From Planctomycetota bacterium (GTDB lineage Bacteria > Planctomycetota > Planctomycetia > Pirellulales > Pirellulaceae): 64,000 bases of DNA. Made by a program: the position numbers and the translations under genes. The stretch covers positions 62,001-126,000 of the forward strand of contig VGZA01000002.1 in assembly GCA_016872775.1 (NCBI GenBank), in the 5' to 3' direction. This document shows positions 1 through 64,000 of this stretch, piece by piece (within the stretch, counting starts at the first letter, position 1; every line of letters begins with the position of its first letter). A model generated the notes under the pieces. The model searched no databases. It worked only from the letters and a program-made list of their open reading frames with translations, and had not been told where the DNA came from.

Positions 1-3000
1 CCGGCGGCTCGCACAAAGTTATGGCCGTTAGGACCGATCCCATCGAAGAGCTTCACGACCAGGCTTTCGTCCGGCCGGCTCTGCAGGCGAATTCCGCCGT
101 AGGTATGAAGATTGCCAACGGTAATCGCATCGAACATCACGTGAACCATGTCGGTATCATCCCAGATACCTTCGGTGGTCAGCGTTGTACCGCGTATCAG
201 CATGCCGTTGATCCCGTTCCGCGACTGCAGATTGCCGCGAATCAGCGGACCATGATTGTCGCGGAAATCGCCCAGCAGATCCAAGTCGCCTCGTTCTCGA
301 CCGCTGTCGGGAAGGCGAGTCGCATTCAGAGAATTGGCATTGATATTGATTGTCGGCTGTTGTGGGCTCGAGCCAAGAATCTGGCTGTCGTTGCCGCGGA
401 ACACGTTTTCGACGATGATCGGCTGGGCTCCGCGGACAAACATGACCGCAGGCAGGTTAGAGCTCCTGCCCAACCGGTTCGCCGGTCCCTGCCCGCCTAC
501 TCCCGAGGCGTTCTTCTCGATAATCGAATGGGCCAATCGCAGATCGGACTGATGGACTTCCAGTACGTTAAACGCCTTGAAGGTGCCTTCGAGCTTGGAG
601 ATACCGCCTGCGTAGGCGATAAGGGCATGATCGAAATTGCCGGTGCTGGTGTGACCGAGATAGATTCCGGACCAGTCGGCCGGATTAGGCTGGCGTTCGT
701 TGGCACCCTGATTGTCGTCGTTGTTGGTGTCGAAAGTGCCGCCGGCCCCGAATCGATCGTCGAGCTTGGAGGTCAGAACGATCTCCTCGCCGGTTAAGCC
801 CTCGACGAGCAGCTGCGCGCCGAAACTGATCTCGATGCGAGCACCTTCCAGCTTCACGACAGTACCCGGATCGATGACCAGCCGGGCGTCAAGCCGCGGC
901 CGCTGCAGCGAAGTGAGGGCCGTGTTCAAGGTACCGCCGGCGGCTCCACCGTCGTCCTCGTAGGTCAACGCCGAGCGGCTGATTTGTGCCAACAGGGTGT
1001 AAGGGCCGGCGCCCCCCGGCGCACTGCGATAGACGCGCCGCGCCACGAATTCGCCCACCGCGCCGGGAATGTTCCCCAGCCGGATCGATCCGGTGGATGC
1101 GAGCGTCACATTGCCGGTCGCCGACGAAGCCGGTCCTTCAAAGCCGTCGGCATCGACCATCGTCACGCGATAGTTGTAGGTCCCCGCGGCCAGCGTCCCG
1201 ATCTGCGACGTGGTCAGCGTCACCAGGTTCAGCGGCAACGTGCGTGTTTCCTGAATCGAGCCGCCAGGCGTTCCCTGAACGATCAACGATTCCGCCAGGT
1301 AATGCACAATGTCGGTATCATCGAATCGCCCGGCGAGCGTCAACGGCTTCGAGGCATCTCCCGGCGCCGTGGTGATTCGTACGATCAATCCGTTGATCGA
1401 ATTGTTCACGATGCGGTTGCCATGGATGTCGGGGCCTACGCGGTCGTAGTCGGAAGTGAATTGACCCGACAACTGGTAATTCGCCGAGTGAAAATTCGTT
1501 TCGTCAAAACTGTTGGGATCGGCGGAAATCGCCGAGTCGGCGCTGCTGGTGATGCGGTTGTATGAGATCGTCGGGCGGGCCTCGGTCAACTGGATCGGTT
1601 GCACCACGTGACCGACCGAATCGACATTTACAATGCCGCCGCCGTAACGGATGTCGGCATGGTTCACGTAGTTGATAAAAGTGCCGTCCCGTTCCCGGTC
1701 GAACTCGCCGCGCGCGCGGTCGAGATCATTCTTAAAGACGATGCCACCCCAGTTTCCCGGAGTAGGGAACGTCGCGGGCGCATAGGTGTCGCGACCGATC
1801 GTTTCGTCCAGCCAGGAGGTGAAGAAGACGCTTTGCCGCGGCGTGCCGAGGATCTGCAAGGCGCCGTGCGAGCGATCGACATTCAGGTTCGAACTGCCGA
1901 CCGCAATCCGGGCCGATCGCATCTTGAAGATCGCGCCGGCGTCGACCATCACCGTGACGCCACGCGGAACTTCCATCGTCGTACCGTCAACCAACGTCTG
2001 CCCGGGCAGAATGCCGAAGCCGATTTCGTAGGCGAAGTTATCGTTAAGCGTCGCCGTGTTACCGTCCGGTCCTCCGTTACCCACGATGCGGACGATGTCG
2101 CCGGGGTTGGTGAACTTGAATGCCGCAGGCACGCCCGCAACGGTGCTGGCGATGTTGTCGAAGGGGCGCGCCAGCGAGCCGTCGGCCTGCGAGCCGATCA
2201 CGGCCGCCTTGTCGACAAAAATCGTCTTCCCGTGCACTTTGACACCGACCGCATTGGCGCTGAGGCTCACCGCGCGATCGTTCTTCAGTGTGATCAACGA
2301 ACCGGAAACGGTGGCCATCCCAGGAGTGTTGAATCCGGCGCCGCCAGCAATCGCGTTCGCCAGTGTCGTCGCCACCTGGTTCCGCGTCATTGGGGCGGTG
2401 ATATTGACTGGGATATTGCCCGGCGTTACGCCACCGGCCAGATTGAATTCAAACCGCTTGGTAAGGCCGATGTTGTTCGTGACGTCGATAAACTGCCCGT
2501 CAACGAGCGACGCTCCGCCACCGGTAACTTCGAGTACGCGCTCCAGATTCTGCGTCTGGAACCAGAAATTGAACACGCCGCCAGGCGTGCCGTTGGCGTC
2601 ACCGTCCAGGACCGTGCCCGGCAGGCCTTCGGCAATGCGGTCGCGATCGCGAATCGTATGCTCGTTGTCGACCGCCGGCCGGAAATTGAGCTGCAACCGA
2701 TAGGGACCTTGCGTGCGGCCGCCCAAACCGGTGTCCTCGATTGTCGGATCGTATTGATCGTTGGCCTTGGCCGAAACACCCAGATAGTAGGTTCCGGCGG
2801 GCAGACTCATCTGCAGCATCGAGTCTTTGCTGAAATAGTCGTCGTTCTTGGCGATCACTTCGCGACGGATGTCGCGTCCGCCGCTGAGCGCCAACGGGGA
2901 GTAGTTGATCGAGGGTGATGTGATGTCGATGGCGCCCAGTCCACTGACCAGGCTGGCACGGATCAACGCGCTTGCCGGTCCGGAATTGTTCAGCGCATTG

Positions 3001-6000
3001 ATCAGATCGATCGCCCGCGTGCGCTGGTTGGGAGTATCGTTCAATTCCACGTCAATGTGATTCCCCACCACCGTAATCACCGGTGGGCGGACCGCGCCGC
3101 GATTCGCCTTGGAAAAGGCCATCGTGATGTCGTTGCCGTGTCGACCCGGACGCACCGCGGTGAACTTGAGCAACACCGCACTGGTCGTATTGAAATCGGT
3201 CGTCACCGACGCGTTCGCCGCGTCAATCTCGCGGTACAACCGCAGGTAACTGTCCAGCGCACTCGCGTCCGCCTGCCGCTCGGCAAATACCTCGGCCGTC
3301 AACAGCCCGACTTTATCCGCGGCATTCGCGCCGAAATCGACGTTGAAGCGATAGAGATCGATATCGTTGCTGTCCGGGCGATGCAGCAACTGGCCATGAA
3401 TCACGTCGTAGTCGCCTGGCAAAATCCCGTCGGCGCCGGCGGTTCCCAGGATCAATCCCGGATCCAGCGACATCAACGTGGTGGTCGGCAGGTCCGCCGC
3501 AACCCCCAACCCCAGCATGTAGGCGATCCCCAGCATCGAAACACGGGAGTAATCCTCAAACGGCTGGTCGTTCCAGTTCGTCTGGGCGTTGAGTATCAAC
3601 AGGCTGTTGCTGTAACTGGGGTCGATCCGGACCCGCATGTTGAAATTCGCGTGGCTGCGGACGTTGACCGCTGTGGTGCTCAAAACTGTCAGATCCCCGG
3701 TCGCGAACGTCCAGCCGGAGTTGTTGGTTTCGACAAACTGCACGCCGAGGTAACGGCTCCAGATTTCGAGATCTTCCCGAATCCGCTGTTTCTGCGGCTC
3801 GGTAATCGAATTCGTCAACGGCGTGCCCTGGGAATCGACGCCATAGTCCGCGCGGAAGTTGTAGGAAATCGTGCGCACGCCGGCGACGACGTCCATCGGG
3901 AAATTGGGGTTGAGGTGCTGTTCCAGTCCGCCACCCGCCTCCGCCGGCAGTTCGCGGTGCCCAGGCTCGTCCGGAGCCCCAGGCAACTGGGAATTGAACG
4001 GTTGTGGATCGATCGCCGCCGAGAAGATCTGGTTCTGGCGCTGCGGAGTCACGAGGTTGCCGATCTCGGTCGCCGTCGCAAAACTCGAACCTTGCCCCAG
4101 GATGCGTAACGGCGAGTAATTGACCGCGGGAGTCGCGATGTCGGTCGTCGACAGACCGGCAGTGATCGACGCGGTCATGATACCGTCCAAGGCCGGACTG
4201 GTATTTACTAAGGTAACGAGTTCCTGCGCCAGCGTCGGCGTCACCGCATTCGAATTCAGCACCAGCGAGATTCGATTGCCATTCACCGATACCGACGGTG
4301 GACTGCCAGGCCCCAGATCCTGCTTGTCGAAATGCAGTTCCAACGCGCGTCCAAAATCGGCCGACGCTCGAAATGTGATCGTCACCTGACCGAACGAATT
4401 AAAGTCGGTGGCCACGGTCGATACCGGAGTGATCTCCACCGGCGGGGCGGGACGCGCCTCGTCCGTTCCAACTCGCAGCCGAAACGACCCTGGCCCAATC
4501 GGTTGCCCCGTGCCGGGATTCACAAGTTTTTCCAGGTCGTCGGCAAACGTCAGCACCGCCATGTCGCTGACCGGATCGTACGCGACCGATGTCGGTGTGA
4601 ACACGAGATCATCCGTGTTCCGCACCGTCCCTCTCGTCAGGATCAGTTGATAGAACCCGGTTCGCACCACCGAAGGATCGGGATCCGGCGTTAAGTCGCC
4701 CGTCTTCACCGCCCGGTTATACAAATCGTCGTTGTTGAAATAGACCTCGATCTGATTTCGCCGTTGGGTCAAGACACCGTTAACCCGATCGACCGGTTGC
4801 GGGACGACGGCAATGATCTGCGCGCCCAGATCGAGTTTGAACTGCACCACGTCACGGTCGGTGCCGGCACGGGTTGGCGCGAATGCGACGCCACTGGAAT
4901 TCCGCAGCGCCAAGACTCCTTGCGAAGCATTGTCAGCGCCGAAAATCTCGACGCGATACGTATCGTCGGGCAACGTTTCCGCGAAGCGCAACACGACGAC
5001 ATTCCGGTTCGGCGATTCATCCGCGCCGATAAACCCGGGCTGAATCACGATGTCGTTGCCGTTGTCGAAAATGTCATCGAAGCCGGTGCGGGTAATCTTG
5101 ATCCCTTGGATGTTCGTCGGGTTGAAGACCTGCCCTTCGCTGAAACTCAATCGCAGCTCACGCGGCGCCACATTCAGGACGGAAAGCTGGCCCGGCTCCA
5201 ACAACGAACCTTCGTTGGGCTGGATTCCGGCTAACCGGGGAGGAGGCCCTTGCGGTCCGCTCGTGCCGCCACAATTCAAGACGTCACGCAGCCCCAAAGC
5301 GCCCACAAGCTGCTGAATATGGAACACGGGAGCTCCACCCCGCTCCGAATCAAACCCGGACAATGCGAATTCCCGATCGCCGATGCGGTCCTGATTCGGC
5401 ATGTCGATCGCACCCGTTCCCATGATCGGAGGAGCTCCGGTGGGAGTCACCGCGCCGGCCTTCGCCATATGCGTCAGCGACAAGGTGTGGCCAATCTCGT
5501 GCGATGTCGTACCCGCCAACGCAAAAGTCGTGAACACGAGATTGCCCGAGCTCAACGCGTTGCTGGGGCTCAACCCTCCCATGCCCTGAATCGTATCGCT
5601 GAAGATCGAGCCGACGACGTCGCCCGTCGATACACCGGAATTCGGCCCCGCCCCGATCGCATTGCGCACGACGGCCAGGCCAGCAACTCCCAGAGCGCCC
5701 ACCCCGCTCAAATCCTCACCAATCTGAACGTAGTAATACTCCGTCGCTCCATTCGACGGCGGCGTTCCGATGTTGCCAATCACAAAGTCGATCGCCAACT
5801 CTTTACACGCCGGAATGGGACTGGATGAGAGCTTGTCCTTCGTCGGAATCCCGTGGTAATCGCGATCCACTTCCGCAAGGACCGAATTGGCAACCGTGTT
5901 GAAGGCCGAGGTGGGAAATCCAAATGCGGTGACGTCCAACGTGCCAACTTGATTGCCGAAGATGTCGACCGTCGTGGGCTCGCCAGGAGACTTGAAGTCC

Positions 6001-6323
6001 AGAACAACCGTGAGTTTGCTGGCAATATCGCGCGCGGGTTGAGGCCCATGTTCGCCCGCAACCTCCAACGGACCTTGACCCGGCAAGAACGGTGAGCCAC
6101 CGTTGCGCAACAAGTTCACAATCGGCTTATTCTCGATCCGCGCAATCTCCTCCGGTGTCCAGTTACCAAACGGCAGATCCGCTTCCGCCGTGGCCATGAC
6201 CGTGCGAATCTCCAGCGCTTCCATCAGGAGTTCGCGGCGCGTTTGGCGCCGCTGCTTCTGCCGCACCCGTTCGCGTCGCTTGGAGGAATTACTGAGCCAC
6301 AAACGTGAACGATCGCTGCTCAT
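1..6323 (-). CDS. Giant secreted metzincin-like / beta-helix protein (3' end outside window)
   Basis: The frame is open from ATG at 6323 to the left edge, about 2,107 codons, with no stop, so the C-terminus is missing. GAGGG lies 7 nt upstream of the ATG. The N-terminus is very basic and contains LEIRTVMA near residues 37-44, like the LExR-type leader motif common on large planctomycete exported proteins. A zinc-peptidase motif HEIGHTLSLTH occupies residues 275-285 (ligands H275, H279, H285; catalytic E276), and PPIMGTGAIDM downstream could be the Met-turn. Serine stands where metzincins normally have glycine. A second stretch (about residues 790-900) resembles the start of another zincin domain but I see no second HExxH. 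Beyond it are repeats of the type GNWGGIVF and ADWSGIYLG, typical of right-handed beta-helix regions, and a fibronectin-like segment. Role is probably extracellular attachment or degradation; the substrate is unknown. Confidence 0.85.
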   Translation of the reverse strand, partial: MSSDRSRLWLSNSSKRRERVRQKQRRQTRRELLMEALEIRTVMATAEADLPFGNWTPEEIARIENKPIVNLLRNGGSPFLPGQGPLEVAGEHGPQPARDIASKLTVVLDFKSPGEPTTVDIFGNQVGTLDVTAFGFPTSAFNTVANSVLAEVDRDYHGIPTKDKLSSSPIPACKELAIDFVIGNIGTPPSNGATEYYYVQIGEDLSGVGALGVAGLAVVRNAIGAGPNSGVSTGDVVGSIFSDTIQGMGGLSPSNALSSGNLVFTTFALAGTTSHEIGHTLSLTHMAKAGAVTPTGAPPIMGTGAIDMPNQDRIGDREFALSGFDSERGGAPVFHIQQLVGALGLRDVLNCGGTSGPQGPPPRLAGIQPNEGSLLEPGQLSVLNVAPRELRLSFSEGQVFNPTNIQGIKITRTGFDDIFDNGNDIVIQPGFIGADESPNRNVVVLRFAETLPDDTYRVEIFGADNASQGVLALRNSSGVAFAPTRAGTDRDVVQFKLDLGAQIIAVVPQPVDRVNGVLTQRRNQIEVYFNNDDLYNRAVKTGDLTPDPDPSVVRTGFYQLILTRGTVRNTDDLVFTPTSVAYDPVSDMAVLTFADDLEKLVNPGTGQPIGPGSFRLRVGTDEARPAPPVEITPVSTVATDFNSFGQVTITFRASADFGRALELHFDKQDLGPGSPPSVSVNGNRISLVLNSNAVTPTLAQELVTLVNTSPALDGIMTASITAGLSTTDIATPAVNYSPLRILGQGSSFATATEIGNLVTPQRQNQIFSAAIDPQPFNSQLPGAPDEPGHRELPAEAGGGLEQHLNPNFPMDVVAGVRTISYNFRADYGVDSQGTPLTNSITEPQKQRIREDLEIWSRYLGVQFVETNNSGWTFATGDLTVLSTTAVNVRSHANFNMRVRIDPSYSNSLLILNAQTNWNDQPFEDYSRVSMLGIAYMLGLGVAADLPTTTLMSLDPGLILGTAGADGILPGDYDVIHGQLLHRPDSNDIDLYRFNVDFGANAADKVGLLTAEVFAERQADASALDSYLRLYREIDAANASVTTDFNTTSAVLLKFTAVRPGRHGNDITMAFSKANRGAVRPPVITVVGNHIDVELNDTPNQRTRAIDLINALNNSGPASALIRASLVSGLGAIDITSPSINYSPLALSGGRDIRREVIAKNDDYFSKDSMLQMSLPAGTYYLGVSAKANDQYDPTIEDTGLGGRTQGPYRLQLNFRPAVDNEHTIRDRDRIAEGLPGTVLDGDANGTPGGVFNFWFQTQNLERVLEVTGGGASLVDGQFIDVTNNIGLTKRFEFNLAGGVTPGNIPVNITAPMTRNQVATTLANAIAGGAGFNTPGMATVSGSLITLKNDRAVSLSANAVGVKVHGKTIFVDKAAVIGSQADGSLARPFDNIASTVAGVPAAFKFTNPGDIVRIVGNGGPDGNTATLNDNFAYEIGFGILPGQTLVDGTTMEVPRGVTVMVDAGAIFKMRSARIAVGSSNLNVDRSHGALQILGTPRQSVFFTSWLDETIGRDTYAPATFPTPGNWGGIVFKNDLDRARGEFDRERDGTFINYVNHADIRYGGGIVNVDSVGHVVQPIQLTEARPTISYNRITSSADSAISADPNSFDETNFHSANYQLSGQFTSDYDRVGPDIHGNRIVNNSINGLIVRITTAPGDASKPLTLAGRFDDTDIVHYLAESLIVQGTPGGSIQETRTLPLNLVTLTTSQIGTLAAGTYNYRVTMVDADGFEGPASSATGNVTLASTGSIRLGNIPGAVGEFVARRVYRSAPGGAGPYTLLAQISRSALTYEDDGGAAGGTLNTALTSLQRPRLDARLVIDPGTVVKLEGARIEISFGAQLLVEGLTGEEIVLTSKLDDRFGAGGTFDTNNDDNQGANERQPNPADWSGIYLGHTSTGNFDHALIAYAGGISKLEGTFKAFNVLEVHQSDLRLAHSIIEKNASGVGGQGPANRLGRSSNLPAVMFVRGAQPIIVENVFRGNDSQILGSSPQQPTININANSLNATRLPDSGRERGDLDLLGDFRDNHGPLIRGNLQSRNGINGMLIRGTTLTTEGIWDDTDMVHVMFDAITVGNLHTYGGIRLQSRPDESLVVKLFDGIGPNGHNFVRAA

Positions 6324-6482
6324 TTACCAGCCCTCAGTTCCTGTTCCAATCCCCAGATGGAGAATTTGATTTCGTCTGGAAATTCCGCAATCCGTACCAA
6401 TAACGTCCAACCGCTCGCTTGCCTTCAAGCGGCGACAATGGCGCTAATGGACGTAGAATTAGGCATTTATGTCAATTTGGCG

Positions 6483-6510
6483 ATTATAATTGGGGCCTAA
6501 ACCATTGCAA
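6483..6510 (-). promoter_or_regulatory. Putative sigma-70 promoter of the giant secreted protein
   Basis: On the minus strand TTGCAA (6510-6505) is followed after 16 nt by a perfect TATAAT (6488-6483). Transcription would begin near 6475 and leave a leader of about 150 nt before the ATG at 6323. A second -35-like TTGACA lies further down at about 6468-6473. The local sequence is markedly AT-rich compared with its surroundings. Assigned by consensus only. Confidence 0.45.
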
Positions 6511-6519
6511 GAAAATGGT

Positions 6520-8100
6520 TAACAAGCGCCCAGCCTGTCAGGACTGCCCATACTCAACCCCCCCTGCCACCATCCCAGCCGGTATAACCGCGCCGACCGG
6601 CCCGACAGCCAGCCATTCAATTCAACCGCGCCACGAAGGTTGCTCGGCGGGGCCGATTTCCCCCAAAATCGGGTCGGGATCCCTGGGGATTCACGGGGGA
6701 AAAACCCGAAGCAGGGCCGACGGCCTGCTTCGCCAACGAGCCGGAGTGGTCCGGGCGTGGCTCCTGGCTGCCGCGAAGGCAGGAGTCCTGACCATGGTCC
6801 TGGCCGTGAAGTCCGAACCGGCGGTGAATCATCCCCGAACTGGCGATTGAGGCCCTTTCCGATCGAGGGCGTTACTTCAGGACCCAGAAAGGCGCTCCCA
6901 ATATTCCCACAATCGCCCGCCTTCTGCAAAACCGGCCCGCCGACCGTGAGACCACCGGAGCGTCGTTGTGGTGAACCAGCCAGTTCGCTGGGGTGGCACA
7001 ATATCACCCCCCTTTGTGCCAGTGGTCGGTGTGAGCGTGGTGCAGGCAGCAAGGCAAAGCCGCGCCAACCTCCATCCAACTGGATGGAGAGGAACTCGAC
7101 CCATTCCTCGCCAGGCTGGAACCGGACCCAGCCGAGGGTGCCGCCGTGCCGATTGCCGTCGCCAATCTCCAACACCGCTTAGGGATCAAACGCTGGTGCC
7201 CTTACCCAGGTGACTGTGTAGTTGTCGCTCCCGGCTCGGCCCCGCTGACTCAAAACCCGCGTTTCCCACCGCTCCAGTCCACGTCCCGGTTCAGGCTTCG
7301 CGCGCCACTCCTACTCGTACTCGATAGGATTCTGCCCGTCGCCACCGGTCCGCTCCATCGGCCGAGTCGCCGGCAGGTATGCGCTCCACGGCCCGCAAAC
7401 GGCGAGTGTTTCATGATCGACAACCTGCTCGCTGACGCCCCCCTTTCGATAAGGAGTACCGGCTGGCGCCTGAGTACGAGTACGGACAGTACGAGGCGCG
7501 GACGATCGAACCCGCACCTGTTGCGTTCCGATTCCCATTGGATCAGCCAATTCCAAGATCATCCAAGTCTTGCCATTCAATCGACCAGCGTGGCGTTCTT
7601 GTCCGTCGCCTAGCCTGGATTCCCATACGCCCCATTCACTTAACGCGGATTCCACAGCAGCTAACGAGACAACGCGTTTGTTCAGCTTGAAGATCCGATA
7701 CGCGCTCAGAAGTTGGCGGACAAATTTGCCGAATTGAACTGGCCAAACTTGCTGAATCCACGCAAGTCCACGGCCGCAATTCGGCGGGATTCAATCCGGC
7801 CCGACGTGACGATCTCCGCTTATTCGCGGTGATTCTGAATGGCGACCGTATTGCTCAGGGATTTCGCAACAAAGACCTTCGGAGCGCCCTGAAACTCCCC
7901 ATCAGCACCAGAGCAAACTCGTCGAACCAGCGCCACCGTCAGCCGAATACTCAAACGACTCCATGTCCGTGGCCTCCTCGCAAAAATTCCACGAACACGC
8001 CGATGGCGCGTCACCCAATCAGGACGGGAGTTGCTCAGCCGCGTGCTCCGCATCTATCGAAAGGACGGGCCTGATCAAAATGCCGCGTGAATCAGCACGC
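6520..8100. other. Gene-poor stretch with possible decayed coding remnants
   Basis: About 1.6 kb without a convincing gene. Open frames exist on both strands but have no recognisable domain, no good ribosome site, and mixed composition. The minus strand from about 7790 to 7322 keeps one frame open for over 150 codons (includes LSAYRIFKLNKRVVSLAAVE and GRLNGKTWMILELADPMG), and the minus-strand frame at 6519-7175 contains GTLGWVRFQPGEEWVEF. These have protein-like passages but no family I know; they could be remains of one degraded gene. I assign no product. Confidence 0.4.
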
Positions 8101-8101
8101 C

Positions 8102-8158
8102 AGTATCTTTATTCCCAACTTCTCTGGAAAATACAGAGGAGTTGGGAATAAAGGTACT
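8102..8158. repeat. 25-bp stem-loop
   Basis: Arms 8102-8126 and 8134-8158 pair over 25 positions with a 7-nt loop (gaaaata); the only non-Watson-Crick pairs are two G-T pairs (8106/8154 and 8121/8139). There is no T-run directly after either arm, so a simple terminator is not obvious. It could be a small hairpin element or a processed RNA structure. Confidence 0.7.
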
Positions 8159-8191
8159 AATAGAGTCCTTCCAAATAAGAAACGAATAGCG

Positions 8192-8221
8192 AACTATCGC
8201 TCTGTACTCGGAGCGATAGTT
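8192..8221. repeat. Perfect 11-bp inverted repeat
   Basis: Arms aactatcgctc (8192-8202) and its complement (8211-8221) with an 8-nt loop. It sits 33 bp after the larger stem-loop in the same gene-free stretch. A third, weaker hairpin with 7-bp arms (8275-8281 and 8288-8294) follows. Function unknown; an operator or structured RNA are both possible. Confidence 0.6.
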
Positions 8222-8538
8222 TGTGCGTTGAACTGAGTCGCTTGGATGGACGCGGCGGGCGTGGCCTATGCGGATGCAACGTCCATTCGTTGCACCCGGC
8301 CTATTTTAGCGGGCGATGAGAGCGGCCGGCAATTTGATCCGGCGGTAAATTGGAGTACGGATCAGCGAGGACTGGAACTGTCGTGCGGGGTGTGTCGAGC
8401 CGGCAAAGGGCTCGGTCCAAAGGGCGAGCCGGGTCGAAGGGGCGTGGGCCAAAACTGGGGATCAGTTGGCGACGCAGGCACACGTCTTGATTCGCGGCGA
8501 CTCGCAAGTGAAAGACCGCGTTATTCACAAACTGCCTG

Positions 8539-8561
8539 AAAACACGGCTTTCTCGGCCGTG
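8539..8561 (-). terminator. Rho-independent terminator after tRNA-Met
   Basis: Read on the minus strand, a 6-bp stem (8561-8556 with 8548-8543, 7-nt loop) is followed by TTTT. It lies just downstream of the tRNA 3' end at 8587. A second 9-bp dyad (8564-8572 / 8575-8583) lies between the tRNA and this hairpin and may help. The T-run is short, so strength is uncertain. Confidence 0.5.
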
Positions 8562-8586
8562 GAGGCCATCTTGGAAGATGGCCAAA

Positions 8587-8660
8587 TAGCGGAGGAGGGA
8601 CTCGAACCCCCGACACGCGGATTATGATTCCGCTGCTCTAACCAACTGAGCTACTCCGCC
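8587..8660 (-). tRNA. tRNA-Met (anticodon CAT), probably elongator
   Basis: A 74-nt cloverleaf on the minus strand: acceptor arm GGCGGAG pairing with CTCCGCT (the first pair is G-T), D-loop AGTTGGTTA, anticodon stem GCGGA/TCCGC around loop ATCATAA giving anticodon CAT, T-arm with TTCGAGT, discriminator A. CCA is not encoded. It lacks the initiator hallmarks (mismatched first pair of the C-A type, GGG/CCC anticodon stem), so an elongator tRNA-Met is most likely. A lysidine-modified tRNA-Ile2 also has CAT in the gene and cannot be fully excluded by eye. It stands alone, with a terminator downstream. Confidence 0.93.
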
Positions 8661-8725
8661 ACGGTGCGATTATCTGCGGGAAAATCGCTGTTTTTCTCGA
8701 TAACTCGCCCATGCCGAATGAGGTG

Positions 8726-8840
8726 ATTGTCATCTTTTTTGACACCGGGCAAGCTAATTCCCACCAAAATTGACACCCGCCGTTCGTCACGGCGGGTGTC
8801 AATGACACCACCTAACTCGTAAAGCTGAGGTGATGACAAT
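8726..8840. repeat. Nested inverted repeats around a 14-bp hairpin
   Basis: A perfect 14-bp stem (8769-8782 with 8790-8803, loop ttcgtca) lies inside a wider 9-bp inverted pair, attgtcatc (8726-8734) and gatgacaat (8832-8840). On the minus strand the inner hairpin is followed by TTTT. The inner hairpin could act as a terminator, or the whole 115 bp could be the remnant of a small mobile element. Confidence 0.55.
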
Positions 8841-8910
8841 GGGTAACTTTACCCGAACTGCCGCCACTAGAAAAGCGGTTCCCAAGCCAGAAAAGCCACT
8901 GCGAGATGTA

Positions 8911-8931
8911 GGACGGACATCTTGTCCGTCC
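8911..8931. repeat. Short dyad repeat of a type scattered in planctomycete genomes
   Basis: Perfect 9-bp arms ggacggaca (8911-8919) and tgtccgtcc (8923-8931) with a 3-nt loop; a partial extra copy (ttcggacagg) follows. From memory, similar dyads on a gacggacatctt-like core are frequent in intergenic DNA of planctomycetes. This is a recollection, not a search result. Confidence 0.5.
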
Positions 8932-9006
8932 AAGAAGGTTCGGACAGGAATTAACCACAGAGCACACAGCGCCCGCAGAGGTACCTGAAGTCCCGAAGTA
9001 GAGAAG

Positions 9007-9030
9007 TGGACCCCGAAAACTAGACCAGCG
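9007..9030. mobile_element. Possible insertion-sequence end remnant
   Basis: The string gtggaccccgaaaactagac resembles the terminal repeats found on some IS3-type elements. No matching second end or IS3 transposase is visible here, and the transposase fragment just downstream belongs to IS66, so this may be a second unrelated relic. Confidence 0.25.
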
Positions 9031-9103
9031 GCGAAAAGAGAGAATTGGCTATAACATGACCCATGCTGGAGGCAATTGAAACCGAAATACCACGGAGGGA
9101 CGT

Positions 9104-9372
9104 ATGGCCAAGAAGCGCAGGTACGACGACTACGACGGGCTCGAACTGGCCGACGACAAGCCGATTCTCAAAGTGGTTTGCTGGGCGCATGCCCGACGAA
9201 AGTTCCACGAGGCGAAAAGTAGCGACGGCACATTGGCAGAGACCGCGAAGGCTTTCATTCGTCGACTGTACGTGATTGAAAAAGAGATTCGCAAAGAAGT
9301 GGAGCAGGAATGCCAGAACCTCGCTCCAGAGCCGGTCGGCGGCGCAAGCCGTCCAGCCAATTGCGACAGGCA
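9104..9372 (+). pseudogene. IS66-family transposase fragment
   Basis: Reading from the ATG at 9104 the product contains KVVCWAHARRKFHEA followed by AETAKAFIRRLYVIEKEIR. These match the CWAHARRKF block and the following helix of IS66-type DDE transposases. Only about 65-85 residues of a protein normally near 500 residues remain: the zinc-binding N-terminus, most of the catalytic core and the C-terminus are absent. The open frame continues to 9595 only as antisense of mutS. Inactive relic; its right edge abuts the 3' end of mutS. Confidence 0.8.
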
Positions 9373-12039
9373 CTACGTGCGCGAGCGGCTCGCAACCGTT
9401 TCCCGGCCTTTATCCATTGCCCCCCGCCGTAACTCCTGCTGCCATTCTTGGATTCTGCGAAGGGCGTCGAGGGGCGTGAGGGAGTCGACGTCGGTGCCGC
9501 GAATGACGTCGAGCAGCGGGTGGTCGTACGGTGCGAACAGGGTCAATTGGATATCGCCTTTGCGTTTGCGTTCTTTGCGTGTCAGTTTGGGCTGACCGTC
9601 ACCGTCAAGATGTTCCGATTCGAGTTGCGACAGAACCTGCTTGGCCCGTTCGTTGACCTCCCGCGGCACCCCGGCCAGCCGCGCGACATGGATTCCGTAA
9701 CTCTTGTCGGCCGCCCCGTCGATGATCTTGTGCAGGAAGATCACGTTGTCGTCCCATTCGCGAACCGCCACATTCAGGTTACGCAGTTCAGGCAGCGACT
9801 GCGCGAGGTCGGTCAGCTCATGGTAATGCGTCGCAAAAAGCGTGCGGCAGCCGATGCGGTCGTGGATATGCTCGACGATCGCCCACGCGAGCGAGACGCC
9901 GTCGTAGGTGCTGGTGCCGCGACCGATTTCGTCCAGAATGACCAAGCTGCGGGACGTGGCGGTATTGAGGATCCGAGCGGTCTCGGTCATTTCCACCATG
10001 AAGGTGCTCTGCCCACGCGACAGTTCGTCGCTGGCACCGACGCGGGCGAATACGCGATCGGCGATGCCAATCGTCACTTCCCGCGCTGGAACGAAACTGC
10101 CGATCTGGGCCATGATCGTCAACAAGGCAACCTGGCGAATGTAGGTGCTCTTGCCGGCCATGTTCGGGCCGGTGATCAACAGCAGCATCCCCTGGCCTGG
10201 CCCGGCAAGCGTGTCATTGGGAACGAACGCACCTGCCGGCTGAACCACGTCGAGCACCGGGTGGCGACCGTCGCGGATCGCGAGGATCGGCTGGTCGGAC
10301 AGGCTCGGACGGCAATATTGCTGCTGTACCGCGAGTTCCGCCAGCGCCACAATGGTATCGAGCATCGCCAGCACGGACGACGTTGCCTGGAGCTGCCTCG
10401 CGTGCCCCACGACCCGGTCGCGCAGTTGCAGAAACAGGTCGTATTCCAGGTTGCGCGACCGCTCGTCGGCGTCCAGTACCCGATCCTCGTATTCCTTCAA
10501 CTCTGGAGTCACGTAGCGTTCGGCCCCGGTGAGCGTCTGTTTGCGGCTGTAGTTCGCCGGCACCTTGTCCTTGTGCGCGTTGGTGATTTCGATGAAATAG
10601 CCGAAGACCTTGTTAAAACCGACTTTCAGATTGGGAATGCCGGTGCGCGATAATTCCTGCGACTGATACTCGGCGATCCACTGCTTGCCGCCGGCGGCAA
10701 GATCCCGCAGTTCGTCGAGTTGCGAATCGTATCCAGCGCGGATGATGCCGCCTTCGCGTGGCGAGAGCGGACATTCCTCCTGCAGTGCGCGGCGCAATTC
10801 GTCGGTGAGTTCCGGACAGAGGTCAAGCGTCCGCCCGCTGCTGGCCAGCAGATCGCTGGACCGTTCGCTCAGCGCCTGCTTTACCGGCGGTAACCCGGCC
10901 AGGGTCCGGCCGATGAACGACAGATCGCGAGGACTGGCGCGGCCGGTCATGACGCGCGCCAAAAGTCGTTCCAGGTCGTAAACGCGTTTCAGAGCGTCGC
11001 GTATCTCCCGTCGCAAGGCGGATTCCCGCATGAACTCGTCGACCGCATCGAGCCGGGCATCGATTTCGGGGATGTCGGTCAGCGGGTTGTTCATCCAATC
11101 GGCGAGCATTCGGGAGCCCATCGGCGTCACGGTCCGATCGAGCACCGCCAGCAGCGACCCCTCACGAGCGCCGTCGCGCAGGGTGCGGCTTATTTCCAGA
11201 CTGCGGCGTGAGGCCTCGTCGATTTCCAGGTTATGTCCGGTCCGATACGGAATCAGCCGATCGATGTGTGTCAGCGGGGTTTTTTGCGTTTCCTGCAGGT
11301 ATTCCAGCAAGGCGCCAGCCGCGCGAATGGCCGCACTGTCCCCGCTCGTAAAGCCGAATCCATCCAGGGCGGCGGTTTGAAAATGGGTCGTCAACAGTTT
11401 GGTGGCGGCGTCAAATGCGAATGCCCAGGGCGGCCGGCGCGTCAACATCACCGTTTCGTGGGTCAACCAGGGGGGTGGTGCGGTGGTTTCCGTGAGCAGG
11501 CATTCGGTGGGCCGTATCCGCGCCAGCTGATCGTTGAGGCGCGAACGAGGGAAAACGGCGGCCCAGAAACGACCGGTCGACAGTTCGGCCCAGGCCAGAC
11601 CAACGTCGTTAGCAGGCCCCTGGCCACGATCGACATCGTCCACAATTGCTGCCAGGTAATTGCTTTCCCGGGGATCGAGAATCGCATCGTCGGTCACCGT
11701 GCCGGCCGAGACCACGCGCGTAATTTCCCGCTTTACCAGGCCAACCGCCTTGCGGGGATCCTCGACCTGCTCGCAGACCGCCGCCCGGTAGCCGGCCCGA
11801 ATCAGTTTTCCGAGGTAACTTTCGAGCTGATGGTACGGGAACCCGGCCATCGGCACCGGATTCTCCCCCTTCTCGCGGCTGGTGAGCGTCAAGCCAAGTA
11901 CGCGTGCCGCCGTCTTGGCGTCCTCGTGGAACAACTCGTAGAAATCGCCCATGCGAAACAGCAGAATCGCCTCGCCACACGCCGCTTTAGCGTCGAGATA
12001 CTGCTGCATCATCGGGGTTGGCGTCGTGCTGGTAGCCAT
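9373..12039 (-). CDS. mutS: DNA mismatch repair protein MutS
   Basis: 888 aa, the usual length for MutS1. It recognises base mismatches and small loops and recruits MutL to begin strand-directed repair. The N-terminal mismatch-binding domain has GDFYELF at residues 31-37, where F33 and E35 are the wedge Phe and Glu. The connector, core/lever and clamp domains follow. The C-terminal ABC ATPase has Walker A GPNMAGKS at 624-631, Walker B VILDEIGRGTSTYDG and the FATHYHEL switch. The last stretch carries the helix-turn-helix dimer region and a basic end. It is transcribed away from fliG; the stop lies at the border with the IS66 fragment. No frame damage. Confidence 0.98.
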   Translation of the reverse strand: MATSTTPTPMMQQYLDAKAACGEAILLFRMGDFYELFHEDAKTAARVLGLTLTSREKGENPVPMAGFPYHQLESYLGKLIRAGYRAAVCEQVEDPRKAVGLVKREITRVVSAGTVTDDAILDPRESNYLAAIVDDVDRGQGPANDVGLAWAELSTGRFWAAVFPRSRLNDQLARIRPTECLLTETTAPPPWLTHETVMLTRRPPWAFAFDAATKLLTTHFQTAALDGFGFTSGDSAAIRAAGALLEYLQETQKTPLTHIDRLIPYRTGHNLEIDEASRRSLEISRTLRDGAREGSLLAVLDRTVTPMGSRMLADWMNNPLTDIPEIDARLDAVDEFMRESALRREIRDALKRVYDLERLLARVMTGRASPRDLSFIGRTLAGLPPVKQALSERSSDLLASSGRTLDLCPELTDELRRALQEECPLSPREGGIIRAGYDSQLDELRDLAAGGKQWIAEYQSQELSRTGIPNLKVGFNKVFGYFIEITNAHKDKVPANYSRKQTLTGAERYVTPELKEYEDRVLDADERSRNLEYDLFLQLRDRVVGHARQLQATSSVLAMLDTIVALAELAVQQQYCRPSLSDQPILAIRDGRHPVLDVVQPAGAFVPNDTLAGPGQGMLLLITGPNMAGKSTYIRQVALLTIMAQIGSFVPAREVTIGIADRVFARVGASDELSRGQSTFMVEMTETARILNTATSRSLVILDEIGRGTSTYDGVSLAWAIVEHIHDRIGCRTLFATHYHELTDLAQSLPELRNLNVAVREWDDNVIFLHKIIDGAADKSYGIHVARLAGVPREVNERAKQVLSQLESEHLDGDGQPKLTRKERKRKGDIQLTLFAPYDHPLLDVIRGTDVDSLTPLDALRRIQEWQQELRRGAMDKGRETVASRSRT

Positions 12040-12186
12040 CGTGGCGATGCTATCATTCGCCGACTCCGTTCAAAAGGGGTGACAAGAGTCTGATTGTCTG
12101 GCTCAAGTCAGTCACCGATTGTGCCGATAACCGCGACACCGGTGCGATTCGCCCCAACCCGAACATCTCCTGGACGAAGCCGAACG

Positions 12187-13191
12187 ATGCCGACGACCAG
12201 CCCCGAAATCCGCAAAGCGGCCGTGCTGCTGATGAGTCTTCCCGAGGAGTTGGCCGTCACTTTGATGTCCAAGCTGCAACCGAAGGAAATCGAGGCGGTG
12301 TCGATCGAAATCGCCAAAGTCGGGCTGCTGGTCGCCGAGGAACAAGATTCGGTCATCAACGAGTTCGCCGACATTAACCCCAACAAGCTGCCGACGCCGG
12401 GTGGTGGCCTGGACCTTGCTAATTCGCTGGTGGAAGGCGCCCTGGGCCAGAACGCCACGCCAACTCTCGATAACGTGCGGCAATCAATCGAAGCACTCCC
12501 GTTCGGTTTTCTGAAAAAGGTCGATCCGCAGAACCTATTGACGTTCGTGATCGACGAACATCCGCAGACGATCGCGCTGATTCTCTCGCATATGGCCCCG
12601 AAATACGGAGCACAGATTATCGCCGGCCTGCCCCCGAACCGCCAGCAGCAGGTCGTCCGCCGCATCGCCCAGATGGGTCAGACCAACCTCGAAGTCATCC
12701 GCGAGGTCGAACGAGGCCTGGAAAGCCGCATGTCGAGCGTGATGAGCCAGTCGTTTGAGAACGCCGGAGGCTTACAAACTGTCGCGAGCATCTTGAATGT
12801 CACCGACCGTGCCACCGAACGAACCCTGATGGAGAGCCTGACGCAGGAAGACCCGGCGCTCGTCGAGGAAATCCGGCGTCTGATGTTCGTATTCGAGGAT
12901 ATCTCCAAGCTGTCGGACAAGGATATCCAGACGCTGCTGAAGAACGTCGAGACCGCCCAATGGGCGATGGCACTCAAGGGAGTCAGCGAGGAACTCAAAA
13001 CCAAGATCCTCGGCAACATGTCGTCACGCGCCGCCCAGGGCCTGAACGAGGAAATGGAATTCCTGGGCGCCGTGCGGGTGTCGGAAGTTGAGGCGATTCA
13101 GCAGCAGATCGTCGACGTGGTTCGGCGTCTGGAAAGCGCCGGGGAACTCTCGACACAAAACCAGGACGCCAACGAATCGTTTATTCAGTGA
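12187..13191 (+). CDS. fliG: Flagellar motor switch protein FliG
   Basis: 334 aa from ATG 12187, which fits the typical FliG length. The frame is open further up to a TTG at 12094 but that adds 31 atypical residues. FliG sits on the cytoplasmic face of the MS ring, couples stator torque to rotation and binds FliM. Visible features: N-terminal FliF-binding helices (IRKAAVLLMSLPEELA), the EHPQ motif of the middle domain at residues 124-127, and the charged C-terminal torque helix region with VFEDISKLSDKDIQTLLK and MSSRAAQGLNEEMEFLG. No other flagellar gene is present in the window, so fliG is isolated from fliF/fliH/fliI. It converges on clpC across a repeat-containing gap. Confidence 0.95.
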   Translation: MPTTSPEIRKAAVLLMSLPEELAVTLMSKLQPKEIEAVSIEIAKVGLLVAEEQDSVINEFADINPNKLPTPGGGLDLANSLVEGALGQNATPTLDNVRQSIEALPFGFLKKVDPQNLLTFVIDEHPQTIALILSHMAPKYGAQIIAGLPPNRQQQVVRRIAQMGQTNLEVIREVERGLESRMSSVMSQSFENAGGLQTVASILNVTDRATERTLMESLTQEDPALVEEIRRLMFVFEDISKLSDKDIQTLLKNVETAQWAMALKGVSEELKTKILGNMSSRAAQGLNEEMEFLGAVRVSEVEAIQQQIVDVVRRLESAGELSTQNQDANESFIQ

Positions 13192-13222
13192 TACGACTCA
13201 TGGGTGCCCCAGCTCATGTCTG

Positions 13223-13389
13223 CCACGGGTGAGGGCCGTCCCGAGCCCGTGCCGACGGCACGGGACGGTGCAGCCTGCTCGAGTGCTGTTTACGATTTCT
13301 ACCCGAGCTATTCTGACCCTATGTCACCCTGAGGACTCGACGTCTGCTCTGTCCCTTGGGCACGGTCTCGGGACGACCCTCACCCGTGG
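13223..13389. repeat. Long inverted repeat between convergent fliG and clpC
   Basis: The 31-bp arms 13223-13253 and 13359-13389 are complementary at 29 of 31 positions (one mismatch near position 13 and one near position 23 of the arm) and enclose about 105 bp. Extra fragments of the same words (acggg, gggtgcc, ccgtgg) occur on both flanks up to 13455. The rest of the 295-bp gap holds no gene. It could serve as a two-way terminator for the facing genes, or be a non-autonomous transposable element. Confidence 0.75.
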
Positions 13390-13486
13390 GAACCCGTAGC
13401 ACACGATGGGCACCCTTGGCACATGAACTGCCCGTGGAACACGAACTGCAGCCGTGGTATTTGACGTAAGCCGGGGTCACCCGGCA

Positions 13487-16054
<2,568 letters not shown>

Positions 16055-16113
16055 ATGCTCGTGCCTCCCTCGTTTCCAGTTAGCTGTCCCAAATCGGGAC
16101 CGCGCCTCAAAAT

Positions 16114-16725
16114 CTACTCCAATCCATGAACCGCATCGCCGGCGGGCAAGTTCAACCTCGATCGCTCGCGTTGAACCTCATACTCCCATTTTCCGTTTCC
16201 CGGCATTCCCGCCAAGTGGTCCAGTTCCTGGTACGACAAATCCGGCCGCCCCGTGCGCCGATAAAGCGCGGCGAGGGTGAGCCGAGCAAACAACTTCGCA
16301 TCGTCCGCACCCGCACCGTCCGCAATCTGTCGCAGGCCCGACTCCGCCTCGGGCCACTGACGCTGCAAATACCGCTGCACGGCCTGCTCTAGTAACCGAT
16401 CTGCCTGTTCCCGTTCCTTTTCCTCTGTCCGCGCCGGCGTGGTTTCCGCAACCGCACTCAACGGCCTGCTTTTTGGCAGTCGAGCCTGCGCCTTCAGGTA
16501 CCTATGCGAATTCCAGGCCGAAACGGACCAGAATCCCAATAAGCCAATCCAAAATGCGCTGCGCGGCAAGAATGGTAACCACTCGGGCCAGACAAACGTG
16601 GTAACCAGAGCCAGATTCAGCAGCAACGCGAACGACAACGCGGTCAGTAGACCGCGGATTTGTCCCTGCAACCAAATCCAGGGCAGGCCGGGCCAGACGC
16701 ACATCCAGCAATCAACAAATTGCAT
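16114..16725 (-). CDS. Membrane-anchored hypothetical with TPR-like C-terminus
   Basis: 203 aa from ATG 16725, which has a purine-rich GGAG upstream; longer frames upstream are not protein-like. Two hydrophobic helices (about residues 25-45, ALSFALLLNLALVTTFVW, and 53-70, AFWIGLLGFWSVSAW) form a hairpin. A charged linker and a helical region follow (ADRLLEQAVQRYLQRQWPEA, RLTLAALYRRTGRPDLSYQE) with the rhythm of two or three TPR units. I do not recognise a named family. It lies just upstream of clpC, so a membrane adaptor role is conceivable but not shown. Confidence 0.8.
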   Translation of the reverse strand: MQFVDCWMCVWPGLPWIWLQGQIRGLLTALSFALLLNLALVTTFVWPEWLPFLPRSAFWIGLLGFWSVSAWNSHRYLKAQARLPKSRPLSAVAETTPARTEEKEREQADRLLEQAVQRYLQRQWPEAESGLRQIADGAGADDAKLFARLTLAALYRRTGRPDLSYQELDHLAGMPGNGKWEYEVQRERSRLNLPAGDAVHGLE

Positions 16726-16982
16726 TCCGCCCGCTCCGATCTCCCTATCGAAGGCCCGATGCCTACCTTTTTGGCGAAAGTCACCGCGGAATTCTACATC
16801 CCAGAATCGCCCCGAGCAAGGCAAGTAACGTCGGCAGCGCGAGTTAGCTCCAACGGCGGCCACGGGGCATCCCCAACCGCTGTCAAACTTTTCGGGTCGC
16901 CGGCAGTTTGCCGCGCCGTGAATCACTCGCCGGCCTCACGCCCCCTACATCCGTCGCCGTCGGAAAACCGCGAAAAGGCCCG
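16726..16982. other. Spacer between purF tail and membrane hypothetical
   Basis: About 257 bp with no gene and no clear hairpin or promoter that I can see. It lies between the fossil end of the purF frame (stop at 16983) and the start of the membrane hypothetical at 16725. Short antisense frames here look accidental. Confidence 0.5.
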
Positions 16983-17072
16983 CTAGCTTGCCGAGCCGGG
17001 TTTGCCTGCCAATTCCGGCTTGCCACCAAGATCGGGAGCATCGATCGGGTCGGGCTTGCCGGGCGGCAGCCT
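16983..17072 (-). pseudogene. Detached C-terminal tail of purF past an in-frame TGA
   Basis: Directly after the purF stop (17075-17073) the same frame stays open for 29 codons to TAG at 16983-16985. It reads RLPPGKPDPIDAPDLGGKP and then ELAGKPGSAS, the same P/G/K-rich style as the [12 protein letters not shown] end of PurF. This suggests that the tail used to be longer and has been cut by a nonsense change, or that the repeat region is drifting. No start signal suggests it is translated alone. Confidence 0.5.
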
Positions 17073-18695
17073 TCACGGCGGTTGCTTGCCCGGCGGTTGC
17101 TTGCCAGGCGGTTCCGTTTTTCCTTCATAGGTGCGGCCCGAATCCGCACCGCAACCGACGTTATCCAGGGCAATTCGGTAGAGCTTCTGGCCCCACGGCG
17201 TTGGGTATTGCGACGTGATGCAGGCCTGACAAAGCTGATCACCATCCAGGCCGATCGCTCGCGCAATCGATTCCACCGGTAAATAGCGAAGCGAGTCCGC
17301 CCCCAGCGACTTCGCCATCTCCATCTGGACGGCATCCGTAAGTTCGCCTCCCTTCAGGAACTTGGGCGCGAACAATTCGTCGATCGTCGACATGTCGATC
17401 CCGTAAAAGCAGGGGGCGACGATCGGCGGACAGGCGACGCGAACGTGGATTTCGCGGGCTCCTCCCGCCTCGCGAATCCGATTCAGCAGCACCTTCATGG
17501 TCGTCGACCGGACGATCGAGTCCTCAACCAGGAACACGCGTTTTCCCCCCAGGACTTCGCGCAAGGGCGTATATTTGCTTTCGGCCTTCTTGGCGCGTCC
17601 GCTGCCGCCTTCGATAAACGTCCGCCCCGAATACCGGTTGCGAATCAGCCCTTCCCAGCAGGGGACTCCCAATTTGAATGCCATCGATGAGGCCGCCGCC
17701 TTGCTGGTGTCGGGAACCGGCACGACGATCGTTTCGTCATCCAATTTGACTCGTCCATCCTGGCGCTCCAGACGAGCCAGTTCCACGCCTAACGCGGTCC
17801 GCGACAAGTAAACGCTGCGGTCGTCAAGCGTACTGGCGACGTTGGCAAAATAGATCCATTCGAAAAAACAATGGGCGCGGCGGGACGAGGGCGCGAATCG
17901 TTCAATTTCAAACTGTCCATCCGAAATGGTGATGGCCTGTCCGGGCTGCAGAGATCGGACATTCTCCGCTTGGAAGCCCAGATTGAGCAGCGCGACGCTT
18001 TCGCTGGCGGCGGCGAATAATGGACCTTCCTTGGCGTAAACCAGCGGCTTAATTCCCAGCGGATCGCGCGCCACCAGCATTTCTCCCAGCGCGTTCAAGA
18101 TCACAATGCTGTACGCGCCATCAAAGCGCTGAAAGACCGACCGCATCACCTCCACCAGCTTCGGACGACGGTCGCCTGACAACTCGCGACTCAGCTCGTG
18201 CATGATGATCTCGGTGTCCGTTTCCCGCGCCAGATGGTGATCGTCATCGCTGAGCAGCTTGTCGCGAAGATGCTGGTAGTTCGAAAGCTGTCCGTTAAAC
18301 GCGAAACTGAACCATTTGTGCTTCTGCAGATGATGGCGCTCAAACGGCTGCGCATAACTGCGATCTTCGTCGCCGCAGGTCGCGTAGCGGACGTGACCGA
18401 TCGCCGCGCGGCCCGAATATTCGCGCATCAGCGATTCGGACTTACCTTTGTGCGACAGCCGGAAAACCTCGCTGACCGTGCCGATTTCCTTGAACGTATC
18501 GATCAACTGATCGCGGCCAGGCGCGAACGACGTCATTCCCGCCGCAAGTTGCCCCCGGTTCTGAATGTCCTGGAGCATGCGAGGCATCAAACGGGAAATC
18601 TGTTCCGGCCCCTGTTCGGGACACAACGGGCTTACCGCCCCGCCCGGAAGATGATAAATCGCCGCAATACCGCATTCGTGGTGTAGATCACTCAT
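17073..18695 (-). CDS. purF: Amidophosphoribosyltransferase PurF
   Basis: 540 aa. It catalyses the first step of purine synthesis, PRPP plus glutamine to 5-phosphoribosylamine. Cys8 follows a short MSDLHHE leader that is probably cleaved to expose the catalytic N-terminal Cys, as in the Bacillus-type enzyme. The class II glutaminase domain ([16 protein letters not shown]) is followed by the phosphoribosyltransferase domain with the PRPP loop [10 protein letters not shown] at residues 390-399. Cysteines near the C-terminus ([15 protein letters not shown]) could bind an Fe-S cluster. The extreme C-terminus carries a PPGKQ tandem repeat encoded by 15-bp units, beyond any PurF domain; the frame seems to continue past the TGA. 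It lies 151 bp after thiE on the same strand. Confidence 0.95.
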
Positions 18696-18846
18696 CGGCT
18701 TCCGTTCTCTTCACGATACGGTCCTGAAACGGGATCCGCATACTGGAAGCGCGATCCACCTGCCGCCGTTCGAATCTTAAGCCGGTACGGCCGGTTTCAC
18801 AAGCAGTCGGTCGGTCCTACACCGGCCGTTTCCAGACGTCCACCCA

Positions 18847-19995
18847 CTACGCCTCGTTTTTCGATCCTTTTGCCGCTCCCGCCGCGGCCTGCGTCCGGGC
18901 ACAGCCACCCTGGTCCGATGCGGAGATCCCGTTGCGCGGCGGCGGCAAAAGCGCCTGACGCAAAGCTCGCGCGGCACAGCCCGGCTGAACGGCACCAATC
19001 ACCGCCTGACCGACCGCAATCCGAGAAAAACCGGTTTCCAGTACCTGCGAGAGATTTTCGAGTGTGATTCCGCCGATCGCAAACGCCGGGATCCCCGGGA
19101 CAGCCGATTGGACCGCGCCGAGATATTCCAGACCGGGGAAATGCTCGAACTCCTTCGTCTGCGATGGAAACACCGGCCCGCAACCGACGTAGTCCGCGCC
19201 GTCGCGCAGCGCTCGTTCCAGTTCCGGCAAGCTGTGCGTGGAAACGCCAACAATGGCCCCCTCCGGCAGCAGCGAGCGCGCGTCGGCGATCGAAAGATCC
19301 CCCTGTCCAAGCTGAACACCGTCGGCGTCGGCCAATCGCGCCAGATCGGGGCGGTCATTGACGATCAGCAGCGTCGACGTCGAACGCGTCAGGCGGCGGG
19401 CCTGTCGAACCCGCTCCAGCAATGCACGGTCGGGCAACGATTTGTCGCGAAGTTGCAAAAGATCAACCTCCGCCGCAACCAGTTCCGTAACCAGCCGCTC
19501 AAAGTCGGTCGACGATCGTGCACCGTCGACGAGAACACAGAGCCGGCAATCGGCGAGCCGCGGTTTACGATGCAACCGCCGCGCGACCTGCTGGTTCAGC
19601 GCATAGACCCGGTATCGCATCGCCTCGAACTGCTCGCCCCATCCTTCCCGCTGTAGTTTGCTGTATTCCTCCAGACAGCGCAATGCCTGTTCGACCCTCT
19701 TGCCGCTGGCCTTGGCGACGCTGGCGAGCGAATCGCGATGATACTCGCCCGGCGCATCGATCTGCGTTCCCACATCGTGCGGCAGATCGCGTCCCGCCAG
19801 CAGGTGGTCGAGGCTGGGAGCAAGCAGCGCGCAGATTTCATGGCGGATCGCCTTCGCTTCCGCGGCGATCGCGCGGTCCTCGAGCACAAAGCGAGCGAAA
19901 TCCTCGATCACCCGCATACCCTCGACCGCGCGGTTGGCATTCGCGTCCAGGATTCGGAAGACCGTTCGTTGCTCGTTCGGGTCGAATGGCGACAT
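18847..19995 (-). CDS. thiE: Thiamine-phosphate synthase with N-terminal ThiD2-like domain
   Basis: 382 aa from ATG 19995 (AGG 7 nt upstream); a TTG at 20031 would overlap trmB and is less likely. The C-terminal ~210 residues form the ThiE TIM barrel that joins HMP-PP and HET-P to thiamine phosphate: LLQLRDKSLPDRALL, LIVNDRPDLARLADADGVQLGQ, VGVSTHSLPELERA, GADYVGCGPVFPSQTKE and FAIGGITLENL. The N-terminal ~170 residues (RILDANANRAVEGMRVIEDF, QALRCLEEYSKL) resemble the domain described as ThiD2, a monofunctional HMP-P kinase often fused to ThiE. If so, one chain supplies and uses HMP-PP. A ~35-residue low-complexity tail is unusual. It follows trmB by 32 bp. Confidence 0.9.
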   Translation of the reverse strand: MSPFDPNEQRTVFRILDANANRAVEGMRVIEDFARFVLEDRAIAAEAKAIRHEICALLAPSLDHLLAGRDLPHDVGTQIDAPGEYHRDSLASVAKASGKRVEQALRCLEEYSKLQREGWGEQFEAMRYRVYALNQQVARRLHRKPRLADCRLCVLVDGARSSTDFERLVTELVAAEVDLLQLRDKSLPDRALLERVRQARRLTRSTSTLLIVNDRPDLARLADADGVQLGQGDLSIADARSLLPEGAIVGVSTHSLPELERALRDGADYVGCGPVFPSQTKEFEHFPGLEYLGAVQSAVPGIPAFAIGGITLENLSQVLETGFSRIAVGQAVIGAVQPGCAARALRQALLPPPRNGISASDQGGCARTQAAAGAAKGSKNEA

Positions 19996-20027
19996 CGACC
20001 TATTCTCGACCGCCGCGGGGTTAGCTT

Positions 20028-20714
20028 TCAAGGGCCATTCAGATCCGTGCCTGCGGATACGGACGCGTCACAGGGTTGCCGCCGGAATTCGGCTCGAAAA
20101 ACGGCAATCCCCGACAGACGCGACCGGCGTTCAAAATGCGTTCGGTAATCGAGATCGTGCTCCGCGTCCCGCACCGGTACATCGAAGGGGCCCCGCAGTC
20201 CCGTTCCTTCGCGAATCAGGTCCAGGGTGGAATGAAAATACTCTTCGACATCGGTCCAGAAATGGAGCCGGCCGCCGGGAACCAGACTGCGTTCGATCGC
20301 CTGCAACATTTCGGCATGCAACACGCGCCGCTTACGATGCCGTTTCTTCCACCACGGATCGGGAAAGTACACATGGACGGCCGCCAGCGAGCAGGCCGGG
20401 ACGAATTCCCGAAAAAAATGCACCGCATCCCCCGAGATCACTCGGCCGTTTTCCAACCCGGCTCGTGCCAAACGAGCGGCCGCAAAACGCGCATATTTCG
20501 CGCCGATCTCGATCCCCAGGAAGTTACGATCGGGCTGCCCACCCGCCGCTGTTGCCAGGAAGAGCCCCTTGCCGCTGCCAATCTCGACCTCCAGCGGCTG
20601 CTGCACATGGAAAAGCCAGCCGGGCTGCCACGGTCCGACGATCGCATTCAGCTCGATCAGATGACGGCTGAGATCAAGCAATGGACTGATTTTCGGAAGC
20701 GCGCGACGTCCCAT
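20028..20714 (-). CDS. trmB: tRNA (guanine-N7-)-methyltransferase TrmB
   Basis: 228 aa. It uses SAM to methylate G46 in the variable loop of tRNAs. The SAM-binding segment is PLEVEIGSGKGLFLATAA near residues 40-57, followed by FLGIEIGAKYA, and the family signature YFPDPWWKKRHRKRR appears mid-protein, with HFWTDVEEY further on. Length is normal. The gene follows fabZ with a 12-bp gap, part of a minus-strand run of tightly spaced genes. Confidence 0.96.
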   Translation of the reverse strand: MGRRALPKISPLLDLSRHLIELNAIVGPWQPGWLFHVQQPLEVEIGSGKGLFLATAAGGQPDRNFLGIEIGAKYARFAAARLARAGLENGRVISGDAVHFFREFVPACSLAAVHVYFPDPWWKKRHRKRRVLHAEMLQAIERSLVPGGRLHFWTDVEEYFHSTLDLIREGTGLRGPFDVPVRDAEHDLDYRTHFERRSRLSGIAVFRAEFRRQPCDASVSAGTDLNGP

Positions 20715-20726
20715 CAGCTTTCCGCA

Positions 20727-21290
20727 CTAACCTGGCGACTCGGGCCGGGCCATCGCCTGAACGGGAATCGGAACCCCCTTCAGGATTCCTTCGACCACAA
20801 TACGATCGCGAACCACCCCCTGGAATCGGCAGATAATGATCCGCCCCATCCGCACTTTGGTTTCCTCACACATCAGGAACAGTCGGTCGCCGGGGACCAC
20901 CGTATCGCGGAAACGGACTTCCTCCAGACCACCGAAACCGACCACGACGTCTCCCAGCAGCCCGTACTTGTGTGCGAAATAGCTGCAAAGCTGAGCGGCC
21001 GCTTCCAGCATCACGACGCCGGGCATGATCGCCTTTTCGGGGAAATGGCCGCGGACCCAGAATTCGTTTTCCGTAATGTCCTTGTACCCGGCGCAGACCC
21101 GTCGCTGCGGATCTTCGTGCACGATCGCCGTCAACTGCTCCATCTCGAAACGCTGCGGGTTGTGCCGCCGAATCTCGTCCAGATCGGCGATGACGCGGAG
21201 CGGTTCCAGTTCGGACAGTTCGACGATCAGCTCTTTGCCATTCACGGCTTCCACCTTCTCAAGCCTCGAGCAAACACCTCCCGATGGCAT
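20727..21290 (-). CDS. fabZ: FabZ-like 3-hydroxyacyl-ACP dehydratase
   Basis: 187 aa, somewhat longer than a minimal FabZ (~150). A hot-dog fold enzyme that removes water from 3-hydroxyacyl-ACP. The core motif GHFPEKAIMPGVVMLEAAAQ contains the catalytic His (GHFP) and Glu (MLEA). FRDTVVPGDRLFL and the C-terminal beta strands follow. The first ~50 residues (LEPLRVIADLDEIRRHNPQR) include the canonical IxxILPHR-type region in altered form: here DEIRRHNPQR. The start is uncertain; a GTG 45 nt inside the frame is also possible. The altered front and the lipid-related neighbours leave room for a specialised dehydratase. Confidence 0.88.
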   Translation of the reverse strand: MPSGGVCSRLEKVEAVNGKELIVELSELEPLRVIADLDEIRRHNPQRFEMEQLTAIVHEDPQRRVCAGYKDITENEFWVRGHFPEKAIMPGVVMLEAAAQLCSYFAHKYGLLGDVVVGFGGLEEVRFRDTVVPGDRLFLMCEETKVRMGRIIICRFQGVVRDRIVVEGILKGVPIPVQAMARPESPG

Positions 21291-21338
21291 GCCCTATTCG
21301 GCAAGCCCGCGACAGACTGCAGCCGGCAAATTGGCGGA

Positions 21339-21437
21339 CTAGGTCTTGACCTTCCAGCGTTTGGCCCGGCGCGCTTTGGAGTTGGCCGGGCGCTTGCCGT
21401 GGTTGGCTTTCTTGTGGGAACGGTGCGGTTTTGCCAT
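21339..21437 (-). CDS. 32-aa basic protein resembling ribosomal protein bL37
   Basis: The frame runs from ATG 21437 to TAG 21339, and an AGGAG lies 8 nt upstream, a textbook ribosome site. The product begins MAKPHRSHKKANHGKRPANS and ends KARRAKRWKVKT; 15 of 32 residues are K, R or H. The KANHGKRP core is, as I recall it, shared with the tiny mycobacterial large-subunit protein bL37. A ribosome-associated role is therefore likely but inferred from that short motif. The gene sits 11 bp after the MMPL transporter and 48 bp before fabZ on the same strand. Confidence 0.82.
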   Translation of the reverse strand: MAKPHRSHKKANHGKRPANSKARRAKRWKVKT

Positions 21438-21448
21438 CTCGCAAACTC

Positions 21449-24352
21449 CTAAACGGGTCGTATTGCTGTGGATTGACGGGTGCTCGACGGTTCGGCGGTA
21501 CGCCCCTCCGAGTCGGCCCCGGGGAGGGCGGATTCGCCTAAATTACCAGTAAATCCATTTGCTGAAAAGCCGCAGTTGGTCAACAAGGCCGATCCCGAAC
21601 GACGCAGAAGTACCAGGATGGATGGGAGCAACAACAGGGATCCCCCGACACAAAAGAAAATCCCCAAGGTCAAGACCTGCCCCAGGCTGCGGAGTCCGCG
21701 ATGGTCGGCGGCGACCATACTGCAAAAACCGGTCATCGTCGTCGTTGAACAGATTACGATCGACACGACGACCGAATTCGAAATTCGAAAGATCCCCGTT
21801 TGCGAGCGGAAATCGTGCATGACATGAACTCCACTGTCGATGCCAATTCCCAGGATCAGTGGCAGCACGATCATGTTTGCAGCGTTAAATGGAATTCCCG
21901 AATATCCCATCACTCCCAGCAACAACCATCCGGCCAGCGCCAGGGGCACCATCGCCAGCAGCGATTGAGCAAGACTGCGGAAATCGAGCACCAGCACGAT
22001 CACGAGCGCCAAGGCCGCGTAGATCCCGGCGTGCAGGTAGCTCTGCTGCATATGCCGCGATGCATAGTAGGTCTGCACCGGGTGCCCGGTTACGGATTTG
22101 GTCACCGACTCCAAGTCGCGCACGAACGCTTCGAGCTGCTGAAAATCCCAAGAATCACCCCGCGCGAATACCCGCACCAGCATCCGGCCGGACTGGCCGA
22201 CAAGTCGCCGGCGGAGCTCGGGCGGCAAATCCTCCATGGTGGGCGGAGCCGGGTCGCTGATGCGTGCCAGTTCACCGAGCCGCGACCAGAGATCGCTCAG
22301 AAACCGGGTACGGAACTCTGTCGCCCGCCGTCGCAAAATCTCCCGCTGCACGCCTCGCGATAAATCCGAGACCACCGGCAGTTTCCCAGGCCCACCGGCG
22401 GCAGCCGTTTCGGGGCCCAAGTCGTGGCCCGGCCCATTTCGTTGCGCAACGCGCAAGGTCGATTCGGCCCGTTCCAATAATGCTGACGGGGACAAAAGAT
22501 GGTTCGGGGGACTTGGCGGCAACTGGGTCAGCCAATCCTGCACGCGGCCGATCACCGTCCTCTTGGATGGTTCGTTCGCCGGCAATAGACTCCGCAACGA
22601 CTCGGTGCGCAACACCGTCGGCAGCCTGGCGAATGCCTGCTCCAACCGTTCCACTTCCGCCGCGTCCTCCGCCATCGCCACCGCGAACCAGACGTGGTCG
22701 GCGTCCCGCGCGATCAGTTTTTCCTGCAGCCGCGAACTGACTCCGCGCTCGGGTTGCAAATGTAACAGATTATGGTCATAGCGTACGCGAACGACCCCTG
22801 GGGCAGCGAGCAAGGCGAGAGCAGCCAGTCCGGCCAGGGTGAAGCCTGGACGCCTTAACAATGGCTGCAGCCACGTCTGCATAGGCAACGTCGCGGCACC
22901 GGTTCCTCGAACATCCCGCACGTCGGTATTTCGCCGCGCGCGGCGAAATACGGGCGAGCGATTCCGGCAATCGAACCACCAGACGATCGCGGGGAAAACG
23001 GTCAGCGCCGAAGCCAGACATAACAGGATGCCGGTCCCCGCGATCCATCCCAGCTCCGCCACCCCTGTGAATTCGGTTAACCCCGCCATATAGAACGCCG
23101 CAGAAGTTGTCAAAGCACCGGTGATCACACCCGGGCCTACCGAACGGGCCGTTTCCTGTAAAGCCGCTTCCGCCGCAAGGCCCTGCTGCAGGAGCTGCTC
23201 GTACCGCGCGAGGTAATGAATCCCGAAGTCGATCCCTAACCCAATCAGGATAGCGGCAAACGAAATACTGAGAATATTAAGATGCCCGATGGCGATCGTC
23301 ACGAAGCCGAACGACCAGGCCATTCCGACGAACAAGACCACCAGTGTAATGATCGTCGAACGCCAACCGCCGAAACCGGCCAGTAACAGCACCGCCACCC
23401 CGACGAAACTTACAACCGTCGCCACGGTCATATCGAACTGACTCGACTCCATCTCGTCATGCTCCATGATGGGCATTCCCGTCGCACCGATCGTCAGATC
23501 GGGATGCGCCGCTGCGACCTCGCTGACGACTTTCTGCAGCCGTTGGATCGCTGGTGCGCTGCGGATCAACGATTCGTTACTCGGCGGCAGTGCCAACCGC
23601 AGCGTCACAAATCCAAGCGATCCATCCGCGCTGCGAAACGGCCGTGGCCTTAATCCGCGCTGTAGTTCCCCAAAACGGTCCCAGCCGTCCAGCGGCCAAC
23701 GGTACGGTTCGCCCAACATCATTTCCGCAAAGGCCGACGACATCGCCTGAGAGAGCGGCGATTCCGTTCCGTCATGAACAAAACCCCCACCGTCGATCGC
23801 TCCCCCATTCGGCCGTTCCTGGGGACGATCCGCCCGGCCCGGCGGCGATGCGCCGGGTTCCGAAAGGGCGGTTTCGGAATCGTGCAGAAATCGATCAAGT
23901 TCGGCCAGGTACCGCTCGAGCTTCCCCAACTCTTCGGAACTCGCAAAATGGAGCACCTTGGACTGCAACCCGCTGGCATCCACCGCCCAGGCCACCGCTT
24001 CGAACGGCTCGTCGGGCCGGGTCAACGCCTCCGCAAGCGCCCGCTGTCCCGCCTCGATTCGCTCCGAGTCCGCGCCTTCGACGACGACCACCACGTCGTC
24101 CTGCTCCCCAAATTCGGCGAGGTACGAAATCCAACGTTGATTGTATCTGCTTTGGGGATTAAGCAGGTCCAGCCGGTTCGTTCGGAACTCGAGCCCACGC
24201 CAGGTGAGGAGCCCCGCGACGAGCGCACTGAGGGCGGCAGCGATCAAGACCTGTTTCGGGAATTTCAGCACCACCCGCGTGATCGCGCAGATCGGCCATT
24301 CAAAAATCGACTTCGCCCCATCCCTGGGCGCATTGCTTTCCGCTGACATCAT
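21449..24352 (-). CDS. MMPL/RND-superfamily lipid-type exporter (HpnN-like)
   Basis: 967 aa with the duplicated 6+6 helix plan of RND/MMPL transporters. TM1 is at about residues 33-51 (QVLIAAALSALVAGLLTW), then a large periplasmic loop. The first membrane block includes VVSFVGVAVLLLAGFGGW and FAAILIGLGIDFGIHYLARYE. A second TM1-like helix (GFTLAGLAALALLAAPGVV), a second loop and a second block (LILGIGIDSGVHVMHDF, VSIVICSTTTMTGF) follow. The paired GIDFGIH / GIDSGVH motifs carry the proton-relay Asp typical of the family. Such proteins move hopanoids, mycolates or other lipids across the inner membrane. It heads a minus-strand run of the bL37-like gene, fabZ, trmB and thiE. Substrate unknown. 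Confidence 0.9.
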   Translation of the reverse strand: MMSAESNAPRDGAKSIFEWPICAITRVVLKFPKQVLIAAALSALVAGLLTWRGLEFRTNRLDLLNPQSRYNQRWISYLAEFGEQDDVVVVVEGADSERIEAGQRALAEALTRPDEPFEAVAWAVDASGLQSKVLHFASSEELGKLERYLAELDRFLHDSETALSEPGASPPGRADRPQERPNGGAIDGGGFVHDGTESPLSQAMSSAFAEMMLGEPYRWPLDGWDRFGELQRGLRPRPFRSADGSLGFVTLRLALPPSNESLIRSAPAIQRLQKVVSEVAAAHPDLTIGATGMPIMEHDEMESSQFDMTVATVVSFVGVAVLLLAGFGGWRSTIITLVVLFVGMAWSFGFVTIAIGHLNILSISFAAILIGLGIDFGIHYLARYEQLLQQGLAAEAALQETARSVGPGVITGALTTSAAFYMAGLTEFTGVAELGWIAGTGILLCLASALTVFPAIVWWFDCRNRSPVFRRARRNTDVRDVRGTGAATLPMQTWLQPLLRRPGFTLAGLAALALLAAPGVVRVRYDHNLLHLQPERGVSSRLQEKLIARDADHVWFAVAMAEDAAEVERLEQAFARLPTVLRTESLRSLLPANEPSKRTVIGRVQDWLTQLPPSPPNHLLSPSALLERAESTLRVAQRNGPGHDLGPETAAAGGPGKLPVVSDLSRGVQREILRRRATEFRTRFLSDLWSRLGELARISDPAPPTMEDLPPELRRRLVGQSGRMLVRVFARGDSWDFQQLEAFVRDLESVTKSVTGHPVQTYYASRHMQQSYLHAGIYAALALVIVLVLDFRSLAQSLLAMVPLALAGWLLLGVMGYSGIPFNAANMIVLPLILGIGIDSGVHVMHDFRSQTGIFRISNSVVVSIVICSTTTMTGFCSMVAADHRGLRSLGQVLTLGIFFCVGGSLLLLPSILVLLRRSGSALLTNCGFSANGFTGNLGESALPGADSEGRTAEPSSTRQSTAIRPV

Positions 24353-24442
24353 CGGGCCATCCTTGGTCTGCCGCGTGGTTCCGAGCCCAAGAGTCTAAGG
24401 GACCAGCCTGCCCGGCGGCAAGAGCGATCCACGCGATCGTTC

Positions 24443-24571
24443 GCCGGCGGACCGCCAGTGCAACGGGGCAAAAAAGTTCCCCATCGTGAGTCGTAACGCA
24501 GTTCGCACTGGCAGTCCGCCGGCCAAGATCATTCTCGAAGTGCCCCACTTCACGGCGGACTGCCACTGGCA
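24443..24571. repeat. Three-copy 18-19 bp repeat in both orientations
   Basis: Between the sulfotransferase and MMPL genes, the word gccggcggaccgccagtgc (24443-24461) recurs inverted at 24505-24523 (18 of 19 positions) and again, inverted and partial, at 24554-24571. The first two copies are 43 bp apart and could form a hairpin. The 264-bp gap otherwise holds no gene. Confidence 0.65.
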
Positions 24572-24616
24572 CGCGATTGGGGCATCCAAAAGTTTCTTCC
24601 AACAGACCACCGGGTG

Positions 24617-25729
24617 TTAAATCGAGTAATCGTAGGCTTCCAGAAAGTCCTTCCAGCGTTCCCGCAGTTTCGCCAGGTCGTGATCGGCCAATCGATGCTG
24701 GTTGGGCTGGTAGTTCCGCCGCGACTCGAGGTTTTGCCGCCAATCCGGTTCGAGCAACTCCGTTTCGCCCAGTCCGAACCGTGCATAGATCTCACGAAGA
24801 TGATCCATCGGCGCACGTACGAACTGTTCGTAGCGTACCTCGAACCAGCGGTCCGCCACGACCATTCCTCGCGTTGCCCGCACCCGTTCGTGCAAGCGCG
24901 AAAACGTGTCGATCACCTGTTCCGGAATCTTGCTCTCATCCGCCCGCTGGTAGCCGTGCACAGAGTACATCGATCGCCACAAGCGAACCGTCGAGGAATA
25001 GACCTCTCGCGGATCGCGGACCAGGTAGACAAAACGGGCATCAGGAAACAAAGAAACAAGCGTAGGAATCCGAAACGTATGTGTCGGCGACTTGAGCAGC
25101 AATCGGCCCGGGCGGAAACTCACCAGCCGCGACAGGAATCCTGTCCAGGCTCGTCGCCACGCCTGCTGTGCGGAATCGGGAAGGCCATCGAGTTCATAGT
25201 AGGCGTCGTTCGCCGGGCCGTGATTCGGAAATGCCATCGTCAGATAAGGACTAGGCACTCCCAGATTGCAGAGGGCGAATTCGTCTTCCTGGGGCAGATC
25301 CCAGCCAAGTCGCATCGCGTCGGGCGGGCGTTGCGCGGGCAGGGCAAATCCCAAGCATGGTGCCACGGCCTTCTCGGTCCAGGGGAAATGGTGCGGAAGA
25401 AAACATTCGTAGCAATTCGGAAACCGCAGCTGGGGATCGACCGCCAGGAGCTCGTGCATCAGCGTCGTACCGGTCCGCCAATGCCCGACGACAAAAACGG
25501 GGGCACCTGCCTGCTGGGGATCGACCGATTTCCGGGGGGACACACATTGGCAGGTTTCCGCCACCAGCGAGTTGCCGCCGGCGAACAGAAGGTCGATCGT
25601 GGCGTCCAGCCAGCAGGCCGGTCGGATCCGGAATCGATTCCGCCAGAACATCCTGCCGATGGCAGGAAGGGTCATACCCATCCAGATGGCCGCCTCGTTC
25701 CAGGCGGGGCGACGAAACTCGTCAGGCAT
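24617..25729 (-). CDS. Sulfotransferase family protein
   Basis: 370 aa. It should transfer sulfate from PAPS to a hydroxyl or amine acceptor. The 5'-phosphosulfate loop is GHWRTGTTL at residues 82-90. The 3'-phosphate-binding segment is LVRDPREVYSSTVRLW in the middle of the protein. The C-terminal part (RYEQFVRAPMDHLREIYARF) matches the last conserved helices of this family. There is no signal peptide, so it is probably cytoplasmic. It is divergent from the alpha-oxoamine synthase gene, with a 95-bp shared upstream region, which hints that they are used together. The acceptor is unknown. Confidence 0.9.
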   Translation of the reverse strand: MPDEFRRPAWNEAAIWMGMTLPAIGRMFWRNRFRIRPACWLDATIDLLFAGGNSLVAETCQCVSPRKSVDPQQAGAPVFVVGHWRTGTTLMHELLAVDPQLRFPNCYECFLPHHFPWTEKAVAPCLGFALPAQRPPDAMRLGWDLPQEDEFALCNLGVPSPYLTMAFPNHGPANDAYYELDGLPDSAQQAWRRAWTGFLSRLVSFRPGRLLLKSPTHTFRIPTLVSLFPDARFVYLVRDPREVYSSTVRLWRSMYSVHGYQRADESKIPEQVIDTFSRLHERVRATRGMVVADRWFEVRYEQFVRAPMDHLREIYARFGLGETELLEPDWRQNLESRRNYQPNQHRLADHDLAKLRERWKDFLEAYDYSI

Positions 25730-25824
25730 GCGAACCCATCTTGTATCGGGGAATTCGATCCGTCATCTTAATTCCGTCATTGAACCCGCCAACCCCCGCG
25801 CCGGCAACCCCAAGATTGGCCGCC

Positions 25825-27096
25825 ATGCACAACCCGCTTCCTCGAAGCGCCGCCGCTGCTCGTTCCAATGGACAGCATTCCGACCCGCTCGAGCAACTGA
25901 TGCAGCATCTGCTCAAGGACAAGGTCACTCGTCTCGGCGTCACATTTCTCGATCGCTATCTCGATATCCACTTGAAGGACATCGACATCGATTACATGGA
26001 TGACCAGCGGCGGATGCGGATCGGCAGCCAGGAAATGGTGAATTTCGGTTCGGACAGTTTCTTGGGGCTCGACCGGGATCGGCGACTGCACCAGGCGATT
26101 ACCGACTGTCTTTCGGAATGGGGAACGCATAACGGCGCATCCCGCGCGTTTTCCAACTGTGCGCTAGGCGGTCAGGCGGAACAGCGGCTCGCGCGTTGGC
26201 TGGGCGTCGAGGACACGCTGATCTTCACCAGCGTCACGTTGGCCAATACCGGCCTGATCCCCGCCCTGGTCAGTAAGCGGGATCTGTTGGTGGTCGATCG
26301 TCATTCGCACAACAGCATCCAGGAAGCGGCGAAAATCGCCGCGAGCAACGGTGTCACGGTGCGCGAGCTCTATCCCTGCCTGCCCGAAACGCTGGAAAGT
26401 TTGCTCCAGTCGGAGCACTACGACGCCTGCCTGGTCGCGGTCGACGGCGTCTACAGCATGAGCGGCCAGATTCCGCCTCTGGCCGAACTGGACCGGGTGG
26501 CGCGAGCCCACCGCGGACTCCTTTATGTTGACGATGCCCACGGGATCGGCGTCATCGGCGATCGTGGCCGAGGGGCCGCGCATCGCGCGCTGGGCACCCT
26601 GCAAAATGTGCTGATGGTCGGCTCGCTCTCAAAAGCATTTTCCTGCCTGGGCGGGTTCGTTACCTGCAAGCGGGGAGAACTGAAACGCATCCTGAAAATC
26701 AAATCGAACACGTTCATCTTCGGCGGGCCGGTTCCTCCGCCTTATCTGGCCGCGATCATTGCCGCCTGCGATATCCTTGAATCCGCGGACTATGACCGAT
26801 TGATCGCCCAGTTGCGGATGCTGATCGAGCGGCTCGTCGATGGCATCCGCAACCTGGGAATGCAGGTACTCGGAGGCGAATCGCCGATCGTCTCCGTGAC
26901 CATCGGCGACATCGAAAAGACGTTTCGAGCCGGAAAATGGTTGTTCGATCATGGCTATTACGTGCAGTCCGCGACGTATCCGGCCGTGCCGATCAACGGC
27001 GGGCTGTTACGGATCCAGGTCAACGCCAACCATACCGCCGAACAGATCGACGGCCTGATCCAGGCCATCGGGAAGATGAAACAGTGCCTGGTATGA
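25825..27096 (+). CDS. Alpha-oxoamine synthase (serine palmitoyltransferase/KBL-type)
   Basis: 423 aa from ATG 25825; the longer upstream frame is antisense to the sulfotransferase. A PLP fold-type I enzyme that condenses an amino acid with an acyl thioester. The lysine that binds PLP is K270 in VGSLSKAFSCLGGFV. Also seen are FTSVTLANTGLIPAL, the YVDDAHGIGVIG aspartate loop and VDGVYSMSGQIPPL. The SxSKxFxxLGGF pattern looks closer to serine palmitoyltransferase than to 8-amino-7-oxononanoate synthase, and no other biotin gene is nearby. The exact substrate is not settled by sequence reading. It is divergent from a sulfotransferase. Confidence 0.85.
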   Translation: MHNPLPRSAAAARSNGQHSDPLEQLMQHLLKDKVTRLGVTFLDRYLDIHLKDIDIDYMDDQRRMRIGSQEMVNFGSDSFLGLDRDRRLHQAITDCLSEWGTHNGASRAFSNCALGGQAEQRLARWLGVEDTLIFTSVTLANTGLIPALVSKRDLLVVDRHSHNSIQEAAKIAASNGVTVRELYPCLPETLESLLQSEHYDACLVAVDGVYSMSGQIPPLAELDRVARAHRGLLYVDDAHGIGVIGDRGRGAAHRALGTLQNVLMVGSLSKAFSCLGGFVTCKRGELKRILKIKSNTFIFGGPVPPPYLAAIIAACDILESADYDRLIAQLRMLIERLVDGIRNLGMQVLGGESPIVSVTIGDIEKTFRAGKWLFDHGYYVQSATYPAVPINGGLLRIQVNANHTAEQIDGLIQAIGKMKQCLV

Positions 27097-27182
27097 TCCT
27101 TACGGAGACGGTTTAGCGCAGGGGAACGACCGCCACCGACTTTGCGGCGGGACTCGCCTGTTCGAAGTGCCGAAATGTCACA

Positions 27183-27575
27183 ATGGCCTGGACTTTGTTG
27201 TTGGTCGCGGGGATGCTGGAAGCGGTCTGGGTAGTCGGCCTGAAGAAGTCGCACGAATCGGAGCTTGTCTGGCAGAAACTGATTTTCTTTGGCGTGAGCA
27301 TCCTCAGTTTCCTGTTGATGGACCGAGCACTGAAGACGCTGCCCGCCGGTACAAGCTATGCCGTCTGGACCGGGATCGGAGCGATTACAACGACGATCGT
27401 CGGCGTGCTCTGGCTGGGCGAATCGTCATCCCCATTACGCCTGCTCTGCATCCTGCTGGTGGTTGCCGGCGTCGTGGGATTGAAATGGACGTCGAACCGG
27501 CCGTCCACTGCGCCGGCGTCCGTGACATCTCCCGCCGCAGCTGTTCCAGGCCACGACGGCGACACACACAATTAG
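27183..27575 (+). CDS. gdx: SMR-family exporter, Gdx (guanidinium) subtype
   Basis: 130 aa with four transmembrane helices. The central proton/substrate glutamate is E13 (AGMLEAVWVVGLK). KTLPAGTSYAVWTGIGA and VVGLKWTS agree closely with Gdx/SugE proteins such as Gdx-Clo rather than with EmrE-type multidrug pumps, so guanidinium/proton exchange is the likely activity, as an antiparallel dimer. A ~25-residue hydrophilic tail (STAPASVTSPAAAVP...) is extra. The gene lies 86 bp after the alpha-oxoamine synthase. I looked for a guanidine riboswitch in that gap and saw none. Confidence 0.88.
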   Translation: MAWTLLLVAGMLEAVWVVGLKKSHESELVWQKLIFFGVSILSFLLMDRALKTLPAGTSYAVWTGIGAITTTIVGVLWLGESSSPLRLLCILLVVAGVVGLKWTSNRPSTAPASVTSPAAAVPGHDGDTHN

Positions 27576-27652
27576 TCGGTCTTAGTCGCGAAGCGGCGGT
27601 CCTATGAAAGCTCAGGGTGCAGCCGGTACTCCGGCGAATTGGCGCTTTCCAA

Positions 27653-28492
27653 TTAGTCGCCGTGTTCTTCGATCCCTGTGGATGGCCGTTCGCGACTCGT
27701 TTGTGTTTCCTCCAATTCAGGTTGTCGGCCCAGAATCGTGTCCAGCAGCCGGTACGGCAGCAGTCCCGCGAGGCGCAGCAGCCAGTACATCGAGCGCGGG
27801 AAAACCAGCATGGGCCGGCCCGCTTCGATGGCCGCCGCGATTTTTTTTGCGGCGATCGGAGCCGAGACCAGCGACCGCAATTCGGCCCGTTCTCGATCGG
27901 TGATCATCGGTGTGTCGACATAGCCGGGGCAGACGGTCGTGACGCGGATTCCGGACTTGCGAAGATCGATGCGTAACCCGTCGAGCAGACGCAACACCGC
28001 CATCTTGCTTGCCGAATAGGCTGCCGCCCCGGGATAACCGGAAAATGCGAGCAAGCTGGAGATCGCCACGATGTTGCCTCGATCCCGCTCGACCATCCCG
28101 GGTAGAACACAACCGATGGCATTTACGACTCCCGCCAGGTTCACTGCGAAGACGTCTTCGGCAGCGGCCGTCGCCCAGCAAGTCGCGTTGGTGCGCCGAT
28201 AAATTCCCGCATTGGCGATCATGACCTCGCAAGGGCCCAGTGCCAGCTCAAGCGCGGCGACGGCCCTCTCGAGTTCCTCGCGCGATCGGACATCGGCGGC
28301 ATGCCATGCGCAGCGGCCGCCCTGGCGTGACAATTCTTCACAATGGGCTTGCAGCAATTCGACGCGACGCGCGATCAGTCCTACCCGGGCGCCCGCGGCA
28401 TGGCAGTGCCGGGCCAGTGCCAGGCCCAGTCCACTGGACGCCCCCGTGATCAATACGACCTTCTCGCGCCAAAATGCCCGTCGATTCTCCAT
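27653..28492 (-). CDS. Short-chain dehydrogenase/reductase
   Basis: 279 aa, classical SDR. The nucleotide motif TGASSGLG starts at residue 16; NAG, the catalytic Ser in ISSLL and the YSASK tetrad motif follow. The protein continues with CPGYVDTP and a hydrophobic C-terminal helix (SMYWLLRLAGLLPYRLLD) that could sit on the membrane, as in some 3-ketosphinganine reductases and lipid SDRs. The ATG comes immediately after the trpD TGA, so translation is probably coupled. Substrate unknown; a lipid-type ketone is a guess. Confidence 0.9.
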   Translation of the reverse strand: MENRRAFWREKVVLITGASSGLGLALARHCHAAGARVGLIARRVELLQAHCEELSRQGGRCAWHAADVRSREELERAVAALELALGPCEVMIANAGIYRRTNATCWATAAAEDVFAVNLAGVVNAIGCVLPGMVERDRGNIVAISSLLAFSGYPGAAAYSASKMAVLRLLDGLRIDLRKSGIRVTTVCPGYVDTPMITDRERAELRSLVSAPIAAKKIAAAIEAGRPMLVFPRSMYWLLRLAGLLPYRLLDTILGRQPELEETQTSRERPSTGIEEHGD

Positions 28493-29578
28493 TCACGCCT
28501 GCCCCCGGACAACCGACGACGACGACCCCGCAACGCCGCAACAGGCTCGCCATCGATCAAGCAACTCCTTTGCATGGCCCTCGTCGATGGCCGTCGCACA
28601 AAGGGTCACGCAGCGTTGCAAATCGCTGTCGATGCTCGTCGTCCAGACGGCGGCGGCGGCATTCATCAGTACCATTTCCCGCGCCGGCCCCTTTTCGCCC
28701 GCCAGAACCCGCCGCACCCGCTCGGCGCTCTCCGCCGGTCCCGAAACTCGCAGTTCGTCCAGTTCTGCCCCGTTGGCTTGACGGAAACCAAAATCGGATG
28801 GGTTCCAGGTCCAGGCGCTCTTGCCCCGGCTGCCGACGGCGATGACCTCGGTGCCTCCCGCGATCGTTATTTCGCCGCATCCTCCTTCGCCCGAGACAAT
28901 CAGACTCTGTGTCGTTCCAAGCCGCTCGAGTGCGTCAGCCAGCTTGTGGCGGAGTTCCGGCCGCCCGACACCCAGCACCTGAAAGCCCGCCGACGCGGGA
29001 TTACACAGCGGACCCAGCAGATTGAAGATCGTCCCCACCCCCAGTTCCCTGCGGACGACGGCGACATTTTTCATCGCGGGGTGGAAACTGGGCGCGAAAC
29101 AAAATCCGATCCCGACCTCATCCAGGCATCGCTCGACGGCATCCAGCGGCGCCTGCACATCGATCCCTAGCTCGCGCAACAGATCGGCGCTTCCCGACTT
29201 GCTGGTGATACTGCGATTACCATGCTTGGCGACGCCGAATCGCTGTGGCGGCGGCAGTGCCCGCCCTACGGCCGCCGCGACGATCGCCGCGGTCGTGCTG
29301 ACATTGAAGATCTCCGCGCTGACGCCTCCGGTGCCACAGGTATCGACGAGCCTCTCCCAACGGCTGCGCAACGGCACCATATGACGGCGCATCGCCTGCG
29401 CCGCTCCCGCAATCTCGTCGACCGACTCTCCCTTGGCGCGCAAGGCCAGGAGGAACTCGGCCATTTCGGCGGGTGACGCCTGCCCCGTGATCAACCAATC
29501 GATCGCCGCCCGCATCGCCTCGATCGACAGGTCTTCGCCCGCGCTCACGCGACCCAAATGTTTCTGAAATTCCGACAT
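28493..29578 (-). CDS. trpD: Anthranilate phosphoribosyltransferase TrpD
   Basis: 361 aa from ATG 29578 (MSEFQKHLG); upstream frame sequence to 29959 is not TrpD-like. It joins anthranilate to PRPP in tryptophan synthesis. The glycine-rich PRPP loop is VDTCGTGG, followed by NVSTTAAIVAAAVG and KHGNRSITSKSGSADLL, with NLLGPLCNPA and the acidic metal-binding segments further on. The usual neighbours trpE/trpG/trpC are absent; instead it is coupled to an SDR gene. A cysteine-rich C-terminal helix (WRACCGVAG) is a mild oddity. Confidence 0.96.
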   Translation of the reverse strand: MSEFQKHLGRVSAGEDLSIEAMRAAIDWLITGQASPAEMAEFLLALRAKGESVDEIAGAAQAMRRHMVPLRSRWERLVDTCGTGGVSAEIFNVSTTAAIVAAAVGRALPPPQRFGVAKHGNRSITSKSGSADLLRELGIDVQAPLDAVERCLDEVGIGFCFAPSFHPAMKNVAVVRRELGVGTIFNLLGPLCNPASAGFQVLGVGRPELRHKLADALERLGTTQSLIVSGEGGCGEITIAGGTEVIAVGSRGKSAWTWNPSDFGFRQANGAELDELRVSGPAESAERVRRVLAGEKGPAREMVLMNAAAAVWTTSIDSDLQRCVTLCATAIDEGHAKELLDRWRACCGVAGSSSSVVRGQA

Positions 29579-29726
29579 CGTTGCATGCCCCGTCAAAAAC
29601 CCGGGAACGACGCGCCCGTCATGAGCATCGCGGTTCCCGACGCGACAAAATGGCGACCGCAGATCCGTCGCCGTTTCCGTGAGGATTCTATTGTTGCCTC
29701 GACGCCCCCAACCTACAATGCGCCGT

Positions 29727-30671
29727 ATGACACGGAAGGTAATCATTGACTGTGATCCGGGCATCGACGACGCGGTCGCCCTCTGCCTGGCATTGTTCGA
29801 TCCGCAACTGGAAGTGGTCGCGATCACGGCAACCGAAGGCAATGTCTCGGCGGACCAGTCGACGCGCAACGTGCAGGCGCTTGTCGAGCAGTTCGACCCG
29901 CCGCGGTACCCGAGGATCGGCACCGCGAGCCCGCTCGAGTCGGCGCCTGCACTCAACACCCGTCAATTCCACGGCGACGACGGCCTGGGCAATGCAGGTC
30001 TGCAATGCTCGCGACTCCACCACCAGCATCCCTCGGACAAGCTGATCTGCGACGAGGTCCGCGCGGCGCCGGAGCAGGTCACGATTCTCTGTTTCGGACC
30101 GCTCACCAACCTGGCGCGCGCGTTTCGCCGCGACCCCGCCATCGTCGCGCTTGTGGGCCGTGTCGTGATCATGGGCGGCAGCGTTCAGGCGGGTGGGAAT
30201 ATCACCGCAGCCGCCGAGTTCAACATGTACTTTGATCCGCTCAGCGCGCGACAGGTAATCCGTTCGGGGGTAACCAAGACCCTGCTGCCACTCGACCTGA
30301 TCCAGCAGATGGGGGTGAATCTCAGTTTCCTCGAGGAACTACCGTCCGAACATTCGCGTGCGGGCCGGGTGCTGCGACGTATCTTGCCGTTCATGTTCCG
30401 CGCCTACCATCAACAGCTCGGCCAGGAGAGCATCGTGCTGCACGATGTGCTGGCTTATCTGGCCGTGGTGCATCCCGAACTTTTCCAAAATGTCGAGATG
30501 TGCGTCGACATCGAGACCCGAGGTGAACTGACAACCGGCGCCACCGTTTTCGATCGCCGTCCCCGCGCGCCCAATCGGCCGAATTCCGAAGTCGGCATCG
30601 AAATCGATGCCGCGGCAGCCCTGGATTGCCTGATCCGCGGCCTGCAACGCGCCGGCCAATGCACCTCCTGA
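29727..30671 (+). CDS. Nucleoside hydrolase (IunH family)
   Basis: 314 aa from ATG 29727; ATG 29718 and GTG 29679 are in-frame alternatives. It hydrolyses the N-glycosidic bond of nucleosides. The calcium-binding signature VIIDCDPGIDDAVAL begins the protein (residues 5-19). FGPLTNLARA and VIMGGSVQAGGNITAAAEFNMYFDP form the active-site wall, and HDVLAYLAVVHPE near the C-terminus provides the last calcium Asp. It is divergent from trpD with about 150 bp between them. The exact base preference is not readable. Confidence 0.93.
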   Translation: MTRKVIIDCDPGIDDAVALCLALFDPQLEVVAITATEGNVSADQSTRNVQALVEQFDPPRYPRIGTASPLESAPALNTRQFHGDDGLGNAGLQCSRLHHQHPSDKLICDEVRAAPEQVTILCFGPLTNLARAFRRDPAIVALVGRVVIMGGSVQAGGNITAAAEFNMYFDPLSARQVIRSGVTKTLLPLDLIQQMGVNLSFLEELPSEHSRAGRVLRRILPFMFRAYHQQLGQESIVLHDVLAYLAVVHPELFQNVEMCVDIETRGELTTGATVFDRRPRAPNRPNSEVGIEIDAAAALDCLIRGLQRAGQCTS

Positions 30672-30704
30672 ACGGCTCGCGTCGAAACGATGCCCGTTCT
30701 TTGG

Positions 30705-31214
30705 TCACGAATCGGCCCGACCGGTCGACGTCGCACCCCGCCGCCAGATCCCCCATTGCCCCGCGTTCTCATCGACGCCGACTTCCAGGCCGTAACCGGC
30801 CGCCGTCGGAATGGTCAGTACTTTCTCCAGCCGTTCCCCCAGATAGCGGGCAAGCAGTTCGGCGGTCGTATTCTCCAGCGGCAACAGGCGACAATCTCCA
30901 GCGGGAAACAGCCAGCGCCGGTCCTGGAATCGCGCTTCGACCTCGTTCTCCGTCGCCGACACACGAATCGACTTGTGCAACGTGGGCAGCAGCATGCGGT
31001 GATCCAGTTCGTCGACAAGACTTTTGAGCGTATCGCGCAAAGCGATGAAATCGACGACGTAATAATTCTCGTCCAGCGGACCACTGACCTCCGCGTAGAC
31101 TCGGTAATTGTGGCCATGCAGCCGCTCGCAGATGTCGCCGGCGAAAGTGATGAAATGGGCCGCGCTGAAGATCAGATAGTCTTTCTCTAATCGAACTCGA
31201 AATTCACTCGCCAT
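30705..31214 (-). CDS. 6-pyruvoyl-tetrahydropterin synthase / QueD family protein
   Basis: 169 aa. Members convert dihydroneopterin triphosphate to a 6-substituted pterin or to 6-carboxy-tetrahydropterin (queuosine pathway). Zinc ligands are H20, H33 and H35, with the CxxxHGH motif starting at C29; NYRVYAEVSG and VDFIALRD follow, and ENTTAELLARYLGERL is the conserved C-terminal helix. The protein is longer than typical QueD (~120-140 aa) with a ~20-residue tail. No other queuosine gene is nearby. The adjacent CitG-like gene suggests another pterin role (see findings). Confidence 0.9.
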   Translation of the reverse strand: MASEFRVRLEKDYLIFSAAHFITFAGDICERLHGHNYRVYAEVSGPLDENYYVVDFIALRDTLKSLVDELDHRMLLPTLHKSIRVSATENEVEARFQDRRWLFPAGDCRLLPLENTTAELLARYLGERLEKVLTIPTAAGYGLEVGVDENAGQWGIWRRGATSTGRADS

Positions 31215-31237
31215 TCCCCGTTCCCCGTTCTTCCCCG

Positions 31238-32083
31238 CTAACGGTATGGCGGAGCCAGATACCGCTCGCGCAGCACGACAAAAATCCCGGCGGTCAACAG
31301 GTCGGCCGTCGTACCAGGATTGCGCCGATTGCCATCGGCGCGCAACCAGAAATCGAAATCGGCCAGCCCACGCTCGAACGGTTCACTGAAAGGCTCACCG
31401 CAGGCCAGGACTTGTTTTGCAAACTCCGTGGCCTGCCTCGCCGTCTCCAGACCGCATTTCCTGGCGATCAGACTGTCGGGGTTCTGACTCAACCACTTTA
31501 ACTGAGTATGAACCACAGCAAGCGACAGAGGGAGCCCCGAACGGCAATCTTCCAGCAGCGACGGCACAATTTTGCGGAAGATATCGCGGAACCCGGTTGC
31601 GTACTGATTCGCCACGAGATCTCGGCTTGCGGCCAGACGCATCGCCTCCAGCAGACTTGGCGGCGGCGGCCCGTTCAGATCCATCTGTTCGACCGTCCCC
31701 ATGCCACCCGGTTTCGCCAATCGAATCGCCTCGTAAACGCGCTGGGCATCGGATTCCCCGAGGTCCGCCAGCACCCCGGCGATTCCCGACTCCAGGTCGC
31801 ACTCGCGTGGCACCGCGGCGAGTGGGCTGAGCAACAGAATGATCCCCAGATTAGTGTTGGTGCCGACGATCGCGATCGTGGACCGAACTGCCTCGCGCAC
31901 CGTCCAACCCACTCCCTGCACGACAGCCCGATCGAGAATCGGTCCGATGACGGTGGCGCTGGCGAGAAAATCGGCGAATTTCAAATCTTCAAAATCGGCT
32001 CCGCGGTGCACATTGCCCGGTTTGGGCGCAGCGACCTCGAGCAGGCACGCCAGCGTGGCACATTCTCCAATCGCGAGATTCAT
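31238..32083 (-). CDS. CitG/MdcB-like triphosphoribosyl-dephospho-CoA synthase family protein
   Basis: 281 aa, COG1767-type. The N-terminal CLLEVAAPKPGNVHRGADFED has the conserved KPGNV loop; TNTNLGIILLLSPLA and the C-terminal NPGTTADLLTAGIFVVL carry the other family motifs. Classical members build the prosthetic group precursor of citrate lyase, but no citrate-lyase gene is present. From memory, such homologues also occur with tetrahydromethanopterin pathway genes. Start ATG overlaps the stop of the SpoU methyltransferase as ATGA (32083-32080), implying translational coupling, and it is followed 23 bp later by the PTPS homologue. Confidence 0.85.
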   Translation of the reverse strand: MNLAIGECATLACLLEVAAPKPGNVHRGADFEDLKFADFLASATVIGPILDRAVVQGVGWTVREAVRSTIAIVGTNTNLGIILLLSPLAAVPRECDLESGIAGVLADLGESDAQRVYEAIRLAKPGGMGTVEQMDLNGPPPPSLLEAMRLAASRDLVANQYATGFRDIFRKIVPSLLEDCRSGLPLSLAVVHTQLKWLSQNPDSLIARKCGLETARQATEFAKQVLACGEPFSEPFERGLADFDFWLRADGNRRNPGTTADLLTAGIFVVLRERYLAPPYR

Positions 32084-32898
32084 CGACCCGTCTCCCGCGA
32101 CGAACTTCTCAACACGGCATACAAGATGATTCCGGCCGCCGCAGCCACGTTCAGTGAATCCACACCTGGCTGCATCGGAATCGTCAGACTTTGATCACAC
32201 AAAGCGGCGATCTCGGCCGGCAGTCCGCTACCTTCACTGCCGAAGAGCAGCGCTTGAGCGCCCCGAAATCGATACTCGTCGAGCGAAGTAGCGCCGCGGT
32301 CCAGAACGGTACCGACCAGTGCAACGCCATAACTGGCTTGCAGTTCGCGCAATTCCTCCTCGATCCGCGAGGTCACGCGGATGGGCAACGACAATACGGT
32401 TCCCATCGACGTTCGCAACACGCGCCGCGAGAACGGATCGGCACAACGATTGTTCAAAAGCACGCCGCTGGCACCCAAGGCGCGCCCGTTGCGAATCAGC
32501 GCCCCAACGTTTTCCGGATCATGCACGTCGATGGCCACCACCAGCACCCCCGGCTGCGCGGTCCGCGAAGGGGGCACAATATCGGCCAGGGCAGGGCAGG
32601 GCAGTCTTCTTCCGCAGGCGATCACACCGCGATGGAACTTGAAGCCAATGACGTCCGAGAGTTCTCCTGTCGGAACTACATAAACCGGCGCCGCCAGTTC
32701 GGCCAGACGCAATCCTTCCAGAAACCGCTCTTCGGCCAGCACCGACTCGATCGGAAAACGGCTGGCGAGCAATCGCTCGACGAGCGTCGCGCCCTCGGCA
32801 ATGAACCGCCCCGAAACGAGCGTCGGATTCGCATTCCGCAGGTCGCGATACGGGGCAAGCCGCGGATCGGCCATGGAAGCAACGAATTCCAGAGGCAT
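32080..32898 (-). CDS. SpoU-class RNA 2'-O-methyltransferase (TrmH/RlmB-type)
   Basis: 272 aa from ATG 32898. SPOUT-fold enzyme that methylates ribose 2'-OH in rRNA or tRNA. Residues 1-100 are a substrate-binding L30e-like domain (NPTLVSGRFIAEGATLVERL). The catalytic knot shows the three motifs: DPENVGALIRNGRALGASGV, ALLFGSEGSGLP and LTIPMQPGVDSLNVAAAAGI. The RNA target cannot be told from sequence. The stop overlaps the next gene's ATG by 4 nt. Confidence 0.93.
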   Translation of the reverse strand: MPLEFVASMADPRLAPYRDLRNANPTLVSGRFIAEGATLVERLLASRFPIESVLAEERFLEGLRLAELAAPVYVVPTGELSDVIGFKFHRGVIACGRRLPCPALADIVPPSRTAQPGVLVVAIDVHDPENVGALIRNGRALGASGVLLNNRCADPFSRRVLRTSMGTVLSLPIRVTSRIEEELRELQASYGVALVGTVLDRGATSLDEYRFRGAQALLFGSEGSGLPAEIAALCDQSLTIPMQPGVDSLNVAAAAGIILYAVLRSSSRETGR

Positions 32899-32966
32899 GG
32901 TTACGATCCCATTCCGACAAACCTCCACGGCGTGACGCCTGGTGTTGCCGCGCAAACTCGGTGCTG

Positions 32967-34442
32967 TTAACTGAGAATCTCTCGCACCACGTTTCCGTGG
33001 ATGTCGGTCAAGCGAAAATCTCGTCCTTGGAACTTGTACGTCAACCGCGTGTGGTCGATGCCCAGCAGGTGCAGTACCGTGGCGTTGAGATCGTGAATAT
33101 GGACCGGATTGGCGGTGATGTTGTAGCTGAAATCGTCCGTCTCGCCGTGTACGACTCCCGACTTCATTCCACCGCCGGCAAACCACATGCTGAAATTCCG
33201 CGGATGGTGGTCGCGACCATAGTTGTCCTTGGTCAATGTTCCCTGACTGTAGACCGTACGCCCAAACTCGCCGCCCCAGATCACCAGCGTATCGTCGAGC
33301 ATGCCTCGCTGTTTCAGATCGCGAATCAGTCCGGCCGCGGGCTGATCCATCGCCTTGCACAGTTGCGGAATCTGCTTCGTCAGGTTTCCATGGTGGTCCC
33401 AACCGCGGAGGAAGACCTGGGTGAAGCGGACTCCCCGCTCGGCCAGCCGCCGTGCGAGCAGGCAGTTGTAGGCGAATGTGCCTCGATCCTTTACCTCCGG
33501 CCCGTACAGATCGAGCACATGTTGCGGTTCCTGGCTGATGTCAACCAGATCCGGCACGGAGGTCTGCATTCGAAACGCCATTTCGTACTGTGCGATGCGC
33601 GCGTTGATCTCCGGATCGCCGGTCACGTCATGCCGCTTGCGATTCAGTTCGGACAAGCCGTCGAGCATTTCCCGCCGCGAATTCGGGTCGACTCCAGGCG
33701 GATTGGACAGGTAGAGCACCGGATCGCCGGTCGAACGCAGCGCGACGCCCTGGTGTCGGGTGGGCAGAAACCCCGAGCCCCACAGGCGCGAGAACAAAGC
33801 CTGGGTCTGCGCACCGGCGGCCAACCGGGAATGTAGGACCACATACGCCGGCAGATCATGGTTGGGACTTCCAATTCCATAGGACAGCCAGGCTCCCAGA
33901 CTGGGCCGACCGGGAATCTGGCTGCCCGTCTGGATGTAGGTGATCGCCGGATCGTGGTTGATCGCCTCCGTGTACATCGACTTGACAATGGTCAGCTCGT
34001 CGACCACGGAGGCGGTATGCGGCAACAATTCGCTGACCCATGCGCCGTGGCCGCCGTGCTGCGCGAACTTGAAGATCGACGGCGCAATCGGGAACCGCGT
34101 CTGGCCCGAGGTCATGGTGGTCAATCGCTGACCATTCCGCACCGACTCCGGCAGATCCTTGTCGTACCATTCCTCCATCTTGGGTTTATAGTCCAGCATG
34201 TCCATCTGGGAGGGCGCATCGGCCATGAACAGCCAGATCACGCGTTTGGCGCGCGGCGCGTGGTGCAGTTCCGACAAATTCCCGAGTCCTCCTGGTTCAC
34301 CTTTCGCCGCGGATTGCGCTTCGCTCCCGAGCAGCGACGCCAGCGCGGCGGTACCGATGCCGGTCGCCATGCGACCGAAGAAATAGCGGCGCGTCTCTCT
34401 CGCGATCTGGGAGGCAAGTGGGGAAGCCGGCAAATCGTACAT
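32967..34442 (-). CDS. DUF1501 protein (sulfatase-like fold, exported)
   Basis: 491 aa. A typical planctomycete DUF1501 protein: Tat-like leader ([20 protein letters not shown]), then [55 protein letters not shown] and [19 protein letters not shown]. These match the alkaline phosphatase/sulfatase-like metal site, but the biochemical function is not established. It begins 6 bp after the preceding cytochrome-DUF1549/1553 gene, the usual two-gene arrangement. Confidence 0.94.
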
Positions 34443-34448
34443 CGTCGC

Positions 34449-37400
34449 TTACTCCTTGGTCACGGATTCATCGAGATTGAGGATGAGGTTGGCCACCATC
34501 GTCATTGCGGCCAGTTCGTCGGCCGGGATTGTTTCATTGCGCGGCGCGCTGCCCACCGCCAGCAGGCTGGCCGCGGCTGCGGGATCGGCGGAGAATTTCG
34601 CCCGTTGGCCGCCGTGCATGCGTATCAGCACCGACTCCTCGTCCGCGAGCGGCAAGCGACTTGTCGTCCGTCGAAACATGGCGCGGATCGCCGCCACCGA
34701 GTCCGACGGTGACTCGGCGATCGCACGCTCCGCCAGCTTCCGCGCCGCCTCGACAAACTGAACGTCGTTCATCAAGACCAGCGCTTGCAACGGAGTGTTC
34801 GTGCGTGCCCGGCGAACGGTGCAGGTTTCGCGCGACGGAGCATCAAACGTGGACAACGACGGAGGGGGTGACGTTCGTTTCCAGAACGTGTACAGACTGC
34901 GCCGGTAGAGCCCTTCTCCGCTGTCGGCTTTATAGTTCTGCGTGGTGCTTCCCTGAAATGCGACCGCCTCCCAGATACCGTCGGGTTGGTAAGGGCGGAC
35001 ACTGCGGCCGCCCTGCTTTTCCACCAGCAAGCCGCTGGTGAACAGCGCCGCGTCGCGCAGCACTTCGCCGTCCAAGCGGAACCGTGGCCCGCGCGCCAGA
35101 AGTTCATTCGCCGGATCGCGCTGCAGCAGTTCGGGCCGTACGTGCGACGACTGGCGATAGGTCATCGACATCACCACCAGCTTTTGCAGCGCCTTGACAT
35201 TCCAACCCGATTGCATGAATTCGGAGGCCAGCCAGTCGAGCAATTCCGGATGGGTCGGCGGATCGCCCTGCGCGCCAAAGTCCTCGGCCGTTTTCACCAG
35301 TCCGACGCCAAAATACTGCTGCCAGAAACGATTGACGACAACGCGCGACGTGAGCGGGTGGGCCGGATCGATCAGCCATTGGGCCAGCCCCAACCGGTTG
35401 TGCGGCGCCTCGGCCGGCAATCGCGGAAAGACCGCCGGAACGTCGGCGGTCACCGCTTCGCCCGGCTTGTCGTAGGCGCCGCGAGTGAGCACAAACGTCG
35501 GTCGCGGTTGCGCCATGTCGGCCATTACCATCGAGGCCGGAATCGAACCATCCAAATCCGCACGGCGCTTGTTCGCATCGGCCAACTGCTGGTGCGGCCC
35601 TTCAAACATCGCGCGCGAACCGGGGTAGATGAACTCAAGAAAATAGTCGCGGATTTTTTGCAGTTGTTCCGGGGTGCGCTGCCCCGCGTCCAACTTGATC
35701 GCAGCCTGCAGCTCCCCTGGCAATGACGACTTTGACTGGGCCTTTTCGTACAGTTCCCAGGCCCGCAGCGACTCGAATCCCATGCCAGCCTGGGGCGTGC
35801 GCGTCACAATTCCCGCCTTGTCCCAGTAACAGGTTCCATCGTGCTGGGTGAAGGCCCAGCCTTGGACGGTCGCCCCAGGTTGCAAACCGACCCGGGCAGC
35901 CTCGACCTCCAAACGCACCCATTCGCCCACATTCGGCAACGGCCCCGCCAGCACGCGACCCGGCGTTCCCGCCGCGCCCCACGGGATCAGATCGTCGCCC
36001 CACGCCACCCGATGTTCCCAGCTGCCGTCGTTCCACTGCAACATGATCTCCTTGGGGGGATTCGCAGGATCGAGATACACGTAGGCAAACAATTTGTCGC
36101 CCTCGCCAACTTTCAGTCCGGGGTCGGCGCCGGTGAAAAAATGCTGGCTTAAGCCGGCCGCCATGCGGCGCGTCGCTTTCTCCCCGCTGAACACCGGATG
36201 GTCGCCGCGCGTGACGAATTCCCAGGGCGAATTGCCCTCGAGCTTCGCTTTCGGAGGAGTCGCATCCTCGATCCAAACGTATTCGCTCGGCGCACCGGCA
36301 TCCGTCCCGGCATCGGCAGCCGTGACGGGCTCTTCGTAAACGTAGCTCCGCAACTGATCGGCGATTCCCGACTTGATCTGCGCGATTTGCTCATCGATCG
36401 CTCGGAATTGCGCCTCAAATTCCGCCGACGTCAATTTCATTGTTGGCGGCGGCAGCAGTGCGTTGCCGTCCATCGCCGCGTCCGCAGCGGCGTTGAAAAA
36501 AGCATACAGCTGGTAGAACTCCTTCTGGGAGATCGGGTCGAATTTGTGGCTATGACAAACGGCACAACCCAACGTCAACCCCATCCAGACCGTGCCAAGC
36601 GCCTCCGTTCGATCAACCGCGTAACGAACCAGGACCTCTTCGTTGATCGAGCCACCTTCGCTGGTCGACACATTGCAGCGATTGAAGCCGCTGGCAATCT
36701 TCTGGTCCAACGTCGCGTTCGGGATCAGGTCGCCTGCCAACTGCTCCATCGTAAAACGATCAAACGGCAAGTTGTCATTGAAAGCACGGATGACCCAGTC
36801 ACGATAGGGCCAAAGCGAACGTTCATTGTCGAGATGCAAACCGTGCGTGTCGCCATACCGGACCGCATCCAGCCAAAAACGTCCAAAATGTTCGCCATAT
36901 CGCGGCGATTTCAAAAGGCGATCCACCACATTTTCGTACGCATCCGGCGAGGGATCATTCAGGAATGCGTCCACCTCGTCCGGGGTTGGCGGGAGCCCGG
37001 TGAGATCCAGCGTCAATCGACGTATCAACGTCACCGCGTCGGCAGGTGGGCTGTGTTGCAGACCCTCGCGAGCCAATCGGGCGGCGACGAAACGATCAAT
37101 CGGATTGCCGGGCATCGCCGCTTCCGCAGCGGGCAGTTCCGGCCGCTCAATACGCAACAACGACCAATGATCCTTCCAATCGGCGCCTTGCGCGACCCAC
37201 GATTCGAGTAGCCGGATTTCGGCATCCGACAGCGACTTGCCGCTGGCTAAAGGCGGCATCCGCCGCTCCTGATCGGCCGCCTTGATGCGGTCGATCAGCG
37301 AACTGGCCGCCAGATCGCCGGGCACTACCGCAATCGCACCGGATTCCAGTTTGGCCGTCGCTCCGTCGCGCAGGTCGAGCCGCAGTCCGGCCTGGCGTTC

Positions 37401-37577
37401 CGCCGCGTCGGGACCGTGGCACTTGTAGCACCGGTCGGACAATAACTGCCGGATCTGCTTGCGGTAATCGACCGACTCGCCCCAGACAGGATCGCAACGC
37501 AACACCGCCAGCGTTACAACCGCTGACATCGTCAGGACAAGGCGGATCGAGCGAAACACGGCTTCATGTCTATTCAT
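34449..37577 (-). CDS. Exported cytochrome-like PSCyt1-DUF1549-DUF1553 protein
   Basis: 1,042 aa from ATG 37577, chosen because GGAGG lies about 11 nt upstream. The signal segment is at residues 8-30. The heme motif CYKCH is at residues 50-54 in a planctomycete-specific cytochrome domain ([20 protein letters not shown]). DUF1549 follows ([38 protein letters not shown]). A concanavalin-like insertion fills the centre, and DUF1553 the C-terminus ([48 protein letters not shown]). Paired with the DUF1501 gene 6 bp downstream. Thought to act in the periplasm, perhaps on polysaccharides, but unproven. Confidence 0.94.
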
Positions 37578-37742
37578 CGGAGATTGGCCCTCCAGTCGAA
37601 TCATCGTGCGGGTAATAATGCAGGCAGGTGGGCAGGCGGGAGGCCCAAGGTGGCCGCTAGACCCCCATTACAACATAGCGATCGGCGATTGTCCACGTCT
37701 TATCGGTTGCGGCAGGGGCGTCGATCCGGCAGAATCTGTTCG

Positions 37743-38699
37743 ATGGGACGACGACAAGGGAAAACCAACGACATTTATTATGAACTGTATCGCGGCCATA
37801 CGTTGCTGGTCGCGCTGGCGGGCAAACAGGCGTACGCCGACGAGGAATACCTGGCGTTAATGGCGGACGTCGCCCATCTGGTCCGACACAAGATCAACAT
37901 CCTGCTGGTCTCGAGTGAGCAATTGAGTCAAATGGCCGGGTCGCTGCTCGACCGCTTCGGCACCGAAATCAACGAAATCGTGCTGGTCAACCACGACGGT
38001 GGCATTCGCGATTCGCGCGGCTGGATCGCGCCACTGCTGACGCAGGTCACCCTGGAACGAATTCTCAACGGCCAGCATCCGGATTTCCGAGTGAACGCCA
38101 AGGAGAAACGCTCGCAACTGCAACTGGTGATTTCCCTGCTGCCGCGGGTCGGCAAGGTGAGTCTTATCGGTCCCACCGGCCTGCGATCCGAGATCCTGCA
38201 TTGGCGCGGCAGCGGCACCATGTGCGTCGATACGGCTCAACTTTCGCTTTCGCCCGTGCTCGAATCCGAGTTGCCGATATTTCGCGACGTCTACGAAGCC
38301 CACGTCGCCGAGAACAAGTTCCGCCGTCGATCCGAACGGGAGATTCAGCAGGTCGGCCGCTGCCATCAGATTCTACGCGCGAAAAACTCGCCCATCGCCG
38401 GATTCTCGCTGCTCGAAAGCACTCCCCCCTGGCTGGAATTTTGTGTCTGGTGGTCACAATTCAAACGCGACGGGTTCGGCAAGCGTGTGCTCGACGCTGC
38501 CAAGCAACAGGCGCAACAACGTGGGGCGCGACTATTCGCGTTGAGTACCGAGGCCGATGCGATCGAAAGCCTGGTTCGCAACGGATTTCATGACCGTGGC
38601 CGCGTTTCACAGCTCGACTGGTCACAAACCGACCTGCCTCCGGCAATCCGAAACTACGACACCAGCGCTCGCGATCCGCAATTGTTGACGCTGGAATAG
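37743..38699 (+). CDS. Putative N-acetylglutamate-synthase-like kinase-fold/GNAT fusion
   Basis: 318 aa from ATG 37743. The N-terminal half looks like an amino-acid-kinase-type Rossmann region (GHTLLVALAGKQAYADEEYLA, KINILLVSSEQLSQM, VSLIGPTGLRSEILHWRGSGT), with a GSGTMCVD end. The C-terminal ~130 residues form a GNAT acetyltransferase-like part (IAGFSLLESTPPWLEFCVWW, FGKRVLDAAKQQAQQRGA, LFALSTEADAIESLVRNGF). The acetyl-CoA loop is degenerate: KRDGFGKRVL instead of the R/QxxGxG/A pattern. The order matches the ArgA-type synthase, but similarity is weak and the neighbours are unrelated. Function uncertain. Divergent from the cytochrome/DUF1553 gene. Confidence 0.8.
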   Translation: MGRRQGKTNDIYYELYRGHTLLVALAGKQAYADEEYLALMADVAHLVRHKINILLVSSEQLSQMAGSLLDRFGTEINEIVLVNHDGGIRDSRGWIAPLLTQVTLERILNGQHPDFRVNAKEKRSQLQLVISLLPRVGKVSLIGPTGLRSEILHWRGSGTMCVDTAQLSLSPVLESELPIFRDVYEAHVAENKFRRRSEREIQQVGRCHQILRAKNSPIAGFSLLESTPPWLEFCVWWSQFKRDGFGKRVLDAAKQQAQQRGARLFALSTEADAIESLVRNGFHDRGRVSQLDWSQTDLPPAIRNYDTSARDPQLLTLE

Positions 38700-38757
38700 G
38701 ATCGCATCCGCTCGGGCCCATTCGGGGCGTCGCGAAGTGGCACACGATCCAATCGCA

Positions 38758-40134
38758 TTACCGCTTGGCCTTAACGCAGCCACTCGGGGCGGACTTGAGG
38801 CCGACCGTATTCACGGCGATCACTCGATACGTAGGTCCATCATCCCGATCGGCGGTGGTATCGACGTAACGCATCGGAACCAGCGGCTGGGTCGGCGTGT
38901 CGCTGTACTGCAAGTTCTGAAACACCGGTCGGCCAAAGGGATTGCGACCTTCTTCCGGCAGTCGAGCCACGATCTGACCGTCTCGTTCGATCAGGAACGC
39001 GGCCAAACCGCTCTCCAAATCCGCAACCGCCTCCCAGGTCAGCTCTCGATCGACGATTCTCAGATTCGTTGGCCGTGCCGGAGGCGTGGTATCGATGACC
39101 GCCGTGTCCTTGACGTACTGCATCCAGGCTCGCGCCATGACCTGATTCGGCAACCAGGAAACCTCTTTCAATTCGCCGCTAAATTCTTTCGCAGGCACGG
39201 CGTCGGTTCCCGTCGGAGGCGCCACCCAGTTGTCCTCGTCAGGCATCGGACGAAGCGCTTCGCCGGTGGTGGTCGGCAATCGCGCGGTGAGGCACGCGTC
39301 GAGCCACACGATGGCGAAGTACCGCTGGTTTCCACACTCGTGACTCGACAACGGATCCACCGCAACTCCGACCAATCCGCGGCGCGAACGGACCGCATTG
39401 AAGAACCGCTCGTTGGCCGGCCAGACACCGGAAAACCGATCGTCTTTGACCGATACACCCTCCTTGGTCCCCAGGTTGCACATCATCGGAACTCCGAGCG
39501 CCGGGTCAGGGAGCGAATGCGCCTTGATGTTGGGACGCTTTTCATCGGGCTCCAGCAAGGGAACACCGGAGCGGAGCCAGGCGGCGGCGACGCGATCGGG
39601 ATAGAGCATCACCATGCCGCCGGCCCAATGACCGCCTCCACTGTGTCCCCAGAGGGCCCACGGCACCGTTGACAATTCTGGATGGCCGGATCGCGCGCCG
39701 AGTTCAGTCAAGCCGCGCTGAAATGCCTCCGCGGAACCGTTGCGCGGATCACACCACATCTGGCAATCGGCATTCTCGGGTTGCTCGTAGGCCGGCGCCA
39801 ACAGCGCACAGTCATGCCTGCGAGCCAGGGCCTGCCAATGCAAATCGTAGGCGCCGGTCAGCCCGGATTTGCAGGATCCCTCGCCACATCCGTGCTGATG
39901 CACAATCACACCCCGCAATGATTTTGTGCCTGGAGGGATCCATACAGTGTAATTCACCGGGAATATTAACTGGCCAGGTTGCGTCCCTCCTTCAAAGCGA
40001 ACTCGATAGTACGGCGGGTCGGCAACCGGAAACAGGTCGTACGGCGGTTGCTGGCACCGCGCGGGACTCGCGGCCACCCCAACGATCATGAATACCAGGC
40101 AGGAAATGCCAACGAAAAAAACGTGACGACTCAT
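38758..40134 (-). CDS. Secreted alpha/beta-hydrolase with C-terminal Fn3-like domain
   Basis: 458 aa. An export signal covers residues 1-28 ([21 protein letters not shown]). The hydrolase region shows [28 protein letters not shown] and the nucleophile elbow [14 protein letters not shown]. Several cysteines (SCKSG, CQMWCDP) may pair in the periplasm. The last ~90 residues ([36 protein letters not shown]) look like a fibronectin III-type domain. Such esterase-like proteins are common in planctomycete secretomes; the substrate is not evident. Confidence 0.88.
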
Positions 40135-40253
40135 CGAACCGCTCCGGATTTTCGCAATGCCCGAGTTAGCGATAGTGGTGACGACATCCTGACGAAGATT
40201 TTACGGCATCCTGCCGCGAAGGTTAGGCCGTTTCGGATGGTAGTCGATTCGCT

Positions 40254-40532
40254 CTAGTCAGACAACCGTTGCCCGTGCCGTTCGTGCTTGCGCCAATCGT
40301 AACGCTCGCGCCAGTACTCCACGAGTTCCTTCATCGATTCGCGATCGACGTCGTATTCCCATTCCGAGCCGGCGATCTGGTCGGGCCAGCGCGTACGGGC
40401 CAACCGCTGACGCAGATCGTCCAGCACTTCGTCGGCTACTTGAATGCGAAATTCGCGGACCGCCGCCGCCTCGGCCGGCTGTTCGGCGCCCCACAAAGCG
40501 GATAACACGACAATCGACATTGATATTCCCAT
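40254..40532 (-). CDS. Secreted epoxide-hydrolase N-terminal domain without catalytic part
   Basis: 92 aa from ATG 40532, chosen because a near-perfect AGGAGG lies 10 nt upstream. A signal peptide at residues 1-23 (MSIVVLSALWGAEQPAEAAA) precedes FRIQVADEVLDDLRQRLART, RWPDQIAG and REYWRERYDW-like sequence, which is the EHN domain normally followed by an alpha/beta-hydrolase fold. Here the frame stops after RKHERHGQRLSD and no hydrolase motif follows on this strand. It is either a truncated gene or an EHN-only product. The good ribosome site argues that it is still translated. Confidence 0.75.
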   Translation of the reverse strand: MGISMSIVVLSALWGAEQPAEAAAVREFRIQVADEVLDDLRQRLARTRWPDQIAGSEWEYDVDRESMKELVEYWRERYDWRKHERHGQRLSD

Positions 40533-40850
40533 CGCAATGGCACCTCCTGTTCGACGCGCGTAAACGGAAGGCTCAGAATAGTGCCCAGCCAATCGTCGTT
40601 GTAGTGCCGAGCTAGGCCGCCGGCGCCGTGATGGTTCTTCCCGTCAATTCGCCGGAGGGATTTGCTGCACAGCACGGCGACGCGGGGTGAGCCGACATCG
40701 GATTAGAATCTCGCGTTGGACTTGAATTCCCCCCTTTTGCACCTGATCCGCGACCTCACCGCTGAAGACCTGGCGTTGCTGCTGGGATTGGCCCACTCGT
40801 GTAGGATGTGCCGACGTATTTGTTGTTCGTACGCCAACCCGGAGCAATTC

Positions 40851-41999
40851 ATGTCCCCATCGCCCGCATCCGCAGATCCCTTGGCGACGCCGGCCGGCGC
40901 CTCGGAACGAGTCGGCTCCATCGACGCGCTGCGCGGCTTCGATATGTTCTGGATCATGGGCGGCGACCTGCTGGCCAAAGCCGTGTTGGCCAAAGCCGAG
41001 TCGATAGAGGGAGCCCGGTCGTTTAGCGAAAATCTGGCGTTGCAGTTTGACCATGAGCCTTGGGAGGGGTTTCGGTTCTACGACTTGATCTACCCATTGT
41101 TTCTGTTTCTGGTCGGCTGCGTGATTCCGTATTCGTTGTCCAAAGTTTGCGATCAACCGGCGCAGGTCTACACCCGAATCATCCGCCGCTCGCTGCTGCT
41201 GGTCTTCCTGGGAATGGTGAATAACCGGCTGTTCCAGTTCCAATGGGACGAGATGCGGTGGACGGGAGTGTTACAGCGCATCGGAGTCTGCTACGGAGCG
41301 GCGGCGGTGATCTGGCTGCACACGCGGGCCAAGACTCAAGCCGTAATCTTCGCCGCCATCCTGCTTGGCTACTGGGCGATCCTGGCCTGGATTCCGGCGC
41401 CCGGCGGCGTCGCCGGTGACCTGAGTATCGAGCGGAACCTCGGCGGATACATCGATCGCAACTTTCTGCCGGGCCACATCATGCGGGAATACTATGGATT
41501 CGGTGACAACGAGGGAATCCTCTCAACATTACCCGCTGTCGCCACCGCGCTCCTGGGCGTACTCACCGGTACCTGGTTGCGCAGCGCCCACTCGCCGATC
41601 CGCAAATTCGGCGGCATGCTGCTGGCAGGCGCGATCTGCCTGCCGCTGGGATACGGCTGGGGTCAACTGTTTCCAATTATCAAGAACCTCTGGACAAGCT
41701 CCTATGTGCTGGTCGCGGGCGGCTGGAGCCTGCTGCTGCTGGGGGCGTTTTACCTGGTGATCGACGTCTGGCGTATTCGACGCTGGGCCTGGCCGTTCGT
41801 CGTCATCGGCCTGAACGCCGTGACGATTTATGTCGCGTCCGAATTCATCAAGTTCGAAGAGATCTCCCGATTCTTTTTCGGCGGCCTGATGTCGCTCCGC
41901 GCCGATCTGGCCCCGGCGATACTCTATTCCGGCTCGCTCACCGCTCAATGGCTGTTCCTGTGGTTCTTGTACCGGCACAAAGTATTCCTGCGAGTGTGA
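40851..41999 (+). CDS. DUF5009 / heparan-alpha-glucosaminide acetyltransferase-like membrane protein
   Basis: 382 aa from ATG 40851 (GGAG 7 nt upstream). It starts with the family signature VGSIDALRGFDMFWIMGG and YDLIYPLFLFLVGCVIPYSL, then RRSLLLVFLGMVNN and RWTGVLQRIGVCYGAAAV, and has about ten transmembrane helices. Such proteins transfer acetyl groups across the membrane to sugars. In planctomycetes they are frequent and mostly uncharacterised, probably acting on polysaccharides. Flanked by unrelated genes. Confidence 0.93.
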   Translation: MSPSPASADPLATPAGASERVGSIDALRGFDMFWIMGGDLLAKAVLAKAESIEGARSFSENLALQFDHEPWEGFRFYDLIYPLFLFLVGCVIPYSLSKVCDQPAQVYTRIIRRSLLLVFLGMVNNRLFQFQWDEMRWTGVLQRIGVCYGAAAVIWLHTRAKTQAVIFAAILLGYWAILAWIPAPGGVAGDLSIERNLGGYIDRNFLPGHIMREYYGFGDNEGILSTLPAVATALLGVLTGTWLRSAHSPIRKFGGMLLAGAICLPLGYGWGQLFPIIKNLWTSSYVLVAGGWSLLLLGAFYLVIDVWRIRRWAWPFVVIGLNAVTIYVASEFIKFEEISRFFFGGLMSLRADLAPAILYSGSLTAQWLFLWFLYRHKVFLRV

Positions 42000-42081
42000 G
42001 TGCGGGTTACGGGGGACGGAGGCTCCGCGAATCGGCGTTCTCGAAGCGACGCAGAGTTTCAAAGGAGTTCTGCCTCGAGTT

Positions 42082-43836
42082 TCAGGCGGCGGCGCCACCG
42101 TGGGGTGTCGGCAACTGCAGCCGGAACAGGCCAAAAATCTCCTGGCGGGTCATGCCTGCGGAGCGGGGAGTGTCGGTGTGCGACAGGAGCGTCGAGAACA
42201 GTTCCCGTTTCTCCTCCAGGACCTGGTTGATTCGCTCCTCGATTGTCCCGGTGGTTAACATCCGCGTGACGGTGACCGGCCCGGCGGCGCCGATGCGGTG
42301 GGCCCGGTTGACGGCCTGGTCCTCGATCGCCGGATTCCACCAGCGATCGAACAGGAAGACGTAGCGCGAAAACTGCAGGTTGAGGCCGACGCTCCCGGCG
42401 CCATAGCTCATCAGCAGTACGTGCCGCCGCGCGTCACTGCGAAACTCCTCAATAATCCGATCGCGTTGTTTGGACGGAATCTGGCCATGGTATTCCAGGG
42501 GTTGGAAACGGGCGAGATGCCGCGACAGTTCCCGGATCGTCGTTACCCATTGCGTGAAGACGATTGCTTTTTGGCCGCTCGCGGCCACCTCCTCGAGATC
42601 AGCCTCCAGCCGCTCAAGTTTGCTGCTGGCGCCGGTGACCGGATCGAAGTTGCAAATCTGTTTCAATCGCAGCACCAGTTCGAACACATGCTGGATCGTG
42701 ATTCCCTCGCCCATTTCCGACAGCCTCAAGACCCCTTCGTACTCGGCAGCCTGGTAGGTCGCCCATTGCGCCGGCGTGAGTTCCAGTTCGGCGTCGCGGA
42801 ACATTTTGGGTGGCAGGTCCTTCAGCACATTATCCTTGGTGCGCCGCAGGATAAAGTCGCGGGCGGCCTGCCCCATCTGCCGGGGTGACATCGCCGAGTG
42901 CAGGTAGTTGGGTGCCAGGAATTCAAAAATCCCGACCAGATCGTCGGGACTGTTTTCGACCGGCGTGCCGCTCAACGCCCAGCTGCGCCGTCGTGCGATC
43001 GAGCGCACAATCTCGCTGGTTGTGCTGCTGCGATTCTTGATCCGTTGCGCTTCATCGAGCACCACCAGATCAAATTTCGCCTGGTCGGAAAGCAACTCCC
43101 GGTCCCGCATCAGCAACTCGTAGTTGGCGATCTTGATCGGCGCCGAGGTTTCCAGCCACTGCCATTGGCGTTTCGCCTGCTCACCTTCAATAATCGCCAG
43201 CGGGACCTCCGGCGCCCAAAGGGAAAGTTCCCGCCGCCAGTTTGTCACGAGCGGTTTTGGACAGACTAATAAGACATTGCGAATTTCCCCCGCGCGCAAT
43301 AGCAGCCGCATCGCCATGATCGCCTGCATTGTCTTTCCCAATCCCATTTCGTCGGCCAGGATCGCCGCCACGCGAGGATAAAGGAAGCTGATTCCCTCGA
43401 ACTGGTAAGGAAACGGTTCGAAAGGCACGTTGATCGACGCGTCGGAGAGCAGGAATTCCAACGGCGGCTGCAGCATGTAATACAGCCGATCCTGGAGTTT
43501 CACGACATCCGAAGGTGGTTTGAGCCGCGTGCGCGATTTCAAGCAATCCAGACGGTCCCCGCCGGCCGCGGCGTTATCCGGTTGCGCGGCCTGTTGAGCA
43601 GCGATTGTCGCGGATACCACCTGCGTGGCTTGCGGCAGGCGTGAACCGCCCGTCGTGTTGGCCGGTACCGACCAATGCGGACTCTCCGGAAACTGATAGC
43701 TGCGCACCTCCACCTTCGGCAACGCGATCCGAATGCTGACCGCGCGCGGCGATGCCGATGAAGCGCAGACAATGGAAGACGGCACTTGCGCCGGAGGGAT
43801 CGGCTGAAACCAGTGTGACTCGACAGGTCCCGCCAT
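42082..43836 (-). CDS. SNF2-family DEAD/DEAH-box helicase-like ATPase
   Basis: 584 aa from ATG 43836; the frame continues to TTG 43899, so up to 21 more residues are possible. A DNA-dependent ATPase of the SNF2/RapA type, acting on protein-DNA complexes. Helicase motifs: FPYQFEGISFL (Q-like), ADEMGLGKTMQAI (I), VVLDEAQRIKN (II), WALSGTPVENS (III), then AIVFTQWVTTIREL, GAGSVGLNLQFSRYV (V) and NRAHRIGAAGPVTVTRM (VI). The first ~120 residues have no clear domain. The gene stands alone between the DUF5009 gene and a hypothetical. Confidence 0.95.
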   Translation of the reverse strand: MAGPVESHWFQPIPPAQVPSSIVCASSASPRAVSIRIALPKVEVRSYQFPESPHWSVPANTTGGSRLPQATQVVSATIAAQQAAQPDNAAAGGDRLDCLKSRTRLKPPSDVVKLQDRLYYMLQPPLEFLLSDASINVPFEPFPYQFEGISFLYPRVAAILADEMGLGKTMQAIMAMRLLLRAGEIRNVLLVCPKPLVTNWRRELSLWAPEVPLAIIEGEQAKRQWQWLETSAPIKIANYELLMRDRELLSDQAKFDLVVLDEAQRIKNRSSTTSEIVRSIARRRSWALSGTPVENSPDDLVGIFEFLAPNYLHSAMSPRQMGQAARDFILRRTKDNVLKDLPPKMFRDAELELTPAQWATYQAAEYEGVLRLSEMGEGITIQHVFELVLRLKQICNFDPVTGASSKLERLEADLEEVAASGQKAIVFTQWVTTIRELSRHLARFQPLEYHGQIPSKQRDRIIEEFRSDARRHVLLMSYGAGSVGLNLQFSRYVFLFDRWWNPAIEDQAVNRAHRIGAAGPVTVTRMLTTGTIEERINQVLEEKRELFSTLLSHTDTPRSAGMTRQEIFGLFRLQLPTPHGGAAA

Positions 43837-43951
43837 TTGCTCGACGATCGATTTTGTTTTCCCCGTCGCAGGACTCACTTTGCCGGCTCCCTGGAACAAA
43901 TCGTGCCGCAGGCGGGGAAACTTGTCCTGACACCGATACCAGGCAATACCG

Positions 43952-44554
43952 TCACGCCATGGTGGCCGACGTGGATGGCGCGGCGCCGCTACCAGGGGCG
44001 ACCGGAATCGAGCCCACGGCAGCGCCGCTGGACGTTCGCATGCCTCGCTGAGCCTCCTCGATCGCTTCGCGGATTCGCGAAAACGGTTCCAGCAATTCCA
44101 GCTTCAATTCGTGGGCCTGCCAACGACGCTGAACCAGGTCTTGATCGTTGCCAAAAGTCGAAAGGACAGCGACCGACTGCGTACCGAGCTTGAATTGCAG
44201 GATTGGCAGCGCCGGGTGGAATGGGGTTTGACCGGCGACGATGACGACGGGAATGGAACAGAATTCTCGCAGGGACAACAGTGCGTCGTGATCGGTGCAG
44301 ATCAGCAACGGTTCGGTCTGCGCTTTACGGATCAGCGTCTGCCCGATCTGCTCGCCGTAGAGAAACGGCTTCAGCGTCGGCCCGTACAGAATTTCCTGGG
44401 CTCGATTTGCTTTTACCGGCGCCGTGCAGTGGAATTCGAGTGGCCGGCCATTGGCGTTCAGGATCAGGTAGCCGCCGAACAGACCATGTTCAGCGTGTTC
44501 GACGACACTCAGGAATCCAAGCGCTGTCGCGGGTTCGGATCGTGCGTTTGCCAT
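43952..44554 (-). CDS. Conserved-looking hypothetical protein
   Basis: 200 aa, not recognised. It has compact alpha/beta composition (FLSVVEHAEHGLFGGYLILN, RPLEFHCTAPVKANRAQEIL, PLLICTDHDALLSLREFC, ILQFKLGTQSVAVLSTFGND) and ends in a Ser/Ala/Pro-rich linker without a membrane helix. The consistent codon use and the ATG start fit a real gene. It precedes the SNF2 gene on the same strand. I propose no function. Confidence 0.75.
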   Translation of the reverse strand: MANARSEPATALGFLSVVEHAEHGLFGGYLILNANGRPLEFHCTAPVKANRAQEILYGPTLKPFLYGEQIGQTLIRKAQTEPLLICTDHDALLSLREFCSIPVVIVAGQTPFHPALPILQFKLGTQSVAVLSTFGNDQDLVQRRWQAHELKLELLEPFSRIREAIEEAQRGMRTSSGAAVGSIPVAPGSGAAPSTSATMA

Positions 44555-44808
44555 GGGATTTCGTTCCGCGCCGGGGATTGCCGCTCCTGCCGGTTCCGTG
44601 CCATCGCATCAACCGGGCCGGTGTTGGTTGCCATCGACGATTCCGCCGGTAATCTTTAGCGAACGTAGCGGTCAAAACGGTCGGGCGTCGCGATCGCGGC
44701 GGAGCGGTACCTGAAAAAACGGCGCAAATTCACTACGGCTCACCGTTTGCGATGTCGACGCGCAACATCCGCTGTTTCCGCGATTTCGCGTGGAATTTCT
44801 CAAGTTAC

Positions 44809-44838
44809 TCGACATTCGCAGCGCCACATGCCTATACT
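44809..44838 (+). promoter_or_regulatory. Putative sigma-70 promoter for the 44901 gene
   Basis: TCGACA (44809-44814) and TATACT (44833-44838) are separated by 18 bp, 62 bp before the ATG at 44901. The 346-bp gap before it (44555-44900) holds no gene that I can see. Based on consensus only. Confidence 0.35.
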
Positions 44839-44900
44839 AAGAACCATTGATGAACGACGTCCTCCGGCCGATGGCCTCAGCTTAGAAATTACGAGTTCTT

Positions 44901-45374
44901 ATGGCACACGATCCACAACCTATCGATTTTGCGTCCATGTTCCGCATTGACGTTTCACCTTCCGGGTCTTCCACGACGGAAAACGAGGGTAATCTGGGCG
45001 AGGCGATGGTCGGGCTGATGCAGCAACTGGTCGTTGGGCAGTCACGTCAGAACCAGCTGTTGGAGGAACTCGTGAACCATATGAGTGCTTCGCAGAAGCA
45101 GCGCCAGTTCGAACTGGGGCAGTGGAAAGAGGCCAATCCGGGACTTTCCCGTGCCTGCCGCCAGGCAGCGGAGACGCTCAGCCGGGTCCAGACGCAGTTC
45201 CTTGACAATCTGACCATGGAAGTCACGGAGAACCAAGATTCGTTGCTGGACGGCGAGTTCATGCTTAACGAATTCGTCGATCGATTCGGACCGCGGCTGG
45301 CCCATCTGAACGGCGTGCTGCAGGTACTTTCCCAGCTCAGCAGCATTCCCAATTCCACCAACACGGTGCAATAG
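44901..45374 (+). CDS. Helical hypothetical protein
   Basis: 157 aa with no family that I know. Residues 30-120 are mainly helical with coiled-coil character (GEAMVGLMQQLVVGQSRQNQ, LLEELVNHMSASQKQRQFEL, AAETLSRVQTQFLDNL), ending in a Leu-rich helix (LAHLNGVLQVLSQLSS). No signal or membrane segment. It lies 8 bp before the alpha/beta-hydrolase gene, so the two are probably one operon. Role unknown. Confidence 0.75.
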   Translation: MAHDPQPIDFASMFRIDVSPSGSSTTENEGNLGEAMVGLMQQLVVGQSRQNQLLEELVNHMSASQKQRQFELGQWKEANPGLSRACRQAAETLSRVQTQFLDNLTMEVTENQDSLLDGEFMLNEFVDRFGPRLAHLNGVLQVLSQLSSIPNSTNTVQ

Positions 45375-45382
45375 CGGCGTCG

Positions 45383-46264
45383 ATGCTCTGCGATCTGGTG
45401 CGGACGGTGACCGGGGATGGACTGCGTTTGGACGGGGCGATGTTCGCGCCGTTGGAAAGCGGCGGCAAGTCCGACCGTTTTGATGCCTTTGTCTGTATTC
45501 ACGGCGTCGCCAGCAATTTTTACAGCTCCAGCCTGTTCGAAAACCTGTTGCCCCATTTGCGAGATGAAGGGGTACCGGTTCTGCTGGCGAATACCCGCGG
45601 GCACGACACGGTGCATTACGCATACCATGCCCGCGGTCGGCGCAGCATGGGCGCCGCTTTTGAGGTGGTGGACGATTGCCGGCGCGATCTCGCGGCTTGG
45701 CTCGAGTTTCTCGATCGGCAGGGACTCAAGCGGATCTTGCTGATCGGACACAGCCTGGGGGCGATCAAGATCGTGCATGCCGCGGCGATCGACCCACGGG
45801 AGAATATCCAGGCGCTGATCGCACTATCACCACCGCGATTATCGGGCAGTGCGTTTCGAGCCGGCGCGGAAAGCGGGCCGTATCTGGAAGCGCTTTCCAT
45901 TGCCCGGCGGATGGTGCAGCAGGAGCGGGGCCAGGAATTATTCTCGACCGCCTTTCCGTTCCCGATGCTGATCACCGCCGAAGGATTCATCGACAAGTAT
46001 GGGCCGGACGACCGCTACAACATCGTTCGCCACGTTCCGCAATTGGCTTGCCCAGCGCTGTTCGCGTACGGCCAATTGGAGCTGGAAGCAGGGACCACCG
46101 CGTTCGCGGGTATCGACGAGGAAGTTCGCGCGGCAGCCCGTCCTGGTCAGCCGCTGGAAACGCGCGTCATCGCAGCGGCCGACCATAATTACACCGGACA
46201 GTCCCGGTCACTTGCCGGTGAGTTGCGACATTGGCTGGCGGCTCAAGCCGCGTCCCGGACCTGA
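45383..46264 (+). CDS. Alpha/beta-hydrolase
   Basis: 293 aa. Nucleophile elbow LLIGHSLGAIKIVHA (Ser in GHSLG), oxyanion region VCIHGVASNFYSSS, and a late AADHNYTG segment that could supply the histidine. No export signal. Typical of soluble serine esterases/lipases; substrate unclear. Its last 22 nt overlap the 3' end of the converging aminotransferase gene, so the two stop codons lie in each other's coding region. Confidence 0.9.
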   Translation: MLCDLVRTVTGDGLRLDGAMFAPLESGGKSDRFDAFVCIHGVASNFYSSSLFENLLPHLRDEGVPVLLANTRGHDTVHYAYHARGRRSMGAAFEVVDDCRRDLAAWLEFLDRQGLKRILLIGHSLGAIKIVHAAAIDPRENIQALIALSPPRLSGSAFRAGAESGPYLEALSIARRMVQQERGQELFSTAFPFPMLITAEGFIDKYGPDDRYNIVRHVPQLACPALFAYGQLELEAGTTAFAGIDEEVRAAARPGQPLETRVIAAADHNYTGQSRSLAGELRHWLAAQAASRT

Positions 46265-47622
46265 ATCAGCAGACGGTACATTACGTCCAGGTACTCTTGC
46301 GCCTCGGCGACGTCGAGCACCAGCGGCGGACTGATCCGAATCACGCGCCCAGCCAGCGGTCCCAGCAGGTGGATCGAACGGCCCGCATCATCGCCGAGAT
46401 AACAGGCGCGCACACAATCGTTGGCGATCTGCTCGGCCGGCCGGTTTCCAACCGCGGCGCATTCGATGCCCCATACCGCGCCCTCGCCGCGAACGCGGAC
46501 GACGACTCCCGTCTCTTTCATCCGCAGTAACCCTGCCTCGAGCACCGACGCCAACTGGCGGCCGCGTTCCAGAATATCCGTCGATTCAAAGATATCGAGT
46601 GTCGCGATCACGGCGGCGCAGGCCAGCGGGTGTCCGCTGAATGTGTCGGAGCCCTCACCATATTTGAGCGACGCGAAGATGTCGGACCGTCCGACCGCGG
46701 CGCTTACCGGGATCCCGTTCCCCAGCCCTTTGCCCAGGCAAACGACATCCGGCTCGATACCGTAATGCGAGAATGCGTACATCGGGCCGGTCCGTCCAAA
46801 ACAGGACTGGATTTCGTCGAGCACCAGAACGATGTCATGTTCGCGGCAATACTGCTGGAGCATCTGCAGATATTCCGGCTGCGGGTGGTAAGAGCCGCCT
46901 CCCCCCAGATACGGCTCCGTGATCAACGTGCCGATACGATCGCCGAACTCCTGCGTCAGTAACTCGAGTTCCTGACGGAAGGGAGACAGGTCGATTGGTT
47001 TGCCGCGGAGCGTCACATCGGCGCACTCGTCGCACGGGAAACGCAGGAAGCGTACGCGCGGATCCCGATCGGGATCCGATTCGCTGCCAGTGACGGCGTT
47101 GGCCAGCCCTTTTTTGCCGTGGAAACCGCGTCGCGTCGCCAGGACCATCTCGCGGCCCGGGACGCGTCGCATGGCGGCCCAGAGCGCTTTCTGGATCGCC
47201 TCGCTTCCGCTGGCCGCCCAGAAAACCTGCTCCATCCGTTGGCCGCCCGGCTGCCGCCGCAGGTTGTCGATCAAACGCTCGACGGCTTGACCCTCCAGGG
47301 GACTGATAGCGTTATACGACGTCAACGGCGCCGCCGGTATGTAGCGATCGGATGCCGCAGTCGCGTTCAGCCCCATGATCCGCCACACGCGATCCCACCA
47401 ATCGACCGGGTTGTGGCCCAGGTTGGCGACCAAAACACCGGAACTGAAATCGACCAGCTTGCGTCCTTCCGGCGTCCAATGATAGGCTCCTGCGCTCCGT
47501 GCCAGCACGGCTTGCGTGGGAGTAAACGTGCGTTGAGCGACCGGTTCTCCGCGCGCGACGCGCGCCCGTTCGGAATTCGACTCCGGTTCACCTGGAAACT
47601 GAATGGGTGCCGTCGCCAGCAT
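46243..47622 (-). CDS. Class III PLP-dependent aminotransferase
   Basis: 459 aa from ATG 47622; GGAGG ends 10 nt before it. The upstream ATG 47631 forms an ATGA overlap with the preceding stop but has only 1 nt between GGAGG and ATG, so 47622 is preferred. Family motifs: YHWTPEGRKLVDFSSGVLVANLGH-type start, EQVFWAASGSEAIQKALWAA, LITEPYLGGGGSYHPQP, VLDEIQSCFGRTG, and the PLP lysine in CLGKGLGNGIPVSAAVG. Members use ornithine, GABA, beta-alanine or similar amino donors. It is coupled to a Gfo/Idh/MocA dehydrogenase upstream, consistent with formation of an amino-sugar or amino-alcohol. Confidence 0.93.
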   Translation of the reverse strand: MLATAPIQFPGEPESNSERARVARGEPVAQRTFTPTQAVLARSAGAYHWTPEGRKLVDFSSGVLVANLGHNPVDWWDRVWRIMGLNATAASDRYIPAAPLTSYNAISPLEGQAVERLIDNLRRQPGGQRMEQVFWAASGSEAIQKALWAAMRRVPGREMVLATRRGFHGKKGLANAVTGSESDPDRDPRVRFLRFPCDECADVTLRGKPIDLSPFRQELELLTQEFGDRIGTLITEPYLGGGGSYHPQPEYLQMLQQYCREHDIVLVLDEIQSCFGRTGPMYAFSHYGIEPDVVCLGKGLGNGIPVSAAVGRSDIFASLKYGEGSDTFSGHPLACAAVIATLDIFESTDILERGRQLASVLEAGLLRMKETGVVVRVRGEGAVWGIECAAVGNRPAEQIANDCVRACYLGDDAGRSIHLLGPLAGRVIRISPPLVLDVAEAQEYLDVMYRLLIQVRDAA

Positions 47623-47627
47623 GGTTG

Positions 47628-48923
47628 TCATACCTCCGCGGGATACAGGACTTCGGGACTGGAGTTGCCCGGCGTGTAGAGAACCAGCCCTCCCGCCCAA
47701 TCGTTGACGCGAACCAGCGCGTCGGGTTGCCCCGCGACATGGCGTTCGAGGATCGCCTCCATCGCCTGCACAGCGGCGACGACCTGGCGGTCGGCCGAGA
47801 TATCGGCGTATTCCATGGCGCGCACGGCATCCAGCCGCTGCTCGCGCGTGCCCTCCGACCCGAATTCGACGCAGGCGACTTCCCGCGCGAACTGCTCCAG
47901 GACTTCGATGCCATAGCCGCGCTGCGAACGATCGCCGAACGGCTCGAGGAAAGTCCCGTTGTAATGATTGTTAATGGTAATCTTGATTTCCAACGGCGTT
48001 TTGCCCTCGATGGTGCATTCGATTCCGCGCCGCCGGCTATGCCCGTTCCAGACTCCGTTATCGAAACGGAACTGAACTTCCTGTTCGACATACCCGGGGA
48101 AATTGTCGGGAGTTACCCAGCTGGTGTGGATATCAAATGCCGCTTCACGTTCGTCCGGATAGCGGTAGATCAGTCGCAATTGAGTGGAGTCCCAGGTATT
48201 GCCATCGGCCGGTCCGACAATTCCGCGCTGGCCGCTGCAGCTGACGGAAACCAGTCGACCTCCAAACGTGAAATCGATCAGCTTGATGTAATGCACGGCG
48301 ACGTACGTCCCGGGATTCCGCCCTCCAAGCCACTCGGCAAATTGTTTTCCCGAGATCTGTTTCGGTTCGAGCAGCGAGCAGTAACCATTGTTCACATGTC
48401 GCAGCTGGCCGTCGGCGACAAAGGTACGGAGTTTCTTATGGTCCGGGTCGAACAGTTTGTGGTAGACGACGCGGCAGAGTTTCCCTTGCCGGCGTGCGAT
48501 CCGATCGAGCTCGTCGAGTTCCTGCAGGAACAGCACCGAGGGCTTTTCGATCAGCACATGTTTGCCGGCGTTCAGAGCGTCGCGGGCCGCGGCGAAATGC
48601 CGATGGTCGGGAGATGCGACACAGACGAAGTCGGCATCCGATCGGCAGAGCTGCTCGATCGCATTTCCGCCGTGGTAGCTGGCAAACGGTCCGATACGCG
48701 ATCCCGCCGAAACACGGTACTGGTCGGCCCGCAGGCCGGTGCGGCTGGCGATGGCGACCAGGTCGACTTCACAGACGCCGAAGCGTCGATCGATGAGCGG
48801 TCGCTGGCGGGCGTTTTCGAAAAACGGGCGGTAGGTATCGTCGAAGATCATACCGACTCCGACCATGGCGCCACGCAGGGTATGGCACGGCAAATCGCGA
48901 GTTGGCGGGAGCAGGGAAGTCAT
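47628..48923 (-). CDS. Gfo/Idh/MocA-family oxidoreductase
   Basis: 431 aa. N-terminal Rossmann fold with VGVGMIFDDTYRPFF, VDLVAIAS, and the signature DADFVCVASPDHRHFAAARDALNAGKHVLIEKPS. The C-terminal domain has the alpha/beta substrate half. It should oxidise or reduce a sugar or inositol with NAD(P). The stop overlaps the upstream candidate ATG of the aminotransferase by 4 nt, so the two genes are in one transcript. The start is 122 bp from the divergent sugar-isomerase gene. Confidence 0.93.
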   Translation of the reverse strand: MTSLLPPTRDLPCHTLRGAMVGVGMIFDDTYRPFFENARQRPLIDRRFGVCEVDLVAIASRTGLRADQYRVSAGSRIGPFASYHGGNAIEQLCRSDADFVCVASPDHRHFAAARDALNAGKHVLIEKPSVLFLQELDELDRIARRQGKLCRVVYHKLFDPDHKKLRTFVADGQLRHVNNGYCSLLEPKQISGKQFAEWLGGRNPGTYVAVHYIKLIDFTFGGRLVSVSCSGQRGIVGPADGNTWDSTQLRLIYRYPDEREAAFDIHTSWVTPDNFPGYVEQEVQFRFDNGVWNGHSRRRGIECTIEGKTPLEIKITINNHYNGTFLEPFGDRSQRGYGIEVLEQFAREVACVEFGSEGTREQRLDAVRAMEYADISADRQVVAAVQAMEAILERHVAGQPDALVRVNDWAGGLVLYTPGNSSPEVLYPAEV

Positions 48924-49045
48924 GGCAACAGAATAACCAACTCCCCGTCCCGCTGCCAGCGCCCGCCCACTTGCAGTCGCGCGCCTTGAGTTTCAGAATG
49001 GGTGCTTTCATCGCCGGGCAACCGCCTGCAGCCAAGGAGCAAAAC

Positions 49046-50059
49046 ATGTCGGAACGGCCGAGCGTAATCCTTTCGGGCTTCGCGGACGAAGCCGCGAATC
49101 AGAAGACCGCCGAGCAGCAGTTTGTGGCCTTCGCTGCGCTTGGACTGCAGTACTATTCCCTGCGATTCATCGACGCCGGTAACGGCATCAAGAATGTCAT
49201 GCAGCTCAACAAGCAGGAGATCACCAAGATCCGTCATTTGGAAGATGAATATGGGCTGAATGTCGCATCGATTGGCTCGCCAATCGGCAAAGTAAAGTTA
49301 CTCGATGTCGACGACGGCAGCAAAAACCGTTTCGTGCCGTTCAAGAAGTACCTCGCCGACGACGTAAAGAGGGGCTGTGAACTGGCCCATGCCTTCGAAA
49401 CCAAATTGATCCGGGGCTTCTCCTTTTACCATCCGCGCGGAACCGATGCCGCGGCGCATCTGCCGCAAGTCATCGACCAATTGGGGCGGATTGCCGAGGC
49501 CTGTCATCGCAGCGACCTCACGTTTGGACTCGAAGTCGAGGCGAATCTTGTGGGGCAGAACGGCGACCTGATGGCGGAAATCCATCGCCAGGTCGATCAC
49601 CCGGCGCTGGTCACGATCTTCGATGCCGCCAACATCGTAACCCAAGGCTTTTCATCCGATCAGGTCTTCCAGCAGTATCTCACGATGAAGAAGAGTCTTG
49701 GCTGGATGCATATCAAGGACTACCGGCACTCGGAACCGGCGCAACGTCTGGGGCATGTGAACGAGGATGCTCTGAAGCACTTTGTTCCCGCGGACATTGG
49801 CGACAGCGGGCACGAAACGATCTTGCGCGACTTCCGGGATACGATTCCGGTCATCGAGCGCAAGTTAAAGAGAAGGGGCATCCCCGGCGTATTTCTCGAC
49901 CTGGAGCCGCACGTCAAGGGCGGCGGCCAGTTTGGCGGATTCAGCGGTCCGGACGGAATGGGAATCGCGCTGCGAGGCCTTTGCCGGGTTCTGGACTATG
50001 TCGATATCGGCTACCATCTGCGCGACATCGAGGATCTTCGCGCCGTACGAGGATTCTGA
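49046..50059 (+). CDS. Sugar phosphate isomerase/epimerase-family TIM barrel
   Basis: 337 aa from ATG 49046 (AGGAG 7 nt upstream). Features of the AP-endonuclease-2-like barrel: SVILSGFADEAANQKTAEQQ start, YYSLRFIDAGNGIKNV, GLNVASIGSPIGKV, LTFGLEVEANLVGQNGD, TIFDAANIVTQGF, GWMHIKDYRHSEP and the closing FLDLEPHVKGGGQFGGFSGP. Metal ligands are likely the Glu of LEVEANL, the Asp of FDAANI, the His of MHIKD and the Glu of LDLEPH. Divergent from the Gfo/Idh/MocA gene, suggesting a shared sugar/inositol pathway, though the substrate is unknown. Confidence 0.9.
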   Translation: MSERPSVILSGFADEAANQKTAEQQFVAFAALGLQYYSLRFIDAGNGIKNVMQLNKQEITKIRHLEDEYGLNVASIGSPIGKVKLLDVDDGSKNRFVPFKKYLADDVKRGCELAHAFETKLIRGFSFYHPRGTDAAAHLPQVIDQLGRIAEACHRSDLTFGLEVEANLVGQNGDLMAEIHRQVDHPALVTIFDAANIVTQGFSSDQVFQQYLTMKKSLGWMHIKDYRHSEPAQRLGHVNEDALKHFVPADIGDSGHETILRDFRDTIPVIERKLKRRGIPGVFLDLEPHVKGGGQFGGFSGPDGMGIALRGLCRVLDYVDIGYHLRDIEDLRAVRGF

Positions 50060-50121
50060 GTTCCTGGAATCTTGCCCCTTCCGGCCCATCGGGGCGGAAG
50101 ACTGAACGGATCGCTGTCCCA

Positions 50122-50345
50122 CTATAATTGCGCAATCTGCTCCAGAGTGGATGCGGAAAGCGACTCGGCGTCCAGTGCCGCGTCGCCTGCTGTTGCAGCG
50201 TCTCCACCTGAGCGCGGGAGGACGACGACTCGCTGAGCAACTGTGACTTCCCGCTGGGTTCGATCTCAAAAGCGATTCCATGTCGTGGAAGGAACGCATA
50301 CGGGTCAACAGTCGCTGCATCCGGTTGCGGCAGGCCTTCCGGACT
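50122..50345 (-). pseudogene. Frame-broken continuation of the FHA gene
   Basis: After the FHA frame stops at 50346, coding-like sequence seems to continue on the minus strand in changing frames. First comes VRKACRNRMQRLLTRMRSF in one frame, then FEIEPSGKSQLLSESSSS and RAQVETLQQQ in another, then GDAALDAESLSASTLEQIAQ ending at TAG 50124-50122 in a third. Each piece has GC-rich third positions only in its own frame. The first break falls on a run of eight C residues. This fits either decay of a longer FHA protein or assembly errors, and needs reads to decide. Confidence 0.45.
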
Positions 50346-50747
50346 TCACGGGGCGGGGGGGGTGCATCTCCGCGGGGCGGGCGTCACTGGCAACCCGTCC
50401 GTGATCACTTCCAGTTCAATGGTGCCGAGCGTAAGCCGATCGCCGCAGCAAAGCGTGGATTCTTCAAAGTCTTCCCCGTTCAACGCGACCTGTCCGGCCC
50501 AGCGTCGAAAGCAAATTCCCTGGGCACCGCGCAGGATGGAACAGTGGATCGGCTGGATTCTGGGACCGACAATCCGAAGATTGCAATTGGCGGCGGATCC
50601 GATCATGCACTTCTCCGCGTCGATGCGGACGATGCGTGGTTCCTGGTTGGGAACCTGAATCGAAAGCACCAACGGATCGAGTTGGCAATCCGCCGGAAAT
50701 TCACGTTCGGGACGGTAATCACGGGCAAGCACGGTCGACATGCGCAA
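50346..50747 (-). CDS. FHA-domain protein (probably truncated)
   Basis: 133 aa from ATG 50747 (ATG 50741 is also possible). Residues ~25-110 show an FHA fold that binds phosphothreonine: PLVLSIQVPNQEPRIVRIDA, KCMIGSAANCNLRI, IQPIHCSILRGAQG, VALNGEDFEESTLCCGDRL and LTLGTIELEV. The GR/S/H core is only partly kept (GSAANC, HC), so binding may be altered. The C-terminus is a Pro-rich artefact (TPAPRRCTPPAP) next to a stretch of eight C residues, followed by more coding-like sequence in other frames. Possibly part of a phospho-signalling protein; not linked to a kinase nearby. Confidence 0.7.
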   Translation of the reverse strand: MRMSTVLARDYRPEREFPADCQLDPLVLSIQVPNQEPRIVRIDAEKCMIGSAANCNLRIVGPRIQPIHCSILRGAQGICFRRWAGQVALNGEDFEESTLCCGDRLTLGTIELEVITDGLPVTPAPRRCTPPAP

Positions 50748-51330
50748 GATCCCTGTCGAAGCGGTCGGAAATTGTCGTCGATTCTCCAGCTACGTGCGGG
50801 AAAATAACGACCCTAGGGACATTTAGGTTACAGAATCCGACGGTTCAACGAGGAATCTTCCCGTCCGGCAGAAAGCGCCGAAATGGATTTGGCGGCGATA
50901 ACCGGCAAATCTTGCCGTTTTGGCAAAAACGGCTGGATGTGGCGGCAGGTTTTGACGATTAACGAACAGCACCGAATTTCGCGAAGTTGGCGATCCGAAT
51001 CGCTTGCCCGCCCCAGGTGTCCGATGAGTAAGTGTCCAGTAGCCGGCACCCGAAAAAAAACAGTTGTGACAGGATTCACGAACTCGCAAGCTGTTAGCAC
51101 TGTTACGTTTCGCTCGATCAACTCCCTCGAAATCCGACCCGTCGCGACAGGCTGATTTTGCTCCGTGCCTGGACATCGCGCATACGATAGTACGACTTCA
51201 CGAGAGATCCAACCCAGCGCCTAACGGCAGCAATTGGACGACAGGAATTTCAGGAACCAGGAATTTCAGGAACTTAAGGCGTTTCATGCAAGCATCGGAA
51301 AGGCGCGGAACTATGGCGAGGGAGAAAGGG
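50748..51330. other. Leader region of the DksA-like gene
   Basis: About 580 bp without a convincing gene. It contains an 8-bp stem (50914-50921 with 50926-50933, loop ggca) and a perfect 16-bp tandem repeat (51242-51257 and 51258-51273, unit caggaatttcaggaac) 58 bp before the DksA-like start. The open frames at 50823-51176 on the minus strand and 50883-51155 on the plus strand have no family features and are treated as accidental. Confidence 0.5.
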
Positions 51331-51780
51331 ATGGCACGTAAGGATTCGCTGCTTGGACTTCGGCAGATTTTGATTAAGCGACGTGACGCTCTGCGGACCG
51401 CGCTAGCGGGCGATCTGAGCCTGCTTAAGGAACTTCGCCAGCAGTCATCGAGCGACGTTGTCGACGCGGCGCTTGACTCCGCCCAGGACGAGATCAGTTC
51501 CCAACTCGCGGAAGTGGAAAGCCGCGAACTGGCCAGTATCGAGAATGCGCTCGAACGGATGCGCAAGGGCGATTACGGCCTGTGCGAGGCCTGCGAACAA
51601 GTGATCCCATTGGCTCGACTCCAGGCGCTACCCTACGCTACCCTCTGCATTCAGTGCCAACGGGAAGCGGAGAAGGCTGGCGGCGGGCATCGCAGTCCCT
51701 CGGACTGGGCCCGGTTGATCGATGCCAGTGCCAGCGACGTCGAATCGCCTCCCTCGGACATCGAGATAGACGTGTCGTAA
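51331..51780 (+). CDS. DksA/TraR-family zinc-finger protein
   Basis: 149 aa from ATG 51331, with GGAG 6 nt upstream; ATGs at 51286 and 51313 would add up to 15 residues. The coiled-coil N-terminus is helical (LRQILIKRRDALRTALAGDL). The four zinc cysteines are C85, C88, C106 and C109 (CEAC and CIQC, 17 residues apart). The helix before the finger has ENALERMRKGDYG. DksA-type proteins bind the RNA polymerase secondary channel and tune transcription; whether the acidic tip residues are kept is not clear. A ~35-residue Ser/Asp-rich tail is extra. The HtrA gene follows 71 bp later. Confidence 0.9.
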   Translation: MARKDSLLGLRQILIKRRDALRTALAGDLSLLKELRQQSSSDVVDAALDSAQDEISSQLAEVESRELASIENALERMRKGDYGLCEACEQVIPLARLQALPYATLCIQCQREAEKAGGGHRSPSDWARLIDASASDVESPPSDIEIDVS

Positions 51781-51851
51781 CCGGAACCAGCGGGTTGCCA
51801 AGGAAGGGACGTCCGGTGTTTATCCATCCGGACGAGCGAGCCGTGAAACGA

Positions 51852-53024
51852 ATGGTCCAGTTGCTATGCGCCGGCGCTGCCGGGCACGCGTTTACAAAAT
51901 TGATGCGCCGCTATGGCTCGCCGGCAACCTTTCTCTGTCTGGCTGTGTGGGTTGGCGGCATCCCAACCAGCTTCGGCCAGAACACGGTCGCGCTGAGCGA
52001 TTCTCGCGACGAACAGTACGAGGAATTGCGGCGGGATGTGGAGGCGCTGCAGCGGTTCTCCAGCGCGCTGAAAAAGGTCGTTGCGCTTGTCCGCCCGACG
52101 GTTGTGCATATCGAATCCGAGCATACCGGCGATGGCCAGCCAAGGAACCAGCGTCCCACCGAGGAAACCGGTTCCGGCGTCATCATCAATCGTGATGGCA
52201 AGTTCTACGTACTGACCAACAGGCACGTGATTCGAAATTCGCCGCTCTCCAAGATACGCATCAAGCTCGCCGACGGCCGAATTACAAACCCAGTCAAAGT
52301 CTGGTCGGATCGCGCGACCGATATTGCCGTACTACAAATCACCACCAAAGAGATTACGGCCGCACGGCTTGGAAACAGTGACGAACTCGATATCGGCGAT
52401 TTCGTGGTCGCGGTGGGCAGCCCATTCGGCCTGAGCCACTCCGTAACGTTCGGAATCATCAGCGCCAAGGGACGGCGAGATCTGGAACTGGCGGCCGACG
52501 GACTCAGCTACCAGGACTTCCTGCAGACGGACGCGGCGATCAACCCGGGGAACAGCGGCGGACCGCTGCTGAATCTGCGCGGCGAGGTGATCGGTATCAA
52601 CACCGCGATCGCCAGCAGTTCCGGCGGCAGCGAAGGTATCGGCTTCTCGATCCCGATCCGCATGGCAACCATCATCGCCACGCAGTTGATCGACAATGGC
52701 ATGGTGACCCGAGCCTATCTGGGCGTCCAACTCGATGGGTCGTTCAATGAACAGACGGCACAGCGTCTGGGACTGATGCGGCGCGAGGGCGCCCGCGTCG
52801 TCCAGATTACTCCAAATTCGCCCGCCGCGACGGCACGCCTGCAAGTCGATGACGTGATCCTGAAGTTCGACGGCGCGTCGATCGAGGACGACAACCACCT
52901 GATCAATCTGGTCAGCCTGACACCGGTCGGTAAGGAAGTGCCCGTGGTGATCCTGCGTGCCGCGGAGTTTCAGACGGTGAAGGTCCGCGTGGATGAACGG
53001 CGAAAATTCGAGGAAGAGCGATAG
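51852..53024 (+). CDS. HtrA/DegP-like serine protease with one PDZ domain
   Basis: 390 aa from ATG 51852 (GTG 51843 and ATG 51903 are alternatives; the 51903 start would give MRRYGSPATFLCLAVWVGG as a clean signal peptide). Trypsin-like domain with triad H125 (TNRHV), D157 (RATDIAV) and S235 (NPGNSGGPLL), numbering from 51852, followed by a C-terminal PDZ domain (AYLGVQLDGSFNE, ITPNSPAATARLQVDDVILK). One PDZ rather than two suggests a DegS-like arrangement. A periplasmic quality-control or stress-sensing role is likely. It lies between the DksA-like gene and mlaE. Confidence 0.92.
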   Translation: MVQLLCAGAAGHAFTKLMRRYGSPATFLCLAVWVGGIPTSFGQNTVALSDSRDEQYEELRRDVEALQRFSSALKKVVALVRPTVVHIESEHTGDGQPRNQRPTEETGSGVIINRDGKFYVLTNRHVIRNSPLSKIRIKLADGRITNPVKVWSDRATDIAVLQITTKEITAARLGNSDELDIGDFVVAVGSPFGLSHSVTFGIISAKGRRDLELAADGLSYQDFLQTDAAINPGNSGGPLLNLRGEVIGINTAIASSSGGSEGIGFSIPIRMATIIATQLIDNGMVTRAYLGVQLDGSFNEQTAQRLGLMRREGARVVQITPNSPAATARLQVDDVILKFDGASIEDDNHLINLVSLTPVGKEVPVVILRAAEFQTVKVRVDERRKFEEER

Positions 53025-53118
53025 CCCATTTCGCCCCTCTTGCCGAAATAAACACGAACGAGCGCGGCCGGTAAACTTTCTTCAAGCCCTGTAATCGATA
53101 CGGTCGAAAACAGTCGAC

Positions 53119-53985
53119 ATGGCATCCGCTCCGCAAGGCGCACCCGCAGCAACCATGTCGCTTTCAGGCATCGGCGATGGCTTCGCCGAGGTGGGCGGCA
53201 TCGCGCTGCGCGCTGCCGCGACAATCGGCGACATGGCGATCTTCACCTGGCGCACGCTGCAGTGGATGCTCGCAAATCGACCGCGAGGGGAGACGATCTG
53301 GCCCAACTTTTACCAGGTGGGGGTCCTCAGTCTGCCGGTGGTCGCTTTGACCGGCACCTTTATCGGGATGGTACTCGCCGTCCAGACCTATTCGCAATTT
53401 CGACAACTGGGCCTGGAAACACAGTTGGGAGCGATCATCAATACTTCGCTGGTCCGAGAACTGGGCCCGGTGCTCGCGGCCACGATGCTGGCGGGACGGG
53501 TGGGCAGCGCTATGGCCGCCGAGTTAGGCACGATGCGGGTAACCGAACAGATCGACGCGTTGTCGAGCATGGGTTCGAATCCGATCCAGTATCTCGTCGT
53601 ACCGAGGTTTCTCGCTTGTATATTGCTCATTCCCACCCTGACGATCATGGCCGACTACATGGGCGTCCTGGGCGGGTATTTTTACAGTGTGAAGATCCTG
53701 GAAATTGACAAGTTCCATTATTGGCAGAACAGCGAACAGTATGTCGGGACATTCGATCTGTTGAGTGGCGTGTGCAAAAGCGTATTTTTCGGCGGAACGA
53801 TTGCGATTGTCGCCTGTTACCGCGGCTTCCACTGCTCGGCCGGCGCGGAAGGGGTCGGTCGAGCCGCGACCGCGTCGTTCGTGTGGTCGTTCGTCATGAT
53901 CCTTGTTATCGACCTGTTACTTGGAATCATCCTCGATGCACTGTACTACACGCTCTGGCCCGAAGGAGCGCGCATGTTCGGCTGA
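53119..53985 (+). CDS. mlaE: MlaE-family ABC permease
   Basis: 288 aa; ATG 53119 chosen, ATG 53155 also possible. Permease of the Mla/Mce-type phospholipid transport complex in the inner membrane. Hydrophobic segments include GVLSLPVVALTGTFIGMVLA, RELGPVLAATMLAGRVGSAM, LACILLIPTLTIMADYMGVL and FVWSFVMILVIDLLLGIIL. The coupling region GTMRVTEQIDALSSMGSNPI is the family signature. Followed 110 bp later by mlaF and then mlaD, all on the plus strand. Confidence 0.93.
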   Translation: MASAPQGAPAATMSLSGIGDGFAEVGGIALRAAATIGDMAIFTWRTLQWMLANRPRGETIWPNFYQVGVLSLPVVALTGTFIGMVLAVQTYSQFRQLGLETQLGAIINTSLVRELGPVLAATMLAGRVGSAMAAELGTMRVTEQIDALSSMGSNPIQYLVVPRFLACILLIPTLTIMADYMGVLGGYFYSVKILEIDKFHYWQNSEQYVGTFDLLSGVCKSVFFGGTIAIVACYRGFHCSAGAEGVGRAATASFVWSFVMILVIDLLLGIILDALYYTLWPEGARMFG

Positions 53986-54095
53986 CCCATGCTGAACGGT
54001 CCCCGACGGAACAGAGCGCTGCTCAGCATGTCCCTCGGGAGCGGGCAACGCGATTGCGCGGCCCGGCTGGCAGCGGGAAACTTGCGTGGAGTCTT

Positions 54096-54905
54096 ATGGA
54101 CGAGTCGACCTCATCGTTGATCCAGATGCGAAACGTCCGAGTCACTTTTGGGCGCCAGGTGGTTTTGCGCGATATCAACCTGGCGATTCCGAAGGGGCAA
54201 ACCGTTGCGATCATCGGCGAAAGCGGCTGTGGCAAGACGGTACTGCTCAAGGTGTTGATCGGACTGGTCAAACCGACCCATGGGCGGATCCTGTTCGACG
54301 GGCAGAATTTGGCCCAGCTGAATGAGAAGGAACTGACCAAACAACGCATCCGGTTCGGATTCGTCTTTCAGAATGCGGCCCTGTTCGACAGCATGACGGT
54401 TGGACAGAACGTTGCGTTTCCGTTGCGGCAGCACCAGCGGCTCCCGCCCAACGAGGTGCAGGAGATTGTGCTGGCGCGGCTGGCTGAGGTCGGATTGCCC
54501 GACAACGTGCGGGGCAAAAAGCCGGCCGAGCTCTCCGGAGGCATGCGCAAGCGGGTGGGACTGGCGCGGGCACTGGCGATGAACCCCGAGTTGATGCTGT
54601 ACGACGAGCCGACGACCGGGCTCGACCCGATCATGAGCGACGTGATCAACGAGCTGATTCTGCGGTCGCGGCGCACTCATCCGGTGACAAGCGTCATTGT
54701 AACTCACGACATGCGGACTGCCCGGAAGGTCGCCGACCGCGTGATCATGCTTTACCCCGCCACCCGGCTGCAGGCGGCCGAGGAACAAATTGTATTTGAC
54801 GGACCTCCCAGCGAACTCGATCACGCCGACGATCGTCGCGTACAGCAGTTCGTGCAAGGCGAGGCTGGCGAGCGATTAATGGAACTTCGCGCCGGCAGAG
54901 ATTGA
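54096..54905 (+). CDS. mlaF: Mla/Mce ABC transporter ATPase
   Basis: 269 aa from ATG 54096 (GGAG 5 nt upstream). Walker A GESGCGKT at residues 41-48, Q-loop in FGFVFQNAALFDSM, signature ELSGGMRKRVGLARAL, Walker B LMLYDEPTTGLDP and the switch histidine in VIVTHDM. It is the energy-providing subunit that pairs with MlaE. MlaD starts 15 bp after the stop, so the three genes form one operon; the MlaB and MlaC partners of E. coli are not visible here. Confidence 0.95.
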   Translation: MDESTSSLIQMRNVRVTFGRQVVLRDINLAIPKGQTVAIIGESGCGKTVLLKVLIGLVKPTHGRILFDGQNLAQLNEKELTKQRIRFGFVFQNAALFDSMTVGQNVAFPLRQHQRLPPNEVQEIVLARLAEVGLPDNVRGKKPAELSGGMRKRVGLARALAMNPELMLYDEPTTGLDPIMSDVINELILRSRRTHPVTSVIVTHDMRTARKVADRVIMLYPATRLQAAEEQIVFDGPPSELDHADDRRVQQFVQGEAGERLMELRAGRD

Positions 54906-54920
54906 TCGAAACGGAACGAC

Positions 54921-56093
54921 ATGGACGAGCGCACCCTGCAAATTCGAGTCGGCATCGTGGTCATTGTGGCCGCACTGGCGACGTTTCTGCTGGTGCTGTT
55001 CTTCCGCGAAAAGGGCCCGCTGTTCCGCTCCACAAAAACCGTCTACATGCGATTCGACCAGGCGCCCGGGGCATCGTCCGAAACCCCCATCCGTAAGAAT
55101 GGGGTCCTGGTCGGACGCGTCTCCAATGTTGAACTTTTGCCGGAGGGCGGAGTCGTGTTGACCGCTTGGATCAACGACAAGTACACGATCAAGCGCAACG
55201 AGATGGTGGTCATCCGCACCGGTTCGCTGATCGGCGACGCCGTGCTGGAGTTCGTTCCCAGTCGAAACAAAGAAGACTCCTCGGCGCCGATCGAGGATAG
55301 GGAACTGATCGGCAGAACCGCGGTGGCGAACGACCCGATCTCCGTGCTCACGAATCTCGAGGACAAATTCGCCGGCGCATTCTACAAAATCGAACTTGCC
55401 AGCGAAAAAATCGCTGAAACGGCAGTCAAAATCTCGCAACTGGCCGACAACGCCAACGCCGTCGTCAATAACAACAGCGAACAGTTCCAGCGGATCATCT
55501 CGAAGACGGAAATTGGCATGGATCATTTCCACTCGGCGATGACCTCCATCGACTCGATCGTCGGCGACCCCGAGTTACGCGTCGAGCTTAAACAAGCTCT
55601 CCAGGGACTGCCGTCGCTCTTGCAAGACTCCAAGGCTACCCTGACCGATGCGCGAAGCACGCTCGAGAGCTTTCGCCGGATGAGTGACCGGGCCGACGCG
55701 ACGCTGGAGAATCTGCAGCAGTTCACCGAACCGCTGGCAGGCAAAGGTGAGAAGCTCGTCGAAAGCGCCCAACGGGCGATCGGCAATATCGATCAATTGC
55801 TGGGGCAACTGGTGGAGTTCAGCGAGGCACTCAACAGCAACGAAGGCTCGCTGGGTCGGATGATCCACGACCGGGAACTCTACGATCGATTAGGAAGAGC
55901 CGCCCAGAACCTGGAGAGTTCCAGCCGCAGGCTCGAACCGATCCTGGCCGACGTGAAGATCTTCACCGACAAGCTGGCCCGCGACCCGGGGCAACTCGGC
56001 GCGCGCGGACTTCTCGACCGACGACCCGCAGGTGCCGGCGTCAAATTCGGCACCGGCGAGTACGATCGTGAGTTTCAGTTCAACCGGCCGTAA
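54921..56093 (+). CDS. mlaD: MlaD/MCE-domain protein
   Basis: 390 aa. A single N-terminal transmembrane helix (GIVVIVAALATFLLVLFF, residues 10-28) anchors a periplasmic MCE domain (residues ~35-125, YMRFDQAPGASSETPIRKNG, VLVGRVSNVELLPEGG). After it comes a long helical region (IAETAVKISQLADNANAVVN, ATLENLQQFTEPLAGKGEKL) predicted to form a coiled-coil needle like that of Mce proteins, ending in a glycine-rich tail. Longer than MlaD of E. coli (~180 aa). It converges on the PEGA lipoprotein gene with 23 bp between stops. Confidence 0.93.
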   Translation: MDERTLQIRVGIVVIVAALATFLLVLFFREKGPLFRSTKTVYMRFDQAPGASSETPIRKNGVLVGRVSNVELLPEGGVVLTAWINDKYTIKRNEMVVIRTGSLIGDAVLEFVPSRNKEDSSAPIEDRELIGRTAVANDPISVLTNLEDKFAGAFYKIELASEKIAETAVKISQLADNANAVVNNNSEQFQRIISKTEIGMDHFHSAMTSIDSIVGDPELRVELKQALQGLPSLLQDSKATLTDARSTLESFRRMSDRADATLENLQQFTEPLAGKGEKLVESAQRAIGNIDQLLGQLVEFSEALNSNEGSLGRMIHDRELYDRLGRAAQNLESSSRRLEPILADVKIFTDKLARDPGQLGARGLLDRRPAGAGVKFGTGEYDREFQFNRP

Positions 56094-56116
56094 GCGAGCG
56101 GCGGTGGCGAGGCAGC

Positions 56117-56749
56117 TCAAAACTTGTTTCGAGCACCCCAGCGCAATAACGGGTCGCCCGGCAACGCGGCGGGGCCAGTGGACGGGGAGTTGCCTGCCCC
56201 GGGGACTCCGCCCGACGGGCGACCCGCCAACGGAGCATCCAGAAACAATCCGGTGTTGAGCTCCGGCTGGGCTGACCAGGCAGGCGATCCGGCGGGCGGC
56301 ACAGTCAAAGGGACAATGTGCCCCGAGCGGGCTTGCGAGCGCAACGTGTCCGCTCGCTCCCGGATCGTCTCGGCGGGGACCTTTTGCAGCGGGATCAACT
56401 GGAACTCGACCACGCGATCGTCGCGCAATTCCAGTGGCACGAACGACTCGCTAAACAGGTCCAACGGTGGATATTCGTACCACGGAGGGTCAAACGAGCG
56501 TTGCACCGTGAGGGACTCGTAACCATCCTTTTGCAACCGAATCGAGCGGGTGGCGTAATAGACATAGGACGTGGAGACCGGCGTAGTTCCGATCTCGCGA
56601 TTGTCGATAAACACCTGTGCGCCGGGCGGGGTGCTGAGGATGGTGACGCGCTTGCGAACGCAGGCCGTCTGCGTCGCCAGCAATCCGCCCAAGACAATCA
56701 GGCACCAATCGAAAAGAATATAGCGATTCCGCCGCACTGGATCCTCCAT
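56117..56749 (-). CDS. PEGA-domain protein with signal/lipoprotein-type N-terminus
   Basis: 210 aa from ATG 56749. The N-terminus has an unusual lipobox candidate (ILFDWCLIVLGGLLATQTAC), so it may be a lipoprotein. Residues ~35-80 form a PEGA domain (RVTILSTPPGAQVFIDNREI, GTTPVSTSYVYYATRSIRLQ), a beta fold common in surface proteins. The rest is Pro/Gly-rich and low in structure. Convergent with mlaD and divergent from the PP2C gene; envelope-associated role by location only. Confidence 0.8.
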   Translation of the reverse strand: MEDPVRRNRYILFDWCLIVLGGLLATQTACVRKRVTILSTPPGAQVFIDNREIGTTPVSTSYVYYATRSIRLQKDGYESLTVQRSFDPPWYEYPPLDLFSESFVPLELRDDRVVEFQLIPLQKVPAETIRERADTLRSQARSGHIVPLTVPPAGSPAWSAQPELNTGLFLDAPLAGRPSGGVPGAGNSPSTGPAALPGDPLLRWGARNKF

Positions 56750-57043
56750 GAAGGGCGGGGAGTATAGGTTGGGGCCTATTGCACCGCAAGGCGAAGCAAT
56801 ACCACCCCTGCAATCGGACTGCTGGTTGAAAGGCCATTGGCCGCCGGCCGCCCAACCGCGCCGTGGCGGAAAATCAGCCTGGATGGGGGAGTCCACAAAA
56901 ATTCGGCATGCCATTTCCTCCCGGTTTGACCGGGGATTAGAATGGTTAAGATGCGTCGTCCGCAAAGGCCCCCTATACCCTGGACCCTCCATGCAATGGC
57001 ACTGACTTCCGATCCCATCTTCGCAGGAAGGGGATGATCCACA

Positions 57044-58339
57044 GTGAGTTGGCAACCAGGCATTGAACACACTGGCCTTTCGGACGTCGGGATGCGTCGT
57101 AAGAACAACCAGGATGCCCACGTCGAGTTTCCTGCGGCCGACGAGGAGTCGTGGCGCCATCATGGGCACATTTTCATGGTGGCCGACGGAATGGGGGCTC
57201 ACGCCGCGGGGGAACTCGCCAGCAAGCTGGCCGTCGACCGGGTCCCGCATCTCTATCGCAAGTTACGCGATCAGTACTCACCGCCCGAGGCCTTAGAGCG
57301 TTCACTGATCGAAACCAACTCGGAAATCCACCGCCGCGGCATGGCGAATCGGGATTTCGAAAATATGGGCACCACCGCCAGTGTACTGATTCTGGTGCCC
57401 CAGGGAGCGATCGTGGCGCAAATTGGCGACAGTCGCATCTATCGCCTGCGTCGGGGGAACTTCGAGCAACTGACGTTCGACCACAGTCTGGTCTGGGAAC
57501 TTAGGGCGGCGGGCCAGATTCCCAAGGATGGCGAGTTCTCACGGATGGTGCCCAAGAACATTATTACCAGGTCGCTCGGTCCTCAGGCGACCGTTCAGGT
57601 CGACCTGGAAGGTCCTTTTCCGCTGGAGCACGACGATACGTTTCTGCTCTGCAGCGACGGACTTACCGGTCAGATTACCGACGAGGAATTGGGACCGATC
57701 CTTGCGAATCTTCCTCCCCACGAAGCGGCCCAGGTGCTGATCGATCTGGCCAACCTTCGCGGTGGCCCGGACAATATCACCGTGATTGTGATCCGGGTCA
57801 CCGACAACGGGATCGATTCCAGCGAGGCGGTAGGGACTCCGATACGCGTGGGTGTCGACCCCCGCCTCAAGCGGATCCCGTTGGCGGTTTGGATCGTCAT
57901 GAGCGTTTTCGTCCTGGCGGCCCTGGTTTTCGTCGTCTTGTCGAAGTTCACGGAGGCGACCATTGCCGCCGTCATCGCGGCACTGTCGGTCCTGGGAGGA
58001 ATGCTCTACGAGATGGGCAGCGAGTTTCGCGGGGTTCCGCTGCGTGACGGCCGGAAACTGGGCAAAGCACCCTATGCCACGCTTGTCTGCAGTTCGCTGC
58101 ACGACTTTCTTGCCAAGCTCGCCAAGATCGTCAGCGAACTTGACCAGGCCGCGCGGGAAAACGAATGGCCGATCGACCGGCGGCCGTTTGAGCGATATTG
58201 TTCGCAGGCCGAGCAGTCCGTCAAGGATCGAAAAGACGAAGCGGCGCTCAGTGCCTATGCGCGCGCGATCAGCAGCATGATGTTCGAATTGCGGAACTGC
58301 AAGACGGTCGCCAAAGACACCGATTCCGCCATCGATTGA
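57044..58339 (+). CDS. PP2C-type protein phosphatase with membrane helices
   Basis: 431 aa from GTG 57044. A PPM phosphatase: DVGMRRKNNQDAHV, HIFMVADGMGAHAAGE, AQIGDSRIYRLR, LCSDGLTGQI and RGGPDNITVIVIRV supply the metal-binding aspartates (DG, DGL, DN). Two transmembrane helices at about residues 285-330 (VWIVMSVFVLAALVFVVLSK) separate the phosphatase from a ~100-residue cytoplasm-like helical domain (FLAKLAKIVSELDQAARENE) of unknown function. It would counteract Ser/Thr kinases; no kinase is in the window. Confidence 0.93.
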   Translation: MSWQPGIEHTGLSDVGMRRKNNQDAHVEFPAADEESWRHHGHIFMVADGMGAHAAGELASKLAVDRVPHLYRKLRDQYSPPEALERSLIETNSEIHRRGMANRDFENMGTTASVLILVPQGAIVAQIGDSRIYRLRRGNFEQLTFDHSLVWELRAAGQIPKDGEFSRMVPKNIITRSLGPQATVQVDLEGPFPLEHDDTFLLCSDGLTGQITDEELGPILANLPPHEAAQVLIDLANLRGGPDNITVIVIRVTDNGIDSSEAVGTPIRVGVDPRLKRIPLAVWIVMSVFVLAALVFVVLSKFTEATIAAVIAALSVLGGMLYEMGSEFRGVPLRDGRKLGKAPYATLVCSSLHDFLAKLAKIVSELDQAARENEWPIDRRPFERYCSQAEQSVKDRKDEAALSAYARAISSMMFELRNCKTVAKDTDSAID

Positions 58340-58373
58340 TCGCGGACAGTGATCGTCGGCCAGGCCGGATCGA

Positions 58374-59441
58374 TCAGGCAACCGATCGCCTCGATTGCCG
58401 CAAATGATCTCGGCATTGCTCCAGGATGGCGGCATAGTCGCGGCGAAGCGTCAGCCGGCGAGCGACGGCTCGCAACAGTTCCCCGCCTCGACGCCGCAAA
58501 TACGACAGCCGCCCGTAGTAGGCCAGGGATGTGTGCCGCTCCAGGATCTCTCGAGTGCGCGCGAAACTCGACCCATCGACGGAGTACTCGAACGAATCCC
58601 GGCGCCGCAACACCATTCTCAGGTTGCGATCGCCCGGATCCGACAACTGTGCCACGACCTGAAATCCACTGGCGTTGGCCAGCGTGGCGAGAGTCCACGG
58701 CGTGAAGTCGTAGAGATGGGCTCGATGGAACAGTTGCCCCGGCCCTGAATGGGGTGCCGCCAGATTGGGCACTTCAACGTACAGGCGTCCTTCCGGCCGC
58801 AGGAGTTCACGCATTCGTGCCAAAGCGCGCAATGGAGAAGGCAGGTGTTCCAGCACGTGGATCAGCAGTACAAGATCCCAGTGCGGTTGGCTGGTCAGCT
58901 CTTCGAGTGTGGCGACCTGGACATCGCAGCAGAGTTCGCGGCGCGAGAACTCGGCGAACCCCCGTCCCGGCTCGATTCCTTCGGCGACATGCCCCGCCAG
59001 TTCGAATTGCTTGAGATTGCAGCCGATCCCCGCTCCGATTTCGAACACGGAATCGTGGGGCCGCAGGTAGGGCCGCAGCAGCGAGAATCGCTCCCGCGCG
59101 CGATCCCATTCCCTCACAACGCGACGCGGTGACGGAGACTCTTCGCCGTTGTAAGCCTCGCGATATTCGTCACGATAGAACCGCTCGAGTTCGACCAGCG
59201 TGGCAATCGTTTCTTGAGCGACCAGCCCGCAACGCCAGCAGGCGACGGTGCGCAGGGGAGCTCCGTTGCGGTCCTTGTCGCTGATCAATTCGAACTTGCG
59301 GCAGCCGCAAAGATGACAGCCGCGCGTCGGGCAGTAGGTCGCCTCGCCGCTCGCTTCCTTCCACGTCGGGTTCGATTCCGTCGGTTGCCGCTCGTGGTTC
59401 CGAGGAGCCTTGCTTTGCGCGGTGGAATTTTCAATTGCCAT
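58374..59441 (-). CDS. SAM-dependent methyltransferase with N-terminal zinc-ribbon-like segment
   Basis: 355 aa from ATG 59441. Residues ~37-77 carry two cysteine pairs (CPTRGCHLCGC and VACWRCGLVAQ) that could bind zinc. The methyltransferase fold follows: DSVFEIGAGIGCNLKQFEL (motif I), VAEGIEPGRG, WDLVLLIHVLEHLPSPL (post-II) and EGRLYVEVPNLAAPH (motif III). The layout is similar to sugar C-methyltransferases or other cyclopropane-like enzymes; the substrate is not clear. Divergent from the LptF/G permease gene (192 bp apart). Confidence 0.88.
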   Translation of the reverse strand: MAIENSTAQSKAPRNHERQPTESNPTWKEASGEATYCPTRGCHLCGCRKFELISDKDRNGAPLRTVACWRCGLVAQETIATLVELERFYRDEYREAYNGEESPSPRRVVREWDRARERFSLLRPYLRPHDSVFEIGAGIGCNLKQFELAGHVAEGIEPGRGFAEFSRRELCCDVQVATLEELTSQPHWDLVLLIHVLEHLPSPLRALARMRELLRPEGRLYVEVPNLAAPHSGPGQLFHRAHLYDFTPWTLATLANASGFQVVAQLSDPGDRNLRMVLRRRDSFEYSVDGSSFARTREILERHTSLAYYGRLSYLRRRGGELLRAVARRLTLRRDYAAILEQCRDHLRQSRRSVA

Positions 59442-59633
59442 CGATCGCACTCCCTGGTTGGCGCGGGGGCCTGTCGCGAAAAACGGTGCAAGACTGTAGC
59501 AACAACTGGCGGATTCACCAAGACGAACTTGGCGCTGGCGGGACGATTCCGCCATCATTTTCCGATTGACCTGGGCGACGACCACAGCTATGGTCCTCAC
59601 GAAATCACGCCGAACTGGAAGTCGCATCCCACC

Positions 59634-60857
59634 ATGTCGCTGATCACCCGCTACGTCCTCAAAGAACTGCTGGCGGTATTCCTGCTGGGTCTGGTGACAC
59701 TCACCATCGTCATCAACCTGGTACTGTTGGTCAGCGAAGCGGTCCGACAGGGACTCGGTCCGATGCCGATGTTGCGTCTGTTGCCTTACGTGCTTCCCAA
59801 TGCGCTTCGATTCGCGATTCCCGGCACCATCCTGTTCGCTTTTTGCTCCGTTTACGGACGGATTGCGTCGGCCAGCGAAGACATCGCCGTAAAGTCGGCG
59901 GGTGTGGCACCCTGGCAACTGATTAAGCCTGGCCTGATTCTCGCATTCCTGGTCAGCCTGGTGGCAGTGGGATTGAACGATCTGGCCGCGTCCTGGGGAC
60001 GCCAGGGCGCTCAGCGCGTGATCCTGCAATCGCTGGAGCAGATTGTCTACGGCACCTTGCGGACTCGTCTTTCCTACAGCGTGAATCGGCTGTCGATCCA
60101 CGTCAAGGAAGTGGACGGGCGGCGTCTGATATTTCCCACGATCACGATTTTCAGCCCGCAGGACGATCGTACGGTGACGTTGCATGCCGCCGAAGCTGAA
60201 TTGCGCACCAATCCGGACCGCAACACGCTGGGCATTATCATGCAGGACTCTGTCATCGAAATCGGCGACCGCGTTCGCATCGAGTATCCGGGGGAAAAGC
60301 TGCACGAGATCAATCTGGCCGATGCCACGAAAAATGGCGATAGCGGTACCCATCCTGCCGACTACGCGATGGGAAAAATCCCCATCGAGCTTTCCCATCA
60401 GGGAGCGGAGATCGAACGGCTGGAGCAAGTGTCGGCGGCAAGAGCGGCGGTGCAACTCGTGTGCGGCGAAACCAGCGGCTTTCTCGATACCGACTGGAAC
60501 GCCGCGGTCTCCGATCTGCACGCCGCCCGAGGACGGCTCTGGCGGCTGCAGGCCGAGCCAACGCGGCGCTGGGCAAACGGCTTCAGCTGTTTCTTCTTCG
60601 CACTGGTCGGCGCACCCTGGGCGTTGCGCTCGCGCAAGTCCGACGTCTGGTCGACATTTTTCTGGTGTTTTCTGCCGATCCTGATCAGTTACTATCCGCT
60701 GATGATGTACGGAGTGTCCCAGGCTAAAGCCGGGCTGTTCCCCCCCTCAGCCGCCTGGCTCGGAAACCTGCTGCTGCTGGCGATGGGACTGCTGGTATTG
60801 AACCCAGTCGCAATCAGAGTTCCTCTTCTGGGGCGAGTCGGACTGGGCCACCTCTGA
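59634..60857 (+). CDS. LptF/LptG-family permease
   Basis: 407 aa from ATG 59634. The N-terminus MSLITRYVLKELLAVFLLGL is typical of YjgP/YjgQ proteins; three transmembrane helices (LVTLTIVINLVLLV, VLPNALRFAIPGTILFAF, LAFLVSLVAVGLND) precede a periplasmic domain (RLSYSVNRLSIHVKEVDG) and three more helices at the end (CFFFALVGAPWALR, LPILISYYPLMMYG, LLLAMGLLVLNPVA). It would extract lipopolysaccharide or a similar lipid with an LptB ATPase, absent here. Planctomycetes often carry these with altered LPS. Confidence 0.9.
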   Translation: MSLITRYVLKELLAVFLLGLVTLTIVINLVLLVSEAVRQGLGPMPMLRLLPYVLPNALRFAIPGTILFAFCSVYGRIASASEDIAVKSAGVAPWQLIKPGLILAFLVSLVAVGLNDLAASWGRQGAQRVILQSLEQIVYGTLRTRLSYSVNRLSIHVKEVDGRRLIFPTITIFSPQDDRTVTLHAAEAELRTNPDRNTLGIIMQDSVIEIGDRVRIEYPGEKLHEINLADATKNGDSGTHPADYAMGKIPIELSHQGAEIERLEQVSAARAAVQLVCGETSGFLDTDWNAAVSDLHAARGRLWRLQAEPTRRWANGFSCFFFALVGAPWALRSRKSDVWSTFFWCFLPILISYYPLMMYGVSQAKAGLFPPSAAWLGNLLLLAMGLLVLNPVAIRVPLLGRVGLGHL

Positions 60858-61010
60858 CCTTGCCGAAAGACAGCAGGGGCGGGGCCGGCCGGAATTCGAC
60901 TTGCCCCAGGCGATTCTCCCGAGGTACACTTGGCCTCGCCGGTACAAGGAAGTTACCGCGTCATGCATCCAGGCGAGCCAGGATTCCGAGCGACAGGAGG
61001 TTGCGGAAAT

Positions 61011-62642
61011 ATGCTTTCGCGTTGGCCGCTGCGATTCAAAATGCTGTTGGGTGCGGTCGCGCTGGCCGTGATCGTCGGCTTACTTGCCGTCGGCAGTTTT
61101 CGCGGCGTTTACTCCTATCGGCAATTGGCGCGTAGCGTCAGTCATCGGGCCAGCGAATTACCGATCGCCGCGGAACTCGCCTCGTCGGTCGCGGAACTGC
61201 GTCTGACGACCAGCCGCATCGGGCAGCGTCGCAATCCGACGATCGCCGCGTATCCCCAGATCCTGGACGAGCGGGACCGACTTCGAGGACAGTTGCAGCG
61301 CGTGCACGTCGCCATCGACCGTTATCGGGAGCAGTTGGAAAGTGCCGGGGCGGGAGACCCCCACTTCGACGATAATCACATGGAATTCACCACGCTTATG
61401 GAAATCGAGCAACTCCTGCGGCAGGTCGACGATCAGACCTCGCCCGAGCGGTGGATTCACACGCAACTCGATATCGATCAACTGAACGATCAGCTCGACC
61501 ATATGTCCGACCTCTGCTCGGAATTACCGAGTCACCTGCACCAGCGGCTGACCGCGTTTGCGGGAGAGGTCCGCGGACAGTACCGGACCTGGATCATCGT
61601 TACCTGGGTCACGACGATCGGCGCAGGGGCGGTCGTCTTGGGACTGCTGGCGGTTTTTTACTATTCGATCTTCACTCCGTTACGGATCCTGGTCGAGGAT
61701 TCACGCCGCATTTCCGGGGGCGACTTCGAGCATCGCATTGCGGTGCGCACCAGGGACGAGGTCGCCGAACTGGGTGAAGCGATGAACGACATGACCGGCC
61801 GATTCCGCGAAATCCGGGACAATCTGGACCAGCTGGTGCGCGAGCGTACACGGGAGCTGGAGGAGCGAACGCAGCAGCTGATTCGCAGCGAACAGTTGGC
61901 CAGCGTCGGGTTCCTGGCGGCGGGAGTCGCGCACGAGATCAACAATCCCCTGGCCTCGATCGCCTGGTGCGCCGAGTCGCTCGAGGGGCGTATCGACGAC
62001 TTGTTGAATTCCCCCACGGCGACCCATTCCGAGCCCGAAGATGCCGAAGTCGAAGTGGCCCGCAAATACGCGCGCCGGATCCAGTCGGAGGCGTTCCGCT
62101 GCAAAGGAATTACGGAGAAACTGCTCGATTTCTCCCGGCTGGAAACTCCCGAGCGGCATGCCACCAATCTCACGGAACTTGTCCGGGACATGATCCAGAT
62201 GGTACAGACCATCGACGGATATCGCGGCAAGTCGATTGAACTGGAGGCGGAGCAGGACCTGATCTGCACGATCAGCGCGCCGCAAATCAAGCAAGTCGTA
62301 CTCAACCTGCTTACCAACGCTCTGGAGAGCATCGATACGGGCGGTCGAGTTCAAGTCCGACTGGCGCGCCTGGCCGACAGCGTCGAGCTGGTGGTTGCGG
62401 ACAACGGCTGCGGGATGGCTCCGGAAGTGCTGGCCCATCTCTTCCAGCCGTTCTTCACTCGGCGGCGCGATGGGCATGGCACTGGCCTGGGCTTGTCGAT
62501 CACGCACCGTATCATCGATCAGCACCAGGGAACGATCGAAGCGAGCAGCGACGGGCCCCAGCGCGGTTCGACAATGCGAGTCACTTTACCCGTCCAACTG
62601 GATCAGGGAGAACATGAAAAACAACATCGCCAAGTCGCCTGA
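61011..62642 (+). CDS. Membrane sensor histidine kinase (HAMP, HisKA, HATPase)
   Basis: 543 aa from ATG 61011, with AGGAGG 10 nt upstream. TM1 (MLLGAVALAVIVGLLAVGSF), an extracytoplasmic helical sensor of ~170 residues, TM2 (VTTIGAGAVVLGLLAVFYYS), a HAMP domain (FTPLRILVEDSRRISGGDFE), a coiled coil and the kinase core. Phosphoacceptor H308 lies in GVAHEINNPLAS; N box NLLTNALES, G1 DNGCGM, G2 GTGLGLS. Its last 29 nt overlap the response regulator gene, so the pair is translated together. Signal unknown. Confidence 0.95.
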   Translation: MLSRWPLRFKMLLGAVALAVIVGLLAVGSFRGVYSYRQLARSVSHRASELPIAAELASSVAELRLTTSRIGQRRNPTIAAYPQILDERDRLRGQLQRVHVAIDRYREQLESAGAGDPHFDDNHMEFTTLMEIEQLLRQVDDQTSPERWIHTQLDIDQLNDQLDHMSDLCSELPSHLHQRLTAFAGEVRGQYRTWIIVTWVTTIGAGAVVLGLLAVFYYSIFTPLRILVEDSRRISGGDFEHRIAVRTRDEVAELGEAMNDMTGRFREIRDNLDQLVRERTRELEERTQQLIRSEQLASVGFLAAGVAHEINNPLASIAWCAESLEGRIDDLLNSPTATHSEPEDAEVEVARKYARRIQSEAFRCKGITEKLLDFSRLETPERHATNLTELVRDMIQMVQTIDGYRGKSIELEAEQDLICTISAPQIKQVVLNLLTNALESIDTGGRVQVRLARLADSVELVVADNGCGMAPEVLAHLFQPFFTRRRDGHGTGLGLSITHRIIDQHQGTIEASSDGPQRGSTMRVTLPVQLDQGEHEKQHRQVA

Positions 62643-64000
62643 CCGCCTGAAAATCCTGTTCGCCGACGACGAACCGTCGATCCAGGACTGCATGAGCATC
62701 GAATTGCCGCGGATGGGGCATGCTGTCACCGTTTGCCCGGACGGATTCACGGCCCTGGCAGCACTGGAAAAAAATGCCTACGACTGCCTGCTGGTCGATC
62801 TGGACATGCCTGGTATGTCGGGCATGCAGCTTGTCGAGCGTCTCCGGCAGGATTCCCCGGAGACGGAGGCGATCATCCTGACGGGCAAATCCTCGCTCGA
62901 CTCGGCCATTGCCGCGTTGCGCCAGGGCGTTTTTGACTATCTGACCAAACCGTGCAAACTGGTGGAACTGGATGCGCTGCTGAAAAGGGTCGCGGAAAAA
63001 CGGGAATTGCGCAACCGCTGCCGTGCCCTGCAGCACCGGCTGGAGCGGATCGAAGGGAAAACCCAATTGATCGGCGACAGTCCACAAATTGCGCAAGTGC
63101 GCGGCCGTATCGCCCGCGTCGCACCCTCGGAATCGACCGTATTGATCCTTGGTGAAACCGGGACAGGCAAGGAACTGGCCGCCCGCGCGGTCCACGAACA
63201 GAGCATGCGCCGCGAAAAACCGTTCGTCGCCATCAACTGTGGCGCGCTGCCGGAATCGCTGATCGAGAGCGAGCTGTTCGGGCACCGCAGAGGCGCATTC
63301 ACCGGCGCGGACGAAAGCCGTGCGGGACTTTTCGAGGTCGCTCATGGAGGCACCCTCTTCCTTGACGAGATCGGTGAACTGCCCAAACCGATGCAAGCCA
63401 AGCTCCTGCGCGTGCTCGAAACCGGCGACTTGCGGCGTGTTGGAGAAAACCAGTCGATTCAGGTCGACGTCCGAGTGATCTGCGCCACGCACAGGAACCT
63501 GGAACAGATGGTGGAACAGGGGGATTTCCGCGAGGATTTGATGTTCCGCATCAATACCTTCGAGATCACTCTGCCGTCGTTGCGCGAACGGCCGGACGAC
63601 ATCCGCGGTCTGGCGGAGCATCTCTACCGGCGCTTCCGGCCGATGGTAAATCCACGAAACGGCTCGCTTTTCAGTCCCGAAGCGATCGATTACCTGCTTT
63701 CCCATTCCTGGCCGGGCAACGTGCGCGAACTGGCCAACGTCATCGAACATGCCTTGATTCTCTGCGATCAGCCTCCAGTGCTGCTGGAACACCTGCCGCC
63801 GCGGCTGGCTACGAGAAAAAGCAGGAGCCGAAGTAGCCGCAGCGCATTCGGACCGATAACGCTGCAAAAGCTGGAAATGCAAGCCATTCTGGAAGCGGTC
63901 GATCGCCACGGCGGAAACAAACCGGCCGCCGCCGAGGAATTGGGGATCAGCGTGAAGACGCTCTATAACCGGCTCAGCCAGATCAGCACCCTGGAAAAGT
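62614..64000 (+). CDS. NtrC-type sigma-54 response regulator (3' end outside window)
   Basis: At least 462 aa, open to the right edge. ATG 62614 has AGGGAG just upstream. The receiver domain has D62 as phosphoacceptor ([12 protein letters not shown]) and K in YLTKPC. The AAA+ domain shows Walker A GETGTGKE, the sigma-54 contact loop GAFTGA, Walker [14 protein letters not shown] and [10 protein letters not shown] Fis-type helix-turn-helix starts near the edge ([20 protein letters not shown]). Partner of the overlapping histidine kinase; it activates sigma-54 promoters that are not identified here. Confidence 0.95.

Follow-up and report, generated by a model that had tools for sequence, protein, structure and literature searches.

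A 32-codon planctomycete gene matching ribosomal protein bL37, and a bL37-like core in the alveolate mitoribosomal protein mL102

The question raised by this locus is whether an open frame of only 32 codons, lying between a transporter gene and a dehydratase gene in the window (the whole 64,000-nucleotide stretch of planctomycete DNA that was analysed), encodes a ribosomal protein and, if it does, how far the family of that protein extends. A sequence-only reading had described an ATG with AGGAG 8 nt upstream, opening a 32-codon frame within a run of MMPL, fabZ, trmB and thiE genes. Both descriptions are correct, with the additions that the frame, whose strand had not been given, is on the minus strand, as are all of its neighbours (Table 1), and that the dehydratase is only FabZ-like, scoring under the NCBIfam cut-offs for FabZ equivalogs. 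The AGGAG is overlapped by the TAG stop codon (21451–21449) of the preceding MMPL-type gene; the closest NCBIfam models of the latter are HpnN and BstA, for hopanoid and sterol transporters, and its scores are under the cut-offs of both. Neither an Rfam element nor a sigma-70-like promoter was found around the short gene.

Table 1. The bL37 gene and the neighbouring features, in positions of the window
Feature	Positions	Strand	Details
bL37 gene	21339–21437	minus	32 codons + TAG stop; ATG at 21437–21435, TAG ending at 21339; translation MAKPHRSHKKANHGKRPANSKARRAKRWKVKT
Shine–Dalgarno-like AGGAG	21446–21450	minus	8 nt between AGGAG and the bL37 ATG
MMPL/RND transporter gene, upstream of bL37	21449–24352	minus	Pfam MMPL
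FabZ-like hotdog dehydratase gene, downstream of bL37	20727–21290	minus	Pfam FabA, 84 bits
trmB	20028–20714	minus	TIGR00091, 126.8 bits (cut-off 112.65)
thiE, thiamine phosphate synthase	18847–20031	minus	NF002727, 355 bits (cut-off 335)

The family of the protein already has a name. The translation scores 57.8 bits on NF047429 (ribo_Plancto_bL37, an equivalog model whose cut-off is 40), with E 1e-15, and residues 1–32 align with model positions 1–32, that is, over the full length; NF047429 is the family of the window protein, with no difference between the two. Pfam is without any model for the bL37 protein. On the model for actinobacterial bL37, NF047428, the score of 17.6 bits misses the threshold of 30, and by its sequence the window protein is a relative of that subfamily and not a member of it. 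The likeness to mycobacterial bL37 that the earlier reading had pointed out is borne out by the passed NF047429 cut-off and by the shared KANHGKRP core, which is picked up by phmmer, weakly by itself, and also by planctomycete profiles. We used two of these in searches of the PDB: profile A1 includes sequences chosen by a KANHGARP motif, and profile A2 consists only of loci found with NF047429, with KANHGARP spellings excluded. Mycobacterial bL37 chains were recovered at 1e-6 with A1 and at 0.0014 with A2. Across 40 aligned sequences, the A, N, G and R of the KANHGxRP core are invariant and the H and P almost so. The suggestion that a bL37-like protein also exists in planctomycetes therefore stands, given the NF047429 match; its implied novelty does not, since NCBI already has a family named for planctomycete bL37, and the window gene thus counts as known.

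The resemblance to actinobacterial bL37 (NF047428; PDB 5o60 chain 3, 7kgb chain v and 8crx chain V) consists of the KANHGKRP core following basic residues, and both proteins are short and highly basic. Beyond this, the two differ in layout. The actinobacterial protein has 24–28 residues, about 13–14 of them preceding the core, as a helix in the structure, and few following it, whereas the planctomycete protein has 9 residues before the core and, after it, a basic tail of about 15 that is absent in Actinomycetota. The actinobacterial bL37 is described as beginning with a helix of about 13 residues that leads into a loop (PMC5876184), and the core sits in this loop. For the window protein, AlphaFold places a helix at residues 20–30 with modest confidence (mean pLDDT 72, pTM 0.28), and the planctomycete C-terminal tail is probably helical; the predicted helix would then be C-terminal, in contrast to the N-terminal helix of the actinobacterial structures. 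With N- and C-terminal parts that differ, the homology rests mainly on the eight-residue core.

In Actinobacteria, bL37 occupies a pocket made of H39, H40, the joint of H41/H42, H72 and H89, beneath the tip of the 5S rRNA and close to the peptidyl transferase centre (PMC5876184, PMC10085706). By homology, the planctomycete protein would also bind the ribosome, its core filling the same pocket; there the core may tie domain II, the 5S rRNA and H89 together in the manner of a structural staple, and the C-terminal tail may run along the rRNA away from the pocket, comparable to the C-terminus of ciliate mL102. Profile and sequence searches of the PDB found no planctomycete bL37 chain. Taken as a whole, the best explanation of the gene is that its product is bL37, a small and basic large-subunit protein, for which we infer the pocket and the staple role from the relatives; we hold this to be very probable.

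With its 32 codons, and an open frame of 458 codons on the opposite strand at the same site, the gene could be suspected of being a chance frame without function, especially as such frames are common in G+C-rich DNA. Comparison with relatives leaves this a negligible probability. A search of planctomycete genomes, suggested by the sequence-only reading, returned a matching ORF in 21 of the 21 own- or same-class genomes listed and homologues in about 80 of the 294 Planctomycetota sampled. The same reading had taken conservation of the DNA without the amino acids to speak against a gene, and the codon comparison of the closest relatives gave the opposite pattern: pN (0.11–0.18) is far below pS (0.53–0.95), and for invariant residues as many as five synonymous codons are in use. 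It is thus the protein that is conserved, with independent codon usage, and this conservation already refutes a chance origin; the match to a curated family also speaks against one. Read singly, the homologous ORFs nearly all have an ATG about 9–13 residues ahead of the core and end about 18–25 residues past its start; start, stop and spacing are all conserved, and chance matches to the core are without them. A functional peptide could, on the other hand, act away from the ribosome, as a basic nucleic-acid-binding peptide with the same motif, for example an RNA chaperone or a secreted antimicrobial peptide. The window gene lies outside any ribosomal-protein operon and adjoins metabolic genes, and in disk assays the growth of S. 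aureus and S. epidermidis is reportedly inhibited by bL37 of C. acnes (PMC10085706). The frame begins MAKPHR, however, with no signal peptide apparent, NCBIfam classes the family as a bL37 equivalog, and the best-conserved residues form the core that is common to ribosome-bound bL37 and mL102; an off-ribosome peptide is, in our judgement, improbable.

The last alternative concerns the origin of the gene. In the Borrelia ribosome, uL30 fills the bL37 pocket with an N-terminal extension, and bL37 and the short uL30 have been proposed to derive from a longer uL30 (PMC10618245); the planctomycete gene would then be a relic of uL30, a split-off part of the longer protein. Against this, uL30 (PF00327) exceeded the cut-off in none of the 294 Planctomycetota, the genome of the window included, versus 13 positives among 14 control genomes in the same search. 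Judged by these profile matches, the phylum appears to be without uL30, and the presence of bL37 with no detectable uL30 means that the planctomycete protein is not tied to a retained uL30. A split from uL30 followed by its complete loss in Planctomycetota is possible, and a bL37-bearing phylum without detectable uL30 does constrain the idea of one protein split in two; we regard the relic explanation as quite improbable. The same cleft as that of bL37 and the Borrelia extension is also reported to hold Coxiella CLaSP, which is described as dissimilar in sequence and possibly convergent.

With the gene read as bL37, the known range of a protein once described as limited to Actinobacteria (PMC5876184) widens: through the Planctomycetota, into part of the Chloroflexota and probably inside an alveolate mitoribosomal protein. 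In our sample of 294 Planctomycetota, which includes the genome of the window, NF047429 matched 81 genomes at E 0.01 or better and 25 over its curated cut-off; a broader profile, partly built from these same genomes, matched 89, about 80 of them with E < 1e-4. Credible homologues thus number about 80, and most of those outside the class fall under the NF047429 cut-off; on these scores, the family is wider than the model. For many of the sampled Planctomycetota outside the class no match was obtained, and bL37 is therefore either dispensable across the phylum or diverged past detection. At six loci, from Uabimicrobium, a Brocadiia bin and others, we observed a variant of 36–38 amino acids whose N-terminus is longer and whose tail is of the GxGKK type, its layout falling between the actinobacterial and planctomycete ones; two of these were tested, and both scored well under the NCBIfam cut-offs.

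A scan for the core across 84,980 species, with one genome each and only the KANHGARP spelling, gave 116 stretches. The stretches in which start and stop were properly spaced belonged to one Corynebacterium and to Planctomycetota, among the latter Uabimicrobium, a Candidatus Brocadiia bin and bins labelled Kuenenia. Read singly, the motif matches in Verrucomicrobiota, Proteobacteria, Acidobacteriota, Bacteroidota and Gemmatimonadota had a start and stop spacing that did not fit, and we rejected them as chance. Five bins labelled 'Proteobacteria' or just 'bacterium' (L125, L127, L137, L176 and L182) carry a planctomycete-type bL37 and are probably mislabelled; the contigs L125 and L182 are identical to genomes in the Planctomycetota sample. 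Credible matches were found in none of 145 genomes of Verrucomicrobiota, and profile matches in none of 190 Alphaproteobacteria, the one motif match there being judged chance. Profile A1 performs poorly on short forms (among 100 Actinomycetota it found 6, the motif search 17), so that absence elsewhere is only moderately supported. In the Chloroflexota, 5 of 181 genomes contain near-identical frames of 26–27 amino acids, such as MASTRRRKLKKLRMKKANHGKRPLAGK. The ATG stands 15 codons ahead of the core, near locus position 1500, and each of the five has a dihydroorotase-like frame downstream. On the actinobacterial model, two of the frames reached 22.5 and 28.4 bits, narrowly missing the cut-off of 30, and our literature search found no paper joining bL37 with Chloroflexi.

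The neighbourhood of the gene is partly shared across these loci, a set in which the ARP spelling of the core is over-represented. A fabZ homologue lies immediately downstream of bL37 in 60 of the 156 loci with sufficient flank, followed by trmB in at least 37 of the 60, and an MMPL gene lies upstream in 10 of 153. The linkage is a habit of certain lineages and reveals little about function; a role based on an operon with fabZ and trmB was considered and dropped, the linkage being frequent and not universal.

The window gene is ordinary for its phylum and its family already named, and it is the extensions of the family that are worth following, above all the less expected result of the analysis, a bL37 core inside mL102. 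In the PDB searches, Tetrahymena mL102 (6z1p chain AQ) was matched at E 2.4e-8 with A1. As KANHGARP is the spelling of mL102 itself, A1 is circular for this protein, and the search was therefore repeated with A2, which gave E 2.8e-7; with both profiles mL102 outscored mycobacterial bL37, and reversed A2, a control for composition, had no PDB match at E 10. The segment of Tetrahymena mL102 can in turn be aligned with the C-terminal end of a mitoribosomal protein from Toxoplasma, matching the large-subunit chains 9g6k UI (named mL184) at E 0.0068 and 9i05 AH (named mL102) at E 0.14, both from depositions of PMC11652630 and PMC11742926; a profile containing both gives 1.3e-8 and 1.1e-6, but does so by construction. 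The bL37-like core covers residues 61–88 of 6z1p AQ, 365–391 of 9i05 AH and 4–30 of 9g6k UI, and in the ciliate as in Toxoplasma it is joined to an R/K-rich tail (NRNARPPKKANHGARPCSSVMRRLKKK and NPSARYPKKGNKGCRPVCRAMRKIRKR). In these eukaryotes the core is contained within a longer mitochondrial protein, of 109 and 396 residues respectively, whereas bL37 here is a free mini-protein.

The location of mL102, reported to be between the central protuberance and the L7/L12 stalk with the C-terminus extending toward the A-site tRNA, is compatible with the bL37 pocket. The papers searched do not describe a relation of mL102 to bL37. With no bL37 among the 190 Alphaproteobacteria by profile or motif, no donor was found there, and these searches do not support inheritance from the mitochondrial ancestor; the core of mL102 may have arisen by transfer or by converging on a short motif that binds RNA. 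We lean towards seeing the bL37 core as a widespread large-subunit module, free in Planctomycetota, Actinomycetota and some Chloroflexota and built into mL102 in the mitoribosomes of ciliates and apicomplexans. There it would hold the same pocket near H89 and reach toward the A-site. If true, a supposedly lineage-specific mitoribosomal protein would carry a bacterial ribosomal protein, inherited or transferred, and the link can be checked at once on the deposited structures.
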